Shown piece by piece: positions 1-40,533 of a DNA stretch of 40,533 nucleotides. A program made the translations under genes and the position numbers. Under the pieces are notes generated by a model, which was not told the origin of the DNA, did not search any database, and saw only the letters and a list, made by a program, of their open reading frames with translations. The stretch comes from Phycisphaerae bacterium (GTDB lineage Bacteria; Planctomycetota; Phycisphaerae; UBA1845; JAFGLZ01), in NCBI GenBank assembly GCA_016927755.1, contig JAFGLZ010000006.1, forward strand, positions 1 to 40,533, in the 5' to 3' direction. Numbering within the stretch: position 1 is the first letter of the stretch; each line of letters opens with the position of its first letter.

Positions 1-132
1 GGGACGTGGGATCGCCGGGCGATCTCATCCGCGGGCCAGCAGCGGTCCTGGGACAGAGTGGCGGCCGAGACGCTCGAGTATTTCGAGTGGGTCCTCTCGC
101 GCCAGCCGAGACAGCAGCGGACGACCCCGTGA
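1..132 (+). CDS. 3' end of probable glycosyltransferase (partial)
   Basis: An open frame enters from the left edge (codons begin at base 1) and stops at TGA 130-132, giving 43 residues. The segment SWDRVAAETLEYFEWVL resembles the C-terminal helix typical of GT4-type glycosyltransferases, where a (Y/F)SWDRVAEETL-like motif is common. The stop overlaps the GTG start of the next gene in the arrangement GTGA, which is usual for translationally coupled operon genes. The next gene is CapK-like, which fits an exopolysaccharide cluster extending to the left. The assignment rests on one short motif and on context, so it is tentative. Confidence 0.55.
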   Translation, partial: GTWDRRAISSAGQQRSWDRVAAETLEYFEWVLSRQPRQQRTTP

Positions 133-1484
133 ATCCGTCGATCGTCAAGCACATCCTGCTCCCTCTCCACGAACGATTCGTCGGTCGCGCGACCTTCGAT
201 CGATGGCGGGAGTTGGAGCGTACGCAGTGGTGGTCGCGGGAGCGGTTGCGCGAGCTTCAGCTCCGCAAGCTACGGCTGCTGCTGCATCACGCCTGGGCGC
301 ACGTGCCGTTCCATCGCCGCCGTCTCGCGGAACTCGGATTAAACCCGCGCTGCGTCACGTCGCTCGACGTCCTTCGTGATTTGCCGCTGATGACGAAGCA
401 GGACATCCGAGCGCACCGTCGGTCGCTGCGCTGGCCGGGCGTTCCGGGCGGCCTTTGCCGATACAACACCGGCGGGAGCACGGGCGAGCCGCTGATCTTC
501 GAATACGACTTGGGCCGGCAGGCCTACGACCAGGCCGCTCGGATGCGGACCCACCGCTGGTTCGGCGCCGACGTCGGCGACAAGGAGGTCTACCTGTGGG
601 GCTCGCCGGTCGAGCTCAGCCGGCAGGACCGGCTCAAGACCTTCCGGGACCGCCTGACCAATCAGCTCTTGCTGAGCGCCTTTGAGATGTCCGGCCAGCG
701 GATGGACGACTACATCGACCGGATCGAGCGCTACGACCCGGTCAGCCTGTTTGGGTATCCCAGCAGCCTGGCCCTGCTGAGCCGGCACACGATGAGTCGC
801 GGGCGCCGTCCGCGACTCGGGCGGCTTGGCGTGGTCTTCGTTACAGGCGAGTTGCTGTACGACCATCAGCGGGAGCGGATCGAGGAAGCCTTCGGTGTCC
901 CGGTGGCCAACGGCTACGGCAGTCGGGAAGGGGGGTTCATCGCCCATGAGTGTCCGCGCGGCTCGATGCACGTTACCAGCGAGAACGTGATCCTCGAGAT
1001 CGTCGACGAGGCGGGCGCCGCGGTCCCCGCGGGGCGGACCGGGCAGATCGTCGTGACGCACTTGGACACCTACGGCATGCCGTTCATCCGCTACTGCACG
1101 GGCGACGCCGGCCGGCTGGCCGACGGCGTTTGCGAGTGCGGTCGCGGCTTGGAGCTCATGGACGTTATTGAAGGGCGCCAAACCGATCTCGTCGTCGCCG
1201 CCGACGGGACGGTCAAGCACGCGCTGTCGCTCATCTACGTTCTGCGCGAGGTCGAGGCGGTCCGCCAGTTCCAGATCGTTCAGGGGCTCGACCGTCACTT
1301 GGACGTGCACGTCGTATCGACCGGCGAGCTGTCGTCCGAGGATCGTTCCCGGATCGAGCAGGGGCTGCGGACTCGGATGGGCCCTGGGATCGACGTTCGG
1401 ATCAGGTCGACGGAGCACATCGAAACCGCGGCCAGCGGCAAGTACCGCTACGTGATTTCCCACGCCCGGATGCCCGAGGCGTGA
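129..1484 (+). CDS. CapK/PaaK-type adenylate-forming enzyme
   Basis: This is a 451-residue member of the phenylacetate-CoA ligase/CapK branch of the ANL (adenylate-forming) superfamily. Such proteins activate a carboxylate with ATP. CapK-type members sit in capsule and exopolysaccharide clusters and their exact substrate is usually unknown. Visible motifs are the P-loop-like YNTGGSTGEP near residues 112-121, NGYGSREGG near 261-269 (the A5-type motif), RYCTGDAGRL, and GRQTDLVV near the C-terminal subdomain. GTG at 129 is chosen because homology-like sequence begins there (NPSIVKHILLPLHERF), it overlaps the upstream stop by GTGA, and the length then fits the family. An ATG at 6 in the same frame would add 41 residues of low-complexity sequence. 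It converges with the TPR gene at 1509. Confidence 0.8.
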   Translation: MNPSIVKHILLPLHERFVGRATFDRWRELERTQWWSRERLRELQLRKLRLLLHHAWAHVPFHRRRLAELGLNPRCVTSLDVLRDLPLMTKQDIRAHRRSLRWPGVPGGLCRYNTGGSTGEPLIFEYDLGRQAYDQAARMRTHRWFGADVGDKEVYLWGSPVELSRQDRLKTFRDRLTNQLLLSAFEMSGQRMDDYIDRIERYDPVSLFGYPSSLALLSRHTMSRGRRPRLGRLGVVFVTGELLYDHQRERIEEAFGVPVANGYGSREGGFIAHECPRGSMHVTSENVILEIVDEAGAAVPAGRTGQIVVTHLDTYGMPFIRYCTGDAGRLADGVCECGRGLELMDVIEGRQTDLVVAADGTVKHALSLIYVLREVEAVRQFQIVQGLDRHLDVHVVSTGELSSEDRSRIEQGLRTRMGPGIDVRIRSTEHIETAASGKYRYVISHARMPEA

Positions 1485-1508
1485 CCGGGGCGGACGCGCC
1501 GACGGCGC

Positions 1509-4500
1509 TCACGCCGCCTTGGCCGTGGTGGTCGCCGGCGCCTTGGGCAGGCGATCGAGGGCCTTTTGGGCCTCCGCGGCCAGGGTTTTGTCCTTGGCGG
1601 ATTGAGCGACGTGCGCGTAGTGCAGACGCGCCATCTCCGTCAGCCCCGCGGCTTCGTAGGCCTGGGCAAGGTGGTAGTGCGTTCGCTCGTCGTCGGCCAT
1701 CGCGGCGATGACGCGTTGCAGCAGACGCAGACCGTCGTCGGTTCGGCCGCGCTTCACCAGGATCCATCCAAGCGTCTCGGCGAACGCGGCGCCCCGACCG
1801 CCAAGTCGGATCGCCTGTTCGGAGAGCTTCTGCGCTCGATCCATGCTCGCCTGATCCTTGCCGCGGAGCTCGGCCAGCAAGTAGGCCACGTTGTTGACCG
1901 CGGCGGCCTGCGTGGGATCCTGTTTGAGGCATTGCTCGAACCACGCCAGCGCTTGGGCATCGAGGCCCTTGTCGAGGAAGGCGACTCCCGCGTCGTACGC
2001 CAGGTCGGTCGGGATCGCGCCCTGATCTCGCCAGCCATTCAGGATCTTCGCGGCTTGATCGAGCTGGCCGCGAGCCAGCATCGATCGAACGGATTCCTGC
2101 CGGGCCAGCGTCGAGTCGCCGAAACGCTTGACGAATTCGTCGGAGAGCTTGGCGACGGTCGGGCTCTTGCCGGCTCCCATCGCGCGCAGGACGGCGAGTC
2201 GAGTGACATGCCCCGCCGCGCCGTCCTTGTCCGCGACGGTGGCGGCCTCGGCGAGGCGATAGCTCAGCGTCAGGAGCCTCAGTCTCAGTCCGAGCAAGGA
2301 TGCGGCCACCCACTGGGCGGCCTTCTTGCCCTCCGCGGAGCCGGCCCGTTTGGCGAGGGCGTCGATGAGAGGCCAGTCGCCGGTTTCGCCGACCATCTTT
2401 CGGATCCGCGCGGTCTCGATCCCCTTCTTGGCCGCCAGTCGCGACGCGGCAAGTACCCCGCGCCAATCCGCGGGGAGATCCGCCTGCCTGGCCAACGCCT
2501 CGAGGCGCTTGACGCCCGCCTCATCCTGGCCGGAAGCGATATCGGCCAGTGCCCTGAGGCACTCGACCGCGGGAAGAGGGGCGGGGGCGGGCTTGCTCGT
2601 CGCTTGGGTCGTCGTGGTCGGTTCGAGCGAGCCGAGCACGCGATGTACGCCCTGCCAGTCGGCGTTGGCCAGCAGCCATGCCGCCAGACGGACGCCCAGC
2701 CCCACGTTTGCGCGATGGCTGTCGGACGCGGATTGCAGCGGGGGGATCATCCCGGCTTCCAGGGCCCATTGCACGGCGTCGGGGGGCTCGTTCTCCGCTC
2801 GCTTGCGGGCCAGTTGGATCGCTTGCTCCACGCGGGCCTGCCTGAGGAGGACATCGAAGAGGACTCGTGCGACCGCGTCCCCGTCCTTGGTCTTCGCAGC
2901 GGCCTGCGTGAGGATTCGGACCGCTTCGTCGATCTTGCCTCGATTCTCGTCGATTCGAGCCCGGAGAATCGCGGCGTCGTCGCCTTGTTGGGCCGTGACG
3001 GGCACACTCGAGAGTTGTCGGATTGCCTCATCGGGGTTGCCGAGTTGTCCCAGGCAGCGAGCCAGCGCCAGTTGGGCGCCGAAGTCCAGGTTCTCCGGCC
3101 TGGCCACGACACGAGCGAGGCTCTCTTGGGCCGCTTCGCAGAGTCCGATCCGCGTCATGAGAATCGCCCGGTCTCGCGGCGCGACGACAGCGTCGGCGCC
3201 TTCGGCCCTTCGGATTGCGGAGAGCGTTTCAAGGGCCTTGGGATACTCCGCGATTTCCGCGTAGAGGCTGGCCAACTCCCTCCTCAGCGGGCGACATCCC
3301 GGCCAGTTGGCCAGAGCGGCGTCGATCTCGGCGATCGCTTGATCGACCTTGCCCGCCTGGCGATAGGCCCTGGCCTTGGCTTGTCGGGGCCAGATCATCT
3401 CGGGCAGGCGTTGGATGATGCGTTCGTAGGTGGTCGCGGCCTTGTCCGCCCGGCCCGCTTCTCCGTAGGCCACGGCCATCTTGGCCAGCAGGTCGGGCGA
3501 GACCTTACCGCTGGTTGGGGCCTTGAGGATGTTATCCAACAGGTCAGTGACCTGCTTGGGCCGGCCCGCGCGGGTCATCAGGGCGATGGCGGCCTCCAAG
3601 CCCTTCATTCCGAGGGCCGCGTCTTTCTGCATCCACTGGTAGACTTCCATCTCCTTCTGCGTGTTCTTCCGGCGTTCGTGCGTGTTGGCGACGGCCAGAC
3701 GCAACTCCCCCTCGGCGTATTTGTCCAGCTTGACGGTCGAGTCATCCAGGCACGTCTGGTAGGTCTTGAACGCCCCGTCGTAGTCGCGGGTCGCTACCTG
3801 GATACGGCCGATCCCGAGGGCGGCTCCGGCATGGTCGAGCTTGGTAAGGGCCCCCAGACGGTCGATTCCTTGCCTGGACTTGCCGGTCGCGATGAAGTGA
3901 TCGGCCATTCGCATGTAGAGCGGTGTCAGCTTCGGGGCGGCCTTGATCGCTTCCTCGAGTCGGGTCGTCGCCTGGTCGTCTCGGCCCGCGTAGCGTAGGG
4001 CCCAGTATGCGATGAGTCGTGACAGCCACCCCTTGCCGCGCTCTGACGCCGCGAGTGCCTGGTCGTAGCGTCCGGCCAGCAACGCCCGCGCGGCCTTCTG
4101 ATCCGGCGAGGAGGGCTGCCAGCCGATCAGTCCGGCCGTGTTCAGGAGGTTCGTGGCCTCGGCCAGGTTCCCGGACAGCAGTGCCAGGCGAGCGGCCTGC
4201 CAGAGGCTCACGGGGGCTTCGGGATCCTCGTCCAGCAGGTGCTGACTTCGGTTCTCGGCCTCGGTCAGCATCCCGGACGAGAGATAGAGATCGATCGCGC
4301 GAAGCGCGACGAGATAATCGTCCTCACCGGCCACGAACGCTTGCTGAATCTGGGCGTCCGCGTCCATGAGGCGCCCGAGCGTCGCGTAGGCGATCGCGAG
4401 CGTCAGATGGAGCGCCGGCGTCTGGTCTCCTTGGGATCCCACGGGGCCGAGCTTCTCGACGACCTGCTCGGCCTTGCCCTGGGCGAGCTCTTCGGCGGCG

Positions 4501-6077
4501 GTGACCAGCCGGGCGATCGGCGCCTTCGGATCGGGCTTGATGGAGTTCTCGACGATCCGCTTGGCCCACGAGGGTTGGCCGAGCTCGAGACAGAGGGACA
4601 CGAGCGTGTAGAGTTCCGCCGGTCGGTGCTGGGCGCCTTGTTCGGCCCGAACGACCGTCGCCTCCAGTTGATCCTGACGACCTTGACGCACGGCCAAGGT
4701 CGCCAAGGCTCGAAACAGGCGCATGTCGAACGGCCTGCGATACAGCCCTTCCCGCAAGACCATCCAGGCCTGGTCCGGCACGCCTCGGCCCACCAACTGA
4801 CGGGCCAGGAGCAGGCGCGCCTTGGCGAGGTCAGGCGCAAGGGACACGGCTTGTCGCAGCAGGTCGAGCGAGCTGTCGGCTCGACCGCAGTGCCCTTCGA
4901 TGACCGCCAGCTCCATCTTCATGTCGGCGGAGTTCAACCGAGCCTGGTCGAGACCTTCCAGGAGTTTCTTGGCGTCTTCCGGACGACGCTGCTTCAGCAG
5001 CAGCCCGGCTCGAAGCAGCGTCGTTTCGGGCGACGGCTTGGCCAAGGTCTCGGCCTTGCCGAGAAACTGCTCGGCTTCGTCGGGCGATCCCGCCTGGAGT
5101 TCCACGTCGGCCAGCTCAATCCTGATGTCGGCGTTCAAACGGTGCTGCTTTGAGGCCTGGACGAGGATCTCCTTGGCCAGCTTGCCGGCCCGGTTGAGCC
5201 CGTAAGACGTCTCCGCGGAAGGCTCCAAGAGGCATGCCTTGGCGGCCAGGATCGCGGTTCGCGGCGTCGGCACGGGCGGTCCATGCGCCGTTGCCGTTCG
5301 GTAGGCGACGATGGCGTCTCCCCATCGCCCGGCCTTGAAACACGCCTCGGCGTACAGCTCGGCAAGCTGCATGTTCCCCGGCACGAGCTTGTAGGCCGCC
5401 GACAGGTCCATGACTCCGTCGGCCAACTCCTGCTCGGCGCGGTCGCGCGCCGTGTCGGCCTGCTTCTGAATCGCCTCCGCCTGCGCGGTTTGTCCCGCGG
5501 CTCTCAGCTTATCCGCCTGATCCTGCAGTGCGTCGGCGCGAAGGGCGGTCGCGTCGGCCTTGACGAGCGATAGCTGGCCCCGCTCGGCCTGGATCATCGG
5601 GTTCGTTCCCAAGACCTTTCCGGCTTCGTCGATCAGGGCGTCGGCCTGCCCGCACAGCTTGGCGATGCGATCGATTTCGCCGCTGGACGGCGGGCGTTTT
5701 GCCTGACTCACCCCGTGTGCCGCCTCGTGGCGATAGACTGAGGCCTTCTGCAGCCGGGGCTGGGGCTCGCCCGGGGCGGCGGCCGCGGCCTTGTCGGCCC
5801 ACTCTCTTGCGTCCTCGAAGCGGTTTAGCTTGACGCACGTCTGCGAGAGCCCGATCATGAGCCCCGCGCTGTCGGGCATGTACTCCAGCAACTCCAGGAA
5901 GTACTTCTCCGCCTGCTCGTACTGACCTCGCGCCAGGGCCATCTGCGCATTGGCCAAAAGGACTCGCTGCTTCTTCTGTCGCATCTTGCCGGGCACGTCG
6001 ACGGCGAAGACGATGATGATCGCCACCAGTACGACGGCCGCGACGACGATTAGAGTTGTCTTGGTCTTTGAAGCCAT
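1509..6077 (-). CDS. giant membrane-anchored TPR protein, PrsT-like
   Basis: The protein has 1522 residues. It begins with a short basic N-terminus and one hydrophobic segment (about residues 7-27, TTLIVVAAVVLVAIIIVFAVD), then almost continuous tetratricopeptide repeats. Repeat units with A-x-x-x-(Y/F/W)...P patterns recur throughout, for example ARGQYEQAEKYFLELLEYMP near residue 50 and AVNNVAYLLAELRGKD near the C-terminus. The single N-terminal anchor suggests the TPR solenoid projects outside the cytoplasm, where it could scaffold a secretion or polysaccharide complex. Architecture and size recall PrsT, the TPR protein of PEP-CTERM/exopolysaccharide loci, and a PEP-CTERM protein is encoded at 14222-15622, but no exosortase is in view. 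The ATG at 6077 is preceded by GAGAGG. The function is inferred from architecture only. Confidence 0.8.
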   Translation of the reverse strand: MASKTKTTLIVVAAVVLVAIIIVFAVDVPGKMRQKKQRVLLANAQMALARGQYEQAEKYFLELLEYMPDSAGLMIGLSQTCVKLNRFEDAREWADKAAAAAPGEPQPRLQKASVYRHEAAHGVSQAKRPPSSGEIDRIAKLCGQADALIDEAGKVLGTNPMIQAERGQLSLVKADATALRADALQDQADKLRAAGQTAQAEAIQKQADTARDRAEQELADGVMDLSAAYKLVPGNMQLAELYAEACFKAGRWGDAIVAYRTATAHGPPVPTPRTAILAAKACLLEPSAETSYGLNRAGKLAKEILVQASKQHRLNADIRIELADVELQAGSPDEAEQFLGKAETLAKPSPETTLLRAGLLLKQRRPEDAKKLLEGLDQARLNSADMKMELAVIEGHCGRADSSLDLLRQAVSLAPDLAKARLLLARQLVGRGVPDQAWMVLREGLYRRPFDMRLFRALATLAVRQGRQDQLEATVVRAEQGAQHRPAELYTLVSLCLELGQPSWAKRIVENSIKPDPKAPIARLVTAAEELAQGKAEQVVEKLGPVGSQGDQTPALHLTLAIAYATLGRLMDADAQIQQAFVAGEDDYLVALRAIDLYLSSGMLTEAENRSQHLLDEDPEAPVSLWQAARLALLSGNLAEATNLLNTAGLIGWQPSSPDQKAARALLAGRYDQALAASERGKGWLSRLIAYWALRYAGRDDQATTRLEEAIKAAPKLTPLYMRMADHFIATGKSRQGIDRLGALTKLDHAGAALGIGRIQVATRDYDGAFKTYQTCLDDSTVKLDKYAEGELRLAVANTHERRKNTQKEMEVYQWMQKDAALGMKGLEAAIALMTRAGRPKQVTDLLDNILKAPTSGKVSPDLLAKMAVAYGEAGRADKAATTYERIIQRLPEMIWPRQAKARAYRQAGKVDQAIAEIDAALANWPGCRPLRRELASLYAEIAEYPKALETLSAIRRAEGADAVVAPRDRAILMTRIGLCEAAQESLARVVARPENLDFGAQLALARCLGQLGNPDEAIRQLSSVPVTAQQGDDAAILRARIDENRGKIDEAVRILTQAAAKTKDGDAVARVLFDVLLRQARVEQAIQLARKRAENEPPDAVQWALEAGMIPPLQSASDSHRANVGLGVRLAAWLLANADWQGVHRVLGSLEPTTTTQATSKPAPAPLPAVECLRALADIASGQDEAGVKRLEALARQADLPADWRGVLAASRLAAKKGIETARIRKMVGETGDWPLIDALAKRAGSAEGKKAAQWVAASLLGLRLRLLTLSYRLAEAATVADKDGAAGHVTRLAVLRAMGAGKSPTVAKLSDEFVKRFGDSTLARQESVRSMLARGQLDQAAKILNGWRDQGAIPTDLAYDAGVAFLDKGLDAQALAWFEQCLKQDPTQAAAVNNVAYLLAELRGKDQASMDRAQKLSEQAIRLGGRGAAFAETLGWILVKRGRTDDGLRLLQRVIAAMADDERTHYHLAQAYEAAGLTEMARLHYAHVAQSAKDKTLAAEAQKALDRLPKAPATTTAKAA

Positions 6078-6209
6078 GGGCGCCTCTCAGTGCCGGCTGT
6101 TTCCACGGAACCCGATTTGACGCGCACCGCGCGGGGTGCGTTAGCAGTATGAAGAGCCAGGAAGGGAATATAGCTCTCGCCCGCGTTGGTGACAAGGACA
6201 GCGGAAGCC

Positions 6210-8660
6210 TCAGCGTCCGTGGGCGGGCTCGGCCCCCGGCGCCAAGGGACCGGCCCATGCGGCCACGCTGATTCCGCTAGCTGACTTGAGTGCCCCCAGG
6301 AGAAGGCATGTTGCCGCGATCCCGAGGGCGGGGGCTAACAGGATCCCCGTCAGGGCCGCCCCGGCACACGCGCCCAGATGGTCCGCCGCGTCGACGGCGG
6401 AGGCGCTCCGACCGGCCCTGCCGTCGAGGATCATGTGAACGCGAGCGGCCAGCGGAAACGCCGCGCCTCCCAGCATTCCCGCTACGGCGACCATTCCGCA
6501 GATCGCCAGGGCGACGCCCCATGTCGCCCCCAGGCCGTCGAGCGCGACCACGGCGATCGGAATCGAGGCGGCCACGCACGCCAGGACCCCATCGATGCCG
6601 ACCAGCCACCATCGGGCCGGGGTCCGCCGGCGCAGCAGGCGATTCATGATCGCGCTGCCCAGAACCAAACCCAACATGAACACGCCGATGATCGCCCCGA
6701 CCTGCTCGTAGACGTATCCGCTGAGCGACTGATACGCGAAGAGCAGCACGATCTCGACGGCTATCGACGCGAAGCCCGTCGACGCGATTGACGTGAGCAC
6801 CGCGCCGGCGCCGAGGCCCCTGCGACGGCCATGACGCAGCCGCCGTATCGCCAGCCAGATCCCCGGGGGCACGAGGATCGCCGCGCCGGTCGAGATCGGA
6901 CTTGCCCGGTTCAGCCATGCGAACACGGTGCGTTGCGCCTGGGGACCGGCGACCTCTGCGTCTCGCAGGCTTCGGGTATCCCGCTCGCGAAGCTGCTGTT
7001 CCCATCGCCGCAGCCAGAGCAGGTAGATTCGCGGATGCAGGTCGGTGCTGACGATGCGTGGCTCGACGGCCTCGATCTCGGCCTGGCGTTTGGCCGTCAA
7101 TTGCGGGTCGAGCTGATTGTCGAGCGCGAAGTCCTCCGGCGCGAAGTGTCCGCGAGGAACGCCTCTCGACGCCAGCCGCCGGGCGAGCACGGCCCGGTCC
7201 GTTGTGATGACCCCGGGGCGCTTGCAGGCGAGCACCAGGGGACGCTCGCCCCAGCCGACGAGAACGCCGGCGTGGACCCGCGCGAGCGTATCTCGGATGG
7301 CCGCCGTCGTGAGGGCCGAGCTCGGCCGAAGCTCGGCGGGGGAGGACTCGGTCTCAAAGACGAGGACGCCGTCCGGACTCATGATCCGGGCGAGCTGCTC
7401 GTGGAACTCGATCGTGTAGAACCTTGCCGCCAGCGCCGAGGCCGGCGGTCCGAAATCGGCGAGCACCAGGTCGTAGGGTCCGGCGGCGCGCCGAACGAAT
7501 CGGCGGACGTCGTCGTGAATGATGTGGACGCGCGGATCATCCAGCGCCTTCAGATCGCTTGCGGGCAAGTGGCCACGGACGAGTCGGAGGATGTCCGGAT
7601 CGAGCTCGACGTAGTCTACTTGTCGCACGCATTGGTGCGTGAGGACCTCGGCCAACACGCCGCCGAACCCTCCGCCGAGCAGGAGCACTCGGCGGGGGCA
7701 GGGGTGCTGGCACAGGGCGACTTGTGTCGACCACCGGTGGGCCGTCGGCTCGGGGAAGCTCGCCGACGGATGGCCGTTGGCGTAGAGCTCGTACTGGCCG
7801 TCGCGCCAGCCGAGCGCGAGGTATTGGTATCTCGAGTCGAACGAGCCTCGAAGCTCCTGCCCCGCGGCGAAGCTCCGCCATCGCTTCAGTGCCGACCATC
7901 GCTCCAGCCGGGAGCCGGCGCCGATTGTGGCACCCGCAAGAAGGCACGCGCCGATCAGAAGGCTGAGCGGAAGGGCGCTGTGTCGGGCATTCCCCGAGGG
8001 TGGGCCCTTGCAAGCGGCCTCGGACGGCAGCTCATGGGCCTCGAGCGTTCGATCCGTCCGAGCGTGACGCCGCAACCACGTCGCGGCGACCGCCAGCAGC
8101 AGCACGCCGCAGTACGCCGAGAGGGTCAACTCACCGATGCGGCCAACCAGAACGAACGTGAACGCCAAGCCGCCGACCAGGCTTCCGGCGGACTCCACGA
8201 GATAGACCCATCCGATGCCGGCGCTCTCGTCGGGACCTCGCGCCGCTTCGCACGCGAGCGGGAACGCCAGACCGATCAGGATGCCGAAGGGGCTGACGAG
8301 CAGGACGCTCAACTCGAACATGGCGTCCATCGGGACGTACTGGCCCGGACCGACGTCGAGCCAGACACGGGCCCCCCGCAGCAGGAAGATGCTCGTCGGG
8401 CCGGCCAGCGCGAATCCGCCCGCGGTCAGCGCGAGCGTTCTCGCGGCGCTCGCCGCTCGGCGGACGAGCACGCCGCCGAGCCATGCTCCGACGCCCACGC
8501 CGGCCAACCAGGCGAAGAGGACGATGCCCCAAGATATCTCCCCCGCGAAGGACAAGACCATGGTTTCGCGCAGGAGGATCGATTGCGTGATGACGGCCAC
8601 GGCGCCCCACGCCAGGAGGAATGCGGCCAACGCTGCCCTGTCCGGCGGGCGGTTGCTCAT
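6210..8660 (-). CDS. membrane protein with central spermidine-synthase-like domain
   Basis: The 816-residue protein has an N-terminal block of about seven hydrophobic segments (residues 10-235), a soluble Rossmann methyltransferase-like domain (about 270-460), and a second hydrophobic block (about 580-800). The soluble part has VLLLGGGFGG (nucleotide-binding loop), YVELDPDI, and LVLADFGPPAS followed by FYTIEFHEQL, as in spermidine-synthase-fold proteins. The aspartate-rich D-(S/T)-(S/T)-D-P polyamine-binding motif of true spermidine synthases is not present; the region reads DFGPPAS. A polyamine product is therefore doubtful and the substrate unknown. It lies 132 bases upstream of the giant TPR gene on the same strand and 31 bases after dapF. 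A related domain occurs in the gene at 15781-18651. No clear ribosome site precedes the ATG at 8660. Confidence 0.8.
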   Translation of the reverse strand: MSNRPPDRAALAAFLLAWGAVAVITQSILLRETMVLSFAGEISWGIVLFAWLAGVGVGAWLGGVLVRRAASAARTLALTAGGFALAGPTSIFLLRGARVWLDVGPGQYVPMDAMFELSVLLVSPFGILIGLAFPLACEAARGPDESAGIGWVYLVESAGSLVGGLAFTFVLVGRIGELTLSAYCGVLLLAVAATWLRRHARTDRTLEAHELPSEAACKGPPSGNARHSALPLSLLIGACLLAGATIGAGSRLERWSALKRWRSFAAGQELRGSFDSRYQYLALGWRDGQYELYANGHPSASFPEPTAHRWSTQVALCQHPCPRRVLLLGGGFGGVLAEVLTHQCVRQVDYVELDPDILRLVRGHLPASDLKALDDPRVHIIHDDVRRFVRRAAGPYDLVLADFGPPASALAARFYTIEFHEQLARIMSPDGVLVFETESSPAELRPSSALTTAAIRDTLARVHAGVLVGWGERPLVLACKRPGVITTDRAVLARRLASRGVPRGHFAPEDFALDNQLDPQLTAKRQAEIEAVEPRIVSTDLHPRIYLLWLRRWEQQLRERDTRSLRDAEVAGPQAQRTVFAWLNRASPISTGAAILVPPGIWLAIRRLRHGRRRGLGAGAVLTSIASTGFASIAVEIVLLFAYQSLSGYVYEQVGAIIGVFMLGLVLGSAIMNRLLRRRTPARWWLVGIDGVLACVAASIPIAVVALDGLGATWGVALAICGMVAVAGMLGGAAFPLAARVHMILDGRAGRSASAVDAADHLGACAGAALTGILLAPALGIAATCLLLGALKSASGISVAAWAGPLAPGAEPAHGR

Positions 8661-8691
8661 GCATGAGTTGTGACAGCAAACGGCGGCGGGA

Positions 8692-9615
8692 TCAAGACGT
8701 CCACTGGCCCGTGAAGACCTCGGTCGCCGGACCCGTCATGTAGACATGATCGTCCTCGGCCCAATTCAGCCCCAGGTCTCCGCCGGGCAGGTGGGCCAGA
8801 ATCCGGCGATCCGTCCGTCCGGAGACGGCGCCGGCGACGCAGACGGCCGTGGCGCCGGTGCCGCACGCCAGCGTGACCCCGCTGCCGCGCTCCCACGTGA
8901 CCATCGTCACTTCGCCCCGCCCGTCGAGGCGAACGAAGTGCGCGTTGATTCGCTGCGGGAAGATGCCGGCGTTCTCGATGGGCGGTCCTTCCACCGTCAG
9001 GTCGATGCTGGCCAGGTCGTCGGTAAAGATCACGGCGTGAGGGTTTCCCACCGAGACGCACGTCATCGCATAGGATCGTCCCGCGATCTCGACCGGATGA
9101 TCGACGATTCGGTCGCCCTCCAGCGTACAAGGCAGGTCGCTCGGTCGGAGGGACGGGACGCCCATGTCGACGCATGCCATTTGGACTTTTTCGTCGACCA
9201 CGGCCAGGCCGAGGGTCTTGACGCCCGCGTCGGTCTCGACCGTGACGGCCAGATGCCGGCTTCCGGGCGAGGCGCCGGCCTCGGCGGCGCGCTGGAGGAT
9301 GCTCCGTTGTTCGTCTTGGTTCGCCCCGGGCACCGCGTCGGCGAACCGCTTGATCAGGCCGTGGTCATAGGCGTACTTGGCCACGCAGCGGATGCCGTTG
9401 CCGCACATCTGGGCCCGGCTGCCGTCGGCATTGTACATCTCCATGCGGACGTCGGCCCGCTGCGTCGGGCGGATCAGGATCAATCCGTCGCTGCCCACGC
9501 CCGTATGGCGGTCGCTGATGACCTTGGCCAGGCTCGGGGGATCGGCGACCTGCTCCTCGAAGCAGTTCACATAGACGTAATCGTTGCCGAGCCCGTGCAT
9601 CTTGGTGAATCTCAT
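8692..9615 (-). CDS. dapF: diaminopimelate epimerase
   Basis: DapF interconverts LL- and meso-diaminopimelate without a cofactor, supplying lysine synthesis and peptidoglycan cross-linking. The 307-residue sequence shows MHGLGNDYVYVN at the N-terminus, the first catalytic cysteine in NADGSRAQMCGNGIRC (Cys71), SVGNPHAV near 188-195, and the second catalytic cysteine in ERGSGVTLACGTGA (Cys251). In the last motif the usual GET is GVT. The protein is about 30 residues longer than typical; the extra segment is near residues 93-117 between the two halves. The ATG at 9615 follows a GAGGGA ribosome site, and a promoter candidate lies at 9692-9720. The downstream neighbour on the same strand is the 816-residue membrane protein. 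The identification is firm. Confidence 0.97.
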   Translation of the reverse strand: MRFTKMHGLGNDYVYVNCFEEQVADPPSLAKVISDRHTGVGSDGLILIRPTQRADVRMEMYNADGSRAQMCGNGIRCVAKYAYDHGLIKRFADAVPGANQDEQRSILQRAAEAGASPGSRHLAVTVETDAGVKTLGLAVVDEKVQMACVDMGVPSLRPSDLPCTLEGDRIVDHPVEIAGRSYAMTCVSVGNPHAVIFTDDLASIDLTVEGPPIENAGIFPQRINAHFVRLDGRGEVTMVTWERGSGVTLACGTGATAVCVAGAVSGRTDRRILAHLPGGDLGLNWAEDDHVYMTGPATEVFTGQWTS

Positions 9616-9691
9616 CGGGAGCGTCCCTCAGATCCCTCGAATCCGGAAAGAAGCCTTGCGCGCGACCGATCGTTCGGCGCGGAGGCCCTGA

Positions 9692-9720
9692 ATGATAGCA
9701 GAATGGGTCTTCGGGGTCAG
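9692..9720 (-). promoter_or_regulatory. candidate sigma70-type promoter for dapF
   Basis: Read on the minus strand, CTGACC (-35, 9715-9720) is separated by 17 bases from TATCAT (-10, 9692-9697). The match is 4/6 and 5/6 to the TTGACA/TATAAT consensus with ideal spacing. A transcript would begin near 9685, about 70 bases before the dapF start. This is a pattern match only. Confidence 0.45.
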
Positions 9721-9733
9721 GTCGGTTGGGGGC

Positions 9734-11875
9734 TCAGAGCCACAGCGTACGGATCAGCCGGACGGCCTTTCGATACCACTGCGAGGCCAGAGGACGCTTG
9801 ACCGCATTGAAGCGGACGCGGGCCACGGCGCCGCCCGGCAGACGGAGATTCGGGTCCGTCGGCACGAGTTCGGCCACGAAGCAGGGATAGAGCAGCTTGG
9901 GCCCGTCGGACTTGGCGGCGGGGTCGATGACCAGGTCCTCCCCGGCCTTGGACGTCAGGGCCGGATGGGGGATCTCGCGTCCGCTCTGCGGGGCCAGCGA
10001 GTCGATTCGGGCCTCGATCACCTCCGCGGGACGGCGTCGGAGCCGGATCTCCACGCGGTCGCCGACGGCGTCGCGATATTCGTACACGTCTTCCTGGTCG
10101 ATCGCCGCCTTGAGCAGCGGGTGATCGGTATCGGCGATCATCATGAGCTCCTGACCGACGTCCTTGAACTGTCCGACCAGCTCGTTCAGACGCCCGGTGA
10201 TGACCATGCCGTTGGTGGTGGAATACAGCGTCAGCGACTCGGTCTTCCTGGTCAGATCGTCGACGAGGTTCTGTCGCGCCTCGATACTGGGTTTGACGGC
10301 CATGGCGGCGGCGACGTCAGTGACTTCCAGGGCGGCGTACTGATGCTTCACGAGCGCCAGGTCGGCCTTGGCCCGACGAAGATCGGCCGCGAGCGTCTCG
10401 TTGGTCAACCGGACGACGGGCTGGCCAGGGACGACGCGCTGGCCCGTTCGAACGAGGACCTCGGCGACGTGTCCCGGCGCGTCGGCGCGGACGACCTGGA
10501 CCTCCCGGTAATCGACCGCCGCCGTCGTGTACAGCCGCATGGGCAGCGGGACGAGGCACAGGAGGATTACCGCCGCGGTCACCAAGCCTCCCATCACCCA
10601 GGCGGATCGCGCCCGCTGGGATCGCGTCTCGCCGGTGAAGAACATGTGTTTGACGGCCTTGCCGAGCGGCACGACGACCCAGGCGACGACGGCTCCCACC
10701 GCCAGCGCCAGGCCCAGGCCCTTGAGCTGCTTGCTGACGAACAGGATGATGCCGACGCACACCAGGATGCGGTAGCAGAAGGAGGCGACCCCGTACGTCA
10801 GAAACATCGCGGCCTGGCCGATCGACTCGGCGGGGGATTCCTGCTTGCTGCCCAGCAGGTAGCGCGTGATCAGGTACTTCATGTAATTGTTCGCGTTCGT
10901 CCAGAGGTTGGGCAGCTCGAGCAGGTCCGAGAGGATGTAGTACCCGTCGTAGCGCAGCAGCGGGTTGCCGTTGAACAGCAGCGTCGAGACGCTGGCCACG
11001 AAGACGACGTTGTAGGCGAGTGAGTGGACCACTCCCGGATTCGTGGCGAACCAGACGAACGTGGCGATCGACGCCAGGAAGAGCTCGATGTACATTCCCC
11101 CGGCCGAGACGAAGATCTTCTTCCACTTGCTGTCGAACGCCCAGGCGCTGCTGGCCTCGCAGTAGAAGAAGGGCGTGAAGACCAGGAAGAGGATGCCCAT
11201 CTCGTGGACCGGTCCGCCGAATCGGCGACACGTGTACCCGTGCCACATCTCGTGGAACAGCTTGACGAACGCGAACGCCACGTACAGCAGAAACAGGTTG
11301 CTCGGGGCCAGGACCGAATTGGCCCGGCCGACCAGGTCCTGCCAGTGGGTGACGACGATGCCGAGCGCCGCAAGGATCGCCGCCAGCCAGACGACGAAGA
11401 ACCCCCGACCCAGGAGGGGGCGGACGTAGGGGAGCGTCCGGCGGAGGAACTTGTCGGGGTCCACGAGCGGCAGGTTGATGAACAGGAAGTTGCTGGCGGT
11501 CTGGAGACCGCGCTTGCGGCGGGCCTTCCGGTAGGCCTCGTAGAGGCTCGCGGGGTCGAGCTGCTCGTGCGTCTCCAGGAGGTTCGTTTGCTGCAGGTAG
11601 TTCAGCAATCGCGCGGCCAGCTCGGGCGAGAGGGTGTCCTCGCCCAGCTCGCCGGCGAGCTGCTGAAGGATCTCCCCGACGGGCCTCTTGCCGTCCAGCT
11701 CGCGGATGAAGCGGTATTCCGCCGGTCCCAGCCGGAAGAACTGGCACGTGATCGGGTCTTGGACGATGAACCAGCTCTCGCCGCGGAAGATCTGCTCGGT
11801 GATGCTAATGTCGCGCCGCAGCTTCGGCCGAAGCTGTCGAACGTCGAGAACGGCATGGTCGGGTAGGTCGGCCAT
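9734..11875 (-). CDS. PqqD-like/M50 metallopeptidase/HlyD fusion membrane protein
   Basis: The 713-residue protein has three parts. Residues about 20-100 resemble a PqqD-type winged-helix (RRE-like) domain, with WFIVQDPITCQFFRLGP then a helix-rich stretch. Residues about 150-440 are a polytopic M50 site-2-type zinc peptidase: the zinc motif HEMWH is at 208-212 and NPLLRYDGYY at 304-313 supplies the third ligand region. Residues about 455-690 form an HlyD/lipoyl-type membrane-fusion adaptor starting at VVRADAPGHVAEVLV. The same order of M50 and adaptor parts is known in putative peptide-export or peptide-processing proteins, and M50 proteins such as YydH process ribosomal peptides. It lies 124 bases downstream of the GAF-HlyD gene and probably works with it. 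Substrate and partner pump are not visible. The ATG at 11875 is preceded by AGGA. Confidence 0.85.
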   Translation of the reverse strand: MADLPDHAVLDVRQLRPKLRRDISITEQIFRGESWFIVQDPITCQFFRLGPAEYRFIRELDGKRPVGEILQQLAGELGEDTLSPELAARLLNYLQQTNLLETHEQLDPASLYEAYRKARRKRGLQTASNFLFINLPLVDPDKFLRRTLPYVRPLLGRGFFVVWLAAILAALGIVVTHWQDLVGRANSVLAPSNLFLLYVAFAFVKLFHEMWHGYTCRRFGGPVHEMGILFLVFTPFFYCEASSAWAFDSKWKKIFVSAGGMYIELFLASIATFVWFATNPGVVHSLAYNVVFVASVSTLLFNGNPLLRYDGYYILSDLLELPNLWTNANNYMKYLITRYLLGSKQESPAESIGQAAMFLTYGVASFCYRILVCVGIILFVSKQLKGLGLALAVGAVVAWVVVPLGKAVKHMFFTGETRSQRARSAWVMGGLVTAAVILLCLVPLPMRLYTTAAVDYREVQVVRADAPGHVAEVLVRTGQRVVPGQPVVRLTNETLAADLRRAKADLALVKHQYAALEVTDVAAAMAVKPSIEARQNLVDDLTRKTESLTLYSTTNGMVITGRLNELVGQFKDVGQELMMIADTDHPLLKAAIDQEDVYEYRDAVGDRVEIRLRRRPAEVIEARIDSLAPQSGREIPHPALTSKAGEDLVIDPAAKSDGPKLLYPCFVAELVPTDPNLRLPGGAVARVRFNAVKRPLASQWYRKAVRLIRTLWL

Positions 11876-11999
11876 TGTTATCCTGGAGGATCAACACCTA
11901 ATCCGGTTGCGCCGACGCGTGAACCGTTCGTCGGCGGCGTGTTCCGCCTTCCTGCATGACCCAACGAGTCTCGGGGCCCGGGGGCCGGAGATCCGAGGA

Positions 12000-13943
12000 T
12001 TACCACCAGAGCTTCATCCGCAGCCAGTCGACCAGCTTGTAGGTCAGCAGCCACCCGATCGGCTTGCGGCCGACGCCGATCTTGGCGTTGCCCTCCATCC
12101 CCGGACGCAGCCATTTGTCCGAGTTCTCGATGTCCGCCTCCACGATGAAGGTGTTCTTCTCGTCGCGGATCTCGGCCTGCGGTCTGACGCGCTCGACCCG
12201 GAACTCGATGGTCCGCTCGGGGCGGGCTTCCAGGGAGAGTTCGCCCGTTTGGCCGGGCTGAATCCGCGCGGCGTCGGCGTCCGGGACCGCTACCTCGAGA
12301 ATCATCCGATCCAAGGGGGCGATCTCGAACAACACCTGTCCCTGCTTGACGGGCACGCCGCGGGCCCGCTCGAGATCGCCGGTCAAGACCACGCCGTCGA
12401 TCGGGGCGGTGAGCCTCACGTGATCGAGCTGGAATTGAAGCAGATCGATCCGGGCCTGGGCCTTCTCGGCGCGGATCTTGGCGAGCTGCGAATCGGCCAG
12501 CTTGCCCTTGGCCCAGAGGGCGTCGGACTCCTTCATGGCTTCGTGCCATTCGGCCCTGGCCAGGCCAAGCTCGTCCCGAATCTGGTAGTCCTCCAACTCG
12601 GCCAGGAGCTTGCCCTTTTCGGCCACGTCGCCGGGGCGAACGTGAGCCTCCTTCAGCACGCCGTCGAACCGCGCCGTCAGATAGCGGCGGGGCGTGGGCT
12701 GCAGCACGGAGTTGCCCCCGACTCTAAACGGCACGCGAACGAAGATCAGCACCGCCAGCAGGGCCGCGACTCCGAACGTGATGCCCTTGGCCACGAGATG
12801 ACCGGAACCGATCAGTTTGGCGCTGAGGTCCGCCAGGTTCCGCCCCGTTCGGCGGATCACGCCTTGGTCGGCCCTTCGAGCCCAGTGAATGACCGGACCG
12901 ACCTGTCCGGTGGCCACGGCGATGAGGCGTTCGTCGGCCGGGGTGGGTAGCCGGTCCTTACGCCACTGAAACGTCCACATCGCGATGATGTCGTCGCCGC
13001 TTCGCAGCGGATGCGTCAGCACGCAATCGGTCTGGCAGACCTCCATGAGATGCTGATGGGCCAGGTCGATCGGCCGCCCGGCCTCGGTTTGATCTTGGCC
13101 GGGTGAGTCCTCTTCCTCGGGGGCGGCGCTGGACGGTCCGCCGATGGCGATATGGCGTTCTTGACGAAGGGCCTCGGACATCGCGTCCCGAATGGCTCGG
13201 GCCGTATCGCCGCGCTTCTCGAATCGGGCTTGTCCGCTGATCGCCACCACCTTGGCCTTGTCGTTCCTTACCCGCCAGCCGATGGCGACCTGATGGCAGG
13301 CCAAGTGCTGGTGAATCTCGTTTGCCAGGAAGTAGACCATCTCGGTGGCGTTCCGCGAGGACACGGACCGCCCGATGGCGTCGAGCACGACGGACATCTG
13401 CTGACTGAGGAGTTGGTGTGCCCCGCCCACGCGTCGCTGCACGTGGACCTGGAAGCAGGCCGCCACGCCCTGAAGGACGGCCAAGTAGGGCTCCGGTCGG
13501 CCTTGCGGGCCCAAGTCGAGCATCAGGCACATCGCCCCGAACACCCGATCGTGCCAGAACACCGGAGACGCCACGGCGACCCATCGCTGTGTGTCGATTT
13601 GCCCGCTGACGTTCTCCAATGACCGGATCGCCGCCTTTCGCGTGCTCGTGACCTCTCCCGCGAATTGCCTGAGCGTTTCGGGCAGCTTGGGTAGCGCGGC
13701 GTTGAACTCGTCGGGCCAGACCGGAGGCAGCATCCGCAGGCCCTGATCCCGCTGGAGGAAACTGGCTCCTCCCCTGGCGCCGGTCAGGCCGACCAGGACG
13801 CCGAGGAGCTTCTGGACGAGGGCCTCGCTATCGTTTTCGGTTTGGGCCAGAGACAAGATGACATTCTGCAGCGAAGATAGATCGATTGGCGAGGCGCCCG
13901 ATCGGCCGGGACGCGCTCCTGAGGTGCTTGCAGTGGATGTCAT
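12000..13943 (-). CDS. GAF-domain HlyD-family membrane-fusion protein
   Basis: The 647-residue protein begins with two GAF-like sensory domains (about residues 25-170 and 185-360), followed by one transmembrane segment (about 393-415, GITFGVAALLAVLIFVRVPF). It ends with a HlyD-type periplasmic adaptor (about 425-630) containing the lipoyl half-motif ARFDGVLKEAHVRPGDVAEKG and the barrel segment APIDGVVLTGDLERARGV. The GAF part should be cytoplasmic and the adaptor periplasmic, an unusual arrangement that could couple a cytoplasmic signal to envelope export. ATG at 13943 is preferred because the preceding in-frame residues back to 14105 are low-complexity and unlike the family; the ribosome site is weak. 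The M50/HlyD gene follows on the same strand. No ABC or RND pump is seen nearby. Confidence 0.8.
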   Translation of the reverse strand: MTSTASTSGARPGRSGASPIDLSSLQNVILSLAQTENDSEALVQKLLGVLVGLTGARGGASFLQRDQGLRMLPPVWPDEFNAALPKLPETLRQFAGEVTSTRKAAIRSLENVSGQIDTQRWVAVASPVFWHDRVFGAMCLMLDLGPQGRPEPYLAVLQGVAACFQVHVQRRVGGAHQLLSQQMSVVLDAIGRSVSSRNATEMVYFLANEIHQHLACHQVAIGWRVRNDKAKVVAISGQARFEKRGDTARAIRDAMSEALRQERHIAIGGPSSAAPEEEDSPGQDQTEAGRPIDLAHQHLMEVCQTDCVLTHPLRSGDDIIAMWTFQWRKDRLPTPADERLIAVATGQVGPVIHWARRADQGVIRRTGRNLADLSAKLIGSGHLVAKGITFGVAALLAVLIFVRVPFRVGGNSVLQPTPRRYLTARFDGVLKEAHVRPGDVAEKGKLLAELEDYQIRDELGLARAEWHEAMKESDALWAKGKLADSQLAKIRAEKAQARIDLLQFQLDHVRLTAPIDGVVLTGDLERARGVPVKQGQVLFEIAPLDRMILEVAVPDADAARIQPGQTGELSLEARPERTIEFRVERVRPQAEIRDEKNTFIVEADIENSDKWLRPGMEGNAKIGVGRKPIGWLLTYKLVDWLRMKLWW

Positions 13944-14221
13944 GTTCTCAAGTCTCGCGGGCAACCCGACTAAGGCGATTGAGGGACGACCGACACTCCC
14001 TGTATCGGCTAGCGCCGGCTCGGACGTCCAGCCGCTGTCCTCGGGGGCGGCAGTGGTCAGTGGGATTGTAGTCCCCCCAAACCACGCAATTCCAATCCCC
14101 AGCATTGAGAATGGGCCTGACCGGCGGTCAATGCGCGCCGCGCCGGACGACCGGGCATCGAGAGCCCATAGGAAGGCTTTCGACCAAACGAGCGCTACGG
14201 TTTAGGAGGGGTTTGGGGCCC

Positions 14222-15622
14222 TTAGCGTTTTCGTGCCCTCAGGGCGAGGCCCCCGCCCATCAGCAGCAACATGGCGCTGGCGGGTTCCGGGACGGGCACC
14301 TCGCCGACGTCCCCGGTGTAGTCCGGGGCGAACGTGTTGACCGACAGATACACCACGCCCGGCGAGTCGATCCCCTCGATCCGCCCGTCGAGGTCGTTGT
14401 CGACGAATGGATCCGCGTCCAGAATCGCCCTGAGCTCGGCCTGAGTCAATCGGTCCAGGCTCGTCCCGTAGTGGTCGTTGATGGCGTCGATGAAGGCGTT
14501 GGCGATCAGGGCGTGGCCGATGTCGCTGGGATGCACGCCGTCCGAGCTGAAAACGCTGGCCTTCTTCTCGCCGAGGTCGGCGATGAACCAGTCGGCGTTG
14601 ACCACCCAGTCATCGATTGCGTACCCGTTCTCGGCGACGTCGGCGAAGATGCTCTTCAAGTCGACAAGGGCGACGTCGTGAAGCGCCGCCTCGGCCGCGA
14701 TGGTGGCATTGAAGCCATTGATGGCCGAGTTGATGGCGACGACCTCGCCGGCGTCCCAGTAGTTCGCCGGGTCGGCCAGCATATCCACCTTCCAGATATC
14801 CTTGCCGAAGAAGCCGACGTCGTCGATCAGAATCGCCGCGGCCATCAGCTCGCTCGTCATCGCGTCCTCGGGCATCGGATTGGGCCCGATCAGGGCGGTG
14901 ATCTCCGCCTTGGTCATCACACCGGCGATATGCTGCAGCTCGGGGAAGTTGGCGATGGCCATCTTCATGTTGCCGGAGGCCGTCATCGTATTCATTAGCG
15001 TCGCGTAGTCATTGGCGTACTCCGTCTGGTCCGTCAGTTCCGAGACGTTCAGGGGATCGGGCTCCCAGGTCAGCCCCATACTGCCGAAGAAATCCTGGAG
15101 AACGGTTCCGTAACTCGTCAGGCAGTTGAGGAAGTCGTTTCCGCCGAGCCAGACGGTCGCGAACGTGGCGCCGTCCGAGATGGCCGCCGAGACTTGAGTC
15201 GCTCCGGTCCTGGGCGCCAGGACGGCGTCCGTCGTGTCGCCCGACTTGTAGGAGGGCGGCAAGAGCGGATCGGCCGTTCGGTACAGGGCGTCGCTGAGCT
15301 GCGCGCCGTTGACGGCCAGGTTGGCTCCGTGGACGTAGTTCGGCGCGTTGATCTGTGTCTGCTCGTCCGATCCGGTCGAGATCGTCAGCAGCGCCAGCGG
15401 GAACTCGGTGCCCATCTTCTCGGCAAGGAGCACGGGGTACGCGTGCGGCTGGGTGCGGTAGTCGACGACCTTGCCGCCCTGGGTCCCGTGCGTCAGGCTG
15501 TCGCCGAGACTTCGGTAGACCGAGAAGTCCACCTGCCCCCAGGCCAAGCTCCCGGAAAGGGTCAAGACACAAACGATGACCGCCAAACGATTGACGAACA
15601 GCAAGCGGATGAACGAACGCAT
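14222..15622 (-). CDS. PEP-CTERM-anchored GDSL/SGNH hydrolase
   Basis: This is a secreted esterase/lipase-like protein of 466 residues. An N-terminal signal peptide (RSFIRLLF...LAVIVCVLTLSGSLAWG) is followed by the SGNH blocks: SLGDSLTHG with the nucleophile Ser near 42, GGND near 160-163, and DGVHPSDIGH with Asp and His near 361 and 364. Near the C-terminus DNDLDGRI resembles a calcium-binding loop. The protein ends in VPVPEPASAMLLLMGGGLALRARKR-type sequence: a PEP motif, a hydrophobic stretch and a basic tail, the recognition signal for exosortase. ATG at 15622 is chosen because the in-frame ATG seven codons upstream lies inside the ribosome site GGAGAGGGAG. The substrate is unknown. Confidence 0.9.
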   Translation of the reverse strand: MRSFIRLLFVNRLAVIVCVLTLSGSLAWGQVDFSVYRSLGDSLTHGTQGGKVVDYRTQPHAYPVLLAEKMGTEFPLALLTISTGSDEQTQINAPNYVHGANLAVNGAQLSDALYRTADPLLPPSYKSGDTTDAVLAPRTGATQVSAAISDGATFATVWLGGNDFLNCLTSYGTVLQDFFGSMGLTWEPDPLNVSELTDQTEYANDYATLMNTMTASGNMKMAIANFPELQHIAGVMTKAEITALIGPNPMPEDAMTSELMAAAILIDDVGFFGKDIWKVDMLADPANYWDAGEVVAINSAINGFNATIAAEAALHDVALVDLKSIFADVAENGYAIDDWVVNADWFIADLGEKKASVFSSDGVHPSDIGHALIANAFIDAINDHYGTSLDRLTQAELRAILDADPFVDNDLDGRIEGIDSPGVVYLSVNTFAPDYTGDVGEVPVPEPASAMLLLMGGGLALRARKR

Positions 15623-15705
15623 GGACCTACTCTCCCTCTCCATCGCCGGACGCGAGACCCGGCGCGATGGCGTGCGACGGTGTGACAGAAGCTAGTACCT
15701 ACTTT

Positions 15706-15734
15706 ACTGTACTTCCCCCGTCCGACGCGGACAA
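15706..15734 (-). promoter_or_regulatory. candidate promoter of the PEP-CTERM GDSL gene
   Basis: On the minus strand TTGTCC (15729-15734) and TACAGT (15706-15711) are 17 bases apart, a 4/6 and 4/6 match to sigma70 elements. They lie about 85 bases upstream of the chosen start. The surrounding bases are unusually AT-rich for this region. Pattern match only. Confidence 0.35.
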
Positions 15735-15780
15735 GCCGGTACCCCCCAAATCCCTGCACGAACTCGGGGGCGGCTGCCCG

Positions 15781-18651
15781 CTACTTGCCGTGACGATACG
15801 GCTTTCCCGCCTGGTAGCCTCTGAGGCGGTCCGCGATGGATTCCGTTAACTCTTTCTGATTAAGTCTCTTAGCGAGGTCCAGGGCCTGTCGGGCCGTGGC
15901 GGCCGCCTCGGCGAATTGCCTCGTCTCGGCGTACGCCGCTGCCAGGCTGTCCAGCACGCGGGCGCTCCGATCGCCGCTCAGCTCGCTGGCCTGTCGGGCC
16001 AATCGGACGGCCTCCTGGCCATTGCGCAGCGCGTCGTCGGGGCAGGTGGCCAGCAGCCAGGCCAGATTGCTCAGGACGCCCGGTTCCTCCGGAGAGTGCT
16101 TCATCGCGGCCCGGAGCAGCTCGATGGCCCGGTCGTACTGCTTGTCTCGAAGGTAGAGGGTCAGCAGATTGTCCCGGGCGGGGCCGTGGTCGGGCTTGAA
16201 TCGCAGCGCCTCGTTGAACCACCGGATCGCCTGATCCGTCTTGCCCGATCGCGCGAAGGCGATGCCCAGATTGTTGCAGCCCTCGACGTGGCCCGGGCGG
16301 CGACGCAGCAGCTCGGCCAGGACGGGCACGGCCTGATCCAGCTTGCCCTGGGCCGTGAGGACCACGCCCAGGTTGTTGGCGGCGCGATCAAGCGTCGGAT
16401 CCGCCACGACGGCGGCTCGAAGATGGGGCTCCGCCTCGGAGTCGCGTCCCTGCTTGTGGAGCAACCAGCCGAGATCGTTGCGCGCTTCGGCGTGTTGCGG
16501 CTTCAACGCCAGCACGTGCTGGTACTCCGCCATCGCTTGCTCGACTTGGCCCGACTGAGCCAAGGCTGCGCCCAGGTTGTAGTGGGCCTCCGCGAAGGAC
16601 GGTTGGATGCGAAGGGCCTCGCGATATTGCTCGATGGCCTCGGCGATCTGACCGCGCGCGGCCAGGGCCAGACCGAGGTTATTGCGGGCCAGCGCGAAGT
16701 CGGGTTTGCACTGTAAGGCTCGCCCAAAGGCCTCGATCGCCTCGACGAGCCGTCCCTGTTGGTAGTAGATCCATCCCATGTTGTTGTGGGGCGAGGGGAG
16801 CGCCGGTTTGAGCTCGACGGCCTGACGGAGCATCGCCAGGGCTCGCTCGGGCTCGCCCTGCTTGAAGAGGGCCCAGCCCAGGTTGCTCCGCGCCTCGGCG
16901 AAGTCGGGGCGGATCCGCAGCGCGCGACGATAGTACGCCGCCGCCTGCTCGAACTTGCCGCGCATGGCCAGCGCGAGCCCGACGTCGTTGAGCTTATGGC
17001 ATTGCTCGGCCGACTCCCGTCGAAACACGGGGGCCAGCAGGCTCTCGACGGGGGCGTAGTCGTCCGTGAGCACGAGCCCGCCGGACCTGGCCTCGAGCTC
17101 GGCCACCTGCTCGGGGGACAGGAGGGTCCCCGGCCAAGTGTTTCCGTTGTCGCCGTCGCGGGACGAGAGGTCGACGCCCACCCGACCGGCCACCACGACG
17201 AACGTGTCGCGCGACGTCGGGTCCAGGGCGGCCAGGCCCGTGCGACCTCGGAAAACCCAGACGTGCTCGAACGTCTCCCTCAACGTCCGAACGATCGCGC
17301 CGAGGAACCGACCCGTGGCCAGGACGTCGATGACGTTGAGCATATAGACGCCGTCGTCCGCCAGGAGCTTGCGGAGCTTCTCGTTGAACTCGACCGTGGT
17401 CAGGTGGAATGGGATGACGTAGTGGTTGAAGGCGTCGCCGTAGATGAAGTCGAAGCGGCGGGGGGGGCTGCCGGCCTCGGCATCCCGCAGGAGGTCGTCC
17501 ACGTAGTTCGCGGCGTCCATGTGGCGGATGCGGATGCCGGCGTCGGGCTCGAGCCCGAGCGCCGTTCGAGCCGCGATCGTGACCTCCGGGTCGATCTCGG
17601 CCACGTCGATCTCGCTGCCGGGCCAGGTGGCTTCGACGTATCGAGGGAACGTATACCCGCCGCCCCCGAGGAAGAGCGTGCGCAGCGGTTTGCCTCCGCG
17701 CGCGAGGCGATGCGTCACGGCGGCGTACAGTCGTTCGTAGTCGTAGAACAGCCTGTTCGGATCTCCCATGAGGACCCAACTGTGGATGAGGCTGTCGAGC
17801 CAGAGCGAGCGAAGCTGAGGCTCGTCCGACTCCTCGATCACCCGGATGAAGCTGTACGCGCTCTCGGTCTGGAAGACGACGTCGTTGGGCAACGGTTCGC
17901 GGAGACCGAGATCGACCGTGGCCGCTCGCGCCCAGGACCACGGGCTTACCAGGAGCAGGGCCAGGAGGATCAGCGTTCCGCTCCACACGCGACTCAGCCA
18001 CGAGCCGAAGGCCAGCGCGGCGCCCGTAACGCCCAGGAGCCCGCTGACGAGCCCGATCGTCGCGGTCGAGCCCATGGCCGCGATGAACCAGTAGCCGGTC
18101 AGGAACGTCCCGACGATACTCCCGATCGCACCCCAGGCGTAGACGTTGCCCACGGTCCGCCCCGTGGCCCGGCCCTGATCCAACGCCATCTTGGCCACGA
18201 CGGGGGCGACCGTCCCCAGGAGCATCGCGGGCCAGAGAAAGACCAGCCCCACGTGGATCGCGATCCGAGTGGACCAGCCCAAGGATCCCAGCGATTCCCA
18301 TCCTCCCACGGCTCGATTCAGCGGCAAGGACAACAGACACAGCAATGAGGAAAGGATCAACAGCACCGACAACGATCGGGCCGGCGGGTAACGATCGGCC
18401 AGACGCCCTCCCACGTAGTTGCCGACGGCCAGGCCCGTCAGGACGACGCCGATGACGGACGTCCACGTGTAAAGCGACGCGCCCAGATGCCGGGCGATCA
18501 TCCGCCCCGCGACCAGCTCCACCACCATGACGCAGAAGCTTGCCAGGAACGCCACGGCGCATGGCAGAATCCAGTCCGCCTGCCGCAGTCGCGGCGGCAG
18601 ACGGAACCTCGGCTTGGCGGGTTCCTTCTTCTTGGTCGTCTGTTTGCCCAT
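15781..18651 (-). CDS. membrane/spermidine-synthase-fold/TPR fusion protein
   Basis: The 956-residue protein has three regions. Residues about 28-260 are polytopic membrane sequence beginning ILPCAVAFLASFCVMVVELVAG. A spermidine-synthase-fold domain (about 300-540) carries TLFLGGGGYTFPRY and VAEIDPEV, then FDFIYGDAFNHYVIPFHLTT. A C-terminal tail (about 555-930) contains roughly nine TPR units with clear consensus, for example AEARSNLGWALFKQGEPERA. The polyamine-specific D-(S/T)-(S/T)-D-P motif is replaced by GDAFNHY, so polyamine synthesis is unlikely. The TPR tail should bind a protein partner. ATG at 18651 is chosen because GAAAGGG lies just upstream and the earlier in-frame residues are unlike the family. 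It is divergent from the hydrolase at 18814. The domain pair with 6210-8660 suggests a shared, unknown role. Confidence 0.82.
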   Translation of the reverse strand: MGKQTTKKKEPAKPRFRLPPRLRQADWILPCAVAFLASFCVMVVELVAGRMIARHLGASLYTWTSVIGVVLTGLAVGNYVGGRLADRYPPARSLSVLLILSSLLCLLSLPLNRAVGGWESLGSLGWSTRIAIHVGLVFLWPAMLLGTVAPVVAKMALDQGRATGRTVGNVYAWGAIGSIVGTFLTGYWFIAAMGSTATIGLVSGLLGVTGAALAFGSWLSRVWSGTLILLALLLVSPWSWARAATVDLGLREPLPNDVVFQTESAYSFIRVIEESDEPQLRSLWLDSLIHSWVLMGDPNRLFYDYERLYAAVTHRLARGGKPLRTLFLGGGGYTFPRYVEATWPGSEIDVAEIDPEVTIAARTALGLEPDAGIRIRHMDAANYVDDLLRDAEAGSPPRRFDFIYGDAFNHYVIPFHLTTVEFNEKLRKLLADDGVYMLNVIDVLATGRFLGAIVRTLRETFEHVWVFRGRTGLAALDPTSRDTFVVVAGRVGVDLSSRDGDNGNTWPGTLLSPEQVAELEARSGGLVLTDDYAPVESLLAPVFRRESAEQCHKLNDVGLALAMRGKFEQAAAYYRRALRIRPDFAEARSNLGWALFKQGEPERALAMLRQAVELKPALPSPHNNMGWIYYQQGRLVEAIEAFGRALQCKPDFALARNNLGLALAARGQIAEAIEQYREALRIQPSFAEAHYNLGAALAQSGQVEQAMAEYQHVLALKPQHAEARNDLGWLLHKQGRDSEAEPHLRAAVVADPTLDRAANNLGVVLTAQGKLDQAVPVLAELLRRRPGHVEGCNNLGIAFARSGKTDQAIRWFNEALRFKPDHGPARDNLLTLYLRDKQYDRAIELLRAAMKHSPEEPGVLSNLAWLLATCPDDALRNGQEAVRLARQASELSGDRSARVLDSLAAAYAETRQFAEAAATARQALDLAKRLNQKELTESIADRLRGYQAGKPYRHGK

Positions 18652-18742
18652 GGCGTGGCCCTTTCGGCGCGAAGCGATCATTGTAGCGAGAAGGGGCCAC
18701 GACGTCTCAACCGTTCGACCGCGCGGATTGCCCTCAAAAGGC

Positions 18743-18771
18743 TTGGACCGCGATTGGCTCGTTGTTAACAT
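18743..18771 (+). promoter_or_regulatory. weak promoter candidate for the 18814 hydrolase
   Basis: TTGGAC (18743-18748) and TAACAT (18766-18771) are separated by 17 bases in the divergent intergenic region. The match to sigma70 consensus is poor (about 3/6 and 4/6), so this is only a candidate. Confidence 0.25.
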
Positions 18772-18813
18772 GAATTGTCACGGCGATGCGTGCCGAAGGC
18801 GAGTTCGGTCAGC

Positions 18814-19866
18814 ATGTCAGACACTCCCGACTTCTCGGTCGAGAAGCAGATCAACCGACGGCTCGATGAGTATCTTCAGGACTATTGGTTCCAGGGCCAT
18901 TCCGCCGAGCAATTCTGGCGATGGCAGGTCGAGCGCCGGCAACGCTTGCGTCGCGCGATGCGCCTCGACCTTCCGCCCGTCTACGCCAACCCGCGGGCGG
19001 AGGTTTTGGAGACCGAGAGCCGGCGGGGCGTCCAAGTCGAGCTGATCGCCCTGGAGACCGAGTGCGATTTCTGGCTTCCCGTCTACATGCTCAGGCCGAC
19101 CGGCCCGGACAACGGACGCACGCTGATCGCCCTGCACGGAGAGGGGCGGGGCGCCGTCGACGTCGTCGGACTCGCGACCGATGAGCACGCCAGGCGGCAC
19201 GTCCAACAGTACCGATATGACTACGCCGAGCGTTGGGCCCGCGCCGGATTCGTCGTGGCCGCTCCGGAGCTGCGCGGTTACGGACGCCTCATGCTCCAGG
19301 ACGACCGACAGTACCTCGACGGCAGTCCCGCCGAGGCGTTGTGGCGAAACTCGGTCGCCCGCCTGGCGGCCGTCTATCTGCGGATCGGGCGAACCTATGC
19401 CGGTTGCTGCGTGGCGGACCTGATCCGGCTCATTGACTACCTCGAAACGCGGCCCGACGTCGATCGCGATCGGATCGGCATCGGCGGGATGGGCGAAGGC
19501 GCCCGGGCTTTGAGTTGGCTGGTCTCCGTGGAAGACCGGGTCTCCGCGGCCGCGGCCACCGCGCTTCGCCGCTACGATGCCGCGACGTTGCTGGGGCCGC
19601 GAGTCGGGGCGCCGGCCATGATCGACAGCAGGGCGCTGGTGGATCACGCCTCGATCTTCTCATGTCTCGTGCGCCGTCCGCTCTGCATCCAAGCCGGACG
19701 CCGCGGCAGTGTGATTCCCGTCGAAGAGATCGAGACCATCGGCCAGCGCCTAAGCGATTTGTACCGCCTCTGCAAGGCCGAGGATCGCTTCGCGCTGGAT
19801 ATCCATGGCGGGGCGGACGTCTTCAATCATGACGTCGTGATCGAGTTCTTCGAGAAGTGGCTGTAG
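18814..19866 (+). CDS. alpha/beta-hydrolase-fold protein lacking the nucleophile Ser
   Basis: The 350-residue protein has a helical N-terminal part (residues 1-75) and an alpha/beta-hydrolase core: TLIALHGEGRGAVDVV near 103-118 (oxyanion region), GFVVAAPELRGYGR near 145-158, then the nucleophile-elbow segment DRIGIGGMGEGARAL. Where the family has G-x-S-x-G, this protein has G225-M-G227-E-G229, with Gly (GGC) in place of Ser. The expected acidic residue after the sixth strand is not obvious (IQAGRRGSVIP), and His331 or His339 could be the histidine. It looks like a dienelactone-hydrolase or acetyl-esterase relative that is no longer a classical serine esterase. The start at 18814 begins the conserved part; the upstream ATG-like codons are doubtful. 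Confidence 0.75.
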   Translation: MSDTPDFSVEKQINRRLDEYLQDYWFQGHSAEQFWRWQVERRQRLRRAMRLDLPPVYANPRAEVLETESRRGVQVELIALETECDFWLPVYMLRPTGPDNGRTLIALHGEGRGAVDVVGLATDEHARRHVQQYRYDYAERWARAGFVVAAPELRGYGRLMLQDDRQYLDGSPAEALWRNSVARLAAVYLRIGRTYAGCCVADLIRLIDYLETRPDVDRDRIGIGGMGEGARALSWLVSVEDRVSAAAATALRRYDAATLLGPRVGAPAMIDSRALVDHASIFSCLVRRPLCIQAGRRGSVIPVEEIETIGQRLSDLYRLCKAEDRFALDIHGGADVFNHDVVIEFFEKWL

Positions 19867-19892
19867 CGAGCGTGCGTGAGTTCGCGCTCGCT
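19865..19892 (+). terminator. inverted repeat after the hydrolase gene
   Basis: AGCGAGCG (19865-19872) and CGCTCGCT (19885-19892) form a perfect 8-base inverted repeat with a 12-base loop, starting within the stop codon of the hydrolase gene. There is no T tract, so termination would not be of the classical intrinsic type. Confidence 0.35.
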
Positions 19893-19914
19893 TAGCATGG
19901 GCCTCTCGCCCGTT
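19893..19914. repeat. short dispersed palindrome, copy A
   Basis: A 22-base unit TAGCATGGGC-CTCTCGCCCGTT, with the internal inverted repeat GGGC/GCCC. Related units lie at 38431-38452 and 39873-39894. All three are intergenic. Confidence 0.65.
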
Positions 19915-20008
19915 CCGGTATCGTGATTTCTGGCTTCCGACAACTGTATCCGGCTCCTTTCAGGAACCAGCGGCTCATCTTGGGTCAGCGGTTGGCCAAC
20001 CGGGGGGC

Positions 20009-20484
20009 TCACTCTCCGATTGCCCCGAAGAATCGGCGGAGCAGCTCTGCATTGTACCAGGCTCCCTCGTTCGACAAGCGTTCGACCAGAGGGCGAACCG
20101 CTGACACGATGCCGAGTTGCTTGGCACGCGCCAGCAACCCGAGCGATCCCACGACATCCAAACCTACTGCCAAGGCGGCCCTTCGTCCCTTGCGGTCGTC
20201 CATGCAGACCCGGCGGATGTCCTCTTGGATGGCGATGCGAATGACGGCTGCCTCCCCGGATCCAGGGCAGCGAGAGCCACCGGGTCCAGGGGATTGCCAA
20301 GCTGAATGATGGTTAGCCATGGCGGCAGTACAACCGGGTAGCCGAGCGCGGCGCCCGCCTTGATCTCCTGCTCCACCTCGCGCGGGCAAATGAACTGGAT
20401 TGGGAGTTGCCGGAGCACGTCGAGTGCGTCCGCACGCGCGAAGGCGATCAAGGGACCCGTGTTGATGACGATGCGATCATCCAT
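20009..20484 (-). pseudogene. frameshifted PIN-domain toxin (DUF3368-like)
   Basis: The first frame (start ATG 20484) encodes MDDRIVINTGPLIAFARADA, then PREVEQEIKAGAALGYPVVL, up to LAALDPG. The rest of the family pattern continues in another frame: GEAAVIRIAIQEDI, MDDRKGRRAALAVGLDVVGS, then LLARAKQLGIVSAVRPLVERL, ending at 20009. The two halves join perfectly if one C/G is restored in the CCCC run at 20254-20257, giving DPGEAAVI. PIN toxins are Mg-dependent RNases. The start overlaps the stop of the upstream antitoxin gene by eight bases (ATGGATGA), the normal antitoxin-toxin order. Either the toxin is inactivated or the read contains a homopolymer error. Without the correction the first frame runs on into unrelated sequence and stops at 20164. 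Confidence 0.8.
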
Positions 20485-20740
20485 GACGGGCGAAATCTGC
20501 TTCCACGTCCGCTTCCTCCGCCGTGAGATTGCTGACGGGGATTCCCGCGTTGGTGAGCGAGAGAAGAAACTCGACGCGATTCCTGCCGGCCAAGCAGGCG
20601 GCTTGCCCGGAGGTCAACTTGCCGAGCTCGTATAGCTTCGCCGCCAGAAGGAACCTTGCCTCTCGTGAGAACTGATCCGGAGACAGTCCCAGTCCGACGA
20701 GGATATCGTCTCCGTATTCGATGGTTAGCGTCCGTTGCAT
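20477..20740 (-). CDS. UPF0175-family antitoxin
   Basis: This 87-residue protein matches the small UPF0175 family found upstream of DUF3368 PIN toxins. The core REARFLLAAKLYELGKLTSG followed by QAACLAGRNRVEFLLSL is typical, with a putative helix-turn-helix in GKLTSGQAACLAGRNRVEFL and a C-terminal acidic tail that normally covers the toxin. ATG at 20740 is chosen because a strong GAGGTGA site lies just upstream; an in-frame ATG at 20788 would add 16 residues. The stop overlaps the toxin start. The gene seems intact although the toxin frame is broken. Autoregulation would be expected from the family, but I see no operator. Confidence 0.82.
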   Translation of the reverse strand: MQRTLTIEYGDDILVGLGLSPDQFSREARFLLAAKLYELGKLTSGQAACLAGRNRVEFLLSLTNAGIPVSNLTAEEADVEADFARHG

Positions 20741-20932
20741 GCCGTCACCTCGGACCACGATTACCGTCCGACGGTCATGATACCACATCCGTGACTTCCC
20801 GCGAACAGAGAGCGAGGATTCTCTCGAGACCTGAGTTACCTGATTCCTCTGCCAGCCAGGACCGCCGATCCGGAAACGTCTATTCGAAGCGTCCCGTTTC
20901 CCTCGTCTTCAAGGCGGCTGCCTTGCGACGCT

Positions 20933-21556
20933 TCACCAGTCCGGCTGCTCGAGCCACGCCTGAAGGGTCTGCTTGGCCGCCTGCGATTTGGCGGGCCAGT
21001 CTCGACCGCGGTTCTCGATCAGCGCGTACCGCGGATGGTTCCCGGCGATCTCGGCGCAGAGCGAATCGACGACGGCGGCCTCTTCGGGGGATTCATGACG
21101 ACCGGCCTCGGCGCCCCGGACGTAGTGCGCCGCCGCCCCGATCGCGGAGGTCTGCAGGTGGAGCACCCCGTCGTATCGGCGCACGTGTTCGTCCAGACTC
21201 ATCTCCGTCAGATCGAAGAACTCCTGGTCGTCCCATCCGCCATGCCGCCAGTACGCCAGCGAATCGAGCGTGCCGCGATCGCAGATCAGGACCTTGCCCG
21301 CGCCGGACGCTTCCGGCCCGGCCGCAAGGGCGACGGCGTCCTCCAGGATGAGCTGGAGGCGGACGACGCCGATCTGAAACCGCTTCGTCCCCGGTCTCAA
21401 TCCCGCGGAGATGAGCAGCGTCGCGGCCTCGGGGACCCGCAGCCAGCGATCGACGGAGGGATCCTCGGCGCGAAGCTCACGGCTCAGTGTCGTCTTTCCC
21501 CCGCCGGGCCCTCCCGTCAGCAAGATCCGTCTGCTCCGTGGCACGCCGTCCTCCAT
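20933..21556 (-). CDS. AAA_28-type P-loop NTPase/kinase-like protein
   Basis: The 207-residue protein begins with RRILLTGGPGGGKTTLSREL, a Walker A motif (GGPGGGKTT) near residues 14-22. VPEAATLLISAGLRPG follows, then VLICDRGTLDSLAYW (Walker B-like LICDRG, near 91-96), and LQTSAIGAAAHYVRG with basic residues further on. This order is that of the AAA_28 (NadR/thymidylate-kinase-like) domain, whose bacterial members are mostly uncharacterised and may be nucleotide or nucleoside kinases. ATG at 21556 is preferred since the upstream in-frame residues are arginine-rich and atypical; no strong ribosome site is seen. The gene stands alone on the minus strand, with the tandem small-RNA locus reading away from it on the other strand. 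Confidence 0.75.
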   Translation of the reverse strand: MEDGVPRSRRILLTGGPGGGKTTLSRELRAEDPSVDRWLRVPEAATLLISAGLRPGTKRFQIGVVRLQLILEDAVALAAGPEASGAGKVLICDRGTLDSLAYWRHGGWDDQEFFDLTEMSLDEHVRRYDGVLHLQTSAIGAAAHYVRGAEAGRHESPEEAAVVDSLCAEIAGNHPRYALIENRGRDWPAKSQAAKQTLQAWLEQPDW

Positions 21557-21683
21557 GGCTTGGTCGTCGATCCGCGATTGCCCGAACCGCGCAGATCCTA
21601 AGGTTCCCGCGAGACGTGTCAACGGACGCTCCCGGCGGCGAACGTCCAATAAGGGCGATCGCAAAAAAAAAGCGGGACCGCGG

Positions 21684-21709
21684 CGAACTCCTCGCGAGCC
21701 CCCTCGTAT
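21684..21709 (+). promoter_or_regulatory. ECF-like promoter of small RNA copy 1
   Basis: CGAAC (21684-21688) and CGTAT (21705-21709) are 16 bases apart, followed after a short gap by ATCAGAA. The same elements precede copy 2 (21996-22000 and 22018-22022). GAAC in the -35 position with CGT in the -10 position is the general layout of ECF sigma-factor promoters. The same site also contains TATCAT (21707-21712), so a sigma70 reading is possible. Confidence 0.45.
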
Positions 21710-21713
21710 CATG

Positions 21714-21827
21714 ATCAGAAGAACAACAGACTCCCAACCTCCTTACCCCTTACGGTCGAGTGAACCCCCAATTATCACTCGACGGACTCCAACAGGCCGC
21801 ACTTTCCTCCGGTGCGGCCTTCTTTCT
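21714..21827 (+). ncRNA. putative anti-SD small RNA, copy 1
   Basis: About 110 bases with no plausible reading frame but a clear RNA layout shared with copy 2 at 22027-22127. In order it has ATCAGAA at the 5' end; a C-rich unpaired segment ACCTCCTTACC (21737-21747), whose CCUCCUU is complementary to the ribosome-binding sequence AAGGAGG; a perfect 9-bp hairpin GTCGAGTGA/TCACTCGAC (21755-21783) with an 11-base loop holding CCCCC; and a Rho-independent terminator. The terminator loop again contains TCCTCC. The order resembles the CCUCC-loop small RNAs known from alphaproteobacteria, but that is an analogy only. Expression and ends are unproven. Confidence 0.6.
21795..21827 (+). terminator. Rho-independent terminator of small RNA copy 1
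   Basis: GGCCGCAC (21795-21802) pairs perfectly with GTGCGGCC (21812-21819) around a 9-base loop, followed by TTCTTTCT. The T tract is only on the + strand side, which fixes the direction of transcription. Confidence 0.8.
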
Positions 21828-21831
21828 GCGC

Positions 21832-21995
21832 GATCCACATTCCAGCGCCTGCTCGAGGCCTTCGGCGGGTCGGGACAGGCGGCGGCCATATCCTTAATCG
21901 ATTGCAGAGAAAAGCTTTATGTCCGGGTTCCTGGGCTCGGGGTGTGCGAGCACGGCGGGGCCCTCGCGGATTCGGCGAGATTTTTGGGTCTCGGT
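21832..21995. other. spacer between the two small RNA copies
   Basis: No gene, convincing reading frame or promoter other than those of the flanking copies is visible here. It contains a short AT-richer patch around 21890-21920 (CCTTAATCGATTGC, AAAGCTTTA). Confidence 0.4.
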
Positions 21996-22022
21996 CGAAC
22001 CGACGAGGGCGGGTGGGCGTAT
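21996..22022 (+). promoter_or_regulatory. ECF-like promoter of small RNA copy 2
   Basis: CGAAC (21996-22000) and CGTAT (22018-22022) are 17 bases apart and are followed by ATCAGAA at 22027, repeating the layout before copy 1. The intervening bases are not conserved, so retention of both boxes is suggestive. Confidence 0.45.
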
Positions 22023-22026
22023 GAGT

Positions 22027-22127
22027 ATCAGAACACGAAACCCCAGACCTCCTTACCAATCTCCATCGTCGAGGGAACTCGACAAGACCTCAGGGCCGCA
22101 TTCTCCTCCGGTGCGGCCCTTCTTTTT
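22027..22127 (+). ncRNA. putative anti-SD small RNA, copy 2
   Basis: About 100 bases with the same order as copy 1. It has ATCAGAA, then ACCTCCTTACC (22047-22057), identical over 11 bases to copy 1. The hairpin GTCGAG-GGAA-CTCGAC (22068-22083) is shortened to 6 bp and closed by a GNRA-type tetraloop. The terminator is GGGCCGCA/TGCGGCCC (22093-22119) with CTCCTCC in its loop. Between the copies the sequence has diverged a good deal while pairing and the CCUCC segments are kept, which argues for a functional RNA. The MFS gene starts 37 bases beyond the T tract, so a leader or attenuator role for that gene is an alternative. Confidence 0.6.
22093..22127 (+). terminator. Rho-independent terminator of small RNA copy 2
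   Basis: The stem GGGCCGCA (22093-22100)/TGCGGCCC (22112-22119) with an 11-base loop is followed by TTCTTTTT. Compared with copy 1 the stem has shifted by one pair: a G-C pair was gained at the base and a C-G pair lost at the top. Confidence 0.82.
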
Positions 22128-22163
22128 GCGCGCTCGCTCCGAATCTGATACCATCATGGGGTT

Positions 22164-23459
22164 ATGCCTGCCTCCGGTCGAGACCCTTTGTCCCCAAACG
22201 ATCAGCGACGGGGAGAACGGCTCTTGCTCGCCGAGTCGGCGCTCGCTCGCGCCATGGCGACCTCGTCGAGTGGGATGTATCTGGCCGCTCTGGCCCTGGC
22301 CCTGGGTGCCAATGAATTCGAGTACGGCAAGCTGGCCGGGGCCGTCTTCGTCGGCGGCTCCCTTCAGCTCCTCGTCGTGCCCTTGCTGACTTGGATCGGC
22401 TCGCGCCGGCGGTTCTGCCTGGTCGGGTTGGGCGCGACTCGGTTCTTCCGCGTCTGTCTGGCCGCCGCCCCGCTGCTCGTCCTGTGGAACGTGACACCCG
22501 GCGGCGTGATGTGGGTCATGTTCTTTGCGCTCGTCCTCAGCGCGATCACGGGGACGGCCTCGGAGACGGCGCGACAGAGTTGGATGAGCGACCTGATCCC
22601 CAAGGCTCGGCTGGGGAGATTCATCGGCTGGCGTTCCGCCGTCATGCAATGCGCCGGTATCGTCACCATGTTGGCGTACGCCGCCTACCTCGAGTTCTGG
22701 CGGTACACCGGACACGATCCGATTCCCGGTTTCCAGTACCTGATCCTGTTCGGCACGGGGCTGGGCGTCATTGGTTTGTTCCTGATCGCCAAGGCGCCGG
22801 AGCCGCCGATGTCGGAGAGGCTCAGCCCAAGGCTGCAGTGGGTGGCCGTTACGCTGCCGCTTCGCGACGCCAGGTTCCGCCGATTCATCGTGTTCTTCTG
22901 TCTCTGGACGCTGGCGATGCCCATGGCGGGGATGTTTTTCCACCTGTACATGCTGGACTATCTCGGCCTGCGCCATCGACCGATGGGCTACGTCCTGGTC
23001 GCCGCGACCGACATCATCAGCATGCTCGTGGGGATGGCGTCCGCTCCGCTCTGGGGTCGGCTGGCCGATCGGTGGGGGACCAAGCGCGTGCTGTTGCGGG
23101 CCGGCTTCGTGATGGCCCTCTTCCCCCTGCTGTGGATCCCCATCACTCCGGGTTTGTGGTGGCTGATCTTCGTGGTCATCCTGGTCCGGGTCTTTGGGAG
23201 CGCTTGTGATATCGGCCCGATGACGATGGCCATGCAGATGGCGCCCCGGCGCCGTCGCTCGATCTACATCAGCGTCTACCGAAGTCTGGGATGCGTGACG
23301 CAGGCGGTCGCCCCGATGGTAGGGGGGGCGATCGCCCACAAAGCGGGCCCGTCCTTCTGGACATTGGGCGCCTTTACCTTCACCGGACTCCACCTGTTGT
23401 TCGTCATCAGCACGTTCGGACGGCTGCTCAGCCTGTGGTGGCTTCGAAGGGTCAATTGA
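22164..23459 (+). CDS. MFS-type transporter
   Basis: The protein has 431 residues and about 12 hydrophobic segments, from MYLAALALALGANEFEYGKL near residue 38 to LHLLFVISTFGRLLSLWWL at the C-terminus. Between segments 2 and 3 it carries basic loop residues (SRRRFC), and midway RLADRWGTKRVLLRAG, the common MFS loop motif D-R-x-G-x-(K/R). MYLAALALALGAN...AGAVFVGGSLQLLV is the style of a YceI-like/MFS_1 protein of unknown substrate. It is the first gene of the + strand series ending at 28440. ATG at 22164 has GGGG four bases upstream. The substrate cannot be inferred. Confidence 0.75.
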   Translation: MPASGRDPLSPNDQRRGERLLLAESALARAMATSSSGMYLAALALALGANEFEYGKLAGAVFVGGSLQLLVVPLLTWIGSRRRFCLVGLGATRFFRVCLAAAPLLVLWNVTPGGVMWVMFFALVLSAITGTASETARQSWMSDLIPKARLGRFIGWRSAVMQCAGIVTMLAYAAYLEFWRYTGHDPIPGFQYLILFGTGLGVIGLFLIAKAPEPPMSERLSPRLQWVAVTLPLRDARFRRFIVFFCLWTLAMPMAGMFFHLYMLDYLGLRHRPMGYVLVAATDIISMLVGMASAPLWGRLADRWGTKRVLLRAGFVMALFPLLWIPITPGLWWLIFVVILVRVFGSACDIGPMTMAMQMAPRRRRSIYISVYRSLGCVTQAVAPMVGGAIAHKAGPSFWTLGAFTFTGLHLLFVISTFGRLLSLWWLRRVN

Positions 23460-23545
23460 AGCGCCTTGGACGCCGTGACCGCCTTGCGGGGGCCCGTCAT
23501 CGTCGCCATACTGACGCCGATGAGACGCTGAGACCGTGCGATCGG

Positions 23546-24274
23546 ATGCCGTTCATGGATGACGCCACGCTTGCCAAGCTTCGTGAGGAGCTCCTCGCGG
23601 CCCCCGACGATCCGCACGTCCACCTGCGCATTGCCGAGTATCTGTATGGGCAGGGCGGCTACGAGGACGCCGCCGCCGCCGCCCGACGCGCCCTGCAGCT
23701 CGGGCACGACTGGCCCGAAGCCAGGTTGCTGCTGGGCAAGGCGTGGATGGGCCAGGGCTGCCCCTCCGAAGCCTCCTTTCAATTCAAGCAGATCCTGGAC
23801 CGTTACCCCGACCACGAGGAGGCGGCCGCTCACTACGAATCGCTCAGGCGGACGACCGCCGCCATCGAGGTCATCCGTAGGTCCAACCCCCCCGACCTCC
23901 AGCTCTATGTCCGCAATCACGTCATCGTGCTGAGGTTCTCCGGCATGATGGCTCCTTACAGCGAGGACGGCGACTACCGAGAGCCTTTCGACCGGCTTAC
24001 CACGGCCATCGCGAGGCTGCTGACCCTCGGTCAGATCGGCTGTGTGGTCGACCTGTCGCGCGTTCACTTCGTCACCTCCTTCTTCCTCAGCAAGCTCCTG
24101 GAGTGGCGGCGCAAGCTCTTCGGCGATATGCGCGGCCTGGTGATTTGCGGCGCTCGCCCGGAGATTCGAGATCTCCTGACGTCCACCCGCGTCAGCCGTC
24201 TGATGCGAATCGTCGACTCGCTGGACGACGCCATGCGGATCGTCCGGGACGTCGCCGAGAAGAACGGGCGCTGA
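23546..24274 (+). CDS. TPR-STAS domain protein
   Basis: The 242-residue protein joins two or three TPR units (about residues 10-105, with DPHVHLRIAEYLYGQGGYED and ARLLLGKAWMGQGCPSEASF) to a STAS-like domain (about 125-240). The STAS part shows VIVLRFSGMM, CVVDLSRVHFVTSFFLSKLL and LVICGARPEIRDLL, the pattern of anti-sigma-factor antagonists. Where SpoIIAA has DSSG, this protein has TSFF, so the first serine is kept but the neighbouring acidic residue and glycine are not. It may act as a partner-switching component or a scaffold. The start could be ATG 23546 or 23555, both with weak ribosome sites. No cognate anti-sigma kinase is in the window. Confidence 0.72.
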   Translation: MPFMDDATLAKLREELLAAPDDPHVHLRIAEYLYGQGGYEDAAAAARRALQLGHDWPEARLLLGKAWMGQGCPSEASFQFKQILDRYPDHEEAAAHYESLRRTTAAIEVIRRSNPPDLQLYVRNHVIVLRFSGMMAPYSEDGDYREPFDRLTTAIARLLTLGQIGCVVDLSRVHFVTSFFLSKLLEWRRKLFGDMRGLVICGARPEIRDLLTSTRVSRLMRIVDSLDDAMRIVRDVAEKNGR

Positions 24275-24337
24275 GCCGATCGCCCTCGAGCCCCGCGCCG
24301 CGTTGACCCGCCTGCGGGTTGCGATACACTGAGGCCC

Positions 24338-24880
24338 ATGGGAGTGATACGACCGCCTCGCAGGGTCAAGCTCATCTGCGGCATGATCGGACCCGATCAT
24401 GACCTGATGCGTCGCGCGCGGAAGCTCATGACCCGTGCGTTCGGCGAGACCGATCTGACCAGCGACGTCTGGCCCTTCGACAGCACGGACTACTATGAAC
24501 CGGAGATGGGGCCCGACCTGAAACGCTGGTTCGTGAGCTTCGCGGAGCTCATCTCGCAAGAGCGCCTCGCCGAGATCAAACGCCTGACGATAGACCTGGA
24601 GGCCCGGATGGCCGAAGACTGCCTCCGCCCGAAGGATCAGCGCGTGGTCAACCTGGATCCGGGTTTCGTCGGCCTGAGCAAGATGGTCCTGGCCACCACG
24701 AAGGACCACGCCCATCGGATCTACCTCCAGCGGGGCATCTACGCCGAGGTCACGCTCAAGTTCGTCAAGGGCAAGTGGGAGCCCTGGCCTTGGACGTATC
24801 CGGACTACGCGGGCCAGGCGTATCACCCGTTCTTCCTGCAGGTTCGACAACGTCTGATGGAGCAGTTGGCCGCGACGTGA
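24338..24880 (+). CDS. DUF4416 family protein
   Basis: The 180-residue protein matches the DUF4416 pattern: KLICGMIGPDHDLMRRARKL at the N-terminus, DVWPFDSTDYYEPEMGPDL near 46-64, and FVSFAELISQERLAEIK. It continues with RVVNLDPGFVGLSKMVLATT and the C-terminal WTYPDYAGQAYHPFF. The family is widespread in anaerobic and environmental bacteria, is sometimes annotated as GTP-binding, and has no established function. It stands between the STAS protein and the WecA-type transferase on the same strand. ATG at 24338 is preceded by GAGG. Confidence 0.88.
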   Translation: MGVIRPPRRVKLICGMIGPDHDLMRRARKLMTRAFGETDLTSDVWPFDSTDYYEPEMGPDLKRWFVSFAELISQERLAEIKRLTIDLEARMAEDCLRPKDQRVVNLDPGFVGLSKMVLATTKDHAHRIYLQRGIYAEVTLKFVKGKWEPWPWTYPDYAGQAYHPFFLQVRQRLMEQLAAT

Positions 24881-24935
24881 CGTCGCCGAGCGGCGACGTC
24901 GGCCGGGCAGCCCCCGGCTCGAGAGGGAGTGCCAG

Positions 24936-26024
24936 ATGGCCTGGCTGTTCTGCATCTGCCTAGCCGCTCCGTTCCTGATGTCGGTCGTCGTCACGCGCGT
25001 CGTGCGGCGGTGGGCGCTGCGGCGAGGGTTCGTCGATCGTCCCGGCGGGCACAAGCAGCACGACCGCCCGGTCGCGCTGGGGGGCGGGATCGCGATCACC
25101 GTCTCGCTGATCGTGCCGCTGGCGGCCGCGCTAGCGCTGGCCTGGGCGATGCGGTCGCTGGGGACGCCGTCGTGGCTGCCCGCCTCGGCCGCTCGACACC
25201 TGAGCGGCGTCGTCGACAAGACCCCCGCGGCGGCGGCCATTCTCCTCGGGGCGATCGTCCTGCACGTTCTGGGGTTGGTCGACGATCGACGACCGCTTCC
25301 CGCGCTCGTGAAGCTCGCGTTCATGATTCTGGTCGCGTCCGTCCTCGTCGTCGGATTCGACATTCGCGCGATGACGCTGCTCGGCCCGGCACTGGCCGGC
25401 GTCGTGACGGTGGTCTGGATCGTCGGCATCACCAATGCCTTCAACCTGATGGACAACATGGACGGTTTGGCCGGCGGCGTCGCTTGCGTGGCCGGGGCGA
25501 TCTTCGCCGTCTCGGCCGTGAGGACGGGGCAGATCTTCGTCCCCGCCGTCACGTGCATGCTGATCGGGTCCGTGGCGGGTTTCCTGCTCCACAACTTCCC
25601 GCCGGCCACGATCTTCATGGGCGATTCCGGAAGCCTCGTGATCGGATATATGCTCGCCGTCGTGACCGTCATGACGACGTTCGTCGACCCGGCCTCGGGC
25701 GGCACGCCCTTCGGCATGCTGGCGCCGGTGGTGGTGTTGGCCGTCCCCATCTACGACACGGCCAGCGTGATCTGGCTGCGCCGGCGGAGCGGCGCCAGGA
25801 TCTTCCAGGGAGACCGGCGTCACTTCTCTCACCGGCTGGTGCAGCGCGGCATGTCCCAGCGAGCGGCGGTCCTGACGATCTACCTGGCTTCGGCGGCGAC
25901 GGGGCTCTCGGCGATCATGCTCGGACGCGCCACGTGGACCGAGGCCGTGTTGGTGGGTATCCAGTGCCTGGCCGTCGTCCTGATCATCGCCCTTCTGGAG
26001 CGGGCTCCCCGACATGACGCGTAA
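24936..26024 (+). CDS. WecA/TagO-type undecaprenyl-phosphate sugar-1-phosphate transferase
   Basis: This 362-residue polytopic protein of the MraY/WecA superfamily transfers an N-acetylhexosamine-1-phosphate from a UDP-sugar to undecaprenyl phosphate, the first step in making lipid-linked O-antigen or teichoic-type polymers. Visible motifs are LGLVDDRRP (about 112-120, the DD pair), NAFNLMDNMDGLAGG (167-181), FMGDSGS (227-233), PIYDT, and the His-rich RRHFSHRL (294-301) typical of WecA rather than MraY. About ten hydrophobic segments are present. GAGGGAG lies just upstream of the ATG. Its stop overlaps the next gene's start (ATGACGCGTAA), so it is probably co-translated with the O-antigen polymerase-like protein. 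The exact sugar is not predictable. Confidence 0.92.
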   Translation: MAWLFCICLAAPFLMSVVVTRVVRRWALRRGFVDRPGGHKQHDRPVALGGGIAITVSLIVPLAAALALAWAMRSLGTPSWLPASAARHLSGVVDKTPAAAAILLGAIVLHVLGLVDDRRPLPALVKLAFMILVASVLVVGFDIRAMTLLGPALAGVVTVVWIVGITNAFNLMDNMDGLAGGVACVAGAIFAVSAVRTGQIFVPAVTCMLIGSVAGFLLHNFPPATIFMGDSGSLVIGYMLAVVTVMTTFVDPASGGTPFGMLAPVVVLAVPIYDTASVIWLRRRSGARIFQGDRRHFSHRLVQRGMSQRAAVLTIYLASAATGLSAIMLGRATWTEAVLVGIQCLAVVLIIALLERAPRHDA

Positions 26025-28440
26025 GTCCAAGACCCCATCCCAGACCGAGAGCCCCTGGCCGATGCGATTGGAGCATCTGGCCCTGATACTCGTGCTCGTG
26101 ACGATCTGCGGGCGAGCGACGTTGCAGGAACGGTCGGAGTCCGAGCAGTTGAGCGTCGTCAACCGCCTGCAGGGCGGGCCCGTCCAGATCGGTGGCGCCG
26201 GACCGGCGACGTCGCTCGTCCTCAACGGGCTCATCCTCGCGGCGACGGGGTGTTGCGCGATGGCCGCCGCCGTTCGCGGCGGTTGGCATCGTCGCTACAG
26301 AGGTCTCCTGCCGGTCCTGATGCTGCTGACGCTCGCGGCGGCGGCGTCCATGACCCGCGCCAGCAATCTGCGACTGGCCCTCAACGAGTCGATCAATCGT
26401 CTGTGCGCGGTCCTGGTCCTGATCGTCATCGTGCAGACCGTGCGGCGTTGGTGGCAGGTTCGATGGATCCTGGCGGCGATCGGCGCCACCGCGGTGAGCT
26501 TCGCCGCCTTCGGCATTACCCAGGTCTTCGAGCTGGAGGATACCCTTCAGTGGATTCAGCAGCAGAAGGACGAGGCCGTTCAGTCCGGGCGGATCCAGGC
26601 GGACGATCCGATGCTGCAGCTCCTTGAGCGCAGGGCCCTGGCCGGGGAGGTCAGCGGGTTCTTCTCCCACAGCAACATCGCCGGAAGCTATCTCATGGCG
26701 TGCTGCCTGGCCACGGTCGCGCTGGGGCTGTCGCGCTTCAGGGCGCAGCGCAAGCCCATGCGAAGGGTCTTCGGCGTCATTGCGCTGATCGCGGCAGGCG
26801 TAATGGCCGTTGTCGTCTGGCTGAGCGGCAGCCGCGGCGCGATCCTGGCCGGCGCCCTGTGTGGATTCGGCTGGGGGGCGTTGTGGCTGTTGGGACGTCT
26901 GTGGCCCCGGATGCGAGCCGCGGCCGCTCGGCGATGGCGACTCGTGCTCGGCGCCGGTTGGCTGGCCGCGATCGGTCTGATCGTGGCGGTCGTGCTCTAC
27001 GGTCTGGTTCGGGGCGGGTTGCCCCGCGGGTCGCTGGGGTTCCGGTGGCAGTACTGGACCGGCGCCGCCCGCATCGTCGCGTCCCATCCGATTCTCGGCG
27101 TCGGGGCGGGCAACTTCGATCGGCATTACCTTCGCTACAAACCCGCCGAAGCGCCCGAAGAGGTCAGGGACCCGCACAACTACCTCGTTTCGGTCGTCAC
27201 GGAATGGGGTGCGCTCGGCCTGGCGGGCACGGTACTGCTCCTGGTCGTGATCTCCGTCGCCTTGGTGGCGCCCCCCGGATCGCGGCAGGAGTCCGGAGGG
27301 CCGCGGATCACCGACAGATCGCCGAGTCCCGGCGTCGTCGTTCTATGGGGCCTGCCCGTCCTGATCGGCGTGTTGATCGCTCGGTCCATCGCGGGCCCGC
27401 CTCAACTGTGGGTGATCTGGGCCCTCGCGCCGTCCATGATCTGGGCGATTGCCTACATGGGCCTGTCGCTCGATTCCGACCAGCCCACGCGCTTCGAGGA
27501 CGACGCCCTGGTGATCTCCGGCGGTCTCGCCGCGGCGCTGCTTGCCGTCATGCTGCACAACATGATTTCGTTCTCGATGATCTATCCCGGAACGGCTTGT
27601 ACGTTCTTCGCGCTGGCGGGCGTGGCAATGAGCGTTCGTCGGCTTTCGGCCCCCTCCACCCGTCCGGACGAGGCGGCTCCCAAGCCGATGAAGCAGGACG
27701 CCTCGTCGAGATCCCTGAAGTCCAAGGCGGGCCTGATCTCCTCGGTCGTCCTGGTCGCGGCGGTCATGTACTGGCCGGTCGTGCTTCCGCCCGTGATCTC
27801 CGCCACGAGTTGGTTGCAGCGCGCCCGCGAGTCCGAGATCCCGCGGGACACGCTGGCGTCCTACGAGGAGGCGACGCGGGCGGATCCGATCGACCCCGTC
27901 GCCCCCGCGGAGTTGGCGAGTTGGGCGGTCGCGGAACTGCAGCGAGCGCGCACGGACGATCTCGATCTTGCCGAGGTGGCCGTCGCCGCCGCGCTGAAGG
28001 CCGTGAACAGGGACGCCGAGGACAATCGCAATTACCGGACCCTCGCCGGCGCCCTGGCGATGCGGTACACGGTCAAGCACGATCCGAACGACGTGGACCT
28101 CGCGGTCATGGCGACGGACGAGGCCGTGCGCCGCTATCCCGAGCTGCCCTCCTTGCGGATCGACTATGCGGAAGTGCTGGTTCTCAAGGCGATGGCGCAC
28201 CGCGATCGCAAGCTGCTGGACGAGGCCGTCGCTCAGTTGGACACGGCCCTGAGGTTGGACGACCGTCGCTTGCCGAGGGAGGTCCGCCGGTTCACCCGTG
28301 AGCGTCGGGAGGCGATCGCGCGGCGGATGCGAGAGCTTCAGAGCATGGAGCTGCCGACGTCGCTCCCCAGCAGTGGGCCGGGACATGGCCTTCGTCACGT
28401 TCCCGGGGAGGCCATTCGAAAGCCGCCGTCCAATCCCTGA
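26014..28440 (+). CDS. O-antigen ligase/polymerase with TPR-like tail
   Basis: The 808-residue protein has about twelve hydrophobic segments in residues 20-530 and the Wzy_C/O-antigen ligase signature: FFSHSNIAGSYL near 218, LSGSRGAILAG near 270, and HPILGVGAGNFDRHYLRYKP followed by DPHNYLVSVVTEWGALGLAG. Residues about 590-790 form a helical TPR-like tail (ASYEEATRADPID, LAEVAVAAALKAVNRD, LLDEAVAQLDTALRLDD). Wzy-type proteins join lipid-linked repeat units and WaaL-type proteins attach the polymer to lipid A; the sequence does not separate these roles. The ATG lies inside the end of the WecA-type gene (11-base overlap). It converges with the minus-strand REC-GGDEF-HD-GYP gene. Confidence 0.88.
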   Translation: MTRKSKTPSQTESPWPMRLEHLALILVLVTICGRATLQERSESEQLSVVNRLQGGPVQIGGAGPATSLVLNGLILAATGCCAMAAAVRGGWHRRYRGLLPVLMLLTLAAAASMTRASNLRLALNESINRLCAVLVLIVIVQTVRRWWQVRWILAAIGATAVSFAAFGITQVFELEDTLQWIQQQKDEAVQSGRIQADDPMLQLLERRALAGEVSGFFSHSNIAGSYLMACCLATVALGLSRFRAQRKPMRRVFGVIALIAAGVMAVVVWLSGSRGAILAGALCGFGWGALWLLGRLWPRMRAAAARRWRLVLGAGWLAAIGLIVAVVLYGLVRGGLPRGSLGFRWQYWTGAARIVASHPILGVGAGNFDRHYLRYKPAEAPEEVRDPHNYLVSVVTEWGALGLAGTVLLLVVISVALVAPPGSRQESGGPRITDRSPSPGVVVLWGLPVLIGVLIARSIAGPPQLWVIWALAPSMIWAIAYMGLSLDSDQPTRFEDDALVISGGLAAALLAVMLHNMISFSMIYPGTACTFFALAGVAMSVRRLSAPSTRPDEAAPKPMKQDASSRSLKSKAGLISSVVLVAAVMYWPVVLPPVISATSWLQRARESEIPRDTLASYEEATRADPIDPVAPAELASWAVAELQRARTDDLDLAEVAVAAALKAVNRDAEDNRNYRTLAGALAMRYTVKHDPNDVDLAVMATDEAVRRYPELPSLRIDYAEVLVLKAMAHRDRKLLDEAVAQLDTALRLDDRRLPREVRRFTRERREAIARRMRELQSMELPTSLPSSGPGHGLRHVPGEAIRKPPSNP

Positions 28441-28516
28441 GCCGCTTCATGCCGGGACGAGAGCGACCTTGCTCGGTGAGAGGGTTCGGCCGTGCGCGGG
28501 GAGCTTTCGGCGCGGC

Positions 28517-30148
28517 TCAATCCTTCATCATGGCCGCGAGCACGGGGGGCATGCCGCTCTTGAGGGCCTCGCGGCTGGAATCGATGTACTCCAGGATCCC
28601 GGCCTCCTGCTCCTCCAGGCAGCTCGCCAGGGCCTCGACCACCTTGGGATCGAATTGCGTGCCCGAGTGTGTGCGTATCTCCTTTAGCGCCTCGCCCACG
28701 CTTCGCGACGGGCGGAACACGCGATCCGCGGTGAGGGCGTCGAAGGTCTCGGCCACCATCAGGATGCGGGCCCCAATCGGGATCTGATTGCCGGCAAGGC
28801 CCATCGGGTAGCCCGATCCGTCGAAGTTCTCGTGCTGATGCCGGATCATGGGCAGCTCGGCCTGCAGAATCCTCATGTGGTCGACGATGTTCGCGCTGAG
28901 CTGAGGCACCGACCGCAAGATGCTTCGTTCTTCCTCCGTGAGCGGGCCCGGTTTCATCAGCACGCTGTCCGGCACGCCGATCTTGCCGATGTCGTGCAGC
29001 ATGGCCGCCAGACGAACGCTCCGCGTCAGGGCGGGGCTGAGCCCCATCCGCCGGGCGATTTGTTCCGCGAAAAACGTGACGTTTTGCGAGTGTCGCGCGG
29101 TGTACTTGTCTCGCGCTTCCAAGGCTTGCACCAACGCCCAGATGCTCTGAACGTAAGCCTCCTTGGCCTGCACGCTCAGCGAGGCCACCTGCCGCCGCAA
29201 CTGCTCCACCTCGACGGGATCGTGGGCGCCGGTCTCCACGAGGCCGGGCAACTGCGCGCAACTGACGATGCGATTGCGTCCCGTTCGCTTGGCGGCGTAC
29301 AGGGCTTGATCCGTCAGGCCGACCAGCGCGCTGGCCGTGTCCACGTGCGAGTCTTCGTCGCTGGCCACGCCGAAGGACGCCGTGATCCGATTCCCGTGCA
29401 TCTCCTCCGGGCACTCGATGTCCGCGATCCGCTGCCGGAGCCGGTCGGCCAACTCCTCCGCCTGGGCGAGCGTGGCCTCCGGGGCGACGATGGCGAACTC
29501 CTCGCCCCCGTACCGGGCGACCGTGTCCGAGTCACGGACCGAGTCGTTGAGGGCCTGCCCGACCTGCCGGAGCACCATGTCCCCGATCTGGTGCCCGTAG
29601 ATGTCGTTGACGGCCTTGAACAGGTCCAGGTCGAGCAGGATCAGGCTGAGCCGGCTGCCGTAGCGCCGGCTTCGCGCGAACTCGCTGTCGATGACGTTGA
29701 GGAAGTGTCTGTGGTTGTACAGCCCGGTCAGGCCGTCGGTGATGGCCGTCCGCTTCAGTCCCGCTTGCAGGTTCCACATGCGGATGCCGACGCGGACGCG
29801 GCTGAGGAGCTCGTCGAAGGGGCGGTCCCTGCCCACCAGGTCGTCGCCCCCGGCCGCAAGGACCCTGGCACAGGCCTGGCTCGTGTACTCCTCGGCCAGC
29901 AGGATGACGTACGAGTCTGCGGTGATCGGATCGGCCTGCAGGAGGCAGCAGATCTCCGTTCCGTCGAGGTCGCCGACGTTCCAGTCGCACAGGATGACCC
30001 GCGGCGGGTCGCTGCGGGCCAACTCGATGCCGTCGGGCCCCGTCTTGGCCACGCGGATCTCGTACCCCTCGCGACCCAGACGATCGACCAGGGCGTCACA
30101 TAGGGTGCTCGGCTCGGCAATGATGCACAGATCGACAGGTTCAGCCAT
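28517..30148 (-). CDS. response regulator with GGDEF and HD-GYP domains
   Basis: The 543-residue cytoplasmic signalling protein has a REC domain (about 5-125, phospho-acceptor Asp55 in VILCDWN), a GGDEF diguanylate cyclase domain (about 132-300), and an HD-GYP phosphodiesterase domain (about 330-520). The cyclase site reads RYGGEEF (212-218), with an intact RDSD inhibitory I-site at 205-208. The phosphodiesterase has HDIGK (385-389) and HENFDGSGYP (439-448). Both catalytic centres look complete, so the protein could make and degrade cyclic-di-GMP under control of phosphorylation and I-site feedback. No histidine kinase gene adjoins it. Cyclic-di-GMP commonly controls polysaccharide synthesis, which fits the neighbouring genes but is not proof of a link. 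The start ATG is at 30148. Confidence 0.95.
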   Translation of the reverse strand: MAEPVDLCIIAEPSTLCDALVDRLGREGYEIRVAKTGPDGIELARSDPPRVILCDWNVGDLDGTEICCLLQADPITADSYVILLAEEYTSQACARVLAAGGDDLVGRDRPFDELLSRVRVGIRMWNLQAGLKRTAITDGLTGLYNHRHFLNVIDSEFARSRRYGSRLSLILLDLDLFKAVNDIYGHQIGDMVLRQVGQALNDSVRDSDTVARYGGEEFAIVAPEATLAQAEELADRLRQRIADIECPEEMHGNRITASFGVASDEDSHVDTASALVGLTDQALYAAKRTGRNRIVSCAQLPGLVETGAHDPVEVEQLRRQVASLSVQAKEAYVQSIWALVQALEARDKYTARHSQNVTFFAEQIARRMGLSPALTRSVRLAAMLHDIGKIGVPDSVLMKPGPLTEEERSILRSVPQLSANIVDHMRILQAELPMIRHQHENFDGSGYPMGLAGNQIPIGARILMVAETFDALTADRVFRPSRSVGEALKEIRTHSGTQFDPKVVEALASCLEEQEAGILEYIDSSREALKSGMPPVLAAMMKD

Positions 30149-30330
30149 ACCCCTCTTTCCTTGGTGATTCTCGGACCTTCCACAGGGGCCTTAAGACATC
30201 CTTGTCGACACCTAAAGTCTCAGAAGAGTTCATCGGACCTGGAAGGGGGCAAGGTTAGCTTCAAAGGCATCCAGAACGTCAAAGTCCGTCAGGCCGACCG
30301 CTCTGGGACTCGCGAATTGGCAGAATCGAG
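30149..30330. other. upstream region without genes
   Basis: The stretch from 30149 to 30534 between the REC-GGDEF-HD-GYP gene and the tRNA holds no gene. In this left half I see no convincing reading frame, terminator or repeat. Confidence 0.4.
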
Positions 30331-30359
30331 TTGAAGACCGATCGCCCCGGCCGTATAAA
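30331..30359 (+). promoter_or_regulatory. sigma70-like promoter upstream of tRNA-Met
   Basis: TTGAAG (30331-30336) and TATAAA (30354-30359) are exactly 17 bases apart. This is the best housekeeping-type promoter seen in the window. A start near 30366 would give a 169-base leader before the tRNA; that leader contains the hairpin GGCCCG/CGGGCC (30508-30528). Confidence 0.7.
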
Positions 30360-30534
30360 GTAGAGAGGACCGGGGCTTATCGGTCGCTCGGCCGGTCGAG
30401 GCCTCGGGGCGGGCAAGCGGGCCGACGCTCCGTATTCATTCGGCCGGTAGGGCTTGCGGATCGGCCTGTGTGTGTCGGAGACTCCGAATTGCCGGCTCTC
30501 AGGAGGTGGCCCGTCGAGCATACGGGCCGAGCTC

Positions 30535-30607
30535 GGGCCCGTAGCTCAGCGGTTAGAGCAGTCGGCTCATAACCGATCGGTCGTAGGTTCGAATCCTACC
30601 GGGCCCA
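30535..30607 (+). tRNA. tRNA-Met (CAT)
   Basis: The sequence folds as a standard 73-base cloverleaf. Acceptor GGGCCCG pairs with CGGGCCC; the D stem is GCTC/GAGC; the anticodon stem GTCGG/CCGAT surrounds the loop CTCATAA, with the anticodon CAT at 30568-30570; the T stem is GTAGG/CCTAC with loop TTCGAAT. The discriminator is A and the gene does not encode the terminal CCA (TGG follows). The G1-C72 pair and the overall body suggest the elongator. A tRNA-Ile2 whose C34 would be lysidine-modified cannot be excluded by eye. Confidence 0.92.
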
Positions 30608-30645
30608 TGGACGTGGCGATCACGGGCTACTGCCGGAGGCCCACT

Positions 30646-30662
30646 GCCGCTCGGACAGCGGC
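30646..30662 (+). terminator. hairpin after tRNA-Met
   Basis: GCCGCT (30646-30651) and AGCGGC (30657-30662) form a perfect 6-bp stem with loop CGGAC about 40 bases after the tRNA. No T tract follows, so it may be only a processing or pausing hairpin. Confidence 0.3.
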
Positions 30663-30731
30663 TGGAGCCTCGCAAGGCGACGGACCTCCGTGAGGGTGGC
30701 CCCCGTCCGGGAGCCGCGTATCGGGATCACC

Positions 30732-30995
30732 ATGTTGGCCAGTGTTGCCGCCGCCGGTGAAGCCGTCATCCTGATCCTGATCGTGTTGCTCCTTGTGGTG
30801 CTGCTGGGCGTCGTCATGCTGGCATACAGACGCCGGATCCTCACGCGGCGGCCGCGGGAGACGCCCGGGTTCACGTTGGCCGACGTCCGGCGGATGCACC
30901 AGGAGGGGCAGCTATCGGACGAGGAGTACGAGAGCATGCGACGCTCCGTCTTGGGGTTGGGTTCCCAGGCCAACGACGGCGCCGGCGGGATCTAG
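30732..30995 (+). CDS. small membrane protein with SHOCT-like tail
   Basis: An 87-residue protein with one strongly hydrophobic segment (about residues 9-31, AVILILIVLLLVVLLGVVML), a basic stop-transfer stretch (AYRRRILTRRPR), and a short C-terminal motif DVRRMHQEGQLSDEEYESM. That motif resembles the SHOCT oligomerisation motif. A GTG at 30690 would lengthen it by 14 residues; ATG 30732 with GGGATC upstream is preferred. It lies between the tRNA and clpX on the same strand. Function unknown. Confidence 0.65.
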   Translation: MLASVAAAGEAVILILIVLLLVVLLGVVMLAYRRRILTRRPRETPGFTLADVRRMHQEGQLSDEEYESMRRSVLGLGSQANDGAGGI

Positions 30996-31109
30996 GACCC
31001 GCCGCGGTTCTCGCTCCGTGGGAGACATGGAGAAGCTCGGTTTCTTGCTGAAGCGGGCTATCGGACCTACCGATACGTTCTATGCAACGGATTGCCCGCC
31101 TCGTATGAT

Positions 31110-31132
31110 ATCACGGTCGATGACCGAGTGAT
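31110..31132 (+). promoter_or_regulatory. hairpin in the clpX leader
   Basis: ATCACGGTC (31110-31118) pairs with GACC and GTGAT (31122-31132, with a two-base GA bulge). The stem ends two bases before the AGAAGGA ribosome site (31134-31140) of clpX. It may be an operator or an RNA structure affecting translation. It is not the CIRCE element. Confidence 0.4.
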
Positions 31133-31147
31133 CAGAAGGATGTTTGA

Positions 31148-32449
31148 ATGCCAACGGATGGTCGAAGCGGTTCGTCGGGGGGCAAGCGGGGTCGTCGCGG
31201 AAGCGTATGTAGCTTCTGCGGGAAGAGCCACCGCGACACCGGGCCGATGGTCGAAGGGCCCGGCGACGTGTTTATCTGCGCTTCGTGCGTGGATCTCTGC
31301 CACAACATCATCAAGCAGGAGCGGCGAAAGGTCAGTGCCACTCAACCCCTGTTCGGCACCATCCCGACCCCTCGACAGATCAAGGAATACCTCGATCAGT
31401 ACGTCATCGCCCAGGTCGACGCCAAGAAGGTCCTGGCCGTGGCGGTCCACAACCACTACAAGCGGCTGACCCACGCGGACACCGCCGGAGACGATGACGT
31501 CGAGATCGAGAAGTCCAACGTCCTGCTCATCGGCCCGACGGGCGTGGGCAAGACCTATCTCGCCAGGACCCTGGCGACCTTCCTGAACGTGCCGTTCGCC
31601 ATCGCGGACGCCACGACGCTGACCGAGGCGGGCTACGTCGGCGAGGACGTCGAGAACGTCCTGCTCAGGCTCCTGCAGGCCGCCGACTATGACCTCGAGG
31701 CCGCCCAGCGAGGCATCATCTACATTGACGAGATCGACAAGATCGGGCGAACCACGCAGAACGTCAGCATCACGCGCGACGTCAGCGGCGAGGGCGTCCA
31801 GCAGGCGCTGCTCAAGATGCTCGAGGGCACCATCGCCAACATCCCGCCGCAGGGCGGACGCAAGCATCCCGAGCAGCAGTACATCCAGATGGACACCAGC
31901 CAGATCCTGTTCGTCTGCGGCGGGACCTTCACCGGACTGGTCGACATCATCAAACGTCGACTGGGCCAGAAGAACATCGGCTTCACCAGCGAGTCGGAAC
32001 AGGCGACGGACATCCACACGGCCGAGACGCTCGAGATCCTTCAACAGGTCAGCCCGGACGACCTCGTCAAGTTCGGTATGATCCCAGAGCTGATCGGCCG
32101 CTTGCCGGTCACGACGGTCCTGGGTCCGTTGGACCAGGACGCCCTCGTGCAGATCCTCACCGAGCCGCGGAACGCCCTGGTCAAGCAGTACCAGCGGTTC
32201 TTCGAGTTCGAGGACTGCTCGCTGGAGTTCTCGGAGGAGTCGCTTCGGGAGATCGCCGAGAAGGCCTTGGAGCGCGACGTCGGCGCCCGGGCACTGCGGG
32301 CCATCATCGAAGAGCTGATGACCGACGTGATGTTCGAGCTGCCCGAGCACCACGGACGCGGCAAGTACGTCGTGACGGGGGCCGTGGCCAGACGCGAGGA
32401 ACAACTCTTCGACTCCGTTGACGAGGAACGTCAGAAGGAATCCGCCTGA
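31148..32449 (+). CDS. clpX: ClpX, ATP-dependent unfoldase subunit of Clp protease
   Basis: ClpX forms a hexameric AAA+ ring that unfolds tagged proteins and threads them into ClpP. The 433-residue protein has the N-terminal zinc-binding domain (CSFC 21-24 and CASC 44-47) and Walker A GPTGVGKT (129-136). The pore loop is GYVG (162-165), Walker B is IIYIDEID (190-197), and [18 protein letters not shown] follows. The IGF tripeptide (277-279) that docks to ClpP is present. Usual length is about 420. A good AAGGA site precedes the ATG, with the hairpin at 31110-31132 just upstream. Neither clpP nor tig is adjacent, unlike the common tig-clpP-clpX order, so ClpP must be encoded elsewhere. The identification is firm. 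Confidence 0.98.
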
Positions 32450-32700
32450 TCGACGGCGACGTGCGAAACGCCTTCGCCTTCAGACACAAACCGCAAGTCC
32501 GCGATGTGCGCGGGGATCTTACCGGACCACCCCATGAGCCACCGGGGAGCATCCCCTAAGCGGGCATGGCCCCAAGCCTCACCTTTCTCCTGAAGTGAGC
32601 CGGTTTCCTATCCGATACCACACATGAAGTGCCGATTGTCCGTATTGCACGGCATGCCAGGGCGAGACCCCTGGTCGTGCGAAGTCACGGGGGACCTCTC

Positions 32701-32883
32701 ATGCTCGTCACGCTCCTCTGCCCGAATCTCAGATGCAGGCGCGTCCTGCAGGTTCCTGACACCACGCGCGGCCATCGAGTCCGCTGCGGGCACTGCGGCC
32801 AGATCCTCACGGTGCCGACCAAGCAGCAGCAGAAAGCAAAGGCGTCGAAGGACCCCAGAACGACGCAGACGCCCTCTGCCTGA
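32701..32883 (+). CDS. mini zinc-ribbon protein
   Basis: A 60-residue protein in which two cysteine pairs form a zinc ribbon: CPNLRC (Cys7, Cys12) and CGHC (Cys29, Cys32), with HRVRCGHCGQILTVP between and after. The lysine-rich tail (KQQQKAKASK) could bind nucleic acid. Similar short ribbon proteins and prefixes are common in planctomycetes but have no known role. ATG at 32701 is chosen because GGGGGAC precedes it and the metal motif starts at once; the in-frame ATG at 32629 gives an arginine-rich extension that looks non-coding. Confidence 0.6.
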   Translation: MLVTLLCPNLRCRRVLQVPDTTRGHRVRCGHCGQILTVPTKQQQKAKASKDPRTTQTPSA

Positions 32884-33067
32884 TCCGACCGCCCATCCCG
32901 ACCGGGCGAGCCCTCCACGCCTGCCGGGCTCGCACCCCGCCTCTCCGTGATGATTGAATTGATGACCCATGCCGCCTAGGCTATTGCCGCGTGGCGCGAA
33001 CGACCACGGCCTGCGCCGTCGTTCGGATCGCCTTACCTGAATCCGCGGCGTTCAATCGGAGAAACGC

Positions 33068-33721
33068 GTGGCTGCAACCATTCTGGTGTGTGCGATCGCA
33101 CTGACGACGGCGGTCACGATCGTGACCAACTACCGCGACGCGAAAACGCTTCACTACGTCGCCAAGCCGCTGACCACCATTCTCATCATCGTCCTTGCCG
33201 CCGTGGGACGCGACGTGGGCGGGCTCTACCAACTCCTGATCATCGCCGGGCTCGTCTTCAGCCTCGCCGGCGACGTCTTCCTCATGCTGCCCGAAAAGCC
33301 CCGCGGCTTCTTCATGCCCGGCCTGGTCGTGTTCCTGATCGCGCACCTCTTCTACATCGTGGCCTTCTGCCTCGGAGGCGGCTGGTCGAACAGGGACGTG
33401 CTGGTGGCCCTGCCTTTCGTCGCGTTCGGCATCGGCACGGCCGCGTACCTCTGGCCCAAGCTCGGCCCGATGAAGATACCGGTGGCCTTCTACATCACGG
33501 TCATCCTGGTGATGGGGTGGCGATCCGGCGTGAGGATCTACGCCGTCGACGTCCCGACCCCGGGCGCGACGATCGCCTTCGTCGGCGCGATCCTGTTCAT
33601 TTTGTCCGATCTGATTCTGGCCCTGAACCGCTTCGTCCGTCCCTTCGCCTCGGCGCGCGCGACGAACCTTACCTCCTACTTCGCCGGACAGGCGTGCATC
33701 GCGCTGTCGCTGCATATGTGA
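33068..33721 (+). CDS. YhhN-family membrane protein (lysoplasmalogenase-like)
   Basis: The 217-residue protein has about seven or eight hydrophobic segments and the YhhN/TMEM86 pattern: HYVAKPLTTILIIVLAA near 28-44, LVFSLAGDVFLMLP near 65-78, and FFMPGLVVFLIAHLFYIVAF near 84-103. It then continues with GATIAFVGAILFILSDLILA. TMEM86 members hydrolyse lysoplasmalogens; bacterial YhhN function is less certain and this assignment is by family only. The start is GTG at 33068, preceded by CGGAGA. Acidic residues in the conserved GD and SD positions are kept. Confidence 0.85.
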   Translation: MAATILVCAIALTTAVTIVTNYRDAKTLHYVAKPLTTILIIVLAAVGRDVGGLYQLLIIAGLVFSLAGDVFLMLPEKPRGFFMPGLVVFLIAHLFYIVAFCLGGGWSNRDVLVALPFVAFGIGTAAYLWPKLGPMKIPVAFYITVILVMGWRSGVRIYAVDVPTPGATIAFVGAILFILSDLILALNRFVRPFASARATNLTSYFAGQACIALSLHM

Positions 33722-33806
33722 GTGATCCCTGCCGAAAGCCCCCGGCCGCGATCGGCGCGCGTCGCTTCCCCCAGAGAGGTGGTCTTCATCCTCCTCCGCA
33801 GACAAC

Positions 33807-35969
33807 TCAGCGGAGCGGCACGGGCCTGCCACCGCGTGAGGACACGACGTGACGTTTCCCGTCCAGCTCGATGTGGATCGACGCCTCGGCTTGCGTCGGG
33901 TCGACCGCCCACCACTTGGCACCCAGGCGCAGGAGCACGCACCCGCGATCCGCCTCCACCCGCCCAAGCCCCCCGGCCCCCCACAGCACGATCGACTCGA
34001 CGCCCCCGTCGGCGGCCTTGACGTGATGAGCGCCGTCACGGGCGACGGCACACTGCCGCGGGAGCTGACGCGCGACCTGCGGCATCCGCTCGGCGGTCAC
34101 ATTGGGAACGAAGGCGTACGCGTAGCTCCGCGAGTCCTGCCCGTGCTCGATGACGGCGGTCAGATAGTGCCGCGTCACGGGTTCCGTCCGGCCGTAGAGC
34201 CGATCGCCGCGGATCGAGCTCCAATCAGACGTCCGCGCCTGGCGAACGACGCGCAGCCGCTGCCGGCCCAGCAACACGTAGCCGGTATTGCCGAGCCAAA
34301 GCCACCTCGGGCTGACCGTCTTGTCGAACGCGCCGGCGGGGGCGGGCTCCCCGTCGATCAGCATCGTCGCGTCTTCGGAGACCGGCTGGTTGAGCACGGT
34401 CGTTTCGACGCGCCCGGGACCGGCGATGTCGCTGCCCACGCAGATGATGTGATCTCCGCTGACGAGCCAGGACTTCCGAGCGAGGAAGCCGTCGCGCCTC
34501 AACTCCATCGCCGCCATTCCGACCTCGGGCGAGGCTCGCAGCGCGCCAACGAAGCCAGATTCGTTCTGCTTCCTCACCTCGACGGCCACCGTCGTGCCCG
34601 GCAGACGCGTCCAGTCGAGCGTCGGCCAACACCCGTTCCACTCGTTGCCCGTCATGAAGTGGAACATCGAGCCGTGGCTGAGGAACCACCCCTGGAGGTT
34701 CTCGTCGTTGATCGACTCGTAGCCGCGGTTCCGCTTCGAGTGCATCTTGATGCCCACGGCCCAGTCGCGGCGCGTAACCTGGAGGAAGTCGCCGTCCGGA
34801 TACGCGAAGAGGTCGCGGACGGGCGGGGCCGGCTCGACCTCCGGCAGCCCGCGCTTCGCCGCGGGCACCCATGTCGCCAGCGTCGGCTCAGCCTCGGCCG
34901 ACCGGCATTCGCGCCGGGCAAGCCTCGCGAACTCGCGGGCGCGGGGATGGCTGCTCCTGCCCACCGCCGCCGTCGCCATCAGACCCGCCGTCGAGATGAA
35001 CGGCGCGTCGCCCCGAGAGATCTCGCGACCGATGATGGCCGGACAGATCCGCGATCTGTACAAAAACCCGTTGGCGAAGTGCTCGGCCATCTTGGCGAAT
35101 CGGTCCAGCTCCTCCTGGCTCGCCCCAAACGTCGTGCCCCCGAAGCAGTCGAGCAGCCGGGCGTAGTCGATCAGGAACGTTCGACCATAGCCCCACATCG
35201 GAATCGGCCCATGGAACTTGAAGCTGTAGTCGGCCTGGAGGTGCCCCTGCCCGGCCGGGGCCATCTCGCCGAACGATTGCTCCGCCCACTTGCCCGCCAT
35301 CGCGGGGTTCTCGATCAGCACGGCCAGTTCCAACCGGAGCCGATGACGCCAGAGCGAGTTCGTGTCGGTCTTGCCCACGGGATGCCTCGGGGCAGGGCGG
35401 TAGGGGCCCTGCAAGCTCGCGTCCTTCTCGCACTTCAGCAGATACGTAACCGACTCGAGATAGTGCTTGAACAACTCAGGATCGAGCCGGCCCTCCAGCA
35501 ACGTCAACGTCGGGATGATCCGCATCGGCATGCCGATCTGCCACGCCCACCAGTTCCCCTTCTGCGGGCAGCCCGGATAGATGAACCGCCGGAAGTGCCG
35601 CAGCCCGCCCTCGGCGGCCTCGAGCACGCGGTGGTCCTGGTGATACTTGCCGTTCGGCTTGGCGTAGGCGATCGCCAGGATCAGCGGCTCGGTCGTCGCC
35701 CGGGCGTGATGTGAGATCGACGGATGTGAAGCGCTGTCGTATTGCGCCCAGTAGCCGGGCCGGGCCGCCAGCAGCTCCTCGACCCGGTCGTCGAGCCGGG
35801 CGATGCCGTCGCGATAGGCGCGCGACGTCTTGACGAAGTCGCTGAACGTCAAATCGGCGACGATGCGCTTCTTGATCTCGCGAAGCTCGGCGACCTGCGC
35901 GGATCGCGTCTCGTCATCACTCGTACCGACAAGGGTTGAGCAGACAAGGATGGCAATTGGCATCAGCAT
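33807..35969 (-). CDS. PL8-type polysaccharide lyase (secreted)
   Basis: The 720-residue protein begins with a hydrophobic signal-like segment (LMPIAILVCSTLVG) and then an alpha/alpha-toroid region. NWWAWQIGMPMRI is near 139-151, TDTNSLW carries the expected Asn near 204, and ADYSFKFHGPIPMWGYGRTF carries the His near 253 and Tyr near 261. The C-terminal beta domain contains YESINDENLQGW. This matches chondroitin/hyaluronate/alginate-type PL8 lyases, which cleave uronic-acid glycosidic bonds by beta-elimination. The exact polymer is unknown. ATG at 35969 has GAGG upstream; the in-frame start at 36017 adds 16 polar residues in front of the signal. The neighbouring two-domain hydrolase gene lies upstream on the same strand. 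Confidence 0.75.
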   Translation of the reverse strand: MLMPIAILVCSTLVGTSDDETRSAQVAELREIKKRIVADLTFSDFVKTSRAYRDGIARLDDRVEELLAARPGYWAQYDSASHPSISHHARATTEPLILAIAYAKPNGKYHQDHRVLEAAEGGLRHFRRFIYPGCPQKGNWWAWQIGMPMRIIPTLTLLEGRLDPELFKHYLESVTYLLKCEKDASLQGPYRPAPRHPVGKTDTNSLWRHRLRLELAVLIENPAMAGKWAEQSFGEMAPAGQGHLQADYSFKFHGPIPMWGYGRTFLIDYARLLDCFGGTTFGASQEELDRFAKMAEHFANGFLYRSRICPAIIGREISRGDAPFISTAGLMATAAVGRSSHPRAREFARLARRECRSAEAEPTLATWVPAAKRGLPEVEPAPPVRDLFAYPDGDFLQVTRRDWAVGIKMHSKRNRGYESINDENLQGWFLSHGSMFHFMTGNEWNGCWPTLDWTRLPGTTVAVEVRKQNESGFVGALRASPEVGMAAMELRRDGFLARKSWLVSGDHIICVGSDIAGPGRVETTVLNQPVSEDATMLIDGEPAPAGAFDKTVSPRWLWLGNTGYVLLGRQRLRVVRQARTSDWSSIRGDRLYGRTEPVTRHYLTAVIEHGQDSRSYAYAFVPNVTAERMPQVARQLPRQCAVARDGAHHVKAADGGVESIVLWGAGGLGRVEADRGCVLLRLGAKWWAVDPTQAEASIHIELDGKRHVVSSRGGRPVPLR

Positions 35970-35995
35970 GACATCAAGCCTCGTTCGCTGGGAGT
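35970..35995. other. start of the repeat-rich gap before the lyase gene
   Basis: The gene-free stretch 35970-36297 is almost entirely occupied by the two repeat structures listed at 35996-36078 and 36129-36226, plus a terminator-like hairpin at 36270-36291. Confidence 0.4.
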
Positions 35996-36078
35996 GGGAG
36001 GGCGAGCGTCCCCGCAAGCCGCTTCTCGGAAGGACGCTTGCCCTCGGGTCTGCGGCTTGCAGGGACGCTCGCCCTCCC
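35996..36078. repeat. 27-base imperfect inverted repeat with a third partial copy
   Basis: The left arm is 35996-36022, the right arm 36052-36078; 26 of 27 bases are complementary. The loop (36023-36051) contains AAGGACGCTTGCCCTCGGG, itself close to the right-arm core AGGGACGCTCGCCCTCCC. The element would form a very stable hairpin between the divergent-looking repeats and the lyase gene. Confidence 0.85.
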
Positions 36079-36128
36079 GTGAAAGCCGTGGCTACCGGGA
36101 ATCGTGAACCGTCCGACTGAACGCTCTT

Positions 36129-36226
36129 CGGTCCCGTAGGGACCGTCTGAGAATAGCCCAGGACCGTCAGTCCTGGGAACCGAGCCGCCCGCGGGTGAAT
36201 CAGTCCCGTCGGGACGGCTGAGGTAT
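36129..36226. repeat. cluster of three palindromes, REP-like
   Basis: Three stems in a row: CGGTCCC-GTA-GGGACCG (36129-36145), CCCAGGAC-CGTCA-GTCCTGGG (36157-36177) and GTCCC-GTC-GGGAC (36203-36215), followed by GGCTGAGG. The first and third share GTCCCGT-GGGAC. The element resembles dispersed palindromic units seen in planctomycete intergenic regions; this resemblance is from memory and unsearched. Confidence 0.75.
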
Positions 36227-36269
36227 CGGCAATTGTAGGAAGGATCCTCGGCGAACTTAAGTCCTGGCC

Positions 36270-36291
36270 AAAACCGCCGCCGACGGGCGGT
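36270..36291 (-). terminator. terminator-like hairpin after the two-domain hydrolase
   Basis: On the minus strand the stem CCGCC/GGCGG with loop CGTC, then CGG and TTTT, lies directly after the stop of the hydrolase gene. The stem is short and the T run only four bases. Confidence 0.4.
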
Positions 36292-36297
36292 GGTGGT

Positions 36298-38346
36298 TCA
36301 TTGGGACAACCAGCTCAGCATCGCCGACTCGTCCAGCTTGTCCCGAGAAAGTCGCAGGCTCTTGCGCGCCTCCGCCGAGCGATACGCCGCCTCGGTCGCC
36401 TTCGTCGCGTACGCACCGCCGGTATTGTGGATCAGCAGCCGCGACGGCGCGATCAGTCCGCCGGCCGTGTCCAGCCCGCCGAGACGCATCATCCCCGGGT
36501 TGAACATCTCGTTCTTGTCCCAGCTCGCCTCCGCCGATCCGTCGAAGCCGCACGCGTCCACCACGGTCGCCCCGAGCCCCGGAAGATCCGCCGCCCCCCG
36601 TGCCAGAACGGCCCACAGCCCCGCCTGATCCAGCCCGATCAGGTCGACCTGTCCCTTGCCGCCCCTGCACTCGCTCGACAGCATCGCCAGCGCCAGCACG
36701 ATCTCCTGCACGCGGACCGCCAGGTTCGAGCGGTTGTACGTGTAGTAGAACGCGTCCTTCGTCCGCTTGCGCTGCCCCATCGGCAGGCAATCGATCGCTA
36801 GCACGGCCTGATACGTCTTGGTCAGCTCTCGGACGAACGACTCGGACAGCCCCTCGGTGCCCTTCGGATGCGCCACGACGACCAACCGGCGAGGCTTCTG
36901 GACCTGCTGCCTCGTCCAGATCGTCCCCTTGAGCCACGTCGCGCGACCCTTCAGCCCGAGCTTGATCGTCCCCTTGACCACCCCGTCGCTATCGGGCTCG
37001 GTCTTCTTGCCCGGCGCCCCGTCGAGCTGATCGGCGACATCGGGCGCCAGACAGAGCGTCTGATGCAGTTCGGTGCCGAAGACGTCCCGGAACCGTTTCA
37101 GACCGGCGGCGTCCTTCGGGCGATACTCGTCGAGCTGCTTGCCGGCCATCCGCCGCCACTCCTCGACGAACTGCTCCGGCGACTTGACCCAGTCGGGCCT
37201 GGGCCGGTCCTTGCCGAAGATCAGCAGCTCGTTGTCGACCTCGTACGGCGTCTCCTTGACCTCGGTGCCGGCGGGGGCGCCCTTGAGCCACCGCGCGAAC
37301 CACGAGTAGACGACCTCTCGTCCGGGCTGGTCGTAGTTGTGGCCCAGGTTGAACTGCTTCTCGGCGATCTTGTCGCCCGCGCCCAGCAGCTCGTAGATCT
37401 TGCGGATCGCCGGGTACTCGACCGTCGGGTTGTTCTTCGTCCAGTCGCCCGTGGCCGAGACCAGCACGAGCGGCCGTGGCGCCATCGCCGCGCCGATCTC
37501 CATGTTGTTCATCATCACCCGCATGAGCGGGGCGTTCTCGCAGAGGCACCCGCCCTGGAAGTGCGCCGAGATCATGCACACCGGCGCCGCCACCTTCACG
37601 CGATCGTCGACGGCCGAGACCATGAACGTCTGCGTCCCGCCGCCCGACGCGCCGGTCACGCCGATCCGCTTCGGATCGACCCTATCCAGCGTTTGCAGGA
37701 AGTCGAGCGAGCGGATGCAGTTCCACAGTTGCAGCCCGCCCAGCGACAGCTCCCAGAGCATGTCGCCCTTGAAGCCGTGCGGGATGGGCCCGTTGTCGTT
37801 GTAGCCGACCATGTCGATCGCCAGGACGACGTAGCCCTGCCGGGCGAGGTTGATGCACCGCGCCTGGGGCGGCTCCTCCAACCGCCCGTGTTTCCAGTGT
37901 CCGTGCGGGCAGAGCACCGCCGGCAGCTTGCCCTTGGCCTCGGCGGGCCAGTAGAGCGCTCCCGTCACCAGCACGCCGGGGAAGGATTGGAAGTACACCT
38001 TCTCGCGGACGTAGCCGTCGAAGGCCTTGCGGTCGAGCCGCTCCGGCTTCAGAGCGCACTTGGGCGGCTCCGGCCAGAGCCCGGCGCTGACGAGAATGTG
38101 CTCGCGGATGTCCTTCTGCCGCGCGAGCCACTCGGCCTTCGTCGTGATCGGGCCGAACGTGTACTTCGTCTTGGTGTGCGTCGCCGGAAACGGGTTGCTT
38201 GCGGTGGGCATGGGCTGTTCCTCGGCCTCCCCGGCGCAGGCGCTGCCGCACAGCAGCGCCCCGGCGCCCAGGGCGATCGTCGTAAGAACGAACGGCAATT
38301 CGGCAAACAGACGGCGTGCTCGGATCATGTGACGTGTTCGAATCAT
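36298..38346 (-). CDS. two-domain alpha/beta hydrolase, acetyl-esterase-like, exported
   Basis: This 682-residue protein has a signal peptide (MIRARRLFAELPF then LTTIALGAGALLCGSACAG). The first alpha/beta-hydrolase domain (about 60-360) has PHGHWKHGR, GVTGASGGG with the nucleophile Ser near 234, an Asp near 301 in SATGDWTKN, and His near 336 in LGHNYDQ, so its triad looks complete. The second half (about 430-680) has the same fold features but reads GLDQAG (about 571-576) where a nucleophile Ser would be, so it is probably inactive. The layout recalls acetyl-xylan-esterase-like proteins of planctomycetes. ATG at 38346 follows GAGGGAG; a second ATG six codons on sits in a short duplication. 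Likely a secreted deacetylase or esterase acting with the lyase. Confidence 0.8.
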   Translation of the reverse strand: MIRTRHMIRARRLFAELPFVLTTIALGAGALLCGSACAGEAEEQPMPTASNPFPATHTKTKYTFGPITTKAEWLARQKDIREHILVSAGLWPEPPKCALKPERLDRKAFDGYVREKVYFQSFPGVLVTGALYWPAEAKGKLPAVLCPHGHWKHGRLEEPPQARCINLARQGYVVLAIDMVGYNDNGPIPHGFKGDMLWELSLGGLQLWNCIRSLDFLQTLDRVDPKRIGVTGASGGGTQTFMVSAVDDRVKVAAPVCMISAHFQGGCLCENAPLMRVMMNNMEIGAAMAPRPLVLVSATGDWTKNNPTVEYPAIRKIYELLGAGDKIAEKQFNLGHNYDQPGREVVYSWFARWLKGAPAGTEVKETPYEVDNELLIFGKDRPRPDWVKSPEQFVEEWRRMAGKQLDEYRPKDAAGLKRFRDVFGTELHQTLCLAPDVADQLDGAPGKKTEPDSDGVVKGTIKLGLKGRATWLKGTIWTRQQVQKPRRLVVVAHPKGTEGLSESFVRELTKTYQAVLAIDCLPMGQRKRTKDAFYYTYNRSNLAVRVQEIVLALAMLSSECRGGKGQVDLIGLDQAGLWAVLARGAADLPGLGATVVDACGFDGSAEASWDKNEMFNPGMMRLGGLDTAGGLIAPSRLLIHNTGGAYATKATEAAYRSAEARKSLRLSRDKLDESAMLSWLSQ

Positions 38347-38430
38347 GTGCCAGGCTCCCTCGTGCAAGGTCTCGATCGGCTCGGCTCAAGCTATAGCCCG
38401 AACCCCGCGCGGTCAACCGCCGCGCACGCG

Positions 38431-38452
38431 TAGCATGGGCATCTTGCCCATG
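38431..38452. repeat. short dispersed palindrome, copy B
   Basis: TAGCATGGGC-ATCTTGCCCATG: CATGGGCA/TGCCCATG pair perfectly around TCT. It is the best-preserved of three related copies (others at 19893 and 39873). Confidence 0.75.
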
Positions 38453-38505
38453 AACCACCGGTCCTGGGTGAACGCATGGACGCGTTGTGAGGGCGTGCGC
38501 GGGTG

Positions 38506-38527
38506 CCCCATCGCTTCAGCGGTGGGG
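38506..38527. repeat. palindromic hairpin CCCCATCGC/GCGGTGGGG
   Basis: A 9-base stem (one T-G wobble) with loop TTCA. It lies 50 bases from copy B of the short palindrome and may be another dispersed intergenic unit. Confidence 0.6.
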
Positions 38528-38761
38528 GACACGAATTCATACGAGAATCGGTTAAGGGTGGCACGGGTCCGCGGCGGAAAGCCTCTCCAAATGAATGAAG
38601 CGAGGGCAACGAGAACATCGTTCAGCCTCGGTATGTCCTTCCGCGGCCCCGTGGTTCGTCCCATGCCGAAGCTCGCTCCCAACATTGCCCCGCCGCACTG
38701 GCCAGTTCACCAACGCGCGGCTATCATCGCCCCGACCAAGCCGCATCCCCCGGAGCAACAC

Positions 38762-39781
38762 ATGAAAGTAGCCACCGAGATCCGCGACGACGAGCGAGCG
38801 CTCTTCCAGCGCGAGCTCGACGCGTTCGTCCCGTCCGTCGTCTTCGACGCCCACGCCCACCTGTACGATCAAAGCCAGTTCACGCCGGACAGCTTCGCCT
38901 GGCCGCAGCGCGACGACATCCCGGCGCGGGCGGACCTCACCGAGTATCGACGCCTGGCCGGTCTGATGCTCCCCGGGCGGCGTCTCGACGGGCTCTTCAT
39001 CCCGATGGCCCTCGACGGAGATCCCGCGACCGTCAACGGCTTCATCGCCGACCAAGTCCGCGGCGAGCCGAGGTGTCGCGGCGCGATGGTCGTCCGTCCC
39101 GACATGGACCCCGACTACGTCCGCCAGGAGGCCGGGCGCCTCCGCATGGCCGGACTGAAGTGCTACCACTTCCTGTCCAAGCGTTCGGGCCCCGGCGCGT
39201 CCGACCCGACCTGGGAGCGAGAGATCCCCGAGTACCTGCCCGAGCCCATCGTCCGCGTGGCCGACGAGCTGGGCCTGACCATCACGCTGCACATGGTCAA
39301 GCTCCGGGCCCTGGCCGACGCCGGCAATCAGCAGGCGATCCGCCACTACGCCGAGCGCTACCCGAACATGCGGCTGATCCTCGCCCACGCGGCCAGGGGC
39401 TTCAACCCGCACCACACGATCGAGGGTATCGCCGCCCTGGCCGGCCTGAGGAACGTCTGGTTCGACTGCAGCGCCGTGACCGACTGCGGCGCGATCGAGG
39501 CCATCGTCGAGACCTTCGGCCACGAGCGGCTCATGTACGGCTCCGACTTCCACGTCAGCCACTTCCGAGGCCGGTGCGTGGCCATCGGCGAGTCGTTCCT
39601 CTGGCTCTACGAGGACTCCGTCGACTGGTCCACCGCCATGCAGACCGACCTCCAACCCATCCTGGTCGGCCTCGAGTCCCTCCGCTGCCTCAAGCTCGCC
39701 GCCCGTCACACGCATCTGACCGACGCCCAAGTCGAAGACGTCTTCTACAACAACGCCGCAAGGTTGTTCGAGTTGACTTGA
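38762..39781 (+). CDS. amidohydrolase (metal-dependent, TIM-barrel) family protein
   Basis: The 339-residue protein is a member of amidohydrolase family 2. VVFDAHAHLYD near residues 24-34 gives the HxH metal motif, TLHMVKL near 174-180 and LILAHAARG near 204-212 give further His residues, and YGSDFHVSHF near 259-268 the metal-binding Asp. The family contains hydrolases and decarboxylases acting on small molecules; the substrate cannot be told. ATG at 38762 follows CCCCGGAGCA. It stands alone on the + strand, divergent from the two-domain hydrolase. Confidence 0.85.
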   Translation: MKVATEIRDDERALFQRELDAFVPSVVFDAHAHLYDQSQFTPDSFAWPQRDDIPARADLTEYRRLAGLMLPGRRLDGLFIPMALDGDPATVNGFIADQVRGEPRCRGAMVVRPDMDPDYVRQEAGRLRMAGLKCYHFLSKRSGPGASDPTWEREIPEYLPEPIVRVADELGLTITLHMVKLRALADAGNQQAIRHYAERYPNMRLILAHAARGFNPHHTIEGIAALAGLRNVWFDCSAVTDCGAIEAIVETFGHERLMYGSDFHVSHFRGRCVAIGESFLWLYEDSVDWSTAMQTDLQPILVGLESLRCLKLAARHTHLTDAQVEDVFYNNAARLFELT

Positions 39782-39794
39782 AAAACGGGGACGA

Positions 39795-39852
39795 AAACGG
39801 GGACGCAGCTAGTTTCTCCGGATACAAACGGGGACGCAGCTAGTTTCTCCGG
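39795..39852. repeat. two direct copies of a 27-base unit
   Basis: AAACGGGGACGCAGC-TAGTTTCTCCGG occurs at 39795-39821 and again at 39826-39852 (identical, period 31). A truncated AAAAACGGGGACG begins at 39781, overlapping the end of the amidohydrolase stop codon. I recall comparable GGGGACGCAGCTAGTTTC units as REP-like elements near Y1-type transposases, but could not check that. Confidence 0.9.
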
Positions 39853-39872
39853 TGACCGGTTCCCCAATTGTG

Positions 39873-39894
39873 TAGCACGAGCGTCTCGCCCGTG
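39873..39894. repeat. short dispersed palindrome, copy C
   Basis: TAGCACGAGC-GTCTCGCCCGTG, related to copies at 19893 and 38431. It directly follows the direct repeats. The rest of the gap to 40129 shows nothing convincing. Confidence 0.6.
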
Positions 39895-40129
39895 ACCCCA
39901 GGTCCCACCAACCAACGGCCCTGCGGGAAAGGCCCGACAAGACCCCGTCAGATCCCGCCCGCAATGCCCGTGCGCGACGGGCCCGGAGTAAGGAACAGCG
40001 TGATCGCTGCCGCCAGCCCCGAAGACCAACAATAGGTCGCCCAAAGAGGTCGCGGGACGCCATCCCCCCAATCGGGGGACCACATACTGATTTCTTGACG
40101 TGCAATCTACCCGCGCGCAAGCTGAGACA

Positions 40130-40533
40130 ATGAACGAGACAAACAAGCCGTCCCCCGACTACATCATCCGCCCGATCGAAACCACCGACCGCGCGTGGGT
40201 CGCCGAGCTGCTGACGCAGCGCTGGGGCGCACCGGCCATCGCCGCCCACGGTGAGCTAATCCAGGCCGACCAACTGCCGGGCTTCATCGCCGAGGACCAC
40301 GGCGCCATTGTGGGACTGGCGACGTACCGACTCGACGCCGGACAGTGCGAGCTGGTGTCGCTCGACAGCCTGGCCGAGGGCCGGGGGATCGCCACGGCGC
40401 TCGTCGATAAGGTCGCCGCGGCCGCCCGGGCGGCGGGTTGCCGGCGTCTGTGGCTGATCACGACCAATGACAACCTGCGCGCGCTGCGGTTCTATCAGAA
40501 GCGTGGCTTCGTGCTGGTCGCCGTGCACCGCAA
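40130..40533 (+). CDS. GNAT-family N-acetyltransferase (3' truncated by the window)
   Basis: The frame starts at ATG 40130 and remains open to the right edge (134 codons). It encodes YIIRPIETTDRAWVAELL, GLATYRLDAGQCELVSLDSL, the acetyl-CoA-binding motif AEGRGIATALV (the R/Q-x-x-G-x-G/A motif), and the late segment NDNLRALRFYQKRGFVLV typical of GNAT proteins. It transfers an acetyl group from acetyl-CoA to an unknown amine. Weak GAG upstream. Confidence 0.85.
   Translation, partial: MNETNKPSPDYIIRPIETTDRAWVAELLTQRWGAPAIAAHGELIQADQLPGFIAEDHGAIVGLATYRLDAGQCELVSLDSLAEGRGIATALVDKVAAAARAAGCRRLWLITTNDNLRALRFYQKRGFVLVAVHR

Follow-up and report, generated by a model that had tools for sequence, protein, structure and literature searches.

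A tandem pair of candidate small RNAs with anti-Shine-Dalgarno segments in a Phycisphaerae genome

Described anti-SD small RNAs and the candidate locus

Three kinds of described small RNA are the nearest functional models for the locus analyzed here. LhrC1-5 of Listeria monocytogenes is a multicopy group of G-poor RNAs of 111-114 nt that binds lapB mRNA at the Shine-Dalgarno (SD) sequence and carries CU-rich motifs in a single-stranded stretch and in the terminator loop (PMC4132741). Its motif is given as UCCC, which also occurs in the first hairpin loop, and the five almost identical copies are under LisRK. The alpha-r14/NfeR1 'cuckoo' RNAs of Rhizobiales have repeated, unpaired CCUCC anti-SD motifs, which are kept as the stems diverge, and silence ntrB at the translation initiation region (PMC10746234, PMC3927594). 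They fold into three or four hairpins, and CCUCCUCCC is present in every one of these. RepG of Helicobacter pylori pairs through a C/U-rich terminator loop (PMC8295292). Planctomycetota have been counted among the phyla with small fractions of SD genes, in a comparative study that included one planctomycete (PMC5397173), and an RNA aimed at SD sites could therefore separate SD from non-SD translation in this phylum. Judged by titles and abstract openings, the matches listed from the open-access literature included no planctomycete anti-SD small RNA.

Here, we followed up a sequence-only reading of a window of 40,533 nt (the whole stretch of DNA that was analyzed) from a Phycisphaerae assembly that is 98.67% complete and 7.48% contaminated. 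Two related + strand stretches, copy 1 and copy 2, lie 199 nt apart between an MFS transporter gene and a divergent AAA_28 ATPase gene, the true start of which is probably close to 21556 (Table 1). In both copies the elements follow the same order, namely ATCAGAA, a C/A-rich linker, ACCTCCTTACC, a short linker, a perfect hairpin, a further linker and an intrinsic terminator. Two copies about 310 bases apart with this layout, an identical 11-base segment and a hairpin that shrinks with its pairing kept perfect had been described before, and all of this was recovered: every element is in place, the two occurrences of ACCTCCTTACC are 310 nt apart and agree at 11/11 positions, and both forms of the hairpin pair without a mismatch. 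As the upstream ATPase gene is divergent, the + strand terminators close no recognized gene; the simplest reading is that each is predicted to end a short transcript of its own.

Table 1. Coordinates of the candidate small RNAs, their parts and annotated neighbours in the window
Feature	Position	Strand	Remarks
AAA_28 ATPase gene, divergent upstream neighbour	20933..21712	-	Pfam PF13521, E 4.6e-20
CGAAC, putative -35, copy 1	21684..21688	+	common to both copies; spacer 16
CGTAT, putative -10, copy 1	21705..21709	+	same 5-mer, 4 nt before ATCAGAA in both copies
Candidate small RNA, copy 1	21714..21827	+	114 nt as drawn, 5' end approximate
5' ATCAGAA, copy 1	21714..21720	+	7/7 identical to copy 2
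Anti-SD segment ACCTCCTTACC, copy 1	21737..21747	+	11/11 identical to copy 2
Hairpin, copy 1	21755..21783	+	9 bp, 11-nt loop ACCCCCAATTA
Intrinsic terminator and T-rich tail, copy 1	21794..21827	+	stem-loop 21794-21820; loop TCCTCC 21805-21810
CGAAC, putative -35, copy 2	21996..22000	+	spacer 17 to CGTAT
CGTAT, putative -10, copy 2	22018..22022	+	4 nt before ATCAGAA
Candidate small RNA, copy 2	22027..22127	+	101 nt as drawn, 5' end approximate
Anti-SD segment ACCTCCTTACC, copy 2	22047..22057	+	same 11-mer
Hairpin, copy 2	22068..22083	+	6 bp, GGAA loop
Intrinsic terminator and T-rich tail, copy 2	22092..22127	+	stem-loop 22092-22120; loop TCCTCC 22104-22109
MFS transporter gene, downstream neighbour	22164..23459	+	Pfam PF07690, E 7.3e-29
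tRNA	30535-30607		sole Rfam match in the window

The candidates resemble LhrC in being multicopy and G-poor and in combining a CU-rich linear stretch with a terminator loop. Several terminator-ended copies of about 111-114 nt are likewise present (114 and 101 nt as drawn), a general trait that is not diagnostic. In contrast to LhrC, there are two diverged copies, the motifs are ACCUCCUUACC and UCCUCC, and the hairpin loop holds no such motif; the LhrC arrangement of UCCC in hairpin loop, linker and terminator loop was not found, the loops being ACCCCCAATTA, GGAA and the TCCTCC-bearing ones. No sequence relation to LhrC was shown. With alpha-r14 the candidates share anti-SD motifs that lie in predicted unpaired regions and are kept as stems diverge, but here the first motif is part of the linear 5' region and the second, which is shorter, sits in the loop of the terminator; there are two hairpins rather than three or more with CCUCCUCCC in the loop, and CCTCCTCCC is absent from both copies. 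RepG differs in targeting a homopolymeric G-repeat in the leader, whereas the RNAs considered here are predicted to target SD sites. An Rfam search, proposed earlier as a check, turned out as the idea of an undescribed pair would have it, since no family of release 15 reached its gathering score at either copy. A score of 16.3 bits (E 1.1) for suhB/mmgR (RF00519) at copy 2, mostly over the terminator, is at chance level, far below the gathering score of 41, and was discarded. Because the defining motifs of LhrC and alpha-r14 are lacking and Rfam gives no match, the pair likely represents a new RNA family that works like these RNAs and is a member of neither. Should the pair be real, the CCUCC solution of Listeria and rhizobia would likely have arisen independently once more, here in a genome that has no recognizable Hfq.

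Conservation, structure and coding potential

The two copies are homologous beyond chance. Their best local alignment score, 47, lies in the terminator part, for which dinucleotide shuffles (n=2000) gave a maximum of 32; the 5' part alone scored 29 against a shuffle maximum of 28 (n=2000), a narrow margin. For the 5' part, the terminator part and the entire copies alike, 0/2000 shuffles reached the observed score. Identity is distributed in blocks: the 5' end (7/7), the anti-SD segment (11/11) and the outer arms of the hairpin stem (12/12) are invariant and the terminator arms (17/18) and terminator loop (8/9) nearly so, whereas the linkers agree at 10/28 positions in a padded alignment. At the linker rate, an intact 11-mer has a probability of 1.2e-5, or of 9e-4 if the upper 95% bound of that rate is used. 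Genome-wide, the 11-mer is found at 7 places versus 7 for the reversed control and is hence without enrichment.

Standard pairs fill all 34 scorable pair cells, as compared to 30-52% of them when the partner is slid; part of this outcome is to be expected, since the same two sequences served to derive the structure. Three inner pairs of the hairpin stem were gained or lost as pairs. For the terminator, the sequence-only reading had claimed a stem shifted by a compensated pair; the shift was seen, but it consists of one inserted G-C pair and one change from C-G to U-G, so that the compensation did not hold up. Since none of the stem pairs carries a two-sided substitution between the copies, the structure rests on kept stems and on paired gains and losses, not on classical covariation. 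The predicted fold of copy 1 is better than those of its shuffles (z -4.89, 0/200 as good), and that of copy 2 alone is only modestly so (z -1.64, 10/200 as good). Intrinsic terminators are sparse in this genome, with 22 candidates on both strands of 440,533 bp, and CCTCC in the terminator loop is found in 2 of these 22, both at this locus.

The conserved blocks could also reflect two short paralogous protein genes that start from the ATGs at 21711 and 22021 (MIRRTTDSQPPYP / MSIRTRNPRPPYQ). A 37-nt ungapped match does start at both ATGs, and PPY is kept. Six codons are changed, however, and all of these changes are nonsynonymous; 8 of the 10 differences affect a first or second codon position, and the frames of 145 and 122 aa cross the terminators and are dissimilar beyond the start. 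Neither ATG has GGAG, GAGG or AGGA 4-16 nt upstream, and we consider such genes scarcely tenable. The stretch from ATCAGAA to the terminator is free of ATG, GTG and TTG in copy 2 and contains a single GTG in copy 1. That no gene explains the layout, as proposed from the letters of the DNA, agrees with these findings: the two separately terminated units are best read as non-coding.

Promoter-like elements and predicted pairing with SD sites

Both copies are preceded by CGAAC and CGTAT at similar spacing, and the region around these shared elements is otherwise diverged (16/45 ungapped identities). In a post hoc test, 4 of 20000 shuffled pairs were as good as the observed CGAAC-N16/17-CGTAT pair. 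This pair may resemble ECF-type promoters (AAC ... CGT); a scan for sigma-70 promoters found none on the + strand at the locus. The CGAAC/CGTAT pattern occurs at 40 places in the genome versus 8 for the control. Of 30 such loci that were retrieved, two are the copies and one was not located again; among the other 27, 23 lie within open frames of at least 200 codons, a measure that is weak because both copies themselves sit in open frames of 256-269 codons. An ECF-type regulon derived from the promoter pattern was dropped as evidence either way, and no regulon was defined.

Copy 2, or both copies, might instead be 5' leader attenuators of the MFS gene at 22164, in which a signal relieves the terminator and ACCUCCUUACC serves as a sensor or binds a protein. 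The MFS gene starts 36 nt beyond the end of copy 2 and in the same direction, and tandem regulatory leaders are known, both of which would suit this arrangement. It is harder to reconcile with the lack of a conserved antiterminator, given that the strongest competing pairings of the upstream part reach -8.1 and -4.7 kcal/mol with the 5' arm of the terminator and -8.3 and -7.3 kcal/mol with its 3' arm, as compared to -18.0 and -18.9 kcal/mol for the terminators themselves. A second promoter-like pair within the 199 nt between the copies and the lack of a leader-peptide start codon in copy 2 also argue against attenuation, which we regard as unlikely.

The explanation we favour, at little better than even chances, is that of tandem small-RNA genes the RNAs of which are predicted to pair with target SD regions and likely block translation. 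Each copy would have a promoter of its own and give rise to an RNA of about 95-114 nt. By means of ACCUCCUUACC and the UCCUCC loop of its terminator, this RNA would base-pair with the SD region of target mRNAs; pairing would occlude the ribosome-binding site and thereby repress in trans. Duplication might raise the dosage or divide control over one regulon, in line with what has been proposed for the several copies of LhrC. Homologous units, an anti-SD segment kept amid diverged linkers, perfect hairpins and terminators and a genome that uses SD sites are the observations underlying this proposal. Transcription, the promoter elements, action in trans and repression by occlusion are the parts of it that we infer.

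The sequence ACCTCCTT presumably corresponds to a stretch of the usual anti-SD tail of 16S rRNA. A search of the assembly for a 16S gene came up empty, a result of little weight as the same search succeeded in 9 of 14 control genomes and missed 5. The genome uses SD sites: of 214 predicted genes, 43.0% carry GGAG, GAGG or AGGA 4-16 nt ahead of the first ATG, as compared to 11.2% of 3891 internal starts, and motif positions peak at -10 to -13. In more than half of the 214 sampled genes the motif is absent at the first ATG. The whole anti-SD segment is predicted to be unpaired with a probability of 0.73 in copy 1 and 0.77 in copy 2, the terminator-loop TCCTCC with 0.997 and 0.963, respectively. 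By prediction, therefore, an unpaired SD-complementary segment in an SD-using genome is present.

Binding figures were obtained for seeds at a threshold of -9 kcal/mol. The ACCTCCTTACC seed reached it at 20.1% of 214 start regions versus 6.2% of 208 internal ATGs; shuffled seeds reached a mean of 16.5% and a maximum of 29.0%, and the copy 1 linker without the motif bound 17.8% of start regions. The two terminator-loop seeds gave 25.7% and 40.2% of start regions versus shuffled means of 25.1% and 35.5%. Binding above composition-shuffled seeds was thus not seen in the 214 start regions for either ACCTCCTTACC or the terminator-loop seeds. As shuffled seeds and the motif-free linker do about as well, these figures do not demonstrate specific targeting. 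Elsewhere in the genome the 11-mer occurs at 5 further places, the complementary strand of which offers no convincing ribosome-binding site; one perfect 11-nt target place has an ATG 7 nt downstream that opens an 18-aa frame. The earlier proposal that RNAs with CCUCCUU could bind many mRNA leaders is hence upheld with regard to an accessible anti-SD segment and an SD-using genome, but finds no support in seed binding when shuffled seeds are the yardstick.

For Hfq, the best match in the 98.67% complete assembly scored 12.6 bits versus a cut-off of 27, with a search that matched in 6 of 14 control genomes, 5 of them over the cut-off. Since no Hfq gene exceeds the cut-off, pairing would likely be unaided or rely on another chaperone. 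A bolder version of SD pairing, which we hold to be very doubtful, would make the twins stress-inducible mimics of the 16S tail: under one alternative sigma factor and with ACCUCCUU copying the 3' end of 16S rRNA, they would act as Hfq-free global decoys that compete with the ribosome for SD sites and favour SD-less mRNAs. If true, this would be the first such system in Planctomycetota.

Rather than pairing with mRNAs, the RNAs might act through a protein or the ribosome, for example as a sponge for ribosomal protein S1 or another protein that binds C/A-rich RNA. The 41-nt 5' parts, which hold 3-4 G and 16-17 C in a window with 33% G, would be compatible with such a role, as would the many sampled genes without an SD motif. 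G-poor, C-rich 41-mers are not rare, however, forming 102 clusters in the 440 kb sample, and a sponge strikes us as decidedly unlikely. In the window, 2 of 80984 41-mers have 3 G or fewer; in view of how often G-poor, C-rich 41-mers occur across the 440 kb sample, extreme G-poverty as a signal was nevertheless dropped.

Distribution of the pair and other genes of the window

A covariance model, R1, was built from the two copies. In the host genome it matched copies 1 and 2 and no third copy. In the order it matched 1 of 114 genomes, the host's own, the other 113 all coming from outside the host's family; in the class sample 1 of 397 genomes, again the host's own; and in the phylum sample 2 of 392, the host's own and one marginal match. 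The latter (E 0.037 per genome, among 392) coincides with the terminator-bearing 3' end of an open frame of 352 aa and was rejected. Searches on more than 40 genomes used stricter filters, the order, class and phylum samples overlap, and the host is the only genome of its family in them. A covariance search of planctomycete genomes had been put forward as a check, and the expectation of homologues failed here, as none appeared in the order, class or phylum sample.

Other searches gave the same picture. In blastn with 420 bp, 1 of 61 genomes had a match, and there was no match in plasmids and phages. A pattern for the architecture hit 6 of 114 genomes of the order versus 8 matches of the reversed control; the host is one of these 6, and the 5 others lie in open frames of 168-486 codons without a T-run and were discarded. 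The same holds for 5 stretches in viral contigs, all of which are in open frames and lack a T-run and an R1 match. A looser pattern found 14 places in the host genome (control 9), copy 2 among them, and by R1, the only criterion applied, none of the other 13 was matched. Relatives of the neighbouring MFS transporter with 60-74% identity exist as proteins; a contig scan with two MFS peptide patterns gave 6 relatives of 23-28% identity, and R1 had no match at the loci of these 6 or of three class relatives.

That no homologue was found outside the host genome, and only two copies in all, would fit a local duplication of a non-functional, terminator-bearing segment in which the kept 11-mer is incidental. 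Against this stand the strong divergence of the linkers and promoter spacers alongside several separately kept blocks, and a decaying duplicate would be expected to lose stems and T-runs alike. We judge a non-functional duplication improbable.

Further genes of the window were noted in passing. Two overlapping small genes at 20164-20788 on the - strand encode a UPF0175 protein of 102 aa (Pfam PF03683) and, after it, a protein of 106 aa that matches no Pfam family, an arrangement that appears to resemble a toxin-antitoxin pair. The gene at 14222-15643 (-) encodes a GDSL lipase-like protein that has a PEP-CTERM sorting motif at its C-terminus. At 15781-18771 (-) there is a gene for a 996-aa protein with a weak N-terminal MFS match and many TPR repeats, the N-terminal part of which recalls, in our estimation, spermidine-synthase-like fusions. 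The ClpX protein encoded at 31148-32449 (+) has relatives of 79-88% identity in metagenomic contigs, and the nearest ones with an organism name, at 73% identity, are from Phycisphaerae, in agreement with a planctomycete origin of the window. Judged by their lengths, two contigs of 344,312 and 190,682 bases seem to encode relatives of both the MFS transporter and ClpX, with identities of 73/87% and 65/87%, respectively. A 731-aa metagenomic ClpX-like protein (P0018), which is 72% identical, slightly outscores the window's own ClpX, and this score suggests a duplicated or fused ClpX.
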